Below are positions 1-64,000 of a stretch of DNA of 64,000 nucleotides, in pieces; within the stretch, counting starts at the first letter, position 1, and each line of letters starts with the position of its first letter. The position numbers and the translations under genes are program-made. A model generated the notes under the pieces. It saw nothing but the letters and a program-made list of their open reading frames with translations, did not search any database and was not told the DNA's origin. Source of the stretch: Aureimonas sp. AU4 (GTDB taxonomy: Bacteria; Pseudomonadota; Alphaproteobacteria; Rhizobiales; Rhizobiaceae); NCBI RefSeq assembly GCF_001463765.1, contig NZ_BBWK01000017.1, positions 1 to 64,000 of the forward strand, in the 5' to 3' direction.

Positions 1-294
1 GATATGATCCGTCACGTCAGTCCCTCCCCGCTTGCCGGCCGGATCGATCCGCCGCTGGATCGGACTGGTTCGGCGGGACGAAGGCGTCCCGCGCGCGGCT
101 GTTCAAGAGGCGACATGATTAGTCCGCGGCCCGGCGGGCGTCCAGCCGCGCCACTTCATCATGCGGCAAGAGAGTTGAGGAACTGTGGCGCGGCGGCCAC
201 TCCCGCTGTTGCCAGCCGGCCTCGCCCTCCCCTATTGAAGAGAGCCGCGCCAGAGCCCATGTCGGACCGCGACCCACAAGCCGAGTGCCATCCC

Positions 295-1275
295 ATGACC
301 CAGCGTCATTCCAGCGTCCTCGTGATCGGCTCCGGCCCCGCCGGCTACACGGCCGCGATCTACGCCGCCCGCGCCATGATGAAGCCGCTGCTCGTCGCCG
401 GGCTGCAGGAGGGTGGCCAGCTCACGATCACCTCCGACGTCGAGAACTATCCGGGCTACCGCGATCCGGTGGCCGGACCGTTCCTGATGGAGGAGATGAA
501 GAACCAAGCGCTCAACGTCGGCGCCGAGATGGCCTCCGATCTCATCGTCGAGGCCGACCTCTCGGTGCGCCCCTTCCGCTTCCGGGGCGACTCCGGCACC
601 ACCTACACGGCGGACGCCGTGATCATCGCGACCGGCGCGCAGGCCCGCTGGCTCGGCCTCGACAGCGAGGCCGCCTTCCAGGGCTTCGGCGTCTCGGCCT
701 GCGCGACCTGCGACGGCTTCTTCTATCGCGGCAAGGACGTGGTGGTGGTGGGCGGCGGCAACACCGCCGTCGAGGAGGCGCTGTACCTGTCGCATATCGC
801 GAAGAGCGTCACCGTGGTCCATCGGCGCGACCAGTTCCGCGCCGAGCGCATCATGCAGAACCGCCTGTTCGCCAAGGACAACGTGCGCGTCGTCTGGAAC
901 GCGGAAGTGGCCGAGGTTCTCGGCGAGACGGTGCCGCACAAGTCCGTGACAGGCGTTCGCCTGCGCGACCGCGAGACAGGCGAGCTCAGCGACCTCGCCG
1001 CCCACGGCGTCTTCGTCGCGATCGGCCATGCGCCCGCCACGCAGGTCTTCGGCGACCAGCTGCGCAAGAAGGATGGCGACTACCTCTGGGTCGAGCCGGG
1101 CACGACGCGCACGTCCGTCGAGGGCGTGTTCGCGGCCGGCGACGTCGCCGACGACGTCTACCGCCAGGCGGTGACGGCGGCGGGGCTCGGCTGCATGGCG
1201 GCGCTGGAGGCCGAGCGCTGGCTCGCCTCGCAGATCGTGGTGCACGGGGACGGCGTTCGCGAGGCCGCCGAGTAG
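295..1275 (+). CDS. trxB: thioredoxin-disulfide reductase
   Basis: Cytoplasmic FAD enzyme that passes electrons from NADPH to thioredoxin. From this start the protein is 326 aa, close to the usual 320 or so. The FAD glycine motif GSGPAG lies at residues 12-17, the redox-active CATC at 136-139 and the NADPH motif GGGNTA at about 153-158; the C-terminal FAAGDV motif is present. The frame stays open far upstream, but that part has no conserved features. ATG 259 (12 codons earlier) is the alternative start; neither start has a strong ribosome binding site. The LysR gene lsrB follows after 33 bp, so the two are probably co-transcribed, as in other Rhizobiales. The identity is clear; only the start is uncertain. 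Confidence 0.95.
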   Translation: MTQRHSSVLVIGSGPAGYTAAIYAARAMMKPLLVAGLQEGGQLTITSDVENYPGYRDPVAGPFLMEEMKNQALNVGAEMASDLIVEADLSVRPFRFRGDSGTTYTADAVIIATGAQARWLGLDSEAAFQGFGVSACATCDGFFYRGKDVVVVGGGNTAVEEALYLSHIAKSVTVVHRRDQFRAERIMQNRLFAKDNVRVVWNAEVAEVLGETVPHKSVTGVRLRDRETGELSDLAAHGVFVAIGHAPATQVFGDQLRKKDGDYLWVEPGTTRTSVEGVFAAGDVADDVYRQAVTAAGLGCMAALEAERWLASQIVVHGDGVREAAE

Positions 1276-1308
1276 CATTCGTCTCGAAGGGGGAGGACGG
1301 GGCGGACG

Positions 1309-2205
1309 ATGGCGCTCGACTGGGACAAGCTGCGCATCTTTCACGCCGCCGCCGAGGCCGGCTCCTTCACCCATGCCGCCAACACGCTGAACCTGTCGCA
1401 GTCGGCCATCTCGCGACAGGTCGCGGCGCTGGAGCAGGAGATCGGCGCGCCGCTCTTCCACCGCCATGCGCGCGGCCTCGTCCTGTCGGAGCCGGGCGAG
1501 CTTCTCTACCAGACCGCCAGCGACGTCCTGCGCCAGCTGGAAACGGTGCGCATGCAGCTCACCGAGACGCGCGAGAAGCCGACCGGCAAGCTGCGCGTCA
1601 CCACCACGGTGGGCCTGGGCTCCGGCTGGCTGACGCAGCGCGCCCAGGAGTTCCTGGAGCTCTATCCCGAGCTCGAGCTCCAGCTCGTCTTCGACAACGA
1701 GGAGATCGACCTCACCATGCGAAAGGCGGACTGCGCGATCCGCCTGCGCCAGCCGCAGCAGCCCGACCTCATCCAGCGCCGCCTCTTCACGGTGCATCTG
1801 CACGTCTACGCGGCGCCGAGCTACCTCGCGCGCTTCGGCACCCCCCAGACCACCGACGACCTCGAGCGTCACCGCATCATCACCTTCGGCGAGCCCGCGC
1901 CCAACTACCTCCGGAACCTCAACGCGCTGGAGACGGCGGGCCTGCCCGACGGGCAGAGCCGCCAGCCGATCCTCCAGATCAACAACCTGATGGCGATGAA
2001 GTCGGCGATCGAGCGCGGTATCGGGCTGGCCCTCCTGCCGGACTACATGATCGACAAGGACACCTCGCTGGTGCAGGTCCTGCCGGAACTGAACCTCGCC
2101 TCGTTCGACACCTACCTCTGCTATCCTGAGCAGCTGCGCGACGCGGCCAAGCTCAAGGTCTTCCGCGACTTCCTGATCGGCAAGGCGCGGACCTGGTCCT
2201 ACTGA
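1309..2205 (+). CDS. lsrB: LysR-type regulator, LsrB/VtlR orthologue
   Basis: LysR-family transcription factor of 298 aa: N-terminal winged helix-turn-helix (about residues 5-65) and a C-terminal effector domain (about 92-295). The opening MALDWDKLR and the position directly after trxB match LsrB of rhizobia, called VtlR in Brucella. That regulator controls envelope and oxidative-stress functions and, in Brucella and Agrobacterium, activates AbcR small RNAs. Only two cysteines are present (C142 and C271), although redox control of Sinorhizobium LsrB has been linked to cysteines. A possible AbcR-type RNA lies about 120 bp downstream. Orthology rests on recalled sequence similarity and synteny. 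Confidence 0.88.
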   Translation: MALDWDKLRIFHAAAEAGSFTHAANTLNLSQSAISRQVAALEQEIGAPLFHRHARGLVLSEPGELLYQTASDVLRQLETVRMQLTETREKPTGKLRVTTTVGLGSGWLTQRAQEFLELYPELELQLVFDNEEIDLTMRKADCAIRLRQPQQPDLIQRRLFTVHLHVYAAPSYLARFGTPQTTDDLERHRIITFGEPAPNYLRNLNALETAGLPDGQSRQPILQINNLMAMKSAIERGIGLALLPDYMIDKDTSLVQVLPELNLASFDTYLCYPEQLRDAAKLKVFRDFLIGKARTWSY

Positions 2206-2319
2206 AGACCCGAGGGCCTCGCGCGAACGCACGCTGCGCGGGCGGGTTCCATGCAGTCCGCACATGCGCGCCCCGCATCGGGCGCACTGGTCGCCAGGAT
2301 CGCCGCGCCTAGCTGGAAC

Positions 2320-2438
2320 CGGAGTCGGAAGGGTCAGCCATTCTCCTCCCGGGCGCCCGCCCCCGATTGTTTCCTCCCAAGGGGTCCTCGCGGACCCTCA
2401 CTTTCCGGCCGGGTCTCGCGAGGGCACCCGGCTTTTTT
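2320..2438 (+). ncRNA. candidate AbcR/alpha-r15-like small RNA
   Basis: In the gap after lsrB there are two pyrimidine-rich anti-Shine-Dalgarno motifs, TTCTCCTCCC (2341-2350) and GTTTCCTCCC (2369-2378). A 7-bp hairpin follows (stems ggggtcc/ggaccct around 2381-2398), then a strong intrinsic terminator. This order of two CUCCC motifs, a hairpin and a terminator resembles the AbcR (alpha-r15) sRNAs of Rhizobiales, which block translation of ABC-transporter mRNAs. The 5' end is a guess because no clear promoter is visible. The alternative is that this is only the 3' UTR and terminator of lsrB. Confidence 0.42.
2408..2438 (+). terminator. intrinsic terminator after lsrB / candidate sRNA
   Basis: Perfect 7-bp stem gccgggt (2408-2414) with acccggc (2426-2432), containing an inner ctcg/cgag pairing and followed by six T (2433-2438). 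Confidence 0.85.
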
Positions 2439-2485
2439 CTGGCGGCCCGGGCGTGGCTGCCTGCTCCCGCGCTGCGCCGAAACGT

Positions 2486-2540
2486 CGTCGCGACGGCGTC
2501 GCGACGGAAAACTTCGCTTCGTAAGTCTTCCTGATATACT
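2486..2540 (+). promoter_or_regulatory. tandem palindromes and promoter upstream of the phosphoesterase gene
   Basis: Two copies of the palindrome cgtcgcgacg (2486-2495 and 2497-2506) lie 11 bp apart, about one helical turn. They precede a plausible promoter, TTCGCT (2513-2518), 16 bp, TATACT (2535-2540), in an AT-rich patch. This could be an operator for a dimeric regulator. The rest of the gap 2206-2728 shows nothing beyond the candidate sRNA. Confidence 0.4.
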
Positions 2541-2728
2541 TTGAAAATACTGTAAAAACTTCTCGCGCATCTCTTCCTCAAGGGAACCCGGAGGCGCGAA
2601 CGGGCGCTATAGGCACACCTCACGGAGCCGTGAGGCGCAGACCCAACAAGCGATTCCGACACCGCGTCGGCGCGCCTCCCCTCGGCCGCGGCCCGCGTTC
2701 GTCGGCTTGCCGGAAAGGAACGTTCCCC

Positions 2729-3847
2729 ATGCTGCGCTGGCTGCAGTTCGGCGACCTTCATGCCTGCGAGGGCGACGACTGGGAGAGCCTCGGGCGCTTC
2801 CGTCAACTCGTCGACGAGGCCAACCGAGATTTCTCGGATCGGATCGACTTCGCCGTGCTGCCGGGCGACAACGCCAACCATGCGACACCCGAGCAGTTCC
2901 GGCGCGTGGCCGAGACCGGACGGCAGCTTCAGGCGCCGCTCCACGTCCTGCCGGGCGACCACGACTTCGAGGCGGGGCATCTCGACGACTTCCGCGCGCT
3001 GCTCGCGCCCGAGTCCCTGCCGCGGGCGCAGATGCACGGCGACACGCGCGTCGTCTTCCTCGACATCGTCAGCGCCGGCTCGGGCGGGCCGGACTTCCGC
3101 CTCGGGCGCGAGCAGACCGCCTGGCTGCGGCGCACGCTGGCCGACACGGCCGCCGCGCGGCGCACGGTGGTCTTCATGCACGCCTTTCCGGGCGACCTGC
3201 GCGAGGGCGGCGACGAGGTGGCCGCGCTCTTTGCGTCGGGCGGCGTCGCCTATGTCGGCACCGGCCACACCCACTACAACGATCTCCTGAACGACGGCCA
3301 CGTCGTCTACGGCGCGACGCGCTCCACCGGCGAGATCGAGGAGGGCGCGCCCGGCTTCTCCGTTTCGGCGCTCGACGGCGACGTCCTGTCCTGGCGCTTC
3401 CGCGAGATGGGCCATCACGGCCCCTTCGTGCTCGTGACGTCGCCTTGCGACACGCGGCTCGTCACCGATCCTCAGTCGCGCAGCCAGGTTCCGGACGGCG
3501 CGATCGAGGTTCGGGCCGAGGTGTTCGCGGCGGGCGAGGCCCCCAGCGTCACCGCGCGTCTGGGCGACGGGCGCGGGATCGAGCTGTCGCGCGGCGACGA
3601 GGGAACATGGCACGGCCGCCTCGACGGCGTGCCCGACGGGCTGCACCGGCTCACCGTCACCGCCCGCAGCGCGGCCGGCGAGACCGACAGCGACACGGTG
3701 GACGTGCTTCTGCGGGGCGCGCGAGAGCGGCCCAAGCGCGGTGCGGCGATCGCGCTCGGGCGTGACGTCCATTCGGTGCGCAACTGGCCCGGGAAGGGCA
3801 TTCCGGGCGGCCGGCTCGGGCCCAACGCCAACGGGCGCAAGTGGTAG
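2729..3847 (+). CDS. calcineurin-like metallophosphoesterase with C-terminal beta-sandwich domain
   Basis: Predicted cytoplasmic metal-dependent phosphoesterase of 372 aa. The metal-binding motifs occur in the family order: GDLH (8-11), GDNAN (46-50), GDHD in place of GNHD (76-79), H151 in MHAF, and GHTH (179-182). This is the class III / CpdA-like layout, used on cyclic nucleotides or phosphodiesters; the substrate cannot be read from sequence. Residues from about 235 on look like a beta-rich, Ig-like domain, with no signal peptide. The ATG at 2729 has AAAGGA about 10 nt upstream and was preferred over the longer open frame. It converges on aatA, with a hairpin between. Confidence 0.85.
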   Translation: MLRWLQFGDLHACEGDDWESLGRFRQLVDEANRDFSDRIDFAVLPGDNANHATPEQFRRVAETGRQLQAPLHVLPGDHDFEAGHLDDFRALLAPESLPRAQMHGDTRVVFLDIVSAGSGGPDFRLGREQTAWLRRTLADTAAARRTVVFMHAFPGDLREGGDEVAALFASGGVAYVGTGHTHYNDLLNDGHVVYGATRSTGEIEEGAPGFSVSALDGDVLSWRFREMGHHGPFVLVTSPCDTRLVTDPQSRSQVPDGAIEVRAEVFAAGEAPSVTARLGDGRGIELSRGDEGTWHGRLDGVPDGLHRLTVTARSAAGETDSDTVDVLLRGARERPKRGAAIALGRDVHSVRNWPGKGIPGGRLGPNANGRKW

Positions 3848-3853
3848 CAATGA

Positions 3854-3879
3854 CGCCGGGGCACGCGGTGGCCCCGGCG
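3854..3879. terminator. hairpin between convergent genes
   Basis: Perfect 9-bp stem cgccggggc (3854-3862) with gccccggcg (3871-3879) between two convergent stop codons. There is no long T-run on either strand, so the terminator call is moderate. Confidence 0.5.
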
Positions 3880-3893
3880 CGAGGCGTCTCGTT

Positions 3894-5195
<1,302 letters not shown>

Positions 5196-5345
5196 CTAGT
5201 CCCGGCCTGTGTGCGATGCAAGAAGCCGGGCGCCCGTGGCGCGATGCATCAGAATCGCTGATGGGCGCGCGCACGAAACGGAATTGGCGCGCCCCGCCGC
5301 GATGGGGCAAAGGCTCAGGTCCGACGCCACGACGAGGAACGCCTC

Positions 5346-5957
5346 ATGCGCTACGTGATCCACGGCATGATCGACAGCGGCAACTGCTGGAAGCCGCGCC
5401 TCCTGTGCCACCTTCTCGGCCTTCCCTTCGAGCACCGCGAGGTGTCGACCCGCGACGGCTCGACCCGCACGCCGGAGTTTCTCGCGCGCAACCCCGCTGG
5501 CCAGTGTCCCCTCCTGGAACTGCCCGACGGCCGCGTCCTGCCCGAGTCCGACGCCATCCTCGTGTATCTGGCGGATGGCACGCCTTTCCTGCCCGAGGAG
5601 CGCTTCGCGCGGGCCCGCACGCTGGCCTGGATGTTCTTCGAGCAGAACGCGCACGAGGTCTCGGTCGCGGTGCGCCGGGCGCTCACCGTCTATCCCGAGC
5701 GCGCTCCCCAGGCGACGCCGGAGCGCATGGCGCTTCTGCTGCGCAACGGCGAGGCGGCGCTCGCCACGATGGAGCGGCACCTGTCCGGCGCCCCGTTCTT
5801 CGGCGGCGAGCGGCCGAGCGTCGCCGACGTCGCGCTCTATCCCTACACGGCGACCGCGCGCGAAGGCGGCTTCGACCTTGCCCCCCTGCCCGCCGTGCGC
5901 GAGTGGCTGGCGCGGATCGCCGACCTGCCGGGCTACCGGCCGCGCGAGGCGGTCTAG
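5346..5957 (+). CDS. glutathione S-transferase family protein
   Basis: Cytosolic GST-fold protein of 203 aa. The N-terminal thioredoxin-like domain (about 1-78) contains the cis-Pro/Ser glutathione-binding region around QCPLLELPDG and LPESDAIL. The helical C-terminal domain (about 85-203) has the usual FFGGERPSVADVALYPY segment. Residues 10-15 (DSGNCW) carry the likely Ser/Cys activating residue, so a beta- or theta-like class is possible; substrate unknown. ATG 5346 follows GAGGAA closely. A single-gene unit ending just before a shared hairpin. Confidence 0.85.
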   Translation: MRYVIHGMIDSGNCWKPRLLCHLLGLPFEHREVSTRDGSTRTPEFLARNPAGQCPLLELPDGRVLPESDAILVYLADGTPFLPEERFARARTLAWMFFEQNAHEVSVAVRRALTVYPERAPQATPERMALLLRNGEAALATMERHLSGAPFFGGERPSVADVALYPYTATAREGGFDLAPLPAVREWLARIADLPGYRPREAV

Positions 5958-5963
5958 ACACGA

Positions 5964-5997
5964 AAAAGCCCGCCCCGACGATGCGGAGCGGGCCCTT
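5964..5997 (-). terminator. intrinsic terminator for the PRC-barrel gene
   Basis: Stem gcccgc (5968-5973) with gcgggc (5988-5993). Read on the minus strand it is followed by five T, so it ends the transcript coming from 6500. It may also stop the GST transcript. Confidence 0.75.
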
Positions 5998-6014
5998 GAT
6001 GCGTGCCGGCGCGA

Positions 6015-6500
6015 TCAGTCGTCGAGGCCGAGGGCCTTGAGGTCGGTGGCGGGCGCCGAGGTCAGCGTCTCGCGGGTCAGGCTCGGCGCATTGACGCGCA
6101 GGTCGTCGCCGTCCATCGCCAGCTGCATCGACTTCCAGTTCACGAGGACGTCCTTCTCGCCGATGCCGAGGAAGCCGCCGACCTCGACGACCACGGCCTG
6201 GATCGAGCCGTCCGCGTTGACGATGAAGTCCTCGATCTCGCCGATCTTCTCGTTGTTGGCGCCGTAGACGTCCTTGTCGTCCAGCTCGCCCGTGCGGAAG
6301 TAGGTCGGCATCGCGCCGGCCGTCGGCGGCGTCAGGGTCACGAAGTCGCCGCCGGTTGCGGTCGCGGCGGGCGCCATGCCCGTGGTCGCGGGCGCCGCGG
6401 TCGTCGTGGCGGGCGCGGTCGTCGTCGCGGGCGTGGTCTGGGCGAGGGCGGCGCCGGTGGCGGCGAGCGAGGCGAGGGCGACGAGGGCGAGACGCTTCAT
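6015..6500 (-). CDS. exported PRC-barrel domain protein
   Basis: 161-aa protein with a Sec signal peptide (about residues 1-21, ending in AQ), an Ala/Thr-rich linker (about 22-50) and a PRC-barrel domain (about 60-140, with EKIGEIEDFIVNADG and GEKDVLVNW). PRC-barrels are small beta-barrels used in envelope and ribosome-associated proteins; no enzyme activity is expected. The start was placed at ATG 6500 because the signal peptide begins there; the longer open frame is not conserved-looking. An EcfG-like promoter lies about 65-90 bp upstream, which suggests general-stress control. Confidence 0.85.
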   Translation of the reverse strand: MKRLALVALASLAATGAALAQTTPATTTAPATTTAAPATTGMAPAATATGGDFVTLTPPTAGAMPTYFRTGELDDKDVYGANNEKIGEIEDFIVNADGSIQAVVVEVGGFLGIGEKDVLVNWKSMQLAMDGDDLRVNAPSLTRETLTSAPATDLKALGLDD

Positions 6501-6565
6501 GATACGATCCTTGAACACTGAGTTGGTCGAGGCCGGCCGCCGGAGCGGCCCGCCTTCCCGTCCCA

Positions 6566-6591
6566 AAGGCTGCGACAATCTGTTCGGTTCC
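6566..6591 (-). promoter_or_regulatory. EcfG-like promoter of the PRC-barrel gene
   Basis: Read on the minus strand: GGAAC (6591-6587), 17 bp, CCTT (6569-6566). The alphaproteobacterial general-stress consensus is GGAAC-N16/17-CGTT; one mismatch, in the -10. Confidence 0.45.
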
Positions 6592-6697
6592 CTCTTCCGG
6601 AGCGCAAACCCGCAGCCGGGCCGCGCTTGCGGTCGCCACCCCGGCTGCGGCAAGCTGCCGAACCCTTCCGCTTCGCGACCCTGCAAGGACACGCCGC

Positions 6698-7111
6698 TTG
6701 ACCCCGGACGATACCGAAGACCAGCCCAGCGGCGACCTGACGATCCGCGTCCAGGCCATGCCCGCCGACATGAACGCGGCGGGCGACGTCTTCGGCGGAT
6801 GGGTCATGGCGCAGATGGACCTGGCGGCGGGCATCCGGGGCGCCGAGCGCGCGGGCGGGCGCGTCGTCACGGCGGCGGTGGAGACGCTGGCCTTCCGGCG
6901 CCCGGTGCATGTGGGCGACACGCTCTGCGTCTACACGCGGGTGGAGCATGTCGGCCGCACCTCGATCCGCATCCGCGCCGAGGCCTGGGCGCGGCGCTAC
7001 CTGCGGCCCGTGCGCGAGAAGGTCACCGAGGGCGTCTTCGTGATGGTGCATCTCGACGCCGCCGGTCGCCCGGCCGCCGTCGGAGCGGCTCCGCCCCCGA
7101 TCGCGCCCTGA
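6698..7111 (+). CDS. acyl-CoA thioesterase, YciA-type hotdog fold
   Basis: 137-aa single hotdog domain. Motifs NAAGDVFGGWVMAQMDLAAG (about 26-45) and RVVTAAVETLAF match the YciA/BACH acyl-CoA thioesterase family, which hydrolyses short- and medium-chain acyl-CoA in the cytoplasm; the Asp of the catalytic GD is present. The start is TTG at 6698, supported by AAGGA eight bases upstream; no ATG fits. The last 15 residues are Ala/Pro-rich. It converges on the cyclase gene. Confidence 0.88.
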   Translation: MTPDDTEDQPSGDLTIRVQAMPADMNAAGDVFGGWVMAQMDLAAGIRGAERAGGRVVTAAVETLAFRRPVHVGDTLCVYTRVEHVGRTSIRIRAEAWARRYLRPVREKVTEGVFVMVHLDAAGRPAAVGAAPPPIAP

Positions 7112-7129
7112 GAACCGGCGGGCTCGGCG

Positions 7130-8098
7130 TCACCCGGCTTCGCCTCGAGCAAGCGCGGGGGCCTCGAAGCGATCGTCCGACGCCACGACGTGTAGGCGGT
7201 CGCGACCGTTCTCCTTGGCGCGGTAGAGGCCGAGATCGGCACGTCGCAGGACCTGGGCCTGCGTGTCCTTGCGCGAAACGTCGGTCACGCCTCCCGAGAC
7301 CGTGATCCTGCGCGCCGCAGGCCCCCGCAGGACGTCGAGGCCCCCGATCGCGGCCTGGAGCCGCCGCAGCGTCGACATCACGTCGTCGAACGGCTGCTGG
7401 GCGAAGAGGATCAGGAACTCCTCCCCGCCGACGCGCCCGAAGCCGTCCGTCAGCCGGAGGGTCCTTCGGACGGTCTGGGCGACCGCGACCAGGACGTCGT
7501 CGCCCGTCTGGTGTCCGCAGGCGTCGTTGATCGCCTTGAAGTGGTCGATGTCCAGGAGGCAGGCCCATCCCGCCTGCCCCTCGTCCAGCGCGGCCTGAAG
7601 CTGGCCGAGGACATGACGCCGGTTGGAGACGCCGGTCAGCTCGTCGGTGAACGACTGGCGCGACAGCTTGTCGTTCAGGAGCCGCAGATGGCGTTCGGAC
7701 ACGTTCAGCTGGGTCACGTCCGTGCCGACATAGAGGATCCAGCCGTCGTCGCGCCGGGTCTCGTTCACCCAGATGAAGCGGCCGCCGTGGAGATCGCTCT
7801 CGTAGGTGCGCTGGCGCGACTTGCCCCGGCGGGACCGGACCGAGGATATCCAGCTCTCGATATCGTCGGTCTCGATGACGGTGCCCCGGCGGGCCGCGAA
7901 GTTGCGGCGCATGAGCGTCTGCCAGTCGATCCGCTCGTCCGGCGCCAGGAAGTAGGCGGCGCGAAAGGCCTCGTTGGCGTAGCGCAGGATTTCGTCCCGG
8001 TCATAGAGGCCGACCAGCGCGACCGAATGGCGGAGCATGTCCAGAAGATCGGGGACGAGATCCTCCCGCGCCGCGTCGTCACGCTCGACCTCCTTCAT
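7130..8098 (-). CDS. PAS-GGDEF diguanylate cyclase
   Basis: Predicted soluble c-di-GMP synthase. A PAS sensor (about residues 20-140, numbered from the upstream ATG at 8131) is joined by a short helix to a GGDEF domain (about 160-320). The catalytic motif is GGEEF (235-239), an active variant. An RxxD product-inhibition site (RLTD, 226-229) lies five residues before it, so feedback inhibition is expected. No membrane segment. I prefer the ATG at 8098 because GGGGAC lies just upstream, whereas the ATG at 8131 has no ribosome binding site. The neighbouring gene is a globin chemoreceptor, but nothing shows they act together. Confidence 0.88.
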   Translation of the reverse strand: MKEVERDDAAREDLVPDLLDMLRHSVALVGLYDRDEILRYANEAFRAAYFLAPDERIDWQTLMRRNFAARRGTVIETDDIESWISSVRSRRGKSRQRTYESDLHGGRFIWVNETRRDDGWILYVGTDVTQLNVSERHLRLLNDKLSRQSFTDELTGVSNRRHVLGQLQAALDEGQAGWACLLDIDHFKAINDACGHQTGDDVLVAVAQTVRRTLRLTDGFGRVGGEEFLILFAQQPFDDVMSTLRRLQAAIGGLDVLRGPAARRITVSGGVTDVSRKDTQAQVLRRADLGLYRAKENGRDRLHVVASDDRFEAPALARGEAG

Positions 8099-8299
8099 CT
8101 GCAAGTCCCCGCGCGCCTCGAAGCCAGACATGTTGCGTGGAAAATCATGAACAAAGGCCCTTGAGCACGGCGCAGGTCTTGGCCCCGCATCGCCTTCCGT
8201 TCGGTCAGCGGCATAGGAGATCAGTCGATGCCGGGCTCGCGAGCGCCCCTCGCGCGCGCGTCGGGAGGGCGGGCTTCCTTCGTGCGGGCGCGCGGCGCC

Positions 8300-9427
8300 T
8301 CAGGCGGCGCGCGCCAGTCCGGGCCTCGCCGCGGCGGGTTTGGCCGTGGCGGCCGAACTCAGCATCTGGCCGGACTGGTCGAGCCGCTGCAGCACCTCGT
8401 TGATCTGCTCGGCGCCGACCGACTGCTCGCGGCAGGCCGCCGAGATTTCCGACACAAGCTCGGTGGTGCGCTTGATATGGGGCACCAGCGCCGCCAGGCT
8501 GTCGCCGGCCGCCTCGGAGGTGCGCAGCGTCTCGGCCGTCAGCGTCTCGATCTCGCTCGCCGCCCGCGCCGCCCGCTCGGCGAGCTTGCGCACCTCGCTC
8601 GCCACCACCGCGAAGCCCTTGCCGTGGGCCCCCGCCCGGGCCGCCTCGATCGCCGCGTTCAGCGCCAGGAGATCGGTCTGGCGCGCGATCTCCTGCACCA
8701 CCGAGACGCGCTCGGCGATGGTGCGCATCGCGCCGACCGACGCGGCGACCGCCTCGCCCCCCAGCGCCGCGCTGGTCGAGGCTTCCAGGGCCAGCTTCTC
8801 GGTGCGACCCGCGTTGTCGGCGTTCTGGCGGATGTTGGCGGTCATCTCCTCCATCGTCGAGGAGGCGTCGCCGAGCGAGCGGGCCTGCTCGTCGGCCAGA
8901 CGCTGACGCTCGGCGTCGAGCGTGGCCTTTTCCGCCTCCAGCGCCTCGAAATAGGTCGAGATGCCGAGATCCATGTCGAGAACCGCGAGCTTCACGAGCG
9001 TGCCGACGATCTGCGCCGCCTCGCGCGTGCGTCGACGCCCCCCGAGCCCCCGGCCCGCGAGGGCGGGAACCAGCTCGGCGATCATGGTCTCCAGGATCAA
9101 GGCGTAGCCGCCCAGATGCCAGCGCGGCTCGAGGCCGATGCGCGCATGGACGCGGCCGATGCGTTGGGCGTTCTCGGCATAGCCCGCGTCGATCGCGCCC
9201 GCCGCGATGCGGCTCCAGTGATCGCCCTGCGCGGCGCGCGCGGCGTCGAGCCGCTTGTCGTCGGGAAAGAAGCGGCGGACCTCGGGCGTCGCCTCGACCT
9301 GCGCGTAGAACGTGCCGAGCGCCCGTTCCACCGCGCGGCCCACGAGTTCGCGATGGGGCGCGAGCGCCGCCAGGGACTCGGGCCCGATGCCGAGGAAGTC
9401 GAGACGCTCTTGAAAGGACCTGTCCAT
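8300..9427 (-). CDS. globin-coupled methyl-accepting chemotaxis transducer (HemAT-like)
   Basis: Soluble aerotaxis-type receptor of 375 aa. The N-terminal globin-sensor domain (about 1-165) has a likely proximal haem ligand H94 in [15 protein letters not shown] coiled coil and a cytoplasmic MCP signalling domain (about 180-355) follow, with the conserved hairpin around [10 protein letters not shown] near residues 260-270. No transmembrane segment, as in HemAT. Expected to bind O2 through haem and signal to CheA/CheW, which are not in this window. An ATG nine codons upstream (9454) is the alternative start. Confidence 0.9.
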
Positions 9428-9664
9428 CGCCGTCGCCGCCGTTCCTGCGCGCATGATTGCCGTGCCAAGGATGAAGGCGCACCGTGAAGCAGCCGCTAAG
9501 GGTCTCTTCGGGACGATTACTTAGACGCCCTTCCCCACCCGACGCGTCGGATCGCGGCGGCGGTCCATTGTGGACAAGCACGGTCAGGAAGGGGCAAATG
9601 CGCCGTGGCTCCCCCGCGTGCGCCGCCTCCCCGCGCCGCCCGCCCTCCAGCGAAATGCCTGCCG

Positions 9665-11428
<1,764 letters not shown>

Positions 11429-11439
11429 TCACGAAAGGG

Positions 11440-11472
11440 AAAGGCCGGCGCCCCTGCGAGCGCCGGCCTTTT
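11440..11472. terminator. bidirectional intrinsic terminator
   Basis: Stem aaaggccggcgc (11440-11451) with gcgccggcctttt (11460-11472), ending in T on the plus strand and starting with A, so it can serve both convergent genes. Confidence 0.85.
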
Positions 11473-11486
11473 CTTGCTCTACGCCC

Positions 11487-12095
11487 TTAGTTGGCGGGCG
11501 GCGGGGTCGGTGCCGCATCGCCGGCCGGCGGCGGCGGCGGCGGGGTGGCGCCGTTCTCGGGCGGGGTCACGAGCGAGCGCGGCGGTGGGGGAACCTCGGT
11601 GCCGGCCTCGCCGCGCATCGCCGAGATGATCGGCTGCGCGGCCTCGATGCAGTCCGCGATCTGCTCGTCGCCGCAGCGCACGTCGAGCGAGCGGCCCGCG
11701 CCGAGGTCGATCGAGAAGCCGGCCATCGGCGGCGGCGGGGGCGGGCCGCGGCGCGGGCCGTCGCCTCGCGGACCCATGCCGTGCGGGCCCATGCCGTGCG
11801 GGCCCATGCCGGCCATGTCGCGCGGGCCGCCCGGGCGCGGGCCCGGCTCGTCGGCGCGCGCCCAGCGGTCGCCCCAGCGCATGTCGCGCGGCGAGGGATC
11901 GGGGCGGTCGTCGCGGCGGTCCGCGCGGTCCTCGTAGCGGTCGCGATCCCGGTCGCGGTCCTTGTCGCGGTCGGCATCGCGATCCCGGTCGGGACGCTCG
12001 ATGCGGTAGTCATCCTCGTTGTCGCGCTCCTGCGCGTGGGCGAGCGGCACGGCCGACGCCGCCAGCAGAGCGGCCAGGGTGAGTTGCTTCAACAT
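11487..12095 (-). CDS. exported low-complexity Asp/Arg-repeat protein
   Basis: 202-aa protein of unknown function. Signal peptide about residues 1-22 (ending HAQ). A highly charged block of alternating Asp and Arg (DRD repeats, about 35-75), a Gly/Pro/Met block with repeated GPHGM, a short folded-looking segment with two cysteines (DVRCGDEQIADC, about 140-155), and a Pro-rich tail. The two cysteines could form a disulfide in the periplasm. ATG 12095 has AGGAC about 9 nt upstream. An EcfG-like promoter lies about 50 bp upstream. Confidence 0.75.
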   Translation of the reverse strand: MLKQLTLAALLAASAVPLAHAQERDNEDDYRIERPDRDRDADRDKDRDRDRDRYEDRADRRDDRPDPSPRDMRWGDRWARADEPGPRPGGPRDMAGMGPHGMGPHGMGPRGDGPRRGPPPPPPMAGFSIDLGAGRSLDVRCGDEQIADCIEAAQPIISAMRGEAGTEVPPPPRSLVTPPENGATPPPPPPAGDAAPTPPPAN

Positions 12096-12143
12096 TCGGG
12101 CTTGTCCTGTTGGATCCACGGACCCGAGCGTCCGTGGGCTCCC

Positions 12144-12168
12144 AACGCGCCGGTCGCGGAAGCGTTGC
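12144..12168 (-). promoter_or_regulatory. EcfG-like promoter of the Asp/Arg-repeat gene
   Basis: Minus strand GCAAC (12168-12164), 16 bp, CGTT (12147-12144): one mismatch to GGAAC-N16/17-CGTT. Apart from this and the SOS-like box, I see nothing in the gap 12096-12447. Confidence 0.45.
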
Positions 12169-12404
12169 CGTGACGGCATCGTGACGGGACCGGTGCGCCC
12201 GCCGCCGCGAACAAGGGTCGGCGGGCGCTGGGGAACGCGGGGACACTGGCGCCGCCTCTACGAGATACAATGGCGGGCCCCGGTTCTGGTCCGCGAAACT
12301 CGAGCGGATGAGGGCGAAGCTACGGGGTCTTGGTAAGCGAAGGATGAACGAAACCGCTCGAAGGCTGCGACATTCGCGCCCCGCTCCGCGCGCGCCACTT
12401 GTCC

Positions 12405-12419
12405 GTTCCCCCTTTATTC
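12405..12419 (+). promoter_or_regulatory. LexA (SOS)-like box upstream of uvrB
   Basis: GTTC (12405-12408), 7 bp, ATTC (12416-12419). The alphaproteobacterial LexA consensus is GTTC-N7-GTTC, so there is one mismatch. It sits 28 bp before the uvrB start, where a repressor could block transcription. Confidence 0.5.
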
Positions 12420-12447
12420 TCACGTCGCCCCAGCCCATATTCGCGCC

Positions 12448-15390
<2,943 letters not shown>

Positions 15391-15404
15391 TCCTATCGCA
15401 ATTG

Positions 15405-17297
15405 CTACATAGACAATTTTCGAACGAACTCGGCCAGCGCTCTAAGGTTTTCTTTTGTTTCTTTTGAAAGAGGGATATCAGCACCAGAGACGAGTCGCTC
15501 CTGAAATATACTTAACACCTTTTGCTTATTGATTTTTCCGTCTTTCTCGTTCTGGAGGCCTAATTCCATAATATCTTTCTCGTCTAATAAGTCCTCGATA
15601 ACTTTCCAGCTCGGATTAATTTCTGAAAGCGTTAAAATTTCATCATCCGAAAGGTAGAATTCTTTTTGATACCTCTTCTTTTCTCTTTTCCCGGCATCGT
15701 CGCCATCTAATAAAATTTTTACTGGAAGACCCCACCCCCTATTTAGCGCGATCAACGCACCGAGCGTTCCAGCACCCACTGCCGGAAATGCTACGACCGT
15801 CTTTTTTATTATTCGTTCGGCGGCATAGCGCAATACATAATAGTCAGATTTTCCTTCTAGTATTATGCCAGATTGCTTCACATCGAACTTTGAGGGAAAT
15901 ATTTGTATCTTATCCAAAATAGGCTGGAAATAACTTATTTTAGACGGATTTTCGTGGACGAATTTTCGATATGGAATAGCTTGTACATCGATTGATTGAT
16001 CATCCAGCACACTGAGATCTATTACGCTATCACCAGGCTCGTTTGAGCTGTTTTTAACAATATAAGCCTGCTCTAGCCACTTCGGCTCAATCATGTAATG
16101 ACTATGAGTTGAATAAATTAATATATGCGGGTCCTTCGCTATTTCAGGAAAGCTTTCGATCAGTTTTTGTTGAGCGGCGGAGTGCAAATTGGAAGCAGGC
16201 TCGTCGAACAAAAAGATTGTAGCCGCACCATGCTGTCTTGCCACCCGGAATTGCGTGAACAGCAAAAAGGCGAAGAACCAGCGGAACCCAAGCGATCTAC
16301 TTTCAACATTGTATCGATTGCCGCCCTCCTTTATTCTAAACTGAACATATGCATCATGAAGTATAGCGGGTGCTTCAACGCCTTTTTTGTCGATCCGAGC
16401 CGGCCCTTCGTCAATATCCCACGGTATTATCACCTCTTTTCCGCTTGCATCTTCCCCAAAAATATCGTTCCATTGCTTGAATATATTTGTTGTTACAGTT
16501 TGCGCAGCTCGATCAATTACCTGATCAATCTTTTCTCCTTCTCCAGACGCATTGAATTTGCGATGGAAAGAAGGCCATTCGATCTGAAAATCCGATTTGT
16601 GAATGCGACTCACAATGTGATCAGTTATTTTGTGACCGCGATGATCATAATCTAGTATGTCTTGAAATACTTTACGATAAAATAGGCTTTTACCATCATC
16701 TCTTCCCGACAGGTATATTTTATCCGGAAAGTCGAAAACAAAGGTTAGAAAGTACGCGATCCTCGGCATGAGCGACTCAATCGCATCGTAGGCAAACTTG
16801 AGGTCATTGCCGGATACCTCGAAAAATTTCCGCTGCCCGGTTTTCCGAAGTTTCGTACCGATACTTGCCCTTCTAAAATTCCCCTTGTGGTCACCATTCT
16901 GATATTTGTGAAACTTAGTATATGAGAATACTTCCTCACCCTCCTTGTCGAAGCTGATACTGTTCCCAGTAGTGTCGCGGGCAGTTTTGCAAATCGCAAT
17001 TTTGTCTTCGCTTGTGATCCGTATAGTCGCCGATACACTAATATCCCCGGTGAAGTCAGCAACGGCATATCGAGGGACTAGGTCCTGCACAGCCCCCGAT
17101 CCTGATAGATCGCTTCCCACGATTATTTTAGTATCACTATCTGGCGCGAAGCTATGTATAGCTTCTAGTATCGTAGTTTTACCGCTTTCGTTTAGTCCAA
17201 CTAACGTATGTACTCGAGCATGATTACTTTCCGACAGACCAATATAGGCATCTTTAATACCCTTGAAATTCTGAATTCTAAACCCAATGTAATTCAT
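15405..17297 (-). CDS. AAA ATPase/TOPRIM nuclease, OLD-family-like, foreign origin
   Basis: 630-aa SMC/ABC-type ATPase with a C-terminal TOPRIM domain. Walker A GLNESGKTT (34-42), signature-like SLGFRW (335-340), Walker B FLFDEPAS (363-370, E366), switch histidine H398 in STHSH; TOPRIM Glu E481 (ILEGKSD) and Asp motif LLDGDDAG (529-536). This is the architecture of OLD-type nucleases and of Gabija GajA, which act in phage defence. No UvrD-like helicase partner adjoins it, so a stand-alone class 1-like OLD is the closest guess. Base composition is about 40% GC against about 70% around it, with A/T-ending codons, so recent transfer is very likely. It lies 14 bp beyond uvrB, convergent, and has its own promoter. 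Confidence 0.85.
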   Translation of the reverse strand: MNYIGFRIQNFKGIKDAYIGLSESNHARVHTLVGLNESGKTTILEAIHSFAPDSDTKIIVGSDLSGSGAVQDLVPRYAVADFTGDISVSATIRITSEDKIAICKTARDTTGNSISFDKEGEEVFSYTKFHKYQNGDHKGNFRRASIGTKLRKTGQRKFFEVSGNDLKFAYDAIESLMPRIAYFLTFVFDFPDKIYLSGRDDGKSLFYRKVFQDILDYDHRGHKITDHIVSRIHKSDFQIEWPSFHRKFNASGEGEKIDQVIDRAAQTVTTNIFKQWNDIFGEDASGKEVIIPWDIDEGPARIDKKGVEAPAILHDAYVQFRIKEGGNRYNVESRSLGFRWFFAFLLFTQFRVARQHGAATIFLFDEPASNLHSAAQQKLIESFPEIAKDPHILIYSTHSHYMIEPKWLEQAYIVKNSSNEPGDSVIDLSVLDDQSIDVQAIPYRKFVHENPSKISYFQPILDKIQIFPSKFDVKQSGIILEGKSDYYVLRYAAERIIKKTVVAFPAVGAGTLGALIALNRGWGLPVKILLDGDDAGKREKKRYQKEFYLSDDEILTLSEINPSWKVIEDLLDEKDIMELGLQNEKDGKINKQKVLSIFQERLVSGADIPLSKETKENLRALAEFVRKLSM

Positions 17298-17312
17298 CGT
17301 AACAACCCTTAA

Positions 17313-17340
17313 ATTATAAAATCATCGGCAAATTTAGGAA
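17313..17340 (-). promoter_or_regulatory. promoter of the OLD-like gene
   Basis: Minus strand TATAAT (17318-17313), a perfect sigma-70 -10, with TTCCTA (17340-17335) 16 bp upstream; AAGGG precedes the ATG at 17297. An AT-rich promoter of this kind is unlike the rest of the window. Confidence 0.55.
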
Positions 17341-17355
17341 CACGTATCATTCTAG

Positions 17356-18563
17356 TTAGTAATATTTGTAGACTCGAAGCCAATCCACCACCTCCCAAAA
17401 CACCCGCACATACCCCTCATCCGCCAGCTTCGAGTGCTCGCGCTCGTCCGTGACGTGCTGCACCAACAGGTCCCCGTTCCTCGCCGCCTCCACCGCGTCG
17501 CGGTAGCGCTGCTCCAGGCTCACGAAGGCGGTGGGGTCGTCCTTGGCGTGGAGCGTGACGGTCGGCAGGACGATGCGGCCCGTCAGCTCCGAGTCGTAGC
17601 GCAGGCGCCGCGCGCCCTCCGGGTCGGCGCGAAAGCGCTGGACGCCCCGGTTCAGCGCCTCGTCGTCGGAGGTCCCGGTGTAGCGCACGCCCTCGTTGGT
17701 GAAGGGGTTCCGCCCGTCCAGCCGTTTGTTCACGATGTCGCTGAACGTGTTGGTGGCGAACAGGAGGTGCGAGACCAGCGTGCGCTGCGGCACGCCCGAG
17801 GCCGCGAGGATGTCGTGGAGCCGCCCCGCCTCGGCCTCGGTGCGCTCGTCCGGCCGCTTCGACAGGCCGGTGCATTCCTCCACCCGCGCCTCGAGGTCCC
17901 CGCGCTTCATGGCGGGCGCGCCCTCGGGCAAGCCGCGCCAGAGCTCGTACTGCGTCTCGTCCGGGCGCGGATGGTTGTTGCAGTAATACTGGTAGATGGC
18001 GCGCAGCCCCGCGCGGAACTCGTAGGGCTCCGGCCCGCCCGCCAGCACGCCGCTCGTCAGCACCCGCCGTCGAAGCGCTTCCGTCCGTCGCCCCGGATCG
18101 CATAGAGCTCGTGCGTCTTGGCCGCGACATTGCCGCCCCAGCTCTGCCCGTGGAGGATCGTGAGCCGAGCTTCGCCCAGCACCTCCGGCGCGATCTCGCT
18201 GAGAGCCACCATGTCCTCGGCCGCCATGCGCACGCCGAACCCCTCGCGCCGGTAGTTCGTGGCGGCCCAGGCATAGCCCTCGCGCACCAGAACCGAGAAG
18301 CGCGAGAGGTCCTCGTCGGGATCGTCGAAGCGCGGCGGCGACAGGCGCGGGCCGCCATGGGCGTGGAGGATGGTGACGCCGTTCCAGTTGGCCGGCTTGG
18401 CGAACAGCAGCCACGCGCCGCGCGCGTCCTGCGCCCGGTGGCACACGGCGTCGGTCGGCACGCCCTCGGGGCAGTCCACCCGCTCGGCGGCGCGCGCGTT
18501 CGCGGGAAGACTTGAGAGCCCGAGCATCACGAGCGCCAGTCCACTCCATCCCCGTCGCCGCAT
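17356..18563 (-). pseudogene. secreted alpha/beta-hydrolase, frameshifted
   Basis: The N-terminal half reads from ATG 18563 (good GGGGAG site) through a signal peptide (ending ARA) to the nucleophile elbow GQSWG, then stops at 18057-18059. The C-terminal half continues in another minus-strand frame from about 18070 (VLTSGVLAGG) to 17356. It contains the other expected triad regions (LHAKDDP with Asp; a His in DEREHSKL). Missing one base in the run ggcgggtgctg (minus strand, about 18058-18070) would explain the break. The whole would be about 400 aa, a secreted serine hydrolase/peptidase-like enzyme. The last codons are AT-rich where the foreign gene begins. A sequencing error is possible. Confidence 0.75.
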
Positions 18564-18609
18564 CGCCCCGTCTCCCCTCATGCCCTTGCGGATCTGAGCC
18601 TAGAGGCAA

Positions 18610-19201
18610 GCGACGGGGGCTGGAAAGGGGAAAAGCGCAAGCGGGACGTGTGCGGGTGAAGACGCCGATTTATCCCCGCGCGGCCGCGCGCCCCTATGCT
18701 TCGACCCGTCGCCGGCCTCCGGGGGACGCGAATGATCACCGGGATCGTTCGGGGGTCGGCGAGCGGCTCCGGCAGAGGGTCCCCGTCCGGAGGGGACGCT
18801 TTCGCCGGGCGCCACGAGATCTTGGGCCGGTCCGCCGATCGAAAGGCGGGCCGCGGAGCAACCGGCGGAACCTCGGGACTCCCCTGTAGGGGGTGGACGG
18901 ATGACCGGGCACGCCGCACCAACCTGGGGAGAGCCCCCGGGGGAGGGCACGAGATCGCCGCCGAGCTGGCTTCCGGCGGAGCGGGCGCAGCAGTCGCGGG
19001 GGGATGCCGGGGGTCGGCCCGGCCTTTTCCTTTGACCACATCGCATGTCCGCGCGGAGGCTCGTCCTCCGGCATCCCCCCGAGTTCCTCGGGAGACAAGT
19101 TCGAGTGCAGGTCCCGGCGGGGGTGTGAATCCCGCCGGCCACCTCCAGCCCTCCCCTCCCCGGCGCGGCTTCGGCTGCGCCGGGGGCGAAGGCGTGTCCG
19201 G
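18610..19201. other. gene-free stretch rich in inverted repeats
   Basis: No convincing gene on either strand. Strong pairings include: gtcccc/ggggac (18779-18784 with 18792-18797); a 13-bp perfect inverted repeat ggggggatgccgg (18998-19010) with ccggcatcccccc (19068-19080), extendable by one pair; ccggcggg/cccgccgg (19114-19121 with 19131-19138); and a 10-bp stem closed by a TTCG tetraloop (19160-19183). A structured RNA is possible, but none matches RNase P, tmRNA, SRP RNA or a riboswitch I can recognise. Confidence 0.35.
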
Positions 19202-19342
19202 CTAGTACTGCGGCAGGGAGTTGGTGGAGCGCGTCGCGCGCTCCTTCCACTCGTCGTTCGGCGTGATCGGCTTGTTGATCTGGCTGAGGCAGCCGGAGAG
19301 CAGCGCCCCTGCCACCACCACGAGCGCGAGCCGCGCGATCAT
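19202..19342 (-). CDS. 46-aa lipoprotein
   Basis: Small predicted lipoprotein. The signal sequence ends in the lipobox LLSGC (about residues 14-18), leaving a mature part of about 29 residues with no known domain. A very good AGGAGG lies just upstream of ATG 19342. The start codon overlaps the stop codon of the upstream gene (ATGA, 19339-19342), so translation is probably coupled. Function unknown. Confidence 0.75.
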   Translation of the reverse strand: MIARLALVVVAGALLSGCLSQINKPITPNDEWKERATRSTNSLPQY

Positions 19343-19653
19343 TCCGCCTCCTGGCCCGGCACGATGCCGCCGGAGGGCGTCGAACCCGCGATCGAGGGCG
19401 TGCGCCCGTCGACCAGCGGCACGCTGCTCGCCGCGCCCACCGACGAGCCCGCGCCGAACAGCCAGGGCAGGCCGTCGTTCTCGGTCAGAAGCACGATGCG
19501 CCCGTCGGGCAGGCGCACGCGGCGCGTCACGTATTCGCGCTCGCGCGCGGTCAGGATCGTGCCGGCCTCGTTCGGCGCATAGGGCTGGGCGGCGGCCGGC
19601 AGGGCCGGCAGCGCGCAGGCGCCGGCCAGGAGAAGAAGAAGGGGAACGCGCAT
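19339..19653 (-). CDS. small exported protein with C-terminal GGIVPGQ tail
   Basis: 104-aa exported protein, signal peptide about residues 1-23 (ending AAAQ). The middle part (EREYVTRRVRLPDGRIVLL) looks folded. The last residues are TPSGGIVPGQEAE, a tail shared with two other small exported proteins in this cluster. The start at ATG 19653 has GGAG 9 nt upstream. A perfect EcfG-type promoter lies 29 bp upstream. First gene of a two-gene unit with the 46-aa lipoprotein. Confidence 0.75.
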   Translation of the reverse strand: MRVPLLLLLAGACALPALPAAAQPYAPNEAGTILTAREREYVTRRVRLPDGRIVLLTENDGLPWLFGAGSSVGAASSVPLVDGRTPSIAGSTPSGGIVPGQEAE

Positions 19654-19681
19654 CGTCGGGACTCCGAATGGTTTGCCGCAA

Positions 19682-19707
19682 AACGAGGGGCCCGCGCGGG
19701 CGGTTCC
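19682..19707 (-). promoter_or_regulatory. EcfG-type promoter, perfect consensus
   Basis: Minus strand GGAAC (19707-19703), 17 bp, CGTT (19685-19682), matching GGAAC-N16/17-CGTT at every fixed base and placed 29 bp before ATG 19653. Confidence 0.65.
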
Positions 19708-19717
19708 GGCCAAACAG

Positions 19718-19745
19718 AAGGCCCCGCCGTCGCCGGCGGGGCCTT
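19718..19745 (-). terminator. terminator of the 106-aa basic protein gene
   Basis: Perfect 11-bp stem aaggccccgcc (19718-19728) with ggcggggcctt (19735-19745), loop of six; short T-run in the minus direction. Confidence 0.7.
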
Positions 19746-19770
19746 GGGACATGCGACGGGTCGGGTCGCG

Positions 19771-20091
19771 TCAGTAGGTGCGGTTGTTGTGGCGCGTGTT
19801 GCGGATCGCGCGGTTGGCGCGGTTCTGCATGCGCTCGATGCGCGCGGCCGAGCGCGGGTCGATGCGGCCGTTATTGTAGTAGCGCGCCCGGCGCTCAGTG
19901 CGCTCGATGCGGCGCTGCTGGCGGATCAGGCGCTGCGCCTCGCGGGGCGTCAGGTCGCCACGGCGGATGCCGCGCTCGATGCGCTCCTGCTGCCGGTACT
20001 GGCGCACGTCGGAGCGGTAGGTCTGGGCCATCGACGGCACGGCGGTGGCGACCAGCATGGCGGCGGCGGTGGCGAGAATCGCAAGCTTCAT
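19771..20091 (-). CDS. small exported Arg-rich protein (paralogue A)
   Basis: 106-aa protein: signal peptide about 1-23 (MKLAILATAAA..., ending MAQ), then a very basic helical body rich in Arg, Gln, Asn and Tyr, with the motif LTPREAQR (about 47-54). GGAGG precedes ATG 20091. The next upstream gene encodes a protein with nearly the same signal peptide and the matching motif VTPREARR, so the pair looks like a tandem duplication that diverged. Function unknown; the charge suggests binding to an acidic envelope polymer or nucleic acid. Confidence 0.75.
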   Translation of the reverse strand: MKLAILATAAAMLVATAVPSMAQTYRSDVRQYRQQERIERGIRRGDLTPREAQRLIRQQRRIERTERRARYYNNGRIDPRSAARIERMQNRANRAIRNTRHNNRTY

Positions 20092-20118
20092 GGGACAACT
20101 CCTCCCTGGGGGAACAAG

Positions 20119-20144
20119 GGCGGCGAGGATCGCTCCCCGCCGCC
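20119..20144 (-). terminator. hairpin after paralogue B
   Basis: Stem ggcggcg (20119-20125) with cgccgcc (20138-20144), followed on the minus strand by CTTGTT; a modest terminator between the two paralogues. Confidence 0.5.
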
Positions 20145-20160
20145 GGGATCGGTGCTAGGC

Positions 20161-20442
20161 TCAGTAGTGGCGCATCTCGCGGTGCATGCGGCGCACGGCG
20201 CGCTCGTGGCGGCGCTCGTGGCGCTCCATCCGGCGCTCGGCCATCCGGCGCTCCATCATGCGATGGTGCATGCGGCGCTCGGCCATGCGGCGCGCCTCGC
20301 GCGGGGTCACGTGGTGGTCGCGCATGGAGCGCTCCACCATGCGGTGGTGGCGCATCTCGGCGCGGGTCTGCGCCTGGGCGAGGCCGGGCGCGAGCGTTCC
20401 GGCGAGGATCGCGGCGGCGGTGGCGAGGATGGCGAGCTTCAT
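20161..20442 (-). CDS. small exported His/Met/Arg-rich protein (paralogue B)
   Basis: 93-aa protein: signal peptide about 1-25, then a body made almost entirely of Arg, His, Met and Glu, with repeats of the RRMxxR type (AERRM, MERRM, MHHRMM) and the motif VTPREARR (about 45-52). The His/Met density suggests periplasmic metal binding (copper or silver, as in PcoE-like sponges), but no family signature supports this. An EcfG-like promoter lies about 57 bp upstream. Confidence 0.72.
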   Translation of the reverse strand: MKLAILATAAAILAGTLAPGLAQAQTRAEMRHHRMVERSMRDHHVTPREARRMAERRMHHRMMERRMAERRMERHERRHERAVRRMHREMRHY

Positions 20443-20498
20443 GACGGGGGGTCCTTCCCGAACGGGATTGGTGAAGGGAGCCTAGAAAGGCTCACCTG

Positions 20499-20524
20499 AA
20501 CGCCGACTGAACGGGGAAGGTTCA
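20499..20524 (-). promoter_or_regulatory. EcfG-like promoter of paralogue B
   Basis: Minus strand TGAAC (20524-20520), 17 bp, CGTT (20502-20499); one mismatch to the consensus, at the first base. Confidence 0.4.
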
Positions 20525-20563
20525 CAGCTTCGTGAAGAATATCCCTCCCCGCTCCCCGCATGG

Positions 20564-20713
20564 TTACTGCGGCGTCTGCGCCGGCACGATGCCGCGGGAC
20601 GGCGTCTGTCCGGTGCCGGTCGGCGTCAGGCGCCCGCCGTTGCTCTGGCAGGCGCCGAGCGCCAGCGTCGAGACGGCCAGCGCGGCGAGGATCAGTTGGC
20701 GGGACGCGCGCAT
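20564..20713 (-). CDS. 49-aa lipoprotein with C-terminal GIVPAQ tail
   Basis: Small predicted lipoprotein with the lipobox LALGAC (cysteine about residue 22) and a short mature part ending TPSRGIVPAQTPQ, the tail shared with two neighbours. The start codon overlaps the stop of the upstream gene (TGATG at 20711-20715), so translation is likely coupled. Function unknown. Confidence 0.7.
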   Translation of the reverse strand: MRASRQLILAALAVSTLALGACQSNGGRLTPTGTGQTPSRGIVPAQTPQ

Positions 20714-21075
20714 CAGTTCGCCGGCTCGCCCTGCTGCGAGATCGGGATGCCGACGCCGTTGTTGGTGTCGGGAATGGCGCCGGGAATGCGCGTCAGCGTG
20801 TTGCCGGCCGTGCCCGAGGCGTCGGGCGCCATGACGCCGTAGGCGCCGACGCCGTTCTGCAGGCCGCCGGGGCCGCGCGGGCTCGCGTCGCGGTTCGAGG
20901 AGGACAGGTCGAGGTTCACGCCCGGCAGGTTGGTGCGGTCCTGCGCCTCGATCGGCGTCGCGCCGCGAACCTGCACGAGGCGCCCGTCCACGGGCATCGG
21001 GGCGGAGGACTGCGCGGCCGCCGGCAGGGCGGTGGCGAGCGAGACGGCGGCGATCGCGCAAAGGCGGCGGATCAT
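20713..21075 (-). CDS. small exported protein, unknown function
   Basis: 120-aa exported protein: signal peptide about 1-22 (ending AAAQ), then a Gly/Asn/Pro-rich body without recognisable domain (LPGVNLDLSSSNRD, IPGAIPDTNNGVGIP). ATG 21075 has GGAG 8-9 nt upstream. It is the first gene of a two-gene unit with the 49-aa lipoprotein, the same layout (exported protein, then overlapping lipoprotein) as at 19202-19653. Confidence 0.7.
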   Translation of the reverse strand: MIRRLCAIAAVSLATALPAAAQSSAPMPVDGRLVQVRGATPIEAQDRTNLPGVNLDLSSSNRDASPRGPGGLQNGVGAYGVMAPDASGTAGNTLTRIPGAIPDTNNGVGIPISQQGEPAN

Positions 21076-21121
21076 GGGAGGAGCTCCGGCAAAGGGGTAA
21101 GGCGGGGTCTGAAACGCGAGA

Positions 21122-21137
21122 CGGCCCCGAAGGGCCG
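21122..21137 (-). terminator. terminator after the 126-aa tail-motif gene
   Basis: Stem cggccc/gggccg (21122-21127 with 21132-21137) around a four-base loop, followed on the minus strand by TCTCGCGTTT. Confidence 0.5.
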
Positions 21138-21179
21138 CCCCGTTCCTTGCATCAATGCGATGCGAGGACTTCCGTTCAT

Positions 21180-21560
21180 TCACTCCGGCGTCTGGCCGGG
21201 AACGATGCCGCCCGACGGCGTCGACTGCGAGGCCGCGGCCGCGCTGTTGGGGTCCATGCCCTGCGTCGGCACTTCCGTGCCGCCCGTGGCGCCCATCGTA
21301 CCCATGTTGCCGCTGGTGCCCATGTTGCCGCCCGTGGTGGAGCTGGTCGACATGGAGTCGGTGCCCATCGCGCCCGTCGTGCCGGGCTGGGCGGTGGTGT
21401 CGCCGGTGGTGGCGGCCGCTCCCATCTGGTCCGGGGCGCGCGTGCCGGCAGGCGGGATCGGCGCGGCGGCGGGGCTGCCGGTCGTGCTCTGGGTCGACTG
21501 GGCGAGGGCCGGACCGGCCAGGGCGGCGGCTGCGGCGGCGATGATCAGAATGCGCTTCAT
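21180..21560 (-). CDS. exported low-complexity protein with C-terminal GGIVPGQ tail
   Basis: 126-aa exported protein, signal peptide about 1-21 (MKRILIIAAA..., ending ALAQ). The body is Gly/Thr/Ser/Met-rich and disordered-looking, with repeats such as GTSGNMGTMG. It ends STPSGGIVPGQTPE, the clearest copy of the tail shared with two other proteins here. Its signal peptide and low-complexity linker resemble those of the PRC-barrel protein at 6015-6500. An EcfG-like promoter lies about 55 bp upstream. Confidence 0.72.
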   Translation of the reverse strand: MKRILIIAAAAAALAGPALAQSTQSTTGSPAAAPIPPAGTRAPDQMGAAATTGDTTAQPGTTGAMGTDSMSTSSTTGGNMGTSGNMGTMGATGGTEVPTQGMDPNSAAAASQSTPSGGIVPGQTPE

Positions 21561-21614
21561 GAGGTCTGTCTCCCGAAGACGTGTGGTGTCCGCGTCGTGG
21601 ACGTGTGTCTTGTT

Positions 21615-21639
21615 AAGGATGACGAACCGACATGGTTCC
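21615..21639 (-). promoter_or_regulatory. EcfG-like promoter of the 126-aa tail-motif gene
   Basis: Minus strand GGAAC (21639-21635), 16 bp, CCTT (21618-21615): one mismatch, the same CCTT variant as at the PRC-barrel gene. Confidence 0.45.
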
Positions 21640-21699
21640 CGTCGTTCCAGAGCCGGCTCACGACTTGCGGACCGGAACGCGATCGTGTCGCGAAGGTGG

Positions 21700-22021
21700 C
21701 GGAACGGAGCCCTTCGTAAGGTTGCCAGTTGATTTGAAGCGATCAGCAGACATGGCGCGAATGCATCATGACCTTGCGTATGGTCATGTCGACTCCCGTG
21801 CCAAGCGAACTTTCGCTTGCAAAGTCAACCATCACCTTGCAGACTGAAGTTGTTCGGGCAATTTCGCGAACTCGGGTAATGGACGAATTGCGTATCGGAG
21901 GCGCATCCTCCGGGTGGACCGTTCCAGCGGCCTGCGATGTATCGTTTCCTTTTCCTCGCATCAAGACTTGCCTGCAAGGCCCGCAGGGGCAACACGACCA
22001 AATAGGGAAAAGGGTTACGAC
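21700..22021 (+). other. long, AT-richer leader region of cspA
   Basis: No gene seen. The stretch before cspA is clearly richer in A/T than its surroundings. It can form hairpins, for example ggagg/cctcc (21897-21911) and a TTGCC...GGCAA stem (about 21967-21991). Long structured leaders that change fold with temperature are known for cspA mRNAs, so this is likely the 5' UTR; the transcription start is not identified. Confidence 0.4.
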
Positions 22022-22237
22022 ATGGCACAGACCGGAACGGTGAAGTTCTTCAACACCGAGAAGGGCTTTGGCTTCATCAAGCCGGACAATGGCGGCGCGG
22101 ACATCTTCGTCCACATCTCGGCGGTGCAGGCCTCGGGCCTGAACGGCCTGGTGGAGAACCAGAAGGTTTCGTTCGAGACCGAGCCGGACAAGCGCGGCAA
22201 GGGCCCCAAGGCCGTCAACCTCGAGACGGCGGACTGA
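22022..22237 (+). CDS. cspA: cold-shock protein, CspA family
   Basis: 71-aa OB-fold nucleic-acid chaperone that melts mRNA structure. RNP1 KGFGFI lies at 14-19 and RNP2 DIFVHI at 27-32; length and order are typical. ATG 22022 follows AAAAGGG. Alphaproteobacteria carry several Csp paralogues, so the exact one cannot be told. It is a single gene with a strong terminator. Confidence 0.95.
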
Positions 22238-22291
22238 GCAGCGCCCCCAAGCGGCGCGACGCTCCGAGCGTCCGACAAGACTAGATTTTCG

Positions 22292-22325
22292 GAAGGCCCG
22301 CGCCCGTTCGCGGGCCTTCTTCGTG
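22292..22325 (+). terminator. intrinsic terminator of cspA
   Basis: Perfect 11-bp stem gaaggcccgcg (22292-22302) with cgcgggccttc (22309-22319), then TTCTTCG. Confidence 0.85.
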
Positions 22326-22507
22326 TCGGATCCCGGCTCGTCCGACGGAACCCATTCGCGCTCGACAGGGTGTGCCTCGCACGAACCCGGCGCCTCGCAA
22401 CGTGCCCCCGGTCGTCCGGCGCGGGCCGATCCATCGTGGGCAGCTTAGGGTTCCCCGTCCCAGATCGGGACGAATCCGCCTGGCATGCCGCTTGCAGCCT
22501 TCCAAGG

Positions 22508-22522
22508 TTAACGGAACGTTAA
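22508..22522 (+). promoter_or_regulatory. CtrA binding site
   Basis: TTAA (22508-22511), 7 bp, TTAA (22519-22522): the full consensus of the alphaproteobacterial cell-cycle regulator CtrA. It lies inside a 7-bp inverted repeat GTTAACG/CGTTAAC and ends just before the ribosome binding site of the gene at 22538. Nothing else is seen between the cspA terminator and this site. Confidence 0.6.
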
Positions 22523-22537
22523 CTGGAGTTGCCTGCC

Positions 22538-23401
22538 ATGAGATCGATCGTGCCACTGCTTGCCATCGTCTCGCTCGCCGCCGCGCCGGCCCTCGCGCGC
22601 GATCGCTTCCTCGCCGACGGGGGCGGCATCCGGACCGAGCGCGTCGTTGGAACGCCCTTTGGTCCGGCGGTGCTCGAGATGCCGGCGCTCGGCGAAGGCC
22701 GCCCGTTCCTGGAAGACGGCGGCGGCATCCGCTTCGCGCCCGAGCTGCCCCGCCTGCCGCAAGGCGGGTCCTATGGCGGCCGGCGCGCATCCGACCACGG
22801 CTCGTCGATCACCGAGGTGCCGAACGACCGGCGCGGCGGGGCGTTCGGGCGCAACGTCTCGGTGGTCGTGATCAACGGCAACGGCGTAGCCAACGGTGCT
22901 GGCGAGGCACCGGAGCCGAGCGCGCCGGGCTATGGCGGCGCCAAGATCATCCGCGTCGCCACCGCACGCCTCGACCATCGCCCCTACGACGCGTCCGGCC
23001 TCGACATCGTGCGCTCGGGTGCGACCAAGATCATCCGCATCGCGCCTCCTGCGGGAAAGCCGATGCGGGAAGAGCCGCGCGACGAGACGCTGGAACTGGA
23101 GAACGGCGAGAACCTCGCAACGCTCGCGCCGCGCGAGCCGCCGATGCCGGCCCCCACCAAGCCGCCCCGGAATGAGACAGCGCCCCGAAACGAGGCGGCG
23201 CCCGCCGCGCCGGTCGCGCCGCCCGTCCCCGAGCCCCGCCCGGAGCCGCAGAGCGCGGCGGCAGCCGGCTCGTCCGGCTTCGAGCCCTGGACGGCGGATT
23301 GGCTGCGCGACTGCGTGAGCCGCTACCCGACCTTCGACGCCTCGCTCGGCACCTATACCGACGAGACGGGCCGCCGCCGCTTCTGCACCGGCGAGCCCTG
23401 A
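22538..23401 (+). CDS. exported protein with C-terminal BA14K-like region
   Basis: 287-aa envelope protein. Signal peptide about 1-20 (ending ALA); two short repeats (FLADGGGIR and FLEDGGGIR, about 23 and 64); two copies of the motif AKIIRVA/TKIIRIA (about 135 and 165); a long Pro/Ala/Glu-rich linker (about 190-250). A C-terminal region with two cysteines (CVSRYPTFDASLGTY...C) resembles the BA14K repeat of Brucella and other Rhizobiales. ATG 22538 has TGGAG at the right distance. The CtrA site overlapping its promoter suggests cell-cycle timing. Role unknown. Confidence 0.75.
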   Translation: MRSIVPLLAIVSLAAAPALARDRFLADGGGIRTERVVGTPFGPAVLEMPALGEGRPFLEDGGGIRFAPELPRLPQGGSYGGRRASDHGSSITEVPNDRRGGAFGRNVSVVVINGNGVANGAGEAPEPSAPGYGGAKIIRVATARLDHRPYDASGLDIVRSGATKIIRIAPPAGKPMREEPRDETLELENGENLATLAPREPPMPAPTKPPRNETAPRNEAAPAAPVAPPVPEPRPEPQSAAAAGSSGFEPWTADWLRDCVSRYPTFDASLGTYTDETGRRRFCTGEP

Positions 23402-23417
23402 TCCGCGGCGCGGCGCG

Positions 23418-24065
23418 TCAAAGCCCCTGGAGGAACGGGTTGGCGCGGCGCTCCTCGCCGATCGTTCCGCCGGGGCCGTGGCCGGGCAGGAAGGCCACGT
23501 CGTCGCCGAGCGGCAGGATGCGGTCGCGGATCGTCGCCAGAAGCATCGCGTGATCGCCGAAGGGCAGATCCGTGCGGCCGATCGAGCCCGCGAACAGGAC
23601 GTCGCCGCCGATCAGGAACCGGGCCGCGCGGTTGAAGAACACGACGTGGCCGGGCGCATGGCCCGGCGCGTGGATCACCTCGAAGCGATGGCCTGCGATC
23701 TCCAGCACCGCGCCGTCGTCGAGCCAGCGGTCGGGCACGAGGTTGCGCACGGGACCGGGCAGGCCGAACATGCGCGCCTGATCCTCCAAGCCCGACAGGA
23801 GCGACGCGTCGGAGCGCTCGGGGCCGATCACTGTAAGGCCGAGCCGCTCGCGCAACTCGTCCGCGCCGCCCGCATGGTCGATATGGCCGTGTGTGAGCCA
23901 GATGGCGCGCGGGCTCAAGCTCAGCCGCCCGATCGCCGCCTCGATCCGGTCGAGGTCGCCGCCCGGATCCACCACCACGCCCTCGCGCGTCGCCTCGTCG
24001 AAGACGAGCGAGCAGTTCTGCCCGAAGGGCGTGACCGGGACGACTTCGACGAAAAGCTGGGACAT
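23418..24065 (-). CDS. MBL-fold metallo-hydrolase (glyoxalase II-like, YcbL type)
   Basis: 215-aa cytoplasmic zinc hydrolase. The metal motif THGHIDH (about 58-64), a second His in HAPGHAPGH (about 131-139), Asp in GGDVLF and a final GHGPGG complete the metallo-beta-lactamase set. The short form without the glyoxalase II C-terminal domain matches YcbL-like thioesterases; its physiological substrate is not known. Nothing links it to ilvE downstream except proximity. Confidence 0.88.
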   Translation of the reverse strand: MSQLFVEVVPVTPFGQNCSLVFDEATREGVVVDPGGDLDRIEAAIGRLSLSPRAIWLTHGHIDHAGGADELRERLGLTVIGPERSDASLLSGLEDQARMFGLPGPVRNLVPDRWLDDGAVLEIAGHRFEVIHAPGHAPGHVVFFNRAARFLIGGDVLFAGSIGRTDLPFGDHAMLLATIRDRILPLGDDVAFLPGHGPGGTIGEERRANPFLQGL

Positions 24066-24157
24066 GGGTGCTCGGGGCCTTCGCGAACGAGGGAGAGGTC
24101 CCCTCGCCTAGCACAGTCGCAGGCCGGGCGCTTGGCGGGCCCGGCCTGCGATGCGGA

Positions 24158-25048
24158 CTACTCGGCCGCCACGCGCCGCGGCTGAACCTCGCTCGCGTAG
24201 TCGTCCACCAGCTGGCGGGTGATCGCGCCGGGCTGGAAGCGGTAGGGTCCGATCTCGGAGACCGGCGTCACCTCGGCGGCCGTGCCGCACAGGAAGCACT
24301 CCGTGAAGCCCTCCAGTTCCTCGGGCTGGATGGCGCGCACGCGCACCTCGATCCCGCGCCGGCGGGCGAGCTCGATCACCGTGCGGCGCGTGATGCCGTC
24401 GAGGAAGCAGTCCGGGTCGGGCGTGTGGAGCACGCCGTCCTGGACGAAGAAGACATTGGCGCCCGTCGCCTCGGCGACGCGCCCGCGCCAGTCCAGCATC
24501 AGGGCGTCGGCATAGCCCTTGGCCTCGGCGGCGTGCTTGGAGATGGTGCAGATCATGTAGAGCCCGCTCGCCTTGGCCTTGGAAGGGGCGGTGCGCGGGT
24601 CGGGGCGGCGGTACTCGGCCATGTCGAGGCGGATGCCGCGCATGCGCTGCTCGGGGTCGAAGTAGCTCGGCCACTGCCAGATGGCGATCGCGAGATTGAT
24701 GCGGTTGTGCTGGGCCGAGACGCCCATCGACTCCGAGCCGCGCCAGGCGACGGGGCGGACATAGGCGTCAGAAAAGCCCTGGCGCTGGAGAAGCTCGCGG
24801 CAGGCCGCGTCGATCTCGTCGGCGCTGAAGGGAATCTCGAAGCCGAGCACCCGGCCCGACGCGATCAGCCGGTCGGTATGCTCGCGCAGCTTGAAGATGG
24901 CACCGCCATAGGCGCGCTCGCCCTCGAACACGGAGCTCGCATAGTGGAGGCCGTGCGTCAGAACATGCACCTTGGCCTCGCGCCAGGGCACGAACTCGCC
25001 GTTGAACCAGATCTGGCCGTCCAGTTGATCGAAGGAGACTGCGCTCAT
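24158..25048 (-). CDS. ilvE: branched-chain amino acid aminotransferase
   Basis: 296-aa class IV PLP transaminase; last step of Leu, Ile and Val synthesis and first step of their breakdown. It shows the opening GQIWFNGEFVPW, HGLHYASSVFEGERAY, the PLP lysine region (SKAKASGLY), and the PLP-phosphate loop EATGANVFFV followed by LDGITRRTV. Full length and typical of the family. No attenuator or leader peptide is evident upstream (25049-25338), which otherwise holds only the operator-like repeat of the MarR gene. Confidence 0.95.
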   Translation of the reverse strand: MSAVSFDQLDGQIWFNGEFVPWREAKVHVLTHGLHYASSVFEGERAYGGAIFKLREHTDRLIASGRVLGFEIPFSADEIDAACRELLQRQGFSDAYVRPVAWRGSESMGVSAQHNRINLAIAIWQWPSYFDPEQRMRGIRLDMAEYRRPDPRTAPSKAKASGLYMICTISKHAAEAKGYADALMLDWRGRVAEATGANVFFVQDGVLHTPDPDCFLDGITRRTVIELARRRGIEVRVRAIQPEELEGFTECFLCGTAAEVTPVSEIGPYRFQPGAITRQLVDDYASEVQPRRVAAE

Positions 25049-25312
25049 GATGGCTTCGCGCGCCCGACTTGGCGGGCGTGTCCTCTCGGGGTCTTGAGTT
25101 GCGGTGCGCCCGCCCGGAGACGCATCATTCCTCCCGCTCGTCCGGGCACGGATGAGCCTTCGAGGGTTCGGCGGGGAGCCGAACCGGTGCGGCGGGGCGC
25201 CTCGCGCCGGGTCGCACGGGCGACCGGGGGTCCCTTAGCGGGATGCCTTGAGCCGCCGGCGGGCCGTTTCCATGTTTAAACCCGCGCCGGAGGGTGTAAC
25301 AATGGCCCCAAG

Positions 25313-25335
25313 ATACGTCAACACTACTGACCTAT
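25313..25335 (+). promoter_or_regulatory. inverted repeat overlapping the MarR gene start region
   Basis: atacgtca (25313-25320) and tgacctat (25328-25335) form an 8-bp inverted repeat with one mismatch and a 7-bp spacer, ending 3 bp before the start codon. MarR proteins commonly repress their own gene through such sites. Confidence 0.4.
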
Positions 25336-25338
25336 TTG

Positions 25339-25884
25339 ATGGACACCATCTCGGACGATCCCGCCCCCACCGCCGAGGCCGACGTGGTCCGCGACCCGCT
25401 TCCCACGCGCGGCGAGCTGGACTTTCGGCTGATCGAGCTGTTCTTCTTCGCCTATCGCGAGTTCACCGCCGATGCGGACTCGATCCTGGCGCGCTACGGC
25501 TACGGCCGGGCGCACCACCGCGTCCTCCACTTCGTGAACCGCGATCCCGGCATGACGATCGCCGACCTTCTCGACCTCCTCCAGATCACCAAGCAGTCGC
25601 TGAGCCGCGTCCTGCGCCAGCTCATCGACGAGGGCTTCATCGCCCAGGTGCAGGGTCATGACGACCGGCGCCAGCGCCGCCTCTACCCGACGCAGGCGGG
25701 CCGCGTCTTGACGCTGGAACTCTCCCGCGCGCAGGGTCGGCGCATCGACGCGGCCTTCCGGGCCGCGGCCCTCAGCGACCCGAGCCTCGTCAACGACTTC
25801 CTCCTGGAAATGGGGAGCGACCGTCGGGCGACGCGCGACTGGTTCGCCAGAAAGGGCATCGGCAAGGAGACCTCTTCGTCTTGA
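25339..25884 (+). CDS. MarR-family regulator (PetP-like)
   Basis: 181-aa winged-helix regulator; the DNA-binding part is at about 70-125 (TIADLLDLLQITKQSLSRVLRQLIDEG, then the DDRRQRRLYPT wing). No Shine-Dalgarno is visible before ATG 25339. The gene overlaps the start of an OmpR-type regulator, a MarR-response regulator pairing known as petP-petR in Rhodobacter and rhizobia. The order here is MarR, response regulator, kinase. The signal sensed is unknown. Confidence 0.85.
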   Translation: MDTISDDPAPTAEADVVRDPLPTRGELDFRLIELFFFAYREFTADADSILARYGYGRAHHRVLHFVNRDPGMTIADLLDLLQITKQSLSRVLRQLIDEGFIAQVQGHDDRRQRRLYPTQAGRVLTLELSRAQGRRIDAAFRAAALSDPSLVNDFLLEMGSDRRATRDWFARKGIGKETSSS

Positions 25885-26603
25885 GCACGACCGAACCCGT
25901 TTCGTCCTCGCCCGACGTCTCGCTGGACGACGCGCCGCATATCCTCGTCGTCGACGACGACCGGCGCATCCGCACGCTCCTGTCGCGCTTCCTGTCGGAG
26001 CGCGCCTTCCGCGTCTCCACCGCCGCCGACGCCGCCGAGGCGCGGCGCATCCTGGCGGGCCTCGAGTTCGACCTCCTGGTGGTCGACGTGATGATGCCGG
26101 GCGAGAGCGGGCTCGACCTGGTGCGCGCCCTCTCGCCGGTGCGCGACATCCCGATCCTGATGCTGACGGCGCGCGCCGAGACCGACGACCGCATCTCGGG
26201 TCTGGAGGCGGGCGCGGACGACTACCTCGCCAAGCCCTTTGATCCGCGCGAACTTCTCTTGCGCGTCAACAACATCCTGAAGCGCGGCGCCGCCCAGCCG
26301 ATCCACAAGGTCGAGAACGTGCGCTTCGGCCCGTTCTCCTTCTCGCTGGTGCGCCGCGAGCTGCGGCGCGGCGCGGAGATCATCCGCCTCACCGACCGCG
26401 AGCAGGAGATCATGACCCTCTTCGCCCACAAGGCGGGCGAGACGATCCAGCGCCAGGACCTCCTGTCCGACGAGGCGGACGTGGGCGAGCGCACCGTGGA
26501 CGTCCAGATCAACCGCCTGCGCCGCAAGATCGAGAGCGACCCGGCCAATCCGCTCTGGCTGCAGACCGTGCGCGGCATCGGCTACCGGCTGAACGTCGAC
26601 TGA
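25881..26603 (+). CDS. OmpR-family response regulator (PetR-like)
   Basis: 240-aa regulator: receiver domain (about 20-135, phospho-acceptor D69 in VVDVMMPG, acidic DDD at 25-27, K in YLAKPF) and a winged-helix DNA-binding domain (about 145-238, ending VRGIGYRLNVD). It starts at TTG 25881 with AAGGAG upstream and overlaps the MarR stop by 4 nt (TTGA). The histidine kinase 28 bp downstream is its likely partner. Confidence 0.9.
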   Translation: MSTTEPVSSSPDVSLDDAPHILVVDDDRRIRTLLSRFLSERAFRVSTAADAAEARRILAGLEFDLLVVDVMMPGESGLDLVRALSPVRDIPILMLTARAETDDRISGLEAGADDYLAKPFDPRELLLRVNNILKRGAAQPIHKVENVRFGPFSFSLVRRELRRGAEIIRLTDREQEIMTLFAHKAGETIQRQDLLSDEADVGERTVDVQINRLRRKIESDPANPLWLQTVRGIGYRLNVD

Positions 26604-26631
26604 CGGGCCGGCTGAACGGGGAGACGCAGGC

Positions 26632-28062
26632 GTGACGCTCTTGGACCGCATCCGGCCGGGAGGCGAGGCCTTCACCAGGGGCCTGCGGGGCATCCGCGCG
26701 CCCGCGCTTCCGCTCGGCCCCTTGCGCGGGCCGCTGCGCCGCCTGCGCCGCTTCTTCTCGCGCCGCACGCCCAAGGGGCTCTACGCGCGCTCGCTGATCA
26801 TCATCATCGCGCCCATGGTGCTGCTCCAGTCGGTGGTGGCCTTCGTCTTCATGGAACGCCACTGGCAGACCGTGACGCAGCGCCTCTCGACGGCCGTCGT
26901 CCAGGACATCGCGGCGGTGATCGACATCATCGACACCTATCCACAGGACGCCGACTTCGCGCAGGTCACGCGCATCGCGCGCGACGCCCTGCGCCTCAAC
27001 GTCCTGGTGCTCCCTCCCGAGCCGCTCCCGGCGCCCGCGCCCAAGCCCTTCTTCAACATCCTCGACGGCATCCTGTCCGAGGAGATCACGAGCCAGATCA
27101 ACCGGCCCTTTTGGATCGATACGGTGGGCGAGTCGCGCATCGTCGAGATCCGCATCCAGCTGCCCGACCACGTGCTGCGCGTCTTCGCGCCGCGCAACTC
27201 GGCCTACGCCTCCAACACGCACATCTTCCTGCTCTGGATGGTGGGCACCTCGCTGGTGCTCCTGCTCATCGCCATCCTCTTCCTGCGCAACCAGATCCGC
27301 CCCATCCAGAAGCTCGCCGAGGCCGCCGACGGCTTCGGGCGCGGCCAGCCCATGCCGCCGGATTTTCGCGTGCGTGGGGCGTCGGAAGTCAGACGCGCCT
27401 CGCTCGCCTTCATCCAGATGCGCGACCGCATCGAGCGCCAGATCGAGCAGCGCACGCAGATGCTGAACGGCGTCAGCCACGACCTGCGGACCGTGCTCAC
27501 GCGCTTCCGCCTGCAGCTCGCCATCATGGAGGACAACGAGGACCGGCGCGAGCTGGAGCACGACGTCGACGAGATGGGCCGGATGCTGGAGGGGTACCTC
27601 GCCTTCGCCAAGGGCGAGGCTGGCGAGGATGTCGGCGAGCTCGACCTCGAGCGCGTCTTCGCCAAGTTCGAGGCCGACGCGGCGCTGCACGGCGTCGCCA
27701 TCGAGACCGACGTCTCGGGCGACCCGAGCGTGACCGTGCGCCCGGCCGGCTTCACGCGCATCCTCAACAACCTCGTCGCCAACGCCATGCGCCACGGCTC
27801 GCACCTGCGCGTCCAGGCCCGCAAGGACGGGCGCTGGCTGACGGTGAGCGTCGAGGACGACGGGCCGGGCATTCCCGCCGAACAGCGCGAGGAGGTGTTC
27901 AAGCCCTTCGTGCGGCTGGACGAGGCGCGCAACATCGACGCCGGCGGCACAGGGCTGGGCCTTGCCATCGCACGCGACATCGCGCGCTCGCACGGCGGCG
28001 ACATCCTCCTGTCGGACTCATCCCTCGGCGGTCTGAAGGCGATGGTGCGCGTGCCGGCCTGA
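26632..28062 (+). CDS. sensor histidine kinase (EnvZ-like)
   Basis: 476-aa inner-membrane kinase. Cytoplasmic basic N-terminus, first membrane helix about 54-74, periplasmic sensor about 75-195, second helix about 198-218, HAMP about 219-272, phospho-acceptor H283 in VSHDLRT, and a catalytic domain with NNLVANAMRHG, DDGPGIP and GTGLGLAIA. It starts at GTG 26632 with GGGGAG upstream. Partner of the PetR-like regulator; the stimulus is not evident. Confidence 0.92.
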   Translation: MTLLDRIRPGGEAFTRGLRGIRAPALPLGPLRGPLRRLRRFFSRRTPKGLYARSLIIIIAPMVLLQSVVAFVFMERHWQTVTQRLSTAVVQDIAAVIDIIDTYPQDADFAQVTRIARDALRLNVLVLPPEPLPAPAPKPFFNILDGILSEEITSQINRPFWIDTVGESRIVEIRIQLPDHVLRVFAPRNSAYASNTHIFLLWMVGTSLVLLLIAILFLRNQIRPIQKLAEAADGFGRGQPMPPDFRVRGASEVRRASLAFIQMRDRIERQIEQRTQMLNGVSHDLRTVLTRFRLQLAIMEDNEDRRELEHDVDEMGRMLEGYLAFAKGEAGEDVGELDLERVFAKFEADAALHGVAIETDVSGDPSVTVRPAGFTRILNNLVANAMRHGSHLRVQARKDGRWLTVSVEDDGPGIPAEQREEVFKPFVRLDEARNIDAGGTGLGLAIARDIARSHGGDILLSDSSLGGLKAMVRVPA

Positions 28063-28077
28063 CCGGACGAGGCCGCG

Positions 28078-28419
28078 CTAGAACAGCCGGCCGCCGTTCG
28101 GCACGGGATGGCTGAGGCTTGCCAGCACGACATGGCCGTCGGCATCGGGGAAGCCCAGCGTCAGGACCTCGGAGCGCATCGGCCCGATCTGGCGCGGCGG
28201 AAAGTTGACCACCGCCATGACCTGACGGCCGACGAGCTCTTCGAGGCTGTGGCGAACCGTGATCTGCGCCGAGGATTTCCGGACGCCGATCTCGGGACCG
28301 AAGTCGATCTGGAGCCGGAAGGCGGGCTTGCGCGCTTCCGGAAAGGGCTCGGCCGAGACGATCGTGCCGACGCGGATGTCGACGCGCTCGAAGTCGGCAT
28401 AGGTGATCTCGGCGCTCAT
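28078..28419 (-). CDS. csaA: tRNA-binding domain protein CsaA
   Basis: 113-aa OB-fold protein of the CsaA/EMAP-II-like family, described as a secretion-related chaperone or tRNA-binding factor. Diagnostic segments FERVDIRVGTIVSAEPFPEA and VNFPPRQIGPMRSE are present; length is typical. Its ATG overlaps the stop of proC (ATGA), making it the last gene of the ybjN-proC-csaA unit. Cellular role in this lineage is not clear. Confidence 0.9.
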   Translation of the reverse strand: MSAEITYADFERVDIRVGTIVSAEPFPEARKPAFRLQIDFGPEIGVRKSSAQITVRHSLEELVGRQVMAVVNFPPRQIGPMRSEVLTLGFPDADGHVVLASLSHPVPNGGRLF

Positions 28420-29243
28420 CCGCGCGACAGCTCCTCGGCGCGGTCGCGGGCGGCCAGCACCGCCCGGCGCAGGAGCGGCGCGAACCCGTCGTCGGCCATC
28501 AGGATGGCGAGCGCGGCCTGCGTCGTCCCGTTGGGCGAGGTCACGTTGCGGCGAAGCTGCGCGGGCTCGTCGCCGGAGCGGATCATCAGCTCGCCCGCGC
28601 CCGCCACCGTGTGGCGCGCAAGACGCATCGCCAGCGCCGGCTCGAGACCGGCCGCGACGCCCGCCTCCGCCAGGGCCTCGGCGAGCAGGAACACATAGGC
28701 CGGGCCGCTGCCCGAGACGCCCGTCACCGCGTCGATCAGCGCCTCGCGCTCGACCCACTCCACGGGGCCGGAGCTTTCCAGAAGCGCCTGCGCCCGCGCC
28801 CGCATCTCGGCGCTCACGCGCGCGTTGGCGTAGGCACCGGTGATGCCCCGGTTCACGAGGGCCGGCGTGTTGGGCATGGCGCGCACCACGGCCCGCTCGC
28901 CGAGCGCCGCCTCGATCGAGGCAACGGTGCGACCGGCTGCGACCGAGACGATCAGCGTTTCGTCGGAAAGAAGCGGCAGGAGCGAGGGCAGCACGGTCGG
29001 CATGACCTGCGGCTTGACCGCGAGGACCGCTGTATCGGCGGACGCTTCCACCTCGGCCGGCGCGGCGGCCAGACGCACGCCGCGCGAAAAGACGTCGCGC
29101 AGGAGCGGCGCGCCGTTCGGGTCGAGAACCGTGACATGGGCGGGATCGAGACCCGCCTCCAGCCAGCCGCGCAGCATCGCGCCGCCCATGTTGCCGCCGC
29201 CGACGAGCAGAACCCGGCCGGCGGTCTCCAGCGCGCTCGCCAT
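28416..29243 (-). CDS. proC: pyrroline-5-carboxylate reductase
   Basis: 275-aa NADPH enzyme for the last step of proline synthesis. Rossmann motif GGGNMGGAM (15-23), AVKPQ (75-79), MPNTPALV (123-130), and the family signature region GSGPAYVFLLAEAL (178-191) with the later TSPNGTTQAAL. ATG 29243 overlaps the stop of the YbjN gene (TGATG), and its own stop overlaps csaA. Confidence 0.95.
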   Translation of the reverse strand: MASALETAGRVLLVGGGNMGGAMLRGWLEAGLDPAHVTVLDPNGAPLLRDVFSRGVRLAAAPAEVEASADTAVLAVKPQVMPTVLPSLLPLLSDETLIVSVAAGRTVASIEAALGERAVVRAMPNTPALVNRGITGAYANARVSAEMRARAQALLESSGPVEWVEREALIDAVTGVSGSGPAYVFLLAEALAEAGVAAGLEPALAMRLARHTVAGAGELMIRSGDEPAQLRRNVTSPNGTTQAALAILMADDGFAPLLRRAVLAARDRAEELSRG

Positions 29244-29743
29244 CAGGCGCGGCCGACCGTGTCGAACACCGCGCAGGCCATGGCGTCCGCCGCGGTCCGG
29301 TCGGCCCAGACCACGAACTGGAAGGCCTGATAGTAGCGCTCGCACGCCTCCAGCGCCATGGACAGGAGGCGCTCGGCCTGTTCCTCGGTCGCCTCGGCGC
29401 CGCCCGACAGGAGCAGCGCATGGCGGAACACGATCGCCCCTTCCGCGCCGCACAGGTCGAAATGGCCGACGAGAAGCTGCTCGTTGATGCGCGCGAGAAG
29501 CCGCAGCACCTCGACCTCGCGCCGCGCGGGCACCTTGGTCGCAAAGGCGCAGCTCAGGTGCAGCGCCTCGTGGGCCGCCATCCAGGAGAAGGCCACGGAA
29601 TAGTCCGTCCAGGCGCCGCGTACCGAGACGGCGATCTCGTCGTCGCAGGGGCGCTCGAAACTCCAGTCGCGCGTCGAGGCGAGAAGCTCCACCGTGTCCA
29701 CCGGGTGGCTGTCCCGCTCGAAGTCCAGTTGCCGCAGCTGCAT
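29243..29743 (-). CDS. YbjN domain-containing protein
   Basis: 166-aa cytoplasmic protein of the YbjN family (type III secretion chaperone-like fold). Typical pieces are WSFERPCDDEIAVSVRG (about 27-43) and RLLARINEQLLVGHFDL (about 82-98). In rhizobia it lies directly before proC, as here. Biochemical role unknown; YbjN has been tied to motility and stress in E. coli. ATG 29743 was chosen because the longer open frame is Arg-rich and unlike the family. Confidence 0.85.
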   Translation of the reverse strand: MQLRQLDFERDSHPVDTVELLASTRDWSFERPCDDEIAVSVRGAWTDYSVAFSWMAAHEALHLSCAFATKVPARREVEVLRLLARINEQLLVGHFDLCGAEGAIVFRHALLLSGGAEATEEQAERLLSMALEACERYYQAFQFVVWADRTAADAMACAVFDTVGRA

Positions 29744-30075
29744 CGTCAGTCCCCGTGCCGCACCCCGATGCGGGGACCAGCGGGCGCCGCATGCGCCCCG
29801 CCGCCGTGGAGTTCCGTTTCCTCGTCGGATCTCCTGCCGCATCGTCCGGGGGAAACGCCCGCCAGAACGAATCACCCTTCGGAATCAGTGTATCGGGACC
29901 CCGCCCGATCACCAGTGGGGAAACGGCATTTTAAGCTTTTGCGACATGGACATCCCCAGCCTCGCCGAGGGCCGGGGATGGTAAGCGACTCTCGCGCCAG
30001 AACTTTCGAGTCCGGGCCGCCTCCCCCGCCTCGGGGGAGAAACTGTGGAGAGGCTGTGGATAAGCGAAGAAGGCC
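29744..30075. other. intergenic region with a stem-loop
   Basis: No gene seen. Contains the YbjN operon promoter region and an imperfect hairpin, catcccc (29951-29957) with ggggatg (29974-29980), extended inward by a bulged GC stem. No T-run follows on either strand. Confidence 0.3.
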
Positions 30076-30351
30076 TCAGGAGGCGGGGTTCGGCGCGGTC
30101 CCGGCGAGACGCTCCTCGAGCTCGGCCACGCGCTTCTTGAGCGCCTCATTCTCGACGCGGGCGCGCGTCGCCATCTCGCGCACGATCTCGAACTCCTCGC
30201 GCTTGACGAGGTCCATCTGGTTCACGAAGCGCTCGCCCTGGGTGCGGAACATGGTCTCCACCTCCCGGCGCACGCCCTGGGCGGCGCCCGCCGCATCGGT
30301 CATCATCCGGGCGAACTCGTCCATCATGCGGTTGGGGCCTTGGGTGGTCAT
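30076..30351 (-). CDS. ubiK: ubiquinone biosynthesis accessory factor UbiK (BMFP family)
   Basis: 91-aa mostly helical protein of the YqiC/BMFP family. An N-terminal amphipathic membrane-binding helix (about 8-30) and a C-terminal coiled coil (about 55-80, ENEALKKRVAELEERLAG) form trimers. In E. coli UbiK assists aerobic ubiquinone synthesis. Family membership is clear; the role here is inferred. It is divergent from lgt. Confidence 0.85.
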   Translation of the reverse strand: MTTQGPNRMMDEFARMMTDAAGAAQGVRREVETMFRTQGERFVNQMDLVKREEFEIVREMATRARVENEALKKRVAELEERLAGTAPNPAS

Positions 30352-30491
30352 GGGAAAGCGCTCCGAGGGAAGTTCCCCCTTGAGTTAGGAGGTCGCCGGA
30401 GGCTTGGCAATGGAGCCCGCTCGCCTTGACCGCGCCGCGGGGAGCGGCCAAACCGACGGGCGAACCGCGCCGTTGCAAGGTCCCGACGCCC

Positions 30492-31352
30492 ATGAACCTC
30501 CTGCCGCTCGGCGTCCTCGCCTATCCCGCGATCGACCCGGTCTTCCTCCAGATCGGCCCGATCGCGCTGCGCTGGTACGGTCTTGCCTATGTCGCGGGAA
30601 TCCTGTGCGGCTGGCTCTACGGCCGGCACCTCGCGGGCACGCCCCGGCTCTGGCCGAACGGCGTCTCGCCGATCACCCGTGAGGACATCGACGACTTCAT
30701 CGTCTGGATCACGCTGGGCATCGTGATCGGCGGCCGCCTCGGCTCGATCATCTTCTACGACTTCGCGCGGGTGCAGGCCGACCCGCTCTCGGCCCTGCGC
30801 GTCTGGGAGGGCGGCATGTCCTTCCACGGCGGGCTGATCGGCGTGGTGGTGGCGATGATCCTCTTCTGCCGCTCGCACAAGGTGCCGCTCTTCAGCCTAA
30901 TCGACGTCGTGGCGGCCTCGGTGCCCTTCGGCCTCTTCTTCGGGCGCATCGCCAACTTCATCAACGGCGAGCTCTGGGGAGCACCCACGAGCGTGCCCTG
31001 GGCCATGGTGTTCCCGACCGGCGGCCCCGAGCCCCGCCATCCGAGCCAGCTCTACGAGGCGGGGCTGGAGGGCATCGTCCTGTTCCTGGTGCTGCGCGTC
31101 ATGACGCACCGCTTCGGCTCGCTCGGGAAGCCGCGCCTGACGGGCGGCGTCTTCATCCTCGGCTACGGGCTCGCGCGCATCTTCGTCGAGTTCTTCCGCA
31201 TGCCCGACGTCCAGCTCGGCTACCTTCTGGGAACGAGCTGGCTCACCATGGGCATGGTCCTGTCGGTGCCCATGCTCCTCGTCGGCCTCTGGGGCATCGC
31301 GACCGCACGGCCGCGCGCCCATGCGCCTCGCCCCGCCCCGGCCGGTTCGTGA
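30492..31352 (+). CDS. lgt: prolipoprotein diacylglyceryl transferase
   Basis: 286-aa inner-membrane enzyme that attaches diacylglycerol to the lipobox cysteine of lipoproteins, such as the two small ones at 19-21 kb. About seven membrane helices; conserved RWYGLAY, GGRLG, HGGL, the signature GRIANFINGELWG and HPSQLYEA. ATG 30492 is the usual family start; an upstream in-frame start adds 22 non-conserved residues. The stop overlaps the next gene (GTGA). Confidence 0.95.
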   Translation: MNLLPLGVLAYPAIDPVFLQIGPIALRWYGLAYVAGILCGWLYGRHLAGTPRLWPNGVSPITREDIDDFIVWITLGIVIGGRLGSIIFYDFARVQADPLSALRVWEGGMSFHGGLIGVVVAMILFCRSHKVPLFSLIDVVAASVPFGLFFGRIANFINGELWGAPTSVPWAMVFPTGGPEPRHPSQLYEAGLEGIVLFLVLRVMTHRFGSLGKPRLTGGVFILGYGLARIFVEFFRMPDVQLGYLLGTSWLTMGMVLSVPMLLVGLWGIATARPRAHAPRPAPAGS

Positions 31353-32452
31353 CGCCGCTCGACCGGCGCATCCGGGAGGAGATCGGGGCCGAGGGCCCGA
31401 TGCGGCTCGACCGCTTCTGGAACCTCTGCCTCTTCGATCCGGCGGAGGGCTACTATACGCAGCGCGACCCGTTCGGGGCGGCGGGCGACTTCGTGACGGC
31501 ACCGGGCGTGTCGCAGATGTTCGGCGAGCTGGTGGGCGCCTGGCTCGTGGCGGCCTGGCGCGCGATCGGCAGCCCCTCGCCCGTGGTGCTCGCGGAAGGA
31601 GGGCCGGGCGACGGCACGTTGATCCAGGATGTCCTGCGCACGGTCCGCCGGCTCGATCCCGCCCTCATGCGCGCCCTGAGGCCCCGCCTCGTGGAGCGCA
31701 GCGACCGGCTGGCTGCGCGCCAGATCGAGCGCCTCGCCGCCTTCGACCTGCCGGTGCGGCGCGTGCGCGAGATCCGCGAGCTCGACGCCGCCCCGACGCT
31801 TCTCGTCGCCAACGAACTGCTGGACGCGGTGGCGATCCGCCAGTTCGAGTATCGGGACGGCTCGTGGGGCGAGCGCTTCGTGACGGTGGACGAGACGGGC
31901 GCGCTGCGCTTCGCGCGTCTCCCGCCGCGCGACGGGCTGCCGGCGGCGCTCACCGACCCGCGCGCGCCGCCGCCCGGCGAGGGCCACGTCTTCGAGACCT
32001 CGCCCGAGCGCGACCAGATCGTGGCGGACATGGCGACGCACCTCGCGTCCCAGGGCGGCGCGGCACTCCTGTTCGACTACGGCCATCTTCGCACCGGCTA
32101 CGGCGACACGCTGCAGGCCCTCAAGGCCCACCGCGCCGTTTCGCCGCTCGCTGAGTGCGGTCGCGTCGACATCACGAGCCATGTCGACTTCGCGCAGGCG
32201 CGCCGCGTCGCGCTGGCCCGCGGCTGCGCGGGCGCGGCGATGGCTCAAGGCGCCTTTCTTCTGGCGCTGGGCCTGCGCGAGCGCGCGGGCGTGCTCGGCG
32301 CCGGCGCCGACGAGGCGGGACGCGAGGGCATCGTGCGCGCCGCGCGGCGTCTGGCCGGCGAGGCCGAGGGCGAGATGGGGGCGCTCTTCAAGGCGCTCGC
32401 GCTCTCGCCTCGCCCCCTGCCGCTTCCGCCCTTCGCCGTACCCGGCGCCTGA
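31349..32452 (+). CDS. MidA/NDUFAF7-like SAM-dependent methyltransferase
   Basis: 367-aa protein of the DUF185 family. The start GTG 31349 overlaps the lgt stop. Motif EGGPGDGTL (about 82-90) is the SAM-binding loop; RFWNLCLFDPAEGYY, FVTAPGVSQMFGEL and VANELLDAVAIRQF are strongly family-typical. The mitochondrial relative NDUFAF7 methylates an arginine of complex I, so a respiratory-complex role is plausible but not shown. The lgt-midA pairing is common in Rhizobiales. Confidence 0.9.
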   Translation: MTPLDRRIREEIGAEGPMRLDRFWNLCLFDPAEGYYTQRDPFGAAGDFVTAPGVSQMFGELVGAWLVAAWRAIGSPSPVVLAEGGPGDGTLIQDVLRTVRRLDPALMRALRPRLVERSDRLAARQIERLAAFDLPVRRVREIRELDAAPTLLVANELLDAVAIRQFEYRDGSWGERFVTVDETGALRFARLPPRDGLPAALTDPRAPPPGEGHVFETSPERDQIVADMATHLASQGGAALLFDYGHLRTGYGDTLQALKAHRAVSPLAECGRVDITSHVDFAQARRVALARGCAGAAMAQGAFLLALGLRERAGVLGAGADEAGREGIVRAARRLAGEAEGEMGALFKALALSPRPLPLPPFAVPGA

Positions 32453-32458
32453 CCGGCG

Positions 32459-32596
32459 CTACTTCGACTTGCCGCCCTTCTTGCCGAGTTCGGCCTGCGC
32501 GGCCGAGGACTTGCGCGGATTGCTCTCGCCCTCCTTGGCGGCCTTGGCATTGGCCTTCCGGGCGGTCTCGCTGCCCTTGCCCTTCTTGTCGGTCAT
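32459..32596 (-). CDS. 45-aa Lys-rich small protein
   Basis: Very small soluble protein (MTDKKGKGSETARKANAKAA..., ending GKKGGKSK) rich in Lys, Ala, Gly and Ser. GGGAGA lies before ATG 32596. It sits between the MidA-like gene and pgeF on the opposite strand. An EcfG-like promoter overlaps the region upstream. Lys/Gly-rich small proteins are often stress-induced, but no family is recognised here. Confidence 0.65.
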   Translation of the reverse strand: MTDKKGKGSETARKANAKAAKEGESNPRKSSAAQAELGKKGGKSK

Positions 32597-32634
32597 CGCG
32601 GGTCTCCCATGGCCGGACCATCCGGTGCCGCGCC

Positions 32635-32660
32635 AACGGACGATCCCGCTCGCGGGTTGC
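32635..32660 (-). promoter_or_regulatory. EcfG-like promoter of the Lys-rich small protein
   Basis: Minus strand GCAAC (32660-32656), 17 bp, CGTT (32638-32635); one mismatch to GGAAC-N16/17-CGTT. Confidence 0.4.
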
Positions 32661-32702
32661 GCGGCGTTGACTTGGGATCGCGCCTGAACCACCGTCCCGC
32701 CC

Positions 32703-33506
32703 ATGCAGCACACCGACACCCCCACCGCCCGGCCCGTCGCCGACGTCCTTCAAAGCGCGGCTCTCGGGGGGCTCGGCGGCATGAGCCACGGCTTCTTCGG
32801 ACGGCGCGGCGGCGTCTCGGACGGGATCTACGCCGACCTCAACGTCGGCATCGGCTCCTCCGACGACCCGGCGCGCGTGCACGAGAACCGGGCGCGCGTG
32901 GCCGCGAGCCTCGGCGTCGCGCCGGACCGGCTCGCGACCCCCATCCAGGTCCATTCCCCCACCGCCGTGGTCGTGGAGGAACCCTTCGGCACCGAGCGCC
33001 CGCGCGCCGACGCGGTGGTGACGCGCCGGCCTGGGCTGGCCGTCGGCGTCCTCACGGCCGACTGCGGTCCCGTGCTGTTCGCGGATCGCGAGGCGGGCGT
33101 CGTCGCGGCCGCCCATGCGGGCTGGCGCGGGGCGACCGGCGGCGTCCTGGAGGCGACCCTCGAGGCGATGGAGCGCTGCGGCGCGCGTCGCGAGCGCGTC
33201 GTCGCCGTGCTCGGCCCCACGATCACGCAGGCCAACTACGAGGTGGACGCCGCGATGGCCGAGACGGTCGCCGCCGGCGACCCCGGTGCGGCGCCCTTCT
33301 TCGCGCCCGGCGTCTCGGCCGAGAAGCGCCAGTTCGACCTGCCGGGCCTCATCCTCATGCGTCTGACGCGCGCGGGCGTGGGCAGCGCCAGCTTCGTCGG
33401 GCGCTGCACGTACGGGGCGGAGGCCGACTGGTTCTCCTATCGCCGCACCACCCATCGCGGCGAGCCGGACTACGGCCGGCAGATCGCCGCGATCGTGCTC
33501 GGCTGA
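32703..33506 (+). CDS. pgeF: peptidoglycan editing factor / laccase-domain protein (YfiH)
   Basis: 267-aa protein of the multicopper-oxidase-like YfiH family. In E. coli PgeF removes misincorporated residues from peptidoglycan precursors; others act on purine nucleosides. The conserved Cys/His set is present: HSPTAV, TADCGPVLF, HAGWRGATGG and GRCTYGAEADWFSYRR. Full length. Followed after 13 bp by an M24 homologue, so co-transcription is likely. Confidence 0.9.
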   Translation: MQHTDTPTARPVADVLQSAALGGLGGMSHGFFGRRGGVSDGIYADLNVGIGSSDDPARVHENRARVAASLGVAPDRLATPIQVHSPTAVVVEEPFGTERPRADAVVTRRPGLAVGVLTADCGPVLFADREAGVVAAAHAGWRGATGGVLEATLEAMERCGARRERVVAVLGPTITQANYEVDAAMAETVAAGDPGAAPFFAPGVSAEKRQFDLPGLILMRLTRAGVGSASFVGRCTYGAEADWFSYRRTTHRGEPDYGRQIAAIVLG

Positions 33507-33519
33507 GGGAGCGAAACCC

Positions 33520-34668
33520 ATGCTGCATTTCAGCGACGCCGAGTTCGAGAGCCGTTTGGAGCGCCTGCGGGCGGAGATGGCCGAGCGCCGGCTCGACGCC
33601 GTGCTCCTCTTCGCGCAGGATTCCTCCTACTGGCTGACCGGCTACGACACGTTCGGCTTCTGCTTCTTCCAGTGCCTCGTCGTGCTTGCCGACGGCACGA
33701 TGAAGCTCCTCACGCGCTCGGCGGACCTGCGACAGGCGCAGCACACCTCGCGCCTAAACGACATCGTGGTGTGGCGCGACCGGGGCGGCGCGAACCCCGC
33801 GATCGAGCTGCGCGACCTTCTGGACGGCCTGGACCTTCTCGGCGGCCGGATCGGCGTCGAGTGGGCGACGCAGGGGCTCACCGCCGCCAACGGGCGGCTG
33901 GTGGAGGAGAAGCTCGGCTCGTTCGCGACGCTTCTCGACGCTTCCGACCTCGTGCCGGGCTTGCGCGTCGTGAAGTCGGCCGAGGAGATCGCCTACGTGC
34001 GCGAGGCCGCCCGTCTCACCGACCTCGCCTTCGAGCGCATGCTGCCGCTGGTGCGAGAGGGGGCCGACGAGGCCGCCCTCCTCCACGCGCTGCAGGGCAC
34101 GGTGCTGGCCGAGGGCGGCGACTATCCCGCCAACCCCTTCATCCTCGGCTCGGGACCCGACGCGCTTCTGTGCCGCTACAAGTCGGGGCGGCGGCACCTG
34201 TCCGCGCAGGACCAGCTCACGGTCGAATGGGCCGGCGTCAAGGCGCAGTACCACGCGCCCGCCATGCGCACGGTCGTGGTCGGCTCGCCGCTGATCCGGC
34301 ACGAGGAACTCCATGCGGCGGCCGTGGAAGCGCTGGCGGCGGTGGAGGAGGCCATGCGCCCCGGCCGGACCTTCGGCGACGTCTTCGACGCCCATGCCCG
34401 CGTCATGGAGGCGCACGACCTGTCGCGCCATCGCCTGGCGGCCTGCGGCTACTCGGTCGGCGCGCGCTACGCCCCGTCCTGGATGGACCCCCAGATGTTC
34501 GTCTCCGGCAATGCCGAGCCGATCCGCGCGGACATGACGCTCTTTGCCCACATGATCCTGATGGACTCGGACTCCGGCACGGCCATGACGCTCGGTCGCA
34601 CCTACCTCACGACCGACGGGGCGCCCGAGTCCCTGTCGGGCCTGCCGCTCGATCTCGTCGTGCGCTGA
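33520..34668 (+). CDS. M24-fold (creatinase/aminopeptidase P-like) protein lacking metal ligands
   Basis: 382 aa: N-terminal creatinase domain (about 5-145) and C-terminal pita-bread M24 domain (about 155-370). All five usual metal ligands appear replaced: VEWAG (235-239) has Glu for the first Asp, YHAPAMRT (244-251) lacks the second Asp, GYSVG (310-314) has Tyr for His, LFAHMIL (341-347) lacks TxEPG, and AMTLGRT (355-361) lacks the final Glu. Metal-free enzymes such as creatinase and ectoine hydrolase share this fold, so it may be a C-N hydrolase rather than a peptidase. It follows pgeF by 13 bp. Confidence 0.8.
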   Translation: MLHFSDAEFESRLERLRAEMAERRLDAVLLFAQDSSYWLTGYDTFGFCFFQCLVVLADGTMKLLTRSADLRQAQHTSRLNDIVVWRDRGGANPAIELRDLLDGLDLLGGRIGVEWATQGLTAANGRLVEEKLGSFATLLDASDLVPGLRVVKSAEEIAYVREAARLTDLAFERMLPLVREGADEAALLHALQGTVLAEGGDYPANPFILGSGPDALLCRYKSGRRHLSAQDQLTVEWAGVKAQYHAPAMRTVVVGSPLIRHEELHAAAVEALAAVEEAMRPGRTFGDVFDAHARVMEAHDLSRHRLAACGYSVGARYAPSWMDPQMFVSGNAEPIRADMTLFAHMILMDSDSGTAMTLGRTYLTTDGAPESLSGLPLDLVVR

Positions 34669-34848
34669 GGGCTCGCGCCTCCGCTTCGTCAGAAGCGCTT
34701 AGCGTCTGTGTCGGCGGACTTCTTGAATCTTTACCCGATCTTGGTAAGAGCCGCGCACATCACAAGGGGCCAGTGCCCGGCACGAGCGGCGGCGCGGGCT
34801 TGGCGTCCCGGCGGGCGCATTCGACCCAACGCCTTGGAACGGGACGCG

Positions 34849-35781
34849 ATGAAGCTCTTTGTCGGCAACTCCAACCGCAGCCTCGCCGAGTCCATCGGCA
34901 CCTATCTGGAGCTGCCCCTCGGGCTCGCCTCCGTCCGGCGCTTCGCCGACCAGGAGATCTTCGTCGAGATCCAGGAGAACGTGCGCGGCGAGGACTGCTT
35001 CGTGATCCAGTCGACCTCCTATCCGGCGAACGACCACCTGATGGAGCTCCTGATCATCATGGACGCGCTGCGCCGGGCCTCGGCGCGCCGCATCACCGCC
35101 GTCCTTCCCTATTTCGGCTACGCGCGCCAGGACCGGAAGGCGGGCGGGCGCACGCCCATCTCCGCCAAACTCGTCGCCAACCTCATCACGCGCGCGGGCG
35201 CCGACCGCGTGATGACGATGGATCTCCATGCCGGGCAGATCCAGGGCTTCTTCGACATCCCGACCGACAACCTCTTCGCCGTGCCCCTGCTGGCGCGCGA
35301 CATCAAGGAGCACCTCGAGACCGACCACGTCATGGTGGTCTCGCCGGACGTGGGCGGCGTGGTGCGCGCGCGCGCGCTCGCCAAGCGCCTCGACGCCCCG
35401 CTCGCCATCGTCGACAAGCGCCGCGAGAAGCCGGGCGAGTCGGAGGTGATGAACATCATCGGCGACGTGAAGGGCCGGCACTGCATCCTGATCGACGACA
35501 TCATCGATTCCGGCGGCACCTTGTGCAACGCGGCCGACGCGCTGATGGCGGCGGGCGCCAAGGGCGTGCGCGCCTACATCACGCACGGCGTCCTGTCCGG
35601 GGGCGCCGTCGCGCGCATCGGCGCGTCGAGCCTCGAGGAGCTGGTGATCACCGACTCCATCGAGCCGACCAAGGCGATCCGCGAGGCGCGCAACATCCGC
35701 GTCATCACCACCGCGACGCTGCTCGGCGAGGCGATCGCCCGCACCACCACGGAACAGTCGGTCTCCTCGCTCTTCGACTGA
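34849..35781 (+). CDS. prs: ribose-phosphate pyrophosphokinase
   Basis: 310-aa cytoplasmic enzyme making PRPP from ribose 5-phosphate and ATP for nucleotide, His and Trp synthesis. [10 protein letters not shown], the signature [15 protein letters not shown] (about 122-136), and the PRPP loop [11 protein letters not shown] (about 214-224) are intact. ATG 34849 matches the family start (MKLFVGNSN). Upstream, ttacc/ggtaa (about 34730-34746) forms a small inverted repeat near the promoter region. Confidence 0.95.
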
Positions 35782-35791
35782 GGCGAAACCG

Positions 35792-36496
35792 TCAGTCCGC
35801 CTCGATCTCGCCGAGCAGCATGGGCAGCTCGGCGAGCGTCTCGACCCCATGGAAGCGCGGATTCTCGAGCGGCGCCTCGGCGTGCTCGTAATCCCAGGTC
35901 ATGGCGTGCGGCACATGGACCGCGAAGGCGCCCGCTCCCAGTGCCGGCAGGATGTCCGAGCGCATCGAGTTGCCGACCATCATCGCCTCCTCGGGCTTGG
36001 CGCCGTGGCGCGCGAAGATCCGCCGGTAGGTGTCGATCGTCTTGTCGCTGACGATCTCGACCGCGGCGAAGAGTTCGCCGAGGCCGGAGGCGGCGAGCTT
36101 TCGTTCCTGGTCGAAGAGGTCGCCCTTGGTGACCAGCATGAGCCTGCGCGTCAAGGCGAGCTCCTGCAGCGTCTCTCGCACGCCCGGCAGCGTCTCGACG
36201 GGATGGCGCAGCATCCGGTGGCCCTCCGCCAGGATCTGCCGCACGACCGAGACCGGCAGGTCGTCGCCGCCGAGATCGAGCGCGGTCTCGATCATGGACA
36301 GCGTGAACCCCTTCACCCCGAATCCGAAGGTCTCGAGGTTGCGCTTCTCGGTCTCGAAGAGGCGCGCGCGGATGGCCTCGGCCTCGCCGTGGGGCGCCAG
36401 GAGCTCGGCGAAGCGCGCCTCCGTCCAGCGGAAGACCGTCTCGTTTTCCCAGAGCGTGTCGTCGGCATCGAGCGCGACGAGGGTGATGCGGGCCAT
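35792..36496 (-). CDS. HAD-superfamily hydrolase
   Basis: 234-aa phosphatase-type protein. Motif I DADDTLW (10-16; both nucleophilic Asp present), motif II VTK (122-124), a conserved Lys in SDKTIDTY (150-157), and motif III GNSMRSD (175-181). The cap looks like the C1 helical type, as in phosphoglycolate phosphatase and YjjG-like nucleotidases. Substrate unknown. Convergent with prs, 10 bp apart; AAAGG precedes ATG 36496. Confidence 0.88.
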   Translation of the reverse strand: MARITLVALDADDTLWENETVFRWTEARFAELLAPHGEAEAIRARLFETEKRNLETFGFGVKGFTLSMIETALDLGGDDLPVSVVRQILAEGHRMLRHPVETLPGVRETLQELALTRRLMLVTKGDLFDQERKLAASGLGELFAAVEIVSDKTIDTYRRIFARHGAKPEEAMMVGNSMRSDILPALGAGAFAVHVPHAMTWDYEHAEAPLENPRFHGVETLAELPMLLGEIEAD

Positions 36497-36560
36497 CGCG
36501 GAACCTTTCGGAAGGAAACACGCGGCGCGATTATGCACGGCGATCCCGGCTTGGAAACGC

Positions 36561-36594
36561 GAAAAGGGCGCGCCCGGCCGGGCGCGCCCTTTTC
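36561..36594. terminator. bidirectional intrinsic terminator
   Basis: Perfect 16-bp inverted repeat centred at 36577/36578 (aaaagggcgcgcccgg with its complement), with A/T ends on both sides. Placed just after the glgX stop. Confidence 0.85.
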
Positions 36595-36612
36595 GACCCG
36601 GCCGGGAAGGCC

Positions 36613-38988
36613 TCAGTCCGGCTTCTTGACGAAGTGGACCGCGTCGTGGGCCGCCTGGTTGAAGGCCTCCGAGACGTGGAGGAAGGCGCGCCGCGCGCCG
36701 TCCGTGGTCGCGTCGCCCTCTTCCGGCTCCATCAGGAACACCAGGAACGAGCGGCCGGTGGTCATGTACTCGGTGCCGAACTCGAAGGGCGCGAGTTCCT
36801 CGCGGTCGGGCAGGTTCGTGTCGATGATGCAGCGCCAGCGCAGGCCGCCGGGCGCCTGCGGCAGCTTGAAGTTGACGACGTCCCAGTGCGCGTTCAGCAC
36901 CATGAGCATGGTGGCGTCCGAGCCCAGGCGCCGGATGCCCTCGTCCTGCGCGCGCCCGTCGAGCAGCACGCCGAAGCAGCGCGCGCCCTCGTCCGACCAC
37001 TCGCCGTCCTGCATCTCCCCGCCCGACGGCGAGATCCACGTCACGTCCTTGACGCCGATCTCCTCGTCCATCGTGCCGTGCAGGAAGCGGCCGCGGCGCA
37101 GCATGGGCAGCGCCTGGCGCAGCATGATCAGCTTCTGGACGAACTCGGCGAGATCGACGCCGTCCTTGGTGACGTCCCAGTCGATCCAGCCGATCTCGTT
37201 GTCCTGGGCATAGGCGTTGTTGTTGCCGTTCTGCGTGCGGGCGAACTCGTCGCCCGCCAGGATCATCGGCGTGCCGCGCGAGAAGAGCAGCGTCGTGAAG
37301 AAGTTCCGCAGCTGCCGGAAGCGCGTGTCGACGATGGCCGGATCGTCGGTCGGACCCTCGACGCCGTAGTTGTTGGACAGGTTGTGCGAGTGGCCGTCGC
37401 GATTGTCCTCGCCGTTCGCCTCGTTGTGCTTGTCGTTGTAGCAGACGAGGTCGTGCAGCGTGAAACCGTCATGGGCGGTGATGAAGTTCACCGACGACCA
37501 GGGGCGGCGACCGCGCTTGTCGAAGAGGTCGGCCGAGGCCGAGATCTTGCCGGCCACCGCCGGCACCTTGCCGTCGTCGCCGCGCCAGAAGGCGCGCACC
37601 GTGTCGCGGTAGCCGTCGTTCCACTCCGCCCAGCCCGGCGGGAAGCGACCGACCTGATAACCGCCCGGCCCGCAGTCCCAGGGCTCGGCGATGAGCTTCA
37701 CCTCGTTGAGGAGCGGGTCCTGCATGCAGGCATGGAGGAAGGAGGACTCCTCCGAGAAGCCGGTCGGCTCGCGCGCGAGGATCGTGGCGAGGTCGAAGCG
37801 GAAGCCGTCGACCCGCATCTCGCCCGCCCAGTAGCGCAAGCTGTCCATCACCAGCTGCATGACGCGCGGATGCGACGTGTTGACCGTGTTACCGGTGCCG
37901 GTGTCGTTGATGTAGTAGCGCTTGTTGTCGGGCAGGAGGCGATAGTACGAGGCGTTGTCGATGCCCTTGAAGGACAGCGTCGGCCCGTTCTCGTTGCCCT
38001 CGGCCGTGTGGTTGTAGACCACGTCCAGGATGACCTCGAGGCCCTCGTGATGGAAGGTCGAGACGAGTTCCTTGAACTCGTTGACGAAGGGCGAGGACAT
38101 GTAGCGCGGATCGGGCGCGAAGAAGCCGAGCGTGTTGTAGCCCCAGTAGTTCCGCAGGCCCTTCTCGACGAGGTAGCTGTCGTCCACGAAGGCGTGGATC
38201 GGCAGAAGCTCGACCGAGGTGACGCCGAGGCTCTTGATGTAACGCACGACGTCGTAGTTCGCGAGGCCGGCGAACTTGCCGCGCTCGCGATCCGTCACGC
38301 TGGGGTGGCGCTGGGTGAAGCCCTTGACGTGGGTCTCGTAGAAGATCGTGCGCTCCCAGGGCACGTTCGGACGGCGCTCGTTGCCCCAGGTGAAGGCGGG
38401 GTCCACGATCTGTGACTTCGGCACGAAGGCAGCCGAGTCTCGCTCGTCGAAGGACAGGTCGCCGTCCGCGTGGCCGATCGTGTAGCCGAACAGGGCGTGG
38501 TCCCACTTCACCTCGCCCACGTGCTGCTTGGCATAGGGGTCGAGCAGGAGCTTGTTGGGGTTGAAGCGGTGGCCGGCGTCGGGCTCGTAGGGGCCATGCA
38601 CGCGGTAGCCGTAGACCGTGCCGGGGCGGGCGTCGGGCAGGTACCCGTGGAACACCTCGTTCGTGTATTCCGGCAGGACGATCCGCTCGAGCTCGGTCTC
38701 GCCGCGCTCGTCGAAGAGGCAGAGCTCGACCTTGGTCGCGTTGGCCGAGAACAGGGCGAAGTTCACGCCCCGCCCGTCCCAGTTCGCGCCGCGTCGGTTG
38801 GGGTTGCCCGCCTCGACGCGCGTGCCGCCACGCGTGGAGGGAGCGATGTACGGCGTGAAGACGCCGGACTTGTTCTGGATGTTCAACGACGTCTTCCCGT
38901 TCGACGCATGGGGATTAGCTAGCCCACAATCGGCACGCCCCCGATTGGTTCCCGTCGCACGAAACGCGCGGGCTCCTTCTGCCGCCAC
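36613..38988 (-). CDS. glgX: glycogen debranching enzyme (isoamylase type)
   Basis: Alpha-1,6-glucosidase of family GH13, up to 791 aa, which trims limit dextrins in glycogen breakdown. N-terminal CBM48 domain ([18 protein letters not shown]), catalytic barrel with [19 protein letters not shown] (nucleophile Asp), LIAEPWDCG (acid Glu) and ITAHDG. The start is uncertain: GTG 38988 gives the longest form, while TTG 38886 (GGGAAG upstream) starts closer to the family beginning and is plausible. No other glg genes are nearby. Divergent from the CBS gene. Confidence 0.92.
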
Positions 38989-39009
38989 CTGAGAACGAGG
39001 ACGAGCCCG

Positions 39010-39438
39010 TTGAAGATCGAGACCGTGATGAGCCGCTATGTCGAGTTCGCAGCGCCCGGCGACACGGCCGAGGCGCTAGCCGTCATGATGGGCGAGCTCG
39101 ACGTCGGCGCGCTTCCGGTGGGCACCGAGGACGACATCCAGGGGGTCGTGACGGACCGCGACATCCTCTATCGCGTGGTCGCCAAGGGGCTCGACCCGGC
39201 GAGCGTCACCGCGCGCGACATCCTGAGCGCGCCCGTCCTCGCCTGTCGCCCGGAGGACAGCCTGGAGGACGCGACCGAGCTGATGGCCGCCAACCGCGTT
39301 CGGCGGCTGGCGGTGACGGCGGAAGGGGGACGGGTGGTCGGCTGGGTGACGCTGGCCGACCTGTCGCGGCCCCTTCTTCTGGAATCGGGAACGGTGCGGC
39401 GGGCGCTGGGCGAACTCAGCCGCGAAAGCGCCGGCTGA
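39010..39438 (+). CDS. CBS-domain pair protein
   Basis: 142-aa protein made of two CBS domains (about 7-58 and 68-122), which as a dimer bind adenosyl ligands and act as energy sensors. GVVTDRDILYRVVAKG and VVGWVTLADLSR are typical strand-helix pieces. The start is TTG 39010 with GAGG upstream. It overlaps the 3' end of the next, convergent gene by 23 bp. Confidence 0.88.
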   Translation: MKIETVMSRYVEFAAPGDTAEALAVMMGELDVGALPVGTEDDIQGVVTDRDILYRVVAKGLDPASVTARDILSAPVLACRPEDSLEDATELMAANRVRRLAVTAEGGRVVGWVTLADLSRPLLLESGTVRRALGELSRESAG

Positions 39439-40015
39439 GACTGCCCACCGTCTCGCGCGACAAGCCGAGCCGGAGCGCCAGAAAGCCGAGATAGGCCGCG
39501 CCCGCCGTGCCGCGCCCGACCCCGGCCAGAAGCGCCAGCGCGTAGACATGCGGGCCCTTGTCGACGGCGCGCACCGCCGCGACCAGCGTGTTGAGAGGCG
39601 AAGGGTCGGACAGACCCGCCCGGAAGACCGCGAGCTGCGCGCCCGACGCGCCGAGCCGCTCGAGCTGCGTGCAGACCTGCGCCGCGCGCTCGGGCGACGG
39701 GCCACCCTCGGCGCCGACCGCATCCGCCAGAAGACGCATCACGGCCTCCCCCTCTTCGCTCGAGAAGAGGTCGAGGTTGAGCGTCAGCGGGTAGGAGGTC
39801 TGGTAGCGGTTGGCGAGGTGGGCGCCGAGCACCTTGACGGCGAGATGCGCCTCGACCGTGTCGCGGCGCGGCGGCTCGCGACCGCCGCCCGTCCCTTGCA
39901 CCAGCGCGTCCGCGGCGTTCAGGGCGGCGGGCGCGGCGACGGCGAGATTCAGTCCTTCACCATCCTGGGGCCCGGCTTCGGGAGGAAAAAGCGAGCGGAG
40001 CCACCGAAGGGCCAT
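39416..40015 (-). CDS. unknown protein, possible DUF533/TerB-like C-terminus
   Basis: 199-aa soluble protein I do not recognise with confidence. It has a hydrophobic helical character without clear membrane helices. The C-terminal segment AYLGFLALRLGLSRETVGSL resembles the end of DUF533/TerB-like domains. It is the last gene after a hybrid kinase and receiver on the same strand (17 bp from the receiver gene), so it may be their co-transcribed output. It overlaps the CBS gene 3' ends. Confidence 0.6.
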   Translation of the reverse strand: MALRWLRSLFPPEAGPQDGEGLNLAVAAPAALNAADALVQGTGGGREPPRRDTVEAHLAVKVLGAHLANRYQTSYPLTLNLDLFSSEEGEAVMRLLADAVGAEGGPSPERAAQVCTQLERLGASGAQLAVFRAGLSDPSPLNTLVAAVRAVDKGPHVYALALLAGVGRGTAGAAYLGFLALRLGLSRETVGSLSRRFRG

Positions 40016-40032
40016 GCGTGTGCCGCCCCCCT

Positions 40033-40418
40033 TTACTGCGCTGCGGCGGTCTGAGCGCCCTGCGGCAGCAGCGCCTCGATCTGGCCGAGCAGGCGCGAGA
40101 AGTCGACCGGCTTGGCGTGATAGTCGTCGCAACCGGCCGCCAGCGTCTTCTCGCGGTCGCCCGACATGGCGTGGGCGGTCAGCGCGATGATGGGGATGCG
40201 CGGGATCGAGGTGTCGGCGCGGATCGTCTTGGCTGCGGTCCAGCCATCGAGGACGGGCAGGTTCATGTCGAGAAGGATGATGTCGGGCGAGGAGACGCGC
40301 GCCTTGTCGACGCCGTCCTGGCCGTCATGGGCGAGGATCACCTCGTAGCCGCGGCGCTGCAGCCGGCGGGACAGGAAGTCCCAGATTTCCTCGTGGTCCT
40401 CGACAAGAAGGATTCGGG

Positions 40419-40422
<4 letters not shown>
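40033..40422 (-). CDS. single-domain response regulator (DivK-like)
   Basis: 129-aa stand-alone receiver: acidic pair ED (8-9), phospho-acceptor D52 in LLDMNLPVLDG, T82 in ALTAH, K104 in YHAKPVD. No output domain. Its ATG overlaps the stop of the hybrid kinase gene (ATGA), so it is probably the kinase's phosphotransfer target. Confidence 0.9.
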
Positions 40423-43808
<3,386 letters not shown>

Positions 43809-43909
43809 GTTGTTCCCCGCCCGGCACCGTATGCCGGTTCCAACCGCAGCCCGTAACGCGGCGGGGCCGGTTTCGTTCGATCCCCTCGCATCCAGGATGA
43901 TCCGCCCGC

Positions 43910-45685
43910 ATGACCCTCGATCAAGCGCTCGCCTTCGGTCTCGTGGGACTGACGGTGGCGGGCTTCGCCTGGGGGCGGCTGCCCTACGACCTGGTGGCCC
44001 TGGTCGGCCTCCTGGCGGGCATGGTGCTCGGCATCGTGCCGGTGAAGAGCGCGTTCTCGGGCTTCTCCGACGACGTGGTGGTGATCGTGGTGGGCGCCCT
44101 GCTCGTCTCGGCCGCGATCTCGCGCTCGGGCGTGGTCGAGGACATCATGCGCCCCGTCATGCCCTTCATGCGAACCGCGCAGCGGCAGGTGACGGTGCTG
44201 GTGGGGGCGGTGACGCTTCTGTCGATGATCACCAAGAACGTCGGTGCGCTCGCCATGTTCATGCCGGTGGCCGCCCAGGTCTCGCGCAAGAACGGCACCT
44301 CGATCTCGCAGCTCCTGATGCCCATGGCCTTCGGCTCGCTGATCGGCGGCCTCGTGACGCTGGTCGGCACCTCGCCCAACATCATCGTGTCGAAGATCCG
44401 GCAGGACGTGACGGGCGAGCCGTTCCGCATGTTCGACTACGCGCCGGTCGGGCTCGGCGTCGCCCTCACGGGCTTCGTGTTCCTGAGCCTTGCCTCGAAC
44501 CTCATCCCCAAGCGCCGCCCGGCGGGCGGGGCGGACGAGGCCTTCGCGCTCGACGCCTATACGGCGGAGGCCGAACTCGGCACGGGCTCGCCCTATGCGG
44601 GCCGCACGGTCGCCGAGCTGGAGCAGGCCGCCGACAACGACATCGCCGTGCGCACCGTGATCCGGGAGCGCTTCCGGCGCATGGACGCCTCGCCCGACAT
44701 GGTGCTGCGGGCGGGCGACACGCTGCTCCTGGGCGGCGAGCCGGAGGGCATCGAGCGGGCCGTGGCGCGCGCCGGCCTGGCGCTGACCGGCGAGGGCGTC
44801 GCGCCGCGCGGCGACGTCGAGACCGAGAGCGTGGTGGAGGGCGTCGTCACGCCCCAGTCGCCCGCGATCGGCTCGCGCATCGACCGGCTCGCGCTTCCCT
44901 CCGCGCACGGCGTCTCGGTGCTGGCGGTGAGCCGGGGCGGCGAGCCGATCCGGCGGCGCCTCCAGACGCTGCGCCTGCGCGAGGGCGACGTCCTGGTCCT
45001 GAAGGGCACGAGCGAGACCGTGCCGCCGGCGCTCGCCGCGCTTCGCGTCCTGCCGCTCGCCGAGCGCTCCATCGCGCTCGGGCGCAGCCGTCGCTCCTTC
45101 CTGCCGCTCGGCGTGCTGCTGGTGGCCATGGTCCTGACCGCGCTCGGCGTGATCAGCGCGGTGGCCGCCTTCTTCGGCGCCGCCGTGGTGCTCCTGATGC
45201 TGCGCGTCATGAGCATGCGCGAGGCCTACGAGACGGTGGAGGCGTCCGTGATCGTGCTCCTGGCCGCGCTCATTCCGCTCTCCGAGGCGATCCAGACGAC
45301 GGGGGGAACCGACGTCATCGCCGGTTGGCTGAGCCATCTCGTCCAGGGCTTCTCGCCGCTGGCCTCGCTTTTCGTGGTGACGGTGCTCGCCATGGCCGTC
45401 ACCCCGTTCCTGAACAACGCGGCGACGGTGCTGATGCTCGGGCCCATCGCGGCATCGCTCGCCACCCGGCTCGGCCTGTCGCCGGACCCGTTCCTGATGG
45501 CGGTGGCGATCGGGGCGGCCTGCGACTTCCTGACCCCGATCGGCCACCAGTGCAACACGATCGTCATGGCGCCGGGCGGCTACCGCTTCGGCGACTACTG
45601 GCGCCTCGGCCTGCCGCTTTCGCTGATCGTGCTCTTCGTGGGCGTGCCCCTGATCAGCGTGTTCTGGCCCGTCGTGCCGGGCTGA
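43910..45685 (+). CDS. SLC13/DASS-type carrier with two TrkA-C domains
   Basis: 591-aa inner-membrane transporter. Two membrane halves (about 1-195 and 385-590) with the inverted-repeat loops SMITKNVGALAMFMPVA and TPFLNNAATVLMLGP. Between them lie two cytoplasmic RCK_C (TrkA-C) domains (about 205-375). This arrangement is typical of sodium-coupled sulfate/dicarboxylate-type carriers (SLC13, SAC1-like). Substrate not evident. Divergent from the hybrid kinase gene, about 100 bp away. Confidence 0.85.
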   Translation: MTLDQALAFGLVGLTVAGFAWGRLPYDLVALVGLLAGMVLGIVPVKSAFSGFSDDVVVIVVGALLVSAAISRSGVVEDIMRPVMPFMRTAQRQVTVLVGAVTLLSMITKNVGALAMFMPVAAQVSRKNGTSISQLLMPMAFGSLIGGLVTLVGTSPNIIVSKIRQDVTGEPFRMFDYAPVGLGVALTGFVFLSLASNLIPKRRPAGGADEAFALDAYTAEAELGTGSPYAGRTVAELEQAADNDIAVRTVIRERFRRMDASPDMVLRAGDTLLLGGEPEGIERAVARAGLALTGEGVAPRGDVETESVVEGVVTPQSPAIGSRIDRLALPSAHGVSVLAVSRGGEPIRRRLQTLRLREGDVLVLKGTSETVPPALAALRVLPLAERSIALGRSRRSFLPLGVLLVAMVLTALGVISAVAAFFGAAVVLLMLRVMSMREAYETVEASVIVLLAALIPLSEAIQTTGGTDVIAGWLSHLVQGFSPLASLFVVTVLAMAVTPFLNNAATVLMLGPIAASLATRLGLSPDPFLMAVAIGAACDFLTPIGHQCNTIVMAPGGYRFGDYWRLGLPLSLIVLFVGVPLISVFWPVVPG

Positions 45686-45822
45686 GACAGGAGCGGCGCG
45701 TCCGAACGTGCGATGCGGGGTGCGATTGCCGGCGGTGGATCGAGAGGCTCCGCAAGCCTTGCCTGATCCTTGGCGCGGGTCTCGACGCGACCGCGCATCA
45801 TCCCGGCCGTCGCTCGCCCCCG

Positions 45823-46215
45823 CTACCGATCGGCCCGTCCCTGCTCGAAGCCGGCCCCTGCCCGCTCGATGTCGGGACCATGGGTCAGCGCCCACGCGCA
45901 CAGCGCCTCGAAGGGCTGGCGCAGCGAGTGGCCGAGCGGCGTGATGGCGTACTCCACGCCGATCGGGGCGGTCGGCAGGACGGTTCGCGTCACGAGTCCG
46001 TTGCGCTCCAGTCGCTTCAGGGCGTCCGCGAGCGCCTTGTGCGTGATGCCGTCCAGCCGGCGCTTGATCTCGTTGAAGCGCGCCGGCCTCGGGCACAGCA
46101 CCGTCAGGATCAGGATCGTCCACTTGTCCGCGATCCGGTCCAGAACCGGACGGATGCGGACCATGTCGGCGCGCGCCTGCTCCGACAAGGCGGCCAGTTC
46201 GGTATCGTCGGGCAT
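45823..46215 (-). CDS. HxlR-family transcriptional regulator
   Basis: 130-aa winged-helix regulator: RIADKWTILILTVL (about 27-40), FNEIKRRLDGITHKALADALKRLERNGLV (about 47-75) and a wing ending GVEYAITPLGHSL. Cysteines C41 and C106 are present; some HxlR proteins sense quinones or aldehydes through Cys. Transcribed divergently from an SDR oxidoreductase 82 bp away, a common HxlR arrangement, so it probably represses that gene. Confidence 0.9.
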   Translation of the reverse strand: MPDDTELAALSEQARADMVRIRPVLDRIADKWTILILTVLCPRPARFNEIKRRLDGITHKALADALKRLERNGLVTRTVLPTAPIGVEYAITPLGHSLRQPFEALCAWALTHGPDIERAGAGFEQGRADR

Positions 46216-46245
46216 ATCTAGGCTCTTCAAAGTGCGTTCTTGCGA

Positions 46246-46268
46246 CCAGATACCCGTCGTATATCTGG
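46246..46268. promoter_or_regulatory. operator-like inverted repeat between hxlR and SDR genes
   Basis: ccagata (46246-46252) and tatctgg (46262-46268): a perfect 7-bp inverted repeat with a 9-bp spacer in the 82-bp divergent region, well placed for an HxlR dimer. Confidence 0.5.
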
Positions 46269-46297
46269 GTGCCGTCGCTGAACAAGGAGCATGCGCG

Positions 46298-47029
46298 ATG
46301 GCAAGAGTTGAGAACAAGACCGCACTCGTGGTCGGGGGTGCGAAGGGCATCGGGCTGGCGATCGCCGAACGCCTGTCGGCGGAAGGCGCGACCGTCTTTC
46401 TGACCGGGCGACGGGCCGACGAGGTGAAGGCCGCCGCGGCCAGACTCGGCGAAAAGGCACGCGGGCTGGTGGCCGATGCCAGCGCGCCGGAGGACCTGTC
46501 GCGCGTCGTCGCGGCGGTGACGCAGGAGCGGGGACGCCTGGATCTCCTCGTCCTGAACGCCGGCCTGTCGGAGCCGGCCTCGATCGCAGACCAGACGCCC
46601 GAGCATTTCGACCGCCACTTCGCGGTGAACGTGGGCGGCATGGTGTTCGGTATCCAGGCGGCCCTCCCCGCGATGGGCGACGGCGCCTCCGTGGTCCTGA
46701 TGGGCTCGATCGCGGACAATGCGGGCCTTCCCCCCTACGGCACCTACGCGGCCACCAAGGCGGCGGTCCGGTCCTATGCCCGCACCTGGGCCGCGGAGCT
46801 CGCGTCCCGGGGCATCCGCGTCAACGTCGTGGCGCCCGGCCCCACGGACACGGACATGATGGCGGCCGTGCCCGAGGAGGGGCGCAGAGCCCTGATCGCG
46901 CCGATTCCGCTGGGTCGCATGGCGCGCCCCGACGAGGTGGCCGCCGCCACGCTGTTTCTTCTCAGCGACGAGGCGAGCTTCATCACGGGCGCCGAGCTCT
47001 GCGTCGACGGCGGCATGCGGCAGGTCTAG
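46298..47029 (+). CDS. short-chain dehydrogenase/reductase
   Basis: 243-aa classical SDR oxidoreductase. Cofactor motif GGAKGIG (about 13-19), NAG (about 89-91), catalytic Ser in MGSIADN, and YxxxK in YGTYAATK. Arg residues after the second beta strand (TGRRADEV) favour NADP(H). The substrate is unknown; the divergent HxlR gene suggests induction by an electrophile. ATG 46298 with AAGGAG upstream was chosen over an out-of-frame ATG 7 bp earlier. Confidence 0.9.
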   Translation: MARVENKTALVVGGAKGIGLAIAERLSAEGATVFLTGRRADEVKAAAARLGEKARGLVADASAPEDLSRVVAAVTQERGRLDLLVLNAGLSEPASIADQTPEHFDRHFAVNVGGMVFGIQAALPAMGDGASVVLMGSIADNAGLPPYGTYAATKAAVRSYARTWAAELASRGIRVNVVAPGPTDTDMMAAVPEEGRRALIAPIPLGRMARPDEVAAATLFLLSDEASFITGAELCVDGGMRQV

Positions 47030-47122
47030 CGGCAACCGTCCCTGGCGCGTCGCATCCGCTTCCGACCGCATCGGCTCGGGAGCGGACCGCCGGCCTCCGG
47101 CCTGCGGTCGTCGCGGCCGCCG

Positions 47123-48577
47123 TCAGATGGCGAGCGGGGGCGTGCGCCCGTCGTCCTCGAGCTCCCATTCGGCCTGCCATGCGCCCGCGCGCCGCTCGAG
47201 CACCAGGAAGTTGCGCTGGCCCGTGTAGGGCGCGCTGCGTCCCGGCAGCGGGCGCACGCGCATCGGCCGGCTCTTCAGCGGAGAGTGACCGAGCCGGGAC
47301 AAAAGGCCGAGACCGGCCGAGAAGAGGCGCGGCGGGCGGGGATGGGTGATGCCGGACGCGACCAGCTGGTGCAGCGTCGCGCCGTTCCGGAGCCGCATCG
47401 TGCCGCGCGTGGCGAGGTGGATCTCGCCCGACAGAACGGTCACCGGCGCGCCGTCCTCCTCGTTCTCGCGCGCCAGCCGCAGGAGGAAGCGCCGCCACTC
47501 GTCGCGGTGCGCCCGGCTCTGCCACTGGTCGCGCAGGTCGTCCTCGTACTTGTTGACACCGGGATAGAAGTCGAGAAGCGCCTCCACCAGCGACAGGCGC
47601 GGCCCGATCGCCGGCACGCTGGAGACGACGATGCGCCGATCCCCCTTGGGCAGGCGCTCCAGCGACCGCTCGAAGGCGCGCCAGCCCGCCTCCCCCATGA
47701 CGCGATCGGGCAGGCGTTCGGAGCGCAGGTCGGGTGCCACGACGCCGAAGCCCGGAAAACCCGCGCCCTGCGACAGGCTCGTCCCGCTCGGGTCGAGGCA
47801 GGTATCGGGCAGCCGGCCGGGCTCGCCCCCCAGCTGGAACAGGACGAACATCTCGCGCGCCGCCTCGAACAGGCCGAGCGCCACGGGGCTCGCCTGGAGC
47901 GAAGCGGGATGGCTGCCCCAGCCGTCGAAGATGTCGTGGTCGTCCCAGATCATGATCGAGGGCACGCGGGCCAGAAGCTCGCGGGCGGCGGGCTGGAGCA
48001 GGAGCGCGAGATAGCGCCGGAAGAAGTAGCGCCGCACCGCCTCGCGCATCTCGGCGGTCCAGCGGACGCCCGGGCGCTCCTCGTTTGGCAACTCGTTCCA
48101 GCGCCGCGTCTCGGGATGGCTGTCCACCGCCTCGTCGGCATAGAGCTGGTCGCCGCCATGGAGGAGGAGCGCGAAGGGACGGCGGCGATGCTCGTCGAGG
48201 AGCCGGCGCCACAGGACGTCGCGGTCCTCGTGCTCGCGGTCCTCGTCGCCGTTCTCCTGCCCGTTGCAGGACACGAAGGCAATGGCGAGGTCGCCCGTCA
48301 GGTCGCTCGCGACGGCGTAGCGCGTCCCGTCCATCGCGTAGCTCATGCCCTCGGCCTGCGCCGGCAGCTCGAAGTCGAGTCCCCAGACGGCGCGCCCGAA
48401 GAGCGTGGCGCGGCGCTCCATGGCGCGCGCCTCGAAGCCCTCGGCCTCGAGGCGGGGCGCGGGCGCCGTGTCGGGCGTCACCGCGACGGCGGAGAGGCGA
48501 AGCGTCCGCGCGTCGGCGCCGCGCGCAAAGAGGATGGGGCCCGCCGTTTCCGGCAGGCGTTGGGTGTCGTCGCTCAC
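47123..48577 (-). CDS. PhoD-like phosphatase/phosphodiesterase
   Basis: 484-aa protein of the alkaline phosphatase D / PhoD-like family. Metal-binding segments include FVSCNG (about 102-107), LLLHGGDQLYAD (about 138-149), IMIWDDHDIFDGWG (about 208-221) and LSGEIHLA (about 388-395). No signal peptide is visible, unlike classical PhoD, so it likely acts in the cytoplasm. It lies 105 bp downstream of an ABC importer operon on the same strand. Confidence 0.82.
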   Translation of the reverse strand: MSDDTQRLPETAGPILFARGADARTLRLSAVAVTPDTAPAPRLEAEGFEARAMERRATLFGRAVWGLDFELPAQAEGMSYAMDGTRYAVASDLTGDLAIAFVSCNGQENGDEDREHEDRDVLWRRLLDEHRRRPFALLLHGGDQLYADEAVDSHPETRRWNELPNEERPGVRWTAEMREAVRRYFFRRYLALLLQPAARELLARVPSIMIWDDHDIFDGWGSHPASLQASPVALGLFEAAREMFVLFQLGGEPGRLPDTCLDPSGTSLSQGAGFPGFGVVAPDLRSERLPDRVMGEAGWRAFERSLERLPKGDRRIVVSSVPAIGPRLSLVEALLDFYPGVNKYEDDLRDQWQSRAHRDEWRRFLLRLARENEEDGAPVTVLSGEIHLATRGTMRLRNGATLHQLVASGITHPRPPRLFSAGLGLLSRLGHSPLKSRPMRVRPLPGRSAPYTGQRNFLVLERRAGAWQAEWELEDDGRTPPLAI

Positions 48578-48682
48578 GTGAAATTCGCCGCCCTCAGCTC
48601 CTGGATTGCCCCCGGCGCTGCATGTCGGGCGCGCGCGCCGTCCTGCAAGACCCGGGCGCGACAGGTCGCGGGCGCGCGGGCC

Positions 48683-49801
48683 TCAGGCGTCGATCGCCTG
48701 CGCGCCCCGCTCGCTCGCCGTGCGCATCTGCGGGCGGTGCGTCGCGCCGGTCGCGGCATCCAGACACTGGACGTCGGCGGGCGAGAAGAAGACCGTCACC
48801 GTCTCGCCGCGCTGCGGCGGGGGCGCGGCGGGATCGTTGAACGTGTCGATCAGGAGCTCGCCCGAACCGAAGCGGGCGCGCACCCGCACCACCGAGCCGA
48901 GGAAGGCGACGTCGCTGATCGTGCCCTTCAGGGCGTTGGAGCGCTCGCGCGAGGGATGCAGCGACAGGGACTCGGGCCGCAGCGCCAGCGTCACGCGGTC
49001 GCCGGGCTTGCCGCCGGGCACCTCGGCCTCGATCTCCTGGCCGGCCACGATCGCGCGGTCGCCGAAGGCCACCTCGCCGTCGAGCAGGCTGAGCGTGCCC
49101 ACGAACGAGGCGACGAAGCGGGTGCGGGGCCGGTTGTAGATCTCGAAGGGCGTGCCGACCTGCTCGGCGCGGCCCTCGCTCATGACCACGATGCGGTCCG
49201 ACATGGAGAGCGCCTCCTCCTGGTCGTGGGTCACGAAGATCGTGGTGATGCCCAGGGACCGCTGGAGCTCGCGGATCTCCTCGCGGAGCGACACGCGGAT
49301 CTTGGCGTCGAGCGCCGAGAGCGGCTCGTCGAGCAGCAGCACGCGCGGGCGCGGCGCGATGGCACGTGCGAGCGCCACGCGCTGCTGCTGGCCGCCAGAG
49401 AGCTGGTAGGGATAGCGGTCGGCCACGTGCGGCAGGCCGATCAGGCGCAACATCTCCTCGACGCGCGCCGCCCGCTCCTCGCGGCCCATGCCGGCGATGC
49501 GCAGGCCGAAGGCGACGTTGTCGGCCACCGTCATGTTGGGAAACAGGGCGTAGGCCTGGAACACCATGCCGATGCGCCGCTCGTTGGGCGGCAGACGCGT
49601 CACGTCCTGCCCGTCGATGCGAACGAGCCCGGCGCTGGGCGTCTCGAAGCCCGCCACGATGCGCAGCATCGTGGTCTTGCCGCAGCCCGACGGCCCGAGA
49701 AAGGACACGAACTCGCCCCGCTCCACCGAGAGCGAGAAGTGGTGGACCACCGTGGTCGCGCCGAAGCTCTTCTGGACGTCCTCGATCTCGAGAAAGCTCA
49801 T
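48683..49801 (-). CDS. ABC importer ATPase (PotA/PhnT/FbpC-type)
   Basis: 372-aa ATPase with Walker A GPSGCGKTT (36-44), Q-loop, signature LSGGQQQR, Walker B and D-loop DEPLSALD, and a C-terminal TOBE regulatory domain (about 285-350). The family serves spermidine, Fe3+ or aminoethylphosphonate importers. ATG 49801 overlaps the stop of the second permease gene (ATGA). Last transport gene of a four-gene unit. Confidence 0.92.
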   Translation of the reverse strand: MSFLEIEDVQKSFGATTVVHHFSLSVERGEFVSFLGPSGCGKTTMLRIVAGFETPSAGLVRIDGQDVTRLPPNERRIGMVFQAYALFPNMTVADNVAFGLRIAGMGREERAARVEEMLRLIGLPHVADRYPYQLSGGQQQRVALARAIAPRPRVLLLDEPLSALDAKIRVSLREEIRELQRSLGITTIFVTHDQEEALSMSDRIVVMSEGRAEQVGTPFEIYNRPRTRFVASFVGTLSLLDGEVAFGDRAIVAGQEIEAEVPGGKPGDRVTLALRPESLSLHPSRERSNALKGTISDVAFLGSVVRVRARFGSGELLIDTFNDPAAPPPQRGETVTVFFSPADVQCLDAATGATHRPQMRTASERGAQAIDA

Positions 49802-50610
49802 CGCCCACGCCTTCCAATTTTGAGCAGCGCGCGCGGACGCCCCGGCGCGCCGCCGCCGGCCAGCTGCAGCAGGATCATGCAGCCCCAGGTCACCGCGAAC
49901 GCGATGATGGCGAGGGCCGCGGGTTCATAGGCGCGGTTGGCGCCGACATTCTGGAGGTAGGGACCGAAGGCCGGGCGGTTCAGGAGGCTCGCCAGGACGA
50001 ACTCGCCGATCACGATGGCGAACGTCAGGAAGGCGCCCGACAGGACCGCGGCCCTGACGTTCGGCAGGATCACGCGCAGGAGCACGACGTGGCGCTTGGC
50101 GCCGAGGCTCTCGGCGGCCTCGGTCAGCGTGCGGATGTCGATCGCCTGGAGGCCCGTGTCGACCGCGCGGTACATGTAGGGAAGCGACAGGACGGTGTAG
50201 CCGAACACGATCAGGACGTTGGTGCCCCAGAGCGTGGAAGTGAAGGGCAGCCAGGACGAGGAGTTGTAGAGGCGCAGGTAGCCGAACACGAGCACGATCG
50301 GCGGGATCACGAGCGGCAGGAGCGTGATGAACTCCACCAGCGGCCGGAGCCTCGGCAGGCGCAGGCGCACCCAGTAGGCGGTGGGCACGACGATCAGCGC
50401 GCCGAGCACGATCGTGGCGAGCGCGCAGACCGTGGAGAACAGGAAGGTCTCCTGGAAGCGCTGGTCGGCGAAGACCACGCGGTAGCTCTGGAAGCTCCAG
50501 GTGCCGCGCACCATGCCGAGCGAGAACTGGAACGTCGCCCAGAGCGGCAGGAGGAAGTAGAGGGCGCCGAGGAGCACGATGGCTCCCGCGCCGATCCGTC
50601 GGGCGGTCAT
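49798..50610 (-). CDS. ABC importer permease 2
   Basis: 270-aa inner-membrane permease with six predicted helices and the EAA loop (EAAESLGAKRHVVLLRVILP, about 164-183) that contacts the ATPase. PotC/PhnV-like. Its ATG overlaps the stop of permease 1 by 4 nt. Confidence 0.92.
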   Translation of the reverse strand: MTARRIGAGAIVLLGALYFLLPLWATFQFSLGMVRGTWSFQSYRVVFADQRFQETFLFSTVCALATIVLGALIVVPTAYWVRLRLPRLRPLVEFITLLPLVIPPIVLVFGYLRLYNSSSWLPFTSTLWGTNVLIVFGYTVLSLPYMYRAVDTGLQAIDIRTLTEAAESLGAKRHVVLLRVILPNVRAAVLSGAFLTFAIVIGEFVLASLLNRPAFGPYLQNVGANRAYEPAALAIIAFAVTWGCMILLQLAGGGAPGRPRALLKIGRRGR

Positions 50611-51527
50611 CGCAGCCACCTCTCCGAGCGCGATCGAAGGACGATGTAGAGGATGTTGGAAAGGCCGGTGATGGCGATCATGCCGACCGCCAGCGCGTAG
50701 CCGAGGTTCGGGTTGTAGAGGACGTCGCCCCGGATCTGCGCGTAGAGGAGGATCGGCACGATGTTGAGCGAGGAGCCGGTCAGCGCATAGGCGGTTGCGA
50801 TCGCGCCGAAGCTGTTGGCGAAGAGAAGCAGGAAGCAGCCCATCAGGCTCGGAAAAAGCACGGGCAGCGCCACCATGCGCCAGTACTGCCAGCGCGTGGC
50901 GCCGAGGATCGAGGCGGCCTCGCGCCATTCGCGCTTCAGGCCGTCCAGCGCCGGCGTGATGATGAGGACCATCAGCGGGATCTGGAAGTAGAGATAGGTG
51001 ATCGTCAGGCCCCAGAAGCTCAGGAGGTTGAAGCCGAGCCGGTAGAGGTTGAGGCCGAAGGCGTCGTTGAGGAACCAGGTGACGAGGCCGATGCGCCCGA
51101 GCGTCGCGATGAAGGCGAAGGCGAGCGGGATGCCGGCGAAGTTCGAGGCGACGCCCGAGAAGGTCACGACGCCCGAGCGGATGACGCGCGGCAGGCCTCC
51201 GTGGACGATGGCATAGGCGAGCGCGAAGCCGATCAGGGCGCCGAGCGCGGCCGAGGCGAGGCTGACGCGGATCGAGATCGAGAAGGCCGCCATGATCTGC
51301 GGCTGGAACAGGGCGCCGATATTGGCGAGCGTCCATTCCCCGGCCGGGTTCTGGAAGGCGCCAAGAACGAGATAGAGCGTCGGCCCGATCAGGAAGAGAA
51401 GGGCGAACAGGAAGAAGGGCACGACGCCGAGCAGCGCCAGGGAACCCGCACCGGCGGTCGCGCGGAAGCGGGGCCGGCCCGTCGTGGCCCGTCCGGTTGC
51501 GGGAACGCCGTCCGTGATCGCCGTCAT
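50607..51527 (-). CDS. ABC importer permease 1
   Basis: 306-aa inner-membrane permease of the PotB/PhnU type. First helix about 32-55; EAA loop EAASILGATRWQYWRMVALP (about 196-215). Follows the binding-protein gene after an 83-bp gap containing a strong hairpin, and is translationally coupled to permease 2. Confidence 0.92.
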   Translation of the reverse strand: MTAITDGVPATGRATTGRPRFRATAGAGSLALLGVVPFFLFALLFLIGPTLYLVLGAFQNPAGEWTLANIGALFQPQIMAAFSISIRVSLASAALGALIGFALAYAIVHGGLPRVIRSGVVTFSGVASNFAGIPLAFAFIATLGRIGLVTWFLNDAFGLNLYRLGFNLLSFWGLTITYLYFQIPLMVLIITPALDGLKREWREAASILGATRWQYWRMVALPVLFPSLMGCFLLLFANSFGAIATAYALTGSSLNIVPILLYAQIRGDVLYNPNLGYALAVGMIAITGLSNILYIVLRSRSERWLR

Positions 51528-51565
51528 GAGGGTCTCATGTCATCCTTGCCGCGCGGGCTCGAAGA

Positions 51566-51596
51566 CCCCCCGCGCCGGCCGGACCGGCGCGGGGGG
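51566..51596 (-). terminator. intercistronic hairpin after the binding-protein gene
   Basis: Perfect 13-bp GC stem, ccccccgcgccgg (51566-51578) with its complement (51584-51596), loop of five. Such hairpins commonly protect the binding-protein mRNA or attenuate downstream genes; there is no T-run. Confidence 0.6.
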
Positions 51597-51610
51597 CGAT
51601 GGGTCGATCG

Positions 51611-52726
51611 TTACTGGACCTTGGCGCCCACGACCTCGTCCCACTTGGTCGTGACGTCGGCCTTCACGGCGTTCTGCACCTCGACCGAGGGGAACTTGGC
51701 GGTCTCGTAGGCCGCCGCGGGCGGCAGGCGGTCGAGCAGGTCCTTCGGGATCTTGCCGGCCTTGGCCATCTCGTTGAAGCGGATCGGGTGGCAGTAGCCC
51801 TTGAGGTAGGTCAGCTGGCCCTCGTCGGAGTAGAGATACTCCATCCAGAGCTTCGCGGCGTTCGGGTGCGGCGCGTAGGCGCTGATCGCCTGCACGTAGA
51901 CGCCGGCCACCACGCCCGTCTTAGGCACCACCACCTCGACCGCCGGGTTGCCGGCCAGCGTGTCGCGCGAGGACAGGGCGTTGTAGTCCCAGCGGATCAT
52001 GATCGGCGTCGTGCCCTGCGCGAGCGAGGCGGGCTTGCCGATCACGGGCACGAAGTTGCCGGCGGAGTTGAGCTGCTTGAAGAAGTCGAGGCCGGCGGCC
52101 GCCACCTCGGCGGGCGAGCCGTTCGGCGCCTTGGAGAGGCCGGCGGCGTAGACGGCCTGAATGGCCTGTGCCGAGGCGCGCGGGTCGCCGGCGAGCGCGA
52201 CCGAGTTGGCGTAGTCGGACTTCAGGAGGTCCGCCCAGTCCTGCGGCGGGTTCGACACGAGGTCCTTGTTCACCTCGAAGGTGAGGACGCCGTAGTAGTC
52301 GCCGTACCAGTAGCCGTCGGCGTCCTTGGCCTCGGCGGGGATCTCGCTCCAGGTCGCGACCTTGTAGGGCTGGATCAGCTTGTCGGTCTTGGCCTGCGGG
52401 CCGAAGGACAGGCCGACGTCGATCACGTCGGGGGCCTGCGGGCCGGTATTGCCCTGGTTGGCCTTGATGGCCTCGATCTCGTCGGCCGAGCCGGCGTCGG
52501 GGTTCAGCTCGTTGACGGCGAGGCCGTACTTGGCCTTGAAGCTCGAGATCATCTCGCCGTAGTTGCACCAGTCGTGCGGGAGCGCGATCGTGGTGAGCGA
52601 GCCTTCCTTCTTGGCGGCGGCCACCAGCTCGTCCATGCCCTGCGCGAGCGCGGCCGGAGCCGTGGAGCCGAGCGCCACGCCCGCCAGTGCCGCGAGACAG
52701 ACGCCGCGCTTGAACAATTCCTTCAT
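51611..52726 (-). CDS. ABC importer periplasmic substrate-binding protein
   Basis: 371-aa exported solute-binding protein of the PotD/AfuA/PhnS class (bacterial extracellular family 1). Signal peptide about 1-29 (ending ALAQ). Two-lobed body with LTTIALPHDWCNYGEMISSFKAKYGL near the start and APDVIDVGLSFGPQAK at about 118-133. The ligand is not determined by sequence; polyamine, ferric, phosphonate or sugar-phosphate are all possible. GGAG precedes ATG 52726. First gene of its operon and divergent from a PHP phosphoesterase. Confidence 0.9.
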   Translation of the reverse strand: MKELFKRGVCLAALAGVALGSTAPAALAQGMDELVAAAKKEGSLTTIALPHDWCNYGEMISSFKAKYGLAVNELNPDAGSADEIEAIKANQGNTGPQAPDVIDVGLSFGPQAKTDKLIQPYKVATWSEIPAEAKDADGYWYGDYYGVLTFEVNKDLVSNPPQDWADLLKSDYANSVALAGDPRASAQAIQAVYAAGLSKAPNGSPAEVAAAGLDFFKQLNSAGNFVPVIGKPASLAQGTTPIMIRWDYNALSSRDTLAGNPAVEVVVPKTGVVAGVYVQAISAYAPHPNAAKLWMEYLYSDEGQLTYLKGYCHPIRFNEMAKAGKIPKDLLDRLPPAAAYETAKFPSVEVQNAVKADVTTKWDEVVGAKVQ

Positions 52727-52987
52727 CCGACCGCTCCAGCCTGGCCGCCTGATCGCGGCCTTGTTGTTCGAGGCGGGCCTTGTCGCCCGCCGGGGCCCCG
52801 TATCACCGACGCGTGACACTTGCGTGTCGCCTCGCGCGCCGTCCTATCGGGCGCGATGGGTCGATGCCCGCCGTGACGAGACGGCGTTGCGGCATGTGAG
52901 AGCCTTTGCGAAGGACGGGCAAGCAAAAAAGCGCAACATGGGACTGGTAGAGGCCGCTTCGCACACCAAACGGACTTTCGGAGACCC

Positions 52988-53893
52988 ATGCAGCTCGCCC
53001 CCTTCGCCGCGCCCGGCCGCTTCCTGCGCGGCAACCTGCACACCCACTCGACCCTTTCCGACGGCGCCGAATCGCCCGAGCGGGTCGCCGCGATCTACCG
53101 GGAGGCGGGCTACGACTTCCTGTGCCTTTCGGACCACTTCATCGAGCGCTACGGCTTTCCGGTCGCCGACACGACAGGGCTTCGCACGGACGGCTTCACG
53201 ACGATCTTCGGCGCCGAATTGCACGCGCCGGAGAACTCGCAGGGCGAGGTCTGGCATATCCTCGCCTGCGGGCTGCCGCTCGACTTCGCGCGCCTCGGCC
53301 AGGGCGAGGACGGCGTCGCGCTCGCCCGGCGCGCCCGCGAGGCGGGGGCCTTCGTCGCGATCGCCCACCCGCAATGGTCCTCGCTGACCGTCGGGGACGG
53401 CCGCGCGCTCCTGGGCGTGGCCCACGCGGTGGAAATCTTCAACACGGGCTGCGCGCTGGAGACCGCGCGCCCCGACGGGACCTACCTCCTCGACGCGCTC
53501 AGCAACGAGGGCGCGCTCCTTCACGCCATCGCCTGCGACGACGCGCACCTGCGCGTGCCCGACGCCGGCCAGGCCTGGGTCATGGTGAAGGCGGAGGCGA
53601 ACGCGCCGGAGGCCATCCTCGCCGCGCTCAAGGGCGGCCGCTTCTACGCCAGCTGCGGCCCGGTGATGCACGATGCGCGGATCGAGGGCGACGAGATCGT
53701 CGTCGAGACCTCGAGCGTGCGCAACATCGCGGTGGTCGGGCGCGGCTCGCGCGCGGCCAACCGGTTCGGCGACGCGCTCACGCAGGCGCGCCTGCCGCTC
53801 GGGCGCTTCCGGGGCGACTGGTTCCGGGTGGTCGCGACCGACGAGCGCGGGCGCTCGGCCTGGACGGGACCCGTGAGCCTTCCGGCGGCCTGA
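52988..53893 (+). CDS. PHP-domain phosphoesterase
   Basis: 301-aa protein with an N-terminal PHP metal-binding fold: NLHTHSTLSDG (about 16-26), LSDHFIERYG (about 47-56), GAELHAP, IAHPQW (about 124-129) and a later CDDAHL. The HxH, D and H ligands for a three-metal site are present. Known relatives cleave phosphate monoesters or cyclic nucleotides. No signal peptide. Divergent from the ABC importer, suggesting it processes what is imported. Confidence 0.85.
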   Translation: MQLAPFAAPGRFLRGNLHTHSTLSDGAESPERVAAIYREAGYDFLCLSDHFIERYGFPVADTTGLRTDGFTTIFGAELHAPENSQGEVWHILACGLPLDFARLGQGEDGVALARRAREAGAFVAIAHPQWSSLTVGDGRALLGVAHAVEIFNTGCALETARPDGTYLLDALSNEGALLHAIACDDAHLRVPDAGQAWVMVKAEANAPEAILAALKGGRFYASCGPVMHDARIEGDEIVVETSSVRNIAVVGRGSRAANRFGDALTQARLPLGRFRGDWFRVVATDERGRSAWTGPVSLPAA

Positions 53894-53905
53894 TCCGCCC
53901 GGACG

Positions 53906-53944
53906 AAAAAGGGGCGGGCCCCCCCTCAAGGCCCCGCCCCTTTC
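53906..53944. terminator. bidirectional terminator between PHP and TerC genes
   Basis: GC stem aaaggggcggg-cc with ggccccgcccctt (about 53907-53943), one bulge. Five T follow in the minus direction, three in the plus direction. Confidence 0.8.
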
Positions 53945-53967
53945 CCGGTTTCAGGCTCGCCGCACCG

Positions 53968-55044
53968 TCAGGGGCGCGTCGTCGTGTCCTGCGCCGCCTT
54001 GCGGTTGTCGGAGCGGCTCTTCAGGAGACTCAGCACCGTCGTCACCACGAGGATGCCGACGATCACCGAGAGCGAGAAGCTCGTCTCGATATGCGGCAGA
54101 CCCTCGATCGGCTGGCCGCCGTTCAGGAAGGGCAGCGTGTTGGCCTCCATCGCGTGGATGATGAGCTTCACGCCGATGAAGGCGAGGATCAGGGACAGGC
54201 CGATGCCGAGATAGACGAGGCGGTCGAGCAGGCCGCCCAGCAGGAAGTAGAGCTGCAGGAGGCCGAGCAGCGCGAAGGCGTTCGCCGTGAAGACGATATA
54301 CGGGGCATCCGTGAGCCCGTAGATCGCCGGGATCGAGTCCAGCGCGAACAGGAGGTCGGTCATGCCGAGCGCCAGGATCACGATGAACATGGGCGTGAAG
54401 TAGCGCTTGCCGTTCTCGATCACCGTCAGCGCGTTGCCGCGGAAATCGTCGACGGTCGGCAGGTGGCGCTGGAAGTACTTCACGATCGAGTTGGGCTCGT
54501 ACTCCTCGTCGGTCGACTTGGCGCCGTGCTTCAGGCTCTCGGCCGCCAGCTTCCAGGCCGTCCAGAGCAGGAAGAGGCCGAAGAGGTAGAAGACCCAGGA
54601 GAAGCGCTCGATCGCGGCCGCGCCCAGCGCGATGAAGATGCCGCGCATCACCAGTGCGATCACGATGCCGATCAAAAGCGCCTTCTGCTGGTAGGCGCGC
54701 GGCACGCTGAAGCTCTTCATGATGATCACGAAAACGAAGAGGTTGTCGACCGAGAGCGACTTCTCGGTGATGAAGCCGGCGAAGTACTCGACGCCGTGCT
54801 CGGCGTCCCACCAGTAGTAGACGCCCGCGCCGAAGATCAGCGCCAGCGCGACGTAGAAGGTCGACCAGAGCGCCGACTCCTTGAAGGTCGGCTCGTGCGG
54901 CTTGCGCACGTGGGTCACGAAGTCGAACACGAAGAGGGCCGCGATCGCCGCGATCGTCATCAGCCAGACGGAGGTGGGCACGACGTCCGGCGAGATCCCC
55001 GTGATCGCCGTCTGTGCCGCCGCTTCGGAAACCGGTTGTTCCAA
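53968..55044 (-). CDS. TerC/Alx-family integral membrane protein
   Basis: 358-aa inner-membrane protein with about nine helices. TerC signatures: FAGFITEKSLSVDNLFVFVI, and ALGMTDLLFALDSIPAI with the conserved acidic residues. Family members export Mn2+ or help metalate exported enzymes. The start was placed at TTG 55044 because AAGGAGG lies 8 nt upstream; the ATG inside that gap is out of frame. I see no yybP-ykoY Mn riboswitch upstream. Confidence 0.9.
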   Translation of the reverse strand: MEQPVSEAAAQTAITGISPDVVPTSVWLMTIAAIAALFVFDFVTHVRKPHEPTFKESALWSTFYVALALIFGAGVYYWWDAEHGVEYFAGFITEKSLSVDNLFVFVIIMKSFSVPRAYQQKALLIGIVIALVMRGIFIALGAAAIERFSWVFYLFGLFLLWTAWKLAAESLKHGAKSTDEEYEPNSIVKYFQRHLPTVDDFRGNALTVIENGKRYFTPMFIVILALGMTDLLFALDSIPAIYGLTDAPYIVFTANAFALLGLLQLYFLLGGLLDRLVYLGIGLSLILAFIGVKLIIHAMEANTLPFLNGGQPIEGLPHIETSFSLSVIVGILVVTTVLSLLKSRSDNRKAAQDTTTRP

Positions 55045-55345
55045 ACTCGCATCCTCCTTGGGGGACGGAATCAACCCTCGTCCCGAACCCTGTGACCCGG
55101 CCGAACCGGCCTCGCATGCGCCGGTGCCCCACCGGACGCGCAAGCGCCGCGGGAGCTCTAGAGCCGCGCGGCGCGCCGCTTAGATGTGGTGTGGTTCGGC
55201 GGGCGCAACATCGCGGCCGAAGTTTTCCCGCGCCCTGCAGTTGAAAAACATCAGAAGCAAGCCTTACGGCCCCGGCTATTCTGCCGGAAAACCTCGGCCG
55301 GGCGGCGCTCGACTTGCGGCCGGGCGCCGTAGTCTCACGAAATCG
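55045..55345. other. intergenic region upstream of the TerC gene
   Basis: No gene seen. It holds the TerC leader (minus strand) and a small hairpin ccggc/gccgg near 55275-55292. An AT-richer patch at about 55225-55260 is the likely promoter area. Confidence 0.3.
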
Positions 55346-56035
55346 TCAGGAAGACTTGACCGGGCTCGGCCGATCCAGCGCGTCGCGCAACGCGCCGATC
55401 GTTCCGGCGTAGCCCGCCTCGCCGCCGCCCTGGAAGACGGCGGAGCCCGCCACGAACGTGTCGGCGCCCGCTTGCGCGAGCGTTCCGATCGTCGCCGGCG
55501 AGACCCCCCCGTCGACCTGGAGGCGGATCGGCCGCCGGCCGATCAGGGCGCGCACGCGCCGCACCTTCTCGATCGTGGCGGGCACGAGGCTCTGGCCGCC
55601 GAAGCCTGGATTGACGGTCATGACCAGCACGAGGTCGATGCGGTCGAGGACGTAGGCCAGGGCCTCCTCGCCGGTCGCCGGGTTGAGCGCGACGCCCGCT
55701 CCGGCGCCCAGCTCGCGGATGAGCTGGAGCGTGCGGTCGAGATGGGTGCAGGCCTCGGCGTGGACCGTGACGCCGTTGCAGCCCGCCGCCACGAAGTCGG
55801 CGACGTAGCGCTCGGGCTCGACGATCATGAGATGGGCGTCGAAGCGCTTCGCGCTCGCCGGGCGCAGCGCCTTCACGACGGGCGGCCCGAAGGTGATGTT
55901 GGGCACGAAGCGCCCGTCCATGACGTCGAGATGGATCCAGTCGGCGCCGGCCCTGTCGACCGCCGCGACCTCCTCGCCGAGGCGCGAGAAGTCCGCCGAC
56001 AGGATCGAGGGCGCGATCAGGTGCTCGCTCGCCAT
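55346..56035 (-). CDS. rpe: ribulose-phosphate 3-epimerase
   Basis: 229-aa cytoplasmic TIM-barrel enzyme interconverting ribulose 5-phosphate and xylulose 5-phosphate. [17 protein letters not shown] (metal/phosphate region), [19 protein letters not shown] (32-50), [11 protein letters not shown] (about 143-153) and VDGGVS are intact. It starts 3 bp after the fbp stop, so the two are co-transcribed; this pair is common in Calvin-cycle clusters, but no other cbb gene is here. Confidence 0.95.
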
Positions 56036-56038
56036 GGC

Positions 56039-57073
56039 TCAGAACCCGCCGACCGGCCGGTGGCCGTAGAGGGACGAGGTCTCGGCGCGGCTCGCCGGGT
56101 CGGCCACCGCGCGGCCGAACTCCACGACCTCCTCGCGCGAGCCGAAGACCACCGGGGTTCGCTGGTGGAGATGGGTCGGGACGATGTCGAGGATGGGCTG
56201 GAGCCCATCGCTCGCCGCGCCCCCGGCCTGCTCGGCGCAGAAGCCCACGGGGTTGGCCTCGTAGACGAGGCGGATGCGCCCCTCGGCGTAGCCCGGCCGC
56301 CGGTCGCCGGGATAGATGTAGATGCCGCCGCGCAGGAAGATGCGGTAGGCGTCGGCCACCATCGAGGCCACCCAGCGCATGTTGAAGTCGCGCCCGCGCG
56401 GCCCCTGTGCCCCCTCCTCGCACGCCGCGACGTAGGACAGGACCGGCTCGTCCCAGTGGCGCCGGTTGGACGCGTTGATCGAGAACTCCTTGGCCCGCTC
56501 GGGGATCGTCATGCGGGCCGCGTGAACGAACGTGTTGGAGGCCGGGTCCCAGCCGAAGGCGTGCGTGCCCTCGCCCACGGTCAGGACGAGGAGGAGGCGC
56601 GGCCCGTAGACGAAATAGCCCGCCGCCAGCTGGTCGCGGCCGGGCTGCCGGAAGACCGTGGCGCTGTCGGCGCGGTGCTCGGCCCGGACCGGTAGGACCG
56701 AGAAGATCGTGCCGATCGAGACGTTTGTCTCGATGTTGGAGGAGCCGTCGAGCGGGTCGATGGCGAGCGCGAGGCCGGCATCGGCGTCGAGCGCCACGGC
56801 GTCGTCCTGCTCCTCGGAACCGTAGAAGGCGACCGGCGCACGGCGCGCGGCCTCCGAGAAGAGGCGGTCGGCCTCGCGGTCCAGCACCTTCTGCACGTCG
56901 CCGCCGCCGTTGGTGACCGCCGCCCCGCCGGAGCCTTCCCGGTCGGCGGCGCCGGATGCGATGGCGTGGTGGAGCTCGATCGCCGCCTCGGCCAGGGATT
57001 CGACGAGCCTCGCGACGTCGCGCCGGACCGGGTCCGTGCCCGCCTGGGTCTTCAGGTAGTCGCTCAAGGTCAT
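56039..57073 (-). CDS. fbp: fructose-1,6-bisphosphatase class I
   Basis: 344-aa gluconeogenic/Calvin phosphatase. The metal site and signature AIDPLDGSSNIETNVSIGT (about 103-121), FYGSEEQD upstream (a GSEE-type motif) and RRPGYAEGRIRLVYEANP (substrate loop) are present. ATG 57073 has GGGAGC upstream; an extra 16 residues from an earlier start look unrelated. It lies between fni and rpe on the same strand. Confidence 0.94.
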   Translation of the reverse strand: MTLSDYLKTQAGTDPVRRDVARLVESLAEAAIELHHAIASGAADREGSGGAAVTNGGGDVQKVLDREADRLFSEAARRAPVAFYGSEEQDDAVALDADAGLALAIDPLDGSSNIETNVSIGTIFSVLPVRAEHRADSATVFRQPGRDQLAAGYFVYGPRLLLVLTVGEGTHAFGWDPASNTFVHAARMTIPERAKEFSINASNRRHWDEPVLSYVAACEEGAQGPRGRDFNMRWVASMVADAYRIFLRGGIYIYPGDRRPGYAEGRIRLVYEANPVGFCAEQAGGAASDGLQPILDIVPTHLHQRTPVVFGSREEVVEFGRAVADPASRAETSSLYGHRPVGGF

Positions 57074-57140
57074 GGCGCTCAGCTCCCTCGTCGCACGCGG
57101 ACAGGAAGCGGGATCGCCCAAGCGCGCGGGGAACGCAAGG

Positions 57141-58223
57141 TCAGGGTGTCAGAAGCGGCGCGCGGCGCAACGCGGCAAGGTCGCGCGAGCCGGTGCAGAA
57201 GCAGGAGATGCGGATCTCGTGCGCGACCTGTGCGAAGTGGCGCGCCGCCGCCTCGCCCGACACCTCCGCCGCCCGAAGGCTCGCCCCGGCCTGGCCGACG
57301 AGGTCGGCGCCGAGCCGGATTGCGCGCGCGGCGTCGAGGCCATGACGCACCCCGCCCGAACCGATCACCACCACGTCGGGGCAATGGCGGCGCACGTCCG
57401 CGATGGCCTGCGGCGTCGGGATGCCCCAGTCGGCAAACAGCAGGGCGCTCGCACGGCCCAGGGGATCGCCGATGCGCTCGGCCTCGATCGCGGCCCAGCT
57501 CGTGCCGCCCGCGCCCGCGACGTCGACCGCGGCGACGCCGGCGTCCACGAGGCGGCGCGCCACGGCGCCCGAGATGCCCGCCCCGACCTCCTTGGCGACG
57601 ATCGGAACGTCGAGGACCGCCGCCAGCCGCTCGATCGCGGGGAGGACGCCGCTCCAGCGCCGGTCGCCGCCCGGCTGCACCGCCTCCTGGAGCGGGTTGA
57701 GGTGGACGATCAGCGCGTCGGCCCCGATCATCTCGACCGCGCGCCGCGCTTCCCGCTCGCCCCAGCCGGCGACAAGCTGGCCGGCGCCGATATTGCCGAG
57801 AAGCGGCACGCCCGGCGCGGCGTCGCGCAAGGTCCGGTCGAGCCCGCCCTCGCCGCGTCCCTCGACCGCGATGCGCTGCGAGCCGACGGCGAGCGCGATG
57901 CCGCACGCCTCGGCCGCCTCGGCCAGATGCCGGTTGATTCGCGCCGCGCGGGCGGTTCCCCCGGTCATGGAGCTGATCAGAAGCGGCGCCCGCAGCCGGT
58001 AACCGAGAAATGAAGCGGACAGGTCGATCCCGTCGAAGTCGATCTCGGGCAGCGCGCAATGCTCGAAGCGGACCGCGTCGAAGCCGCTCCGCGCGGGGGC
58101 GCCGGCCCCTTGCGCGGCCAGGACGAGGTCGAGGTGCTGGTCCTTCCGGTCGCGGATGTCGGCGGGCGGCTGCATGCGGGTAACGAAGCTCTCCTCGGGC
58201 GTCTGGCCCTGTTTGGACCGCAT
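57141..58223 (-). CDS. fni: type 2 isopentenyl-diphosphate isomerase (FMN-dependent)
   Basis: Up to 360 aa; interconverts IPP and DMAPP using FMN and NADPH. Family marks: [10 protein letters not shown] near the start, [10 protein letters not shown] (about 80-89), [25 protein letters not shown] and [11 protein letters not shown]. The start is uncertain (ATG 58223 has a ribosome site too close; ATG 58175 is an alternative). Divergent from crtE, so it supplies precursors for carotenoids. Confidence 0.93.
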
Positions 58224-58373
58224 CCTCGCGGTTGGAAACCTTCTATGTCGTTTCGTCGCATCGGATCGGGGATGGAAACGGGCGGGACTTCCAGCGGCGG
58301 ATGTCCGTGCTAGAAATTACCACCGGACGCGCGCGACCGGGACCCGGACGCCGTCCAAGGATATGACGCCAGC

Positions 58374-59300
58374 ATGACGACAGCCCATCCCGAACGCCTC
58401 GAACTCCGCCGCCGCGTGGACCTGCGTTTGGACGAGTTGATGCCCCCGGCCCTGCCGGGACAGGCCAAGCTGGACCAGGCGATGCGCGAAAGCGTTCTCG
58501 CCCCCGGCAAGCGGCTGAGGCCGATCCTGACGCTGCTGGTGGCCGAGGAGCTGGGCGGTCTGTCGGAGCCCGCGCTCGACGCGGGCTGCGCGGTGGAGAT
58601 GGTTCACGCCGCCTCGCTGATCCTCGACGACCTGCCCTGCATGGACGACGCGGAGCTGCGGCGCGGCCAGCCGACGACGCACCGGGCGCACGGCGAGGAC
58701 GTGGCCGTTCTTGCCGCGATCGCGGTTCTCTCGGCCGCCTACGGAACGCTGGCGCGCCTGCGCGCCCTGTCGCCCGCCGCCAAGGGCGAGTGCGTGGCGA
58801 TCCTGGCGGACGCGGTGGGCGCGCACGGGCTCGTCGCCGGCCAGTTCCTCGACCTGCACGGCGGCCGGTCGGCGCGCCCCTTGAGCGACATCGCGGAAGG
58901 CAACGGCCTGAAGACCGGCGCGCTCTTTGCCGCCGCCGCCGAGATCGGCGCGGTGGTCGCGGGCGCGGACGCGGCGGTGCGCGCCGAGCTGCGGGCCTTT
59001 GCGAGCGAGATCGGCCTTGCCTTCCAGCTCCTCGACGACCTTCTCGACGGCGAGGCCCATGCCGGGCTCACCGGCAAGGACGTCGGCAAGGACGCGGGCA
59101 AGTCGACCATCGTGGCGCTGATCGGCCCCGCGCAGGTGGAGCGCCGCATCGACCGTCATATCGACGCCGCGCACGAGCGGCTGACCGCCGCCTTCGGCAA
59201 GCGCTCGCGGCTTCACGCGCTGGTGGACGACATCTTCGGGCGCTCGTCGCGTCTCGCGCCCGGCCTGCCGAGCGCCGTCGAGCCGATCGCGCTCGGTTAG
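58374..59300 (+). CDS. crtE: geranylgeranyl diphosphate synthase
   Basis: 308-aa trans-prenyltransferase. First Asp-rich motif DDLPCMDD (about 83-90), GKRLRP near 46-51, second motif DDLLDGE with GKDVGKD (about 222-240). The bulkier-chain product GGPP is inferred from the carotenoid context; a farnesyl synthase (IspA) identity cannot be fully excluded. AAGGA precedes ATG 58374. Convergent with crtB, 12 bp apart. Confidence 0.88.
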   Translation: MTTAHPERLELRRRVDLRLDELMPPALPGQAKLDQAMRESVLAPGKRLRPILTLLVAEELGGLSEPALDAGCAVEMVHAASLILDDLPCMDDAELRRGQPTTHRAHGEDVAVLAAIAVLSAAYGTLARLRALSPAAKGECVAILADAVGAHGLVAGQFLDLHGGRSARPLSDIAEGNGLKTGALFAAAAEIGAVVAGADAAVRAELRAFASEIGLAFQLLDDLLDGEAHAGLTGKDVGKDAGKSTIVALIGPAQVERRIDRHIDAAHERLTAAFGKRSRLHALVDDIFGRSSRLAPGLPSAVEPIALG

Positions 59301-59312
59301 GCTAGGCGACCG

Positions 59313-60272
59313 CTAGACCGCGGGCCTTCGCCAGAGCGCGGGATCGCGCGGCTCCTCGCCATAGGCGCGGAAGCGCACCGCGCCCCAGCCGCCCGCCAGG
59401 ATCGCCGCCGCCTTTTCGCCCTTGGATGTCGAGATGCGCCGTCCATGCGCGCCCTCGCCCGCCTGGACGAGCTTCAGCCCGATCCGGCGGTAGACGCGCT
59501 CGGCCGTGCCGATCGCCCAGGCCGAGCGTCGCGGCAGCCGGTCGATGCCCTGGCGCGCCGAGGCGTAATAGGGCTCGGCCGCCTCCACGAGGCGCCGACG
59601 CAGCCGCGCGACCACGCCGGCATGGGCGGGGTCTGCGAGATCGTCCGGCGCGACCCCCTCCTCGCGCAGCCAGGCGAGCGGCAGATAGACGCGCCCCTCG
59701 CCCGCATCCTCCACGACGTCGCGCGCGATGTTGGTGAGCTGGAAGGCGAGGCCGAGGTCGCAGGCGCGGTCGAGCACGGCCTCGTCGCGAACGCCCATGA
59801 CGCGGCCCATCAGCACGCCGACGACGCCCGCCACGTGCCAGCAGTAGAGAAGAAGGTCGTCCAGCGTCTCGTAGCGGCGCCCGCCCGCGTCGAGCTCGAA
59901 GCCTTTCAGATGCTCGTGCAGGAGCGCGGGCGGCAACGCGTGGCGCCGCACCACCTCGCTGAGCGCCGCGAAGCTCGGATGCAGCCCCTCGGTGTCGCCG
60001 CCCAGCTCGCGGTCCGTGTCGCGCCTGAGGCCCGCCACCCGCTCCCCGATCGGGGCGTCGGGCCGTGCGCCGGTGAGATGGCCGCCCTCCTGTCCGTCCG
60101 CCACGTCGTCGCAGTGGCGGCACCAGGCATAAAGGCGCACGACGTCGCCGCGCGTCGCCCCGTCGAAGAGGCGCGCGGCGGCGGCGAAGCTCTTGGAGCC
60201 GGCCGCGATGGAGCGCTCGGCAAAGGCGCCGGTCTCCTGCGATGCCGTGTCCTGCGAAGCCGCTCGGCTCAA
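59313..60272 (-). CDS. crtB: phytoene synthase
   Basis: 319-aa squalene/phytoene synthase family enzyme that joins two GGPP. Asp-rich motifs YAWCRHCDDVADG (about 48-60) and LGLAFQLTNIARDVVEDAGEGRVYLP (about 165-190, with DxxED). The start at TTG 60272 overlaps the crtI stop (TTGA) and has GAGG upstream. Last gene of crtXYIB. Confidence 0.94.
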   Translation of the reverse strand: MSRAASQDTASQETGAFAERSIAAGSKSFAAAARLFDGATRGDVVRLYAWCRHCDDVADGQEGGHLTGARPDAPIGERVAGLRRDTDRELGGDTEGLHPSFAALSEVVRRHALPPALLHEHLKGFELDAGGRRYETLDDLLLYCWHVAGVVGVLMGRVMGVRDEAVLDRACDLGLAFQLTNIARDVVEDAGEGRVYLPLAWLREEGVAPDDLADPAHAGVVARLRRRLVEAAEPYYASARQGIDRLPRRSAWAIGTAERVYRRIGLKLVQAGEGAHGRRISTSKGEKAAAILAGGWGAVRFRAYGEEPRDPALWRRPAV

Positions 60273-61759
60273 GCCGCCTCGCCGAGGATCAGGCCGGCAG
60301 TCGCCTTGGCCGAGCCGACGACGCCCGGCACGCCCGCGCCGGGATGCGTGCCCGCGCCCACGAAGAAGAGGTTCTCGATCTGCCGGTCGCGGTTGTGCGT
60401 GCGGAACCACGCGGACTGGGTCAACACGGGGTCGAGCGAGAAGGCCGAGCCGTGGTGGCTGTTCAGCTCGCTCTGGAAGTCGTCGGGCGTGAAGATGCGG
60501 CTGGTCACGAGGTCGCGCCGGAGGTTCGGCATGTAGCGCTGCTCGAGATAGTCGAAGATCCGGTCGCGGTAGCGCGGCCCCTCGACGCTCCAGTCGAGCG
60601 GCGCGTTGCCGAGGTGCGGCACCGGCGACAGGACGTAGAACGAGCCGGCGCCCTCGGGAGCGAGGCTCGGATCGGTCGCGCAGGGGCTGTGAAGGTAGAG
60701 CGAGAAGTCGCCCGCCAGGGTTTTGGCCTTGAATATCTCGTCGATCAGCGCCCGGTAGCGCTGGCCGAACAGCACCGTGTGGTGCTGGAGCTGCGGCTGC
60801 GCCTTCGACAGGCCGAAATAGATCACGAAGAGCGACATGGAGAAGCGCTTGCGCTTGAGGCGACGCGCCTCCTCGGTGCCGCGCGACACGTGGCCGAGCA
60901 GCTTGTCGTAGGTGTGGACGACGTCAGCGTTGGAGGCGACGAGGTCGCCCGCGAAGCGCCGGCCGTCCTTCGCGACGACCGCCGACGCCCGCCCGTCCTC
61001 CATCTCGATCCTGGCGGCCTCGGCGTTCAGCTCGATCCGGCCACCGATGTCCTCGAAGAGCTTCACCATGCCGCGCACCAGCGCACCCGTGCCGCCCTTC
61101 GGGAACCACACGCCCCATTCGCGCTCCAGCGCGTGGATCAGGGCGTAGATCGAGGAGGTGGCGAACGGGTTGCCGCCCACCAGCAGCGAGTGGAACGAGA
61201 AGGCCTGGCGAAGCTGCTCGTCCTCGATGAACTCGGCGACCTTGGCATAGACCGAACGCCAGGCCTGAAGCTTGGCGAGCTGGGGCCCGGCGCGCATCAT
61301 GTCGCGGAAGTGAAGGAAGGGCACGGTGCCGAGCTTGAGGTAGCCCTCCTCGAACACGGCGCACGAATAGGCGAGGAAGCGCCGGTAGCCCTCGACGTCC
61401 TTGGGGTTCTTCAGCGCGATCTGCCGGTCGAGCTCGCCCTGGTCGTTGGCGTAGTCGAACGTGTAGCCGTCCTCCCAGCACAGCCGGTAGAAGGGCGAGA
61501 CCGGCAGGAGGGTGACGTAGTCCTCCATGCGCCGGCCGGCCGCCGCCCAGAGCTCATGGAGCGCGCTCGGATCGGTGATCACGGTCGGCCCCGCGTCGAA
61601 CACGAAGCCCTGATCCTCGTAGACATAGGCCCGGCCGCCGGGCTTGTCGCGCTTCTCGAGGAGCGTGGTCGCGATGCCCGCGGCCTGGAGCCGGATCGCG
61701 AGGCTGAGGCCTCCGAAGCCCGATCCGATCACGACGGCGCTGCGGGCATTCGGCTTCAT
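60269..61759 (-). CDS. crtI: phytoene desaturase (lycopene-forming)
   Basis: 496-aa FAD enzyme introducing four double bases' worth of desaturation in phytoene to give lycopene. N-terminal Rossmann motif GSGFGGL (12-18), KRDKPGGRAY (36-45), and the C-terminal bacterial-type signature AGTHPGAGVPGVVGSAKA (about 470-487). Full length. ATG 61759 overlaps the crtY stop (ATGA). Confidence 0.95.
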   Translation of the reverse strand: MKPNARSAVVIGSGFGGLSLAIRLQAAGIATTLLEKRDKPGGRAYVYEDQGFVFDAGPTVITDPSALHELWAAAGRRMEDYVTLLPVSPFYRLCWEDGYTFDYANDQGELDRQIALKNPKDVEGYRRFLAYSCAVFEEGYLKLGTVPFLHFRDMMRAGPQLAKLQAWRSVYAKVAEFIEDEQLRQAFSFHSLLVGGNPFATSSIYALIHALEREWGVWFPKGGTGALVRGMVKLFEDIGGRIELNAEAARIEMEDGRASAVVAKDGRRFAGDLVASNADVVHTYDKLLGHVSRGTEEARRLKRKRFSMSLFVIYFGLSKAQPQLQHHTVLFGQRYRALIDEIFKAKTLAGDFSLYLHSPCATDPSLAPEGAGSFYVLSPVPHLGNAPLDWSVEGPRYRDRIFDYLEQRYMPNLRRDLVTSRIFTPDDFQSELNSHHGSAFSLDPVLTQSAWFRTHNRDRQIENLFFVGAGTHPGAGVPGVVGSAKATAGLILGEAA

Positions 61760-62937
61760 GCGGATTCCTTCTGGTGGGTCGGTGCGGTGGATCGGCCGCG
61801 CTGCGAAAGCACGCGCAGCGCCGAGCGCACCGAGACGGGGGGACGCCCGGCAAAGATGCGGATCTTGTCGCCGAAATCCAGCCGTGCGGCATAGAAGCGC
61901 GCGACCAGCGGATCGGGCAGCCGGTAGAAATGCTCCAGCACCCGGTAGCGCTCCTCGGACGGCCCGGCGAGGAACAGGAGGCGGTTCAGCGTGCGGAAGA
62001 AGGCGCGGTCGTTCCAGATGTTGCGGGCGTGGCTCGCCAGAAGCCGCGACAGGGCCGGCGAGGAGAGATCGGGCGCGCCCGCGACGAGGTCGGCCACATG
62101 GACCGCGTCGGGCAGCGAGTAGCCGGTGGTCGGATGGAACAGCGCGCGCGCGAGGCCCACCGTCGGCACGCCCCTCGCCTCCTCCACGAGCGCGTCGATG
62201 TCGCCGCCGAGCGCGATCGGCAGGATGCCATGCTCCTCGCGAAGGAGGCGCCCCTCGCCCCAGCCCGCCGCCTGCGCATAGGCCCGCAGCGCTCCGCGCA
62301 GGCGCTCGGTCTCCAGCGCCTCGCCGTCGGCATAGTAGGTATCTTCCACCAGGAGGCGGGTGGGTGAAAACGGCAGGACGTAGACGAAGCGGTAGCCGTC
62401 GCTCTGGGGAACAGTGGCGTCCATCACGACGGGACGCGCGATGCCGTGCGGGCGCTCGAACTCCCATTCCTGACCGAGGAACTTCTGGAAGCCGAGGTCG
62501 AGATGGGCCGAACGACGCTGGCCGCGCCCGTCGATCACGGCCCTTGCGCGAAGCACCGTCTGGTCGGCGAGGGTGACGCTGGTCTCGTTCAGCTCGACGA
62601 CGGGGGTGCCGAGGCGAAGCGACGGACCCATGACGCGGCCGAGAACGTCGCGGAAGCGCTCGGAGGTCGCGGAGTTGTAACCGGTCGAGACGGTTCGCCG
62701 GCGACGCGGGAAGCGCACGTCGTAGTCCGTCCAGCGGTGCTCGACGAACGGATCGAGCCAGCCGTGCTCGGCGGCCGAAAGGTCGCCGTCGTGGAAGCTC
62801 CAGGTGTGGTTGCCGCCGAGCCGCTCCGCCCCTTCCAGGAGAAGCACCCGCAGGTCCGGCCGGCGCTGCGCGAGGCGATAGGCGATCAGCCCGTTGGCCA
62901 GGCCCCCGCCCGCCAGGATCAGGTCGTACTCGCTCAT
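61756..62937 (-). CDS. crtY: lycopene beta-cyclase
   Basis: 393-aa FAD-dependent cyclase of the CrtY type forming beta-carotene. DLILAGGGLANGLIAYRL (5-22), NHTWSFHD (43-50), DGRGQ (about 135) and FVYVLPFSPTRLLVEDTYY (about 193-211) are diagnostic. Overlaps crtX upstream and crtI downstream by 4 nt each. Confidence 0.95.
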   Translation of the reverse strand: MSEYDLILAGGGLANGLIAYRLAQRRPDLRVLLLEGAERLGGNHTWSFHDGDLSAAEHGWLDPFVEHRWTDYDVRFPRRRRTVSTGYNSATSERFRDVLGRVMGPSLRLGTPVVELNETSVTLADQTVLRARAVIDGRGQRRSAHLDLGFQKFLGQEWEFERPHGIARPVVMDATVPQSDGYRFVYVLPFSPTRLLVEDTYYADGEALETERLRGALRAYAQAAGWGEGRLLREEHGILPIALGGDIDALVEEARGVPTVGLARALFHPTTGYSLPDAVHVADLVAGAPDLSSPALSRLLASHARNIWNDRAFFRTLNRLLFLAGPSEERYRVLEHFYRLPDPLVARFYAARLDFGDKIRIFAGRPPVSVRSALRVLSQRGRSTAPTHQKESA

Positions 62938-64000
62938 GCCCGCACCTCCTCCAGTCGGCGCGCCGGAGCGCCCACCAGCCCTTCCGCGATCGCGGCCGCC
63001 CGCGCGCAGCCGCCGCCCGACCGGATGTCGGCACCGATGCGCCGCGCCGCAAGGGCGAAGCCGGGATCGGCCAGAAGGCGGGCGAGAGCGGTTTCGACGC
63101 GCGATATCGTCAGGCCCCGATGCGGAAGGGCCAAGCCCGCGCCGCGATAGGCGAGACGGGCGGCCACCCCCGGCTGGTCGAAGCCGAAGGGGATGGCGAG
63201 ACAGGGCACGCCCATCTCCAGCGCGTCCATCGCCGTGTTGAGCCCGCCATGGGTGACGCACACGTCGGCCTCGCGCAGGATGGCGCGCTGGGGCAGGAAG
63301 TCGGTGACGAGATCGGCATCGAGCGAGGCGGCCTCGGCCGCCGTCAGAAGGCCGCAATGGGCGATGGCGAGGCGGGTGCCGAGGCGCCGGCAGGCCGCCG
63401 CGATGCGCCGGAAGAGCCCGAGGCGGTGTCCCTGCAGCGTGCCGAAGGAGGCGAAGACGAGCGGTCGCCCGTTCTCGCGACGAAGCGGCGCCGCCTCCTC
63501 GACCTCGAGGCCGCGAAACGGGCCGACCGCGAAGATCCGCCCCCCTTCGCGCGGGAAGTCGAAGCTCGCGACCGTCTGGCTGATGGTTCCCAGCGGCGAG
63601 AAGCAGTCCTCGAGCGTCGCGATGCCCGCAAGATCGAAGGCATCCGCCCAGCGCCGGACGGCACGGTTCTGCGCGCCCATCGCGATGCCGGCCACGAGCG
63701 CCCCGCCGCGATTGCGCTTCAACCCTTGCGGGGACGGATCGAAAGGCCAGCCGAGATAGGGCGGCGGGATGGCGGGATCGGGATCGGCCGGCAGCGCCGA
63801 GGCGACCGAGACGAAGGGCAGCTCGAGGTGGCGCGCCAGAAGCCCGCCGGCCGGCTCCATCTGGTCGGCGAGGATCGCCTCGGCGCCGAGATCGCGAAGA
63901 AGGGGCGGCGCGAGGCGGCAGAGCGCATCGGTGCGGCGCGCCGCCTCGCGGACGGTGGAGAGCACTCCCCGGCGGCCGGCCAGCGCGTGACGCCGGGCCT
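62934..64000 (-). CDS. crtX: zeaxanthin glucosyltransferase, 5' end beyond the window
   Basis: GT1-type glycosyltransferase, at least 355 codons here, with the open frame running off the right edge (family about 430 aa). LADQMEPAGGLLA, PFVSVASALP and the C-terminal nucleotide-sugar motif VTHGGLNTAMDALEMGVPCLAIPFGFDQPG are typical of CrtX, which glucosylates zeaxanthin. The hydroxylase CrtZ that makes its substrate is not in the window. First visible gene of crtXYIB. Confidence 0.92.
   Translation of the reverse strand, partial: ARRHALAGRRGVLSTVREAARRTDALCRLAPPLLRDLGAEAILADQMEPAGGLLARHLELPFVSVASALPADPDPAIPPPYLGWPFDPSPQGLKRNRGGALVAGIAMGAQNRAVRRWADAFDLAGIATLEDCFSPLGTISQTVASFDFPREGGRIFAVGPFRGLEVEEAAPLRRENGRPLVFASFGTLQGHRLGLFRRIAAACRRLGTRLAIAHCGLLTAAEAASLDADLVTDFLPQRAILREADVCVTHGGLNTAMDALEMGVPCLAIPFGFDQPGVAARLAYRGAGLALPHRGLTISRVETALARLLADPGFALAARRIGADIRSGGGCARAAAIAEGLVGAPARRLEEVRA

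Follow-up and report, generated by a model that had tools for sequence, protein, structure and literature searches.

Class 1 OLD proteins include P2 Old, T. scotoductus OLD (6p74) and E. coli YbjD/OldB. In known OLD proteins, according to the available text of PMC10568477, a dimerisation domain is inserted into the ATPase. Hotspots in which defence systems lie between core genes are also established: the available part of PMC10250203 describes cDHS1 and cDHS2 of the single species P. aeruginosa, with islands of median 26 kb and 6 kb, respectively, and reports detectable mobile genes in over half of the cDHS and none in 29% (cDHS1) and 47% (cDHS2). For hotspots without an integrase, a double crossover in the flanking core genes has been proposed, as stated in the accessible portion of Oliveira et al. 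2017 (PMC5635113).

The gene analyzed here, P0001, encodes an OLD-like ATPase/TOPRIM protein and lies directly behind uvrB in a 64 kb stretch of Aureimonas sp. AU4 DNA, called the window below. The site behind uvrB is a recurrent slot, which an earlier sequence-only reading of this DNA had missed and which matters more than the gene itself. P0001 is probably a stand-alone OLD-like effector occupying this slot, which holds one exchanged module. The features of the locus are as follows.

12448–15390, + strand: uvrB, 980 aa, the constant left border, with the tail KTGRPGR followed by the stop codon (ORF)
15388–17380, no strand: slot cassette, 42% GC, from the uvrB stop codon to the 3' end of the convergent hydrolase gene
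15405–17297, − strand: OLD-like ATPase/TOPRIM gene P0001, 630 aa (ORF call, Pfam, alignment, fold matches)
17172–17198, − strand: Walker A, residues 34–42, GLNESGKTT (invariant in 12 homologues)
16182–16214, − strand: Walker B region, residues 362–372, FLFDEPASNLH (D365, E366, P367, N370, L371 and H372 invariant)
15405–15992, − strand: C-terminal region with the TOPRIM domain, residues 436–630 (invariant residues; model and fold matches)
15855–15857 (E481), 15705–15707 (D531) and 15699–15701 (D533), − strand: TOPRIM acidic codons
17313–17318, − strand: TATAAT hexamer upstream of the OLD-like gene, without a matching −35 (sequence)
17357–18581, − strand: convergent hydrolase-like gene, the right border (ORF, sister comparison)

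Composition and borders of the cassette

P0001 is one intact ORF and the only gene of the cassette. Its GC content is 42% in surrounding DNA of about 70%, and 500-bp windows gave 0.39–0.47 within the gene versus 0.65–0.74 on either side, in agreement with the sequence-only reading of a gene of about 40% GC in a chromosome of about 70%. A maximal-segment scan found a single low-GC island in the window, at 15388–17402; the start given earlier (15391) is correct to within the uvrB stop codon (TGA, 15388–15390). ARAGORN detected no tRNA genes in the window, as had been claimed for the flanks. The TATAAT hexamer had been described as a perfect promoter, a description that did not hold up: the hexamer stands alone, and the promoter scan listed no promoter at this position and a total of four in the region, compared with 3.1 expected from shuffles. 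If transcription began from the hexamer, the leader would be about 10 nt by our estimate.

The two borders differ in constancy. A uvrB orthologue is present in all 21 Aureimonas genomes, and uvrB is unbroken to its last codon in all 14 that bear an island; the hydrolase-like gene was matched in only two of the 21. Similarity to the sister species starts again near 17380. Relative to that species, the hydrolase-like gene has a 1-bp deletion at about 18064, which is a frameshift, and a different C-terminus, the last residues of which lie on the cassette side of the junction.

P0001 compared with known OLD systems

The Pfam family AAA_15 matched residues 6–403 of P0001 (5.1e-23), and OLD-like_TOPRIM was sub-threshold by itself (E 0.05). 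P0001 homologues were aligned in 12 rows (A1; L039, with a broken frame, and L040, a fragment, were omitted), ten of which form alignment A2. Walker A (G34–T42), Walker B (D365/E366) and H398 are invariant in the 12 sequences, as are the TOPRIM residues E481, D485, D531 and D533, so that both the complete ABC-ATPase motifs and the complete E...DxD set (E481/D531/D533) reported earlier were confirmed. Foldseek analysis of the P0001 model gave OLD 6p74 (3.5e-14) and GajA (1e-13) as top matches, and the structure matches assign the ATPase to the SMC/Rad50/RecF/OLD type. The TOPRIM domain searched alone gave no Foldseek match below 0.001; its model (pLDDT 82.8) is nearest to the C-terminal domains of OLD and GajA (Z 9.3–8.2, 131–145 residues, rmsd 3.6–4.2), and this model supports the TOPRIM fold. 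The GC contrast, the motifs and the OLD/GajA fold matches all agree with the description of a foreign-looking, single-gene OLD-like ATPase/TOPRIM protein. The suggestion that residues 60–320 define an undescribed subtype is unsupported, because these residues align in all 12 homologues, inside the AAA_15 match, and known OLD proteins have the dimerisation insert; the middle part is conserved family sequence.

P0001 resembles Class 1 OLD proteins as a single gene with an N-terminal ABC-type ATPase, a C-terminal TOPRIM domain with conserved acidic residues and a predicted fold matching 6p74. However, P0001 shows weak sequence similarity to 6p74 (phmmer E 0.45, profile E 4e-5) and, at 630 aa, is longer than the 6p74 chain (528 aa). 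The model also matches Gabija GajA, a Class 2 OLD (8x5i_D, Z 15.9, rmsd 10.9, 408 residues aligned over 1–630), but P0001 has no adjoining gene for a GajB UvrD-like helicase, its neighbours being uvrB and the hydrolase-like gene. Unlike the retron-associated Class 3 OLD, the P0001 cassette consists of one gene without a reverse transcriptase and ncRNA. PARIS shares the AAA_15-type ATPase, and a fused AriAB (1.4e-197) occupies the same slot in another genome (G037); nevertheless, P0001 matches only the ATPase profile (AriA, 5.6e-25), and AriAB was not in the best 25 of 88 families. P0001 is a single-gene, Class 1-type OLD-like protein, and its relatives suggest a role against phages.

Homologues of P0001 have 34–49% GC at all 11 loci, even in surroundings of 36–49% GC (L033, L032), and low GC was therefore rejected as proof of recent arrival. 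No recurring neighbour gene was seen at these 11 loci when ORF listings were judged by eye; among the neighbours were genes that we take to be lepA, typA and carB. A tblastn search against phages gave no match, and the plasmid search matched 78 records, all below 60% identity, the best coverage being 91% at 21% identity.

A one-module slot in Aureimonas

The Aureimonas sample comprised one genome per species, mostly drafts, and in 14 of the 21 an island begins at the uvrB stop codon. These islands are 1.1–2.25 kb long with 40–47% GC and span from the uvrB stop to the end of the convergent gene, and in all 14 the distance of that gene's stop codon from the junction is between −54 and +1 bp. A segment of 54% GC within a 57% GC stretch (G300) was left out of this count. 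The main ORF starts or ends 11–46 bp from the stop codon in eight islands, and the modules occur in both orientations (5/14 on the uvrB strand). No other such island was found in a 400 kb control of an island-bearing genome (G306), and none besides the uvrB site in the 21 uvrB neighbourhoods.

The contents of the slot differ between close relatives. The nearest sister (UvrB 97%) carries a different module at the same junction; therefore, one or both of these modules must have changed since the species diverged, which supports recent turnover. Genomes sharing up to 96.5% uvrB nucleotide identity carry unrelated modules; in this comparison the protein pairing of G308 was discarded, its slice being out of frame. 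Close homologues of normal GC in this place were not a feature of all relatives: when the regions around uvrB in the remaining 20 Aureimonas genomes were compared at the protein level, P0001 was matched only once, in G308 at 33% identity.

The slot in the wider family

A total of 40 further genomes of the family, representing 39 genera (G016 and G119 share one), were chosen from 121: 24 of the 28 from outside Aureimonas that had loci, the 15 next by score, and G061. Those left out of the 28 were G050, G068, G027 and G020, mostly because of short contigs or a short alignment; the 15 run in score order down to G033, with G022, G086, G089, G029 and G045 skipped, and G061 ranked lower. Downstream GC (up to 1.5 kb) had been seen beforehand for the first 24 genomes and not for the other 16. 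Islands of about 0.7–2.8 kb start less than 1.5 kb from uvrB in 21 of the 40 genomes, within 60 bp in eight and at 217–1413 bp in 13. Beyond the first 1.5 kb, the other 285 kb contained one island; a laxer threshold gave 20 early and four late segments. The uvrB slot is not unique, since low-GC runs also occur at carB 3' ends, in 8 of 30 family genomes.

Cargo of the islands

The Aureimonas islands contain Drt2, Drt6, two distinct retrons, a dCTP deaminase and PDC-M31; others hold two distant OLD-like genes and unrecognised genes. The family islands carry, among others, PARIS, retron, dCTP deaminase and NACHT genes. PADLOC was run on the 14 genus islands and on 17 of the 21 family islands (G023, G046, G071 and G094 were left out), and near-full-length matches to known or candidate defence systems were obtained in 6/14 and 5/17, with no match in 4/14 and 8/17, respectively. 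Ten control chromosomal proteins were hand-picked, eight being retained from ten random picks and two suspected shadow ORFs being replaced; two of the ten matched, both ABC ATPases. A PADLOC match at E 1e-5 was therefore rejected as proof of defence for ATPases, and such matches, including P0001's own, are weak evidence. Candidates without a PADLOC match include a 659-aa GHKL-type ATPase (G305), a 399-aa protein (G312), a DUF4238 protein (G311) and a Panacea-type pair (G310).

The uvrB slot resembles core-gene-flanked defence hotspots in that the uvrB border is fixed and the cargo differs between relatives (14/21 genomes). Like cDHS1 and cDHS2, as these are characterised in the available text, it is bordered by fixed core genes, receives defence systems of various kinds and is not tied to a single mobile element; unlike them, it holds one module, of 1.1–2.25 kb in the genus, at a site common to many genera. 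It shares with the integrase-less hotspots, as outlined in the accessible portion of that work, a fast turnover at a fixed spot without a recognisable mobile element, but its right border gene varies by clade while uvrB stays constant. We read the locus as an integrase-free, one-module defence slot behind uvrB.

Probable exchange of modules and alternative explanations

Judging from relatives, the ABC-type ATPase of P0001 would detect or gate a signal set off by a phage, the TOPRIM domain would then cut nucleic acid (DNA or tRNA), and the phage would be blocked or the cell killed. More generally, we infer that the modules act in phage defence. The slot would hold a single small module, often defence-like, that is repeatedly exchanged in the genus and family while uvrB remains constant. 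DNA may arrive by an unspecified route, after which the module would be swapped through homologous recombination within the conserved genes on either side; this mode of exchange is put forward with less certainty. In the four closest pairs, the flanks are 94–96% identical in the 250 bp beside the junctions. Trees of the left and right flanks conflict over G303/G305/G310, a grouping picked after the identities were seen, but the left topology was not rejected by the right-flank data (AU p 0.085). A gene transfer agent was considered as carrier: GTA_TIM occurs in 16/21 Aureimonas genomes, among them every one of the 14 that bear an island, and the five genomes without it all fall in the sole part of the uvrB tree without islands. 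In the family, islands are present in 5/6 genomes without GTA_TIM versus 16/34 with it; thus, a gene transfer agent is not required, and it was rejected as a required carrier.

Integrases are known to use gene ends, and a recombinase acting in trans could likewise insert single-module units at the uvrB 3' end as site-specific mobile cassettes. The left junction at the uvrB stop in 14/14 Aureimonas islands (below 60 bp in 8/40 family genomes), the compact islands and the two module orientations fit this explanation. It nonetheless appears doubtful: no shared end sequence was seen, and searches near the right ends with the uvrB tail (14, 20 and 26 nt, both strands) gave no repeat above background, taken as the highest value in control stretches from the respective genome. 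As the best uvrB-tail match was at or below this maximum in every case, attachment-site repeats were rejected. Moreover, the 13 family islands beginning 217–1413 bp from uvrB are displaced from such a site, and on the right the islands end at the stop of whichever gene converges. Integron cassettes were also rejected, since an integron integrase exceeded the TIGR02249 cut-off in none of the 21 Aureimonas genomes; matches below the cut-off also occurred in 14/14 control genomes and were taken as ordinary tyrosine recombinases. A related proposal, that uvrB (perhaps also carB) is a dedicated single-occupancy port of the Rhizobiaceae whose modules are swapped by a yet unknown cassette mechanism, is unlikely.

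Insertion might instead occur anywhere, with selection keeping inserts in harmless convergent gaps, so that uvrB is not special. The islands do abut two convergent gene ends and leave uvrB undisturbed, and the low-GC carB 3' ends point the same way; however, the absence of a further island from the 400 kb control, the window and the 21 uvrB neighbourhoods, together with the family ratio of 21 islands in the first 1.5 kb to one in the other 285 kb, makes this quite improbable. We give even less credence to the OLD-like gene being a DNA-repair accessory tied functionally to uvrB, which is very improbable even though the gene adjoins uvrB and has an ATPase fold of the SMC/Rad50/RecF type: it lies on the opposite strand, in other genomes the place is taken by unrelated genes, retrons and a deaminase among them, and uvrB was not found in the DNA around the 11 homologues elsewhere.

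Significance

Core-gene-flanked defence hotspots are a known kind; the uvrB address and the one-module format of this defence slot did not turn up in the titles and abstracts that searches of the open-access PMC literature listed. A fixed address reused by many genera reduces discovery to looking up what follows uvrB, and the slot offers compact candidate systems without a PADLOC match. It is also a clean system for studying how integrase-free defence genes move, because its borders are conserved, its content varies at uvrB identities as high as 96.5%, and modules of such small size can be tested directly. If the slot were indeed a dedicated port, the defence gene of a species would be swappable between relatives without a self-encoded mobility gene, and the unrecognised slot modules would be new defence systems.

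The OLD-like gene and its island

The region directly behind uvrB (the slot) was analyzed in the window, where a maximal-segment scan found 15388-17402 to be the sole low-GC island of the 64 kb. The features are as follows.

15388-15390: island left edge, the uvrB stop codon
15405-17297, minus strand: OLD-like gene, an intact 630-aa ORF (ORF call)
about 17380: island right edge, where similarity to the hydrolase gene of the nearest sister species (G302) begins
17357-18581, minus strand: hydrolase-like gene

GC is about 70% around the OLD-like gene, 39-47% within it and back up on either side, and no tRNA was found in the window; the low GC and the lack of a neighboring tRNA described in the sequence-only reading were thus both borne out. 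The perfect TATAAT promoter it proposed was reduced to the hexamer alone; a promoter scan of the region listed 4 promoter-like sites against 3.1 expected, none of them at that place. Compared with the intact G302 copy (412 aa), the hydrolase-like gene lacks 1 bp near 18064, and its final residues diverge from that copy at the island junction. The frameshift reflects either a gene in decay or an assembly error.

Pfam AAA_15 covers residues 6-403 of the OLD-like protein (5.1e-23), and the Pfam OLD-like TOPRIM model on its own was sub-threshold (E 0.05). None of the 25 best of 29 NCBIfam models reached its cut-off, and PADLOC gave AriA (5.6e-25), Old (5.4e-15) and GajA (3.2e-12), all generic ATPase or partial matches. 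Full-length homologues were found in two genomes of the family Rhizobiaceae (48 and 39%), in the Aureimonas genome G308 (33%) and in nine further records, named or MAG, with best-segment identities of 44-51%; of these nine, L039 is spread over two frames. A 12-sequence alignment shows no variation at the residues of Walker A and Walker B or at H398, E481, D485, D531 and D533, in agreement with the complete ATPase motifs and TOPRIM acidic set read earlier.

The AlphaFold2 model of the full protein had a mean pLDDT of 78.7 and a pTM of 0.71. Foldseek ranked OLD 6p74 (3.5e-14) and GajA (1e-13) first, with low TM-scores of 0.32-0.39. By VIA-align, SMC/Rad50 heads were closest to the ATPase half, and GajA 8x5i_D aligned over residues 1-630 (Z 15.9, rmsd 10.9, 408 aligned). 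For the C-terminal domain modeled separately (pLDDT 82.8), Foldseek returned nothing below 0.001, the best being a small TOPRIM protein (8.8e-3). VIA-align placed OLD and GajA C-terminal domains on top (6njx, Z 9.3, rmsd 3.8, 142 aligned; 6p74, Z 8.2, rmsd 4.2, 131 aligned), so the structure prediction supports a TOPRIM fold. On these results we accept the gene as encoding an OLD-like ATPase/TOPRIM protein of single-gene layout.

Class 1 OLD proteins are defined by genomic context, as described in PMC10568477. For ybjD, a lone OLD gene of E. coli, a recent report (PMC13261556) describes that induction reduced plaquing, with the ATPase domain needed and the TOPRIM domain dispensable, and that knockout made no difference; a catalytic role of the TOPRIM domain is therefore not to be assumed. 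The window gene belongs to this already known kind, a Class 1-type OLD protein, with a predicted function in phage defence.

In 10 of the 11 homologue loci (exception, L033), gene GC is at least 8 points under that of the whole locus. uvrB was absent from the fetched DNA around all 11. By eye, one homologue lies behind lepA (L095), another behind carB (L094), and the frame-broken L039 copy lies between typA and lepA; these neighbor names are our presumption. The loci suggest that placement behind a core gene may be common for such OLD-like genes.

The slot in Aureimonas

The DNA behind uvrB was read in all 21 Aureimonas genomes, window included, and 14 carry a low-GC island from the uvrB stop codon onward (segment scan; 1,124-2,248 bp, 40.5-47.4% GC). 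At the left border uvrB is uninterrupted up to its last codon, and no shared sequence was visible just downstream of its stop among the 14 islands. On the right, all 14 islands border on a convergent gene whose stop codon is positioned -54 to +1 bp relative to the junction; this gene encodes an Arg/Glu/Trp-rich protein in 11 genomes, a different Arg-rich protein in G306, and the hydrolase in the window genome (G000) and G302. UvrB ends in a tail, K(T/S)GRPG(R/Q/K/H) (window 15367-15387), that we take to be AT-hook-like and that is near-invariant over these 21 and 40 further family genomes.

No islands were found outside the slot in the 21 uvrB neighborhoods (8-19.5 kb each), nor, at the same threshold, in twenty 20-kb stretches along the main contig of the island-bearing G306. 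In the uvrB tree, one branch with a support of 0.998 parts the 7 genomes without a counted island from the 14 with one.

Contents of the slot in the 14 island-bearing Aureimonas genomes (match values in brackets)
G000: OLD-like
G302: PDC-M31A/B pair (A 1.9e-75, B 2.6e-9)
G299: Drt6 (3.4e-144)
G303 and G079: retron II-A with effector, in opposite orientations (RT 1.3e-106 and 5.2e-109)
G307: Drt2 (2.7e-122)
G304: dCTP deaminase (1e-159)
G308: OLD-like
G306: HD-domain protein with DarG/Panacea-like partner
G309: SLFN_AlbA_2 with HATPase_c_4
G305: HATPase_c, under the Pfam cut-off
G310: SocA_Panacea with 267-aa partner
G311: DUF4238
G312: no match

Between islands, DNA similarity at E 1e-3 was confined to a single 38-bp match (G000 vs G308), and protein-level kinship to the two retrons (28 and 42%) and the G000-G308 pair (33%). 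Even the closest pair, G303 and G305 (uvrB 96.5% identical), holds a retron in one and a GHKL-type ATPase in the other.

PADLOC at E 1e-5 gave matches in 10/14 islands. However, two ABC ATPases among 10 ordinary proteins of the window matched as well, so only near-whole-protein matches were counted as defence (6/14 islands vs 0/10 control proteins). No Pfam transposase or integrase domain was detected in the 18 slot proteins scanned. Slot occupants without a PADLOC match, which are candidate new defence modules, include a GHKL-type ATPase (L075:5215-7194), a DUF4238 protein (L080:10140-11000), a Panacea-type pair (L092:7694-8955), a two-gene unit (L149:6838-8599), a 369-aa protein (L151:1540-2649) and a 399-aa protein also without a Pfam match (L081:10134-11333).

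As a separate observation on the genus assemblies, an SSU rRNA match is missing in 15/21, including the one-contig G297 and G159. Aureimonas plasmids of 9-13 kb carry 16S, which would fit such assemblies; the G305 16S shares 97.2-97.3% identity with six Aureimonas plasmids, and the following one among the ten records listed is at 94.4%, with a seventh record above 95% falling outside that list.

The slot in the family and other core-gene ends

Among 40 further family genomes from 39 genera, 21 have an island that starts less than 1.5 kb after uvrB ends, in 8 of these within 60 bp, and one more island was found in the remaining 285,204 bp. A laxer threshold with another reference GC gave 20 early and 4 late segments. 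PADLOC, run on 17 of the 21 islands, matched 9/17; in 5/17 the match spanned almost the entire protein, these being AriAB/PARIS (1.4e-197), dCTP deaminase (2.8e-163), PDC-S28 (two) and retron III-A (7.4e-79). Pfam detected a NACHT protein above the cut-off and sub-threshold STAND/AAA matches. PDC-S28 is a single 864-aa gene in G090 (L147) and apparently at least two ORFs, the second by eye, in G100 (L146); some slot occupants may therefore be in decay.

When gene ends were scored more coarsely, for a low-GC run of 600 bp no further than about 1.5 kb away, 12/24 family uvrB ends were positive vs 2/27 in other alphaproteobacterial families, indicating that the habit is concentrated in this family. 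Family carB ends gave 8/30, and a second site, in less frequent use, may lie there. These eight carB 3' ends (L251-L258) hold, among others, an NsnA-like protein, a PDC-M70A-like gene with a dGTPase-like neighbor, and two ORFs partially matching pAgo profiles.

Mode of exchange

Modules would be exchanged via recombination in the flanking genes. We counted for this that the borders are coding ends, that the four closest pairs share 94-96% identity over the 250 bp either side of the junctions (remoter pairs less) with different modules between them, and that neither uvrB-tail repeats at island right ends nor, in the 21 genus genomes searched, an integron integrase above the cut-off were found. 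We also counted for it that 13/21 family islands begin 217-1413 bp from uvrB, which is not expected if the gene contained a strict attachment site. Less favorable is that the conflict between the flank trees is weak (AU p 0.021 for the left data against the right topology, 0.085 for the right data against the left topology). For integrase-less hotspots, double crossover in the surrounding core genes is the general model outlined by Oliveira et al. 2017 (PMC5635113).

Gene transfer agents as a requirement for islands were rejected from presence data in genus and family. The GTA_TIM gene of the window genome (C54:44854-45762) contains an in-frame TAG, which is lacking in the matches of the other 15 genus genomes that have this family.

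In summary, the nearest described analogue that we found is the core defence hotspots of P. aeruginosa, as presented in PMC10250203. On sequence evidence, the slot is a predicted single-occupancy defence hotspot that lacks recognizable mobility genes and keeps one address across many genera; its kind is known and the variant would be new.
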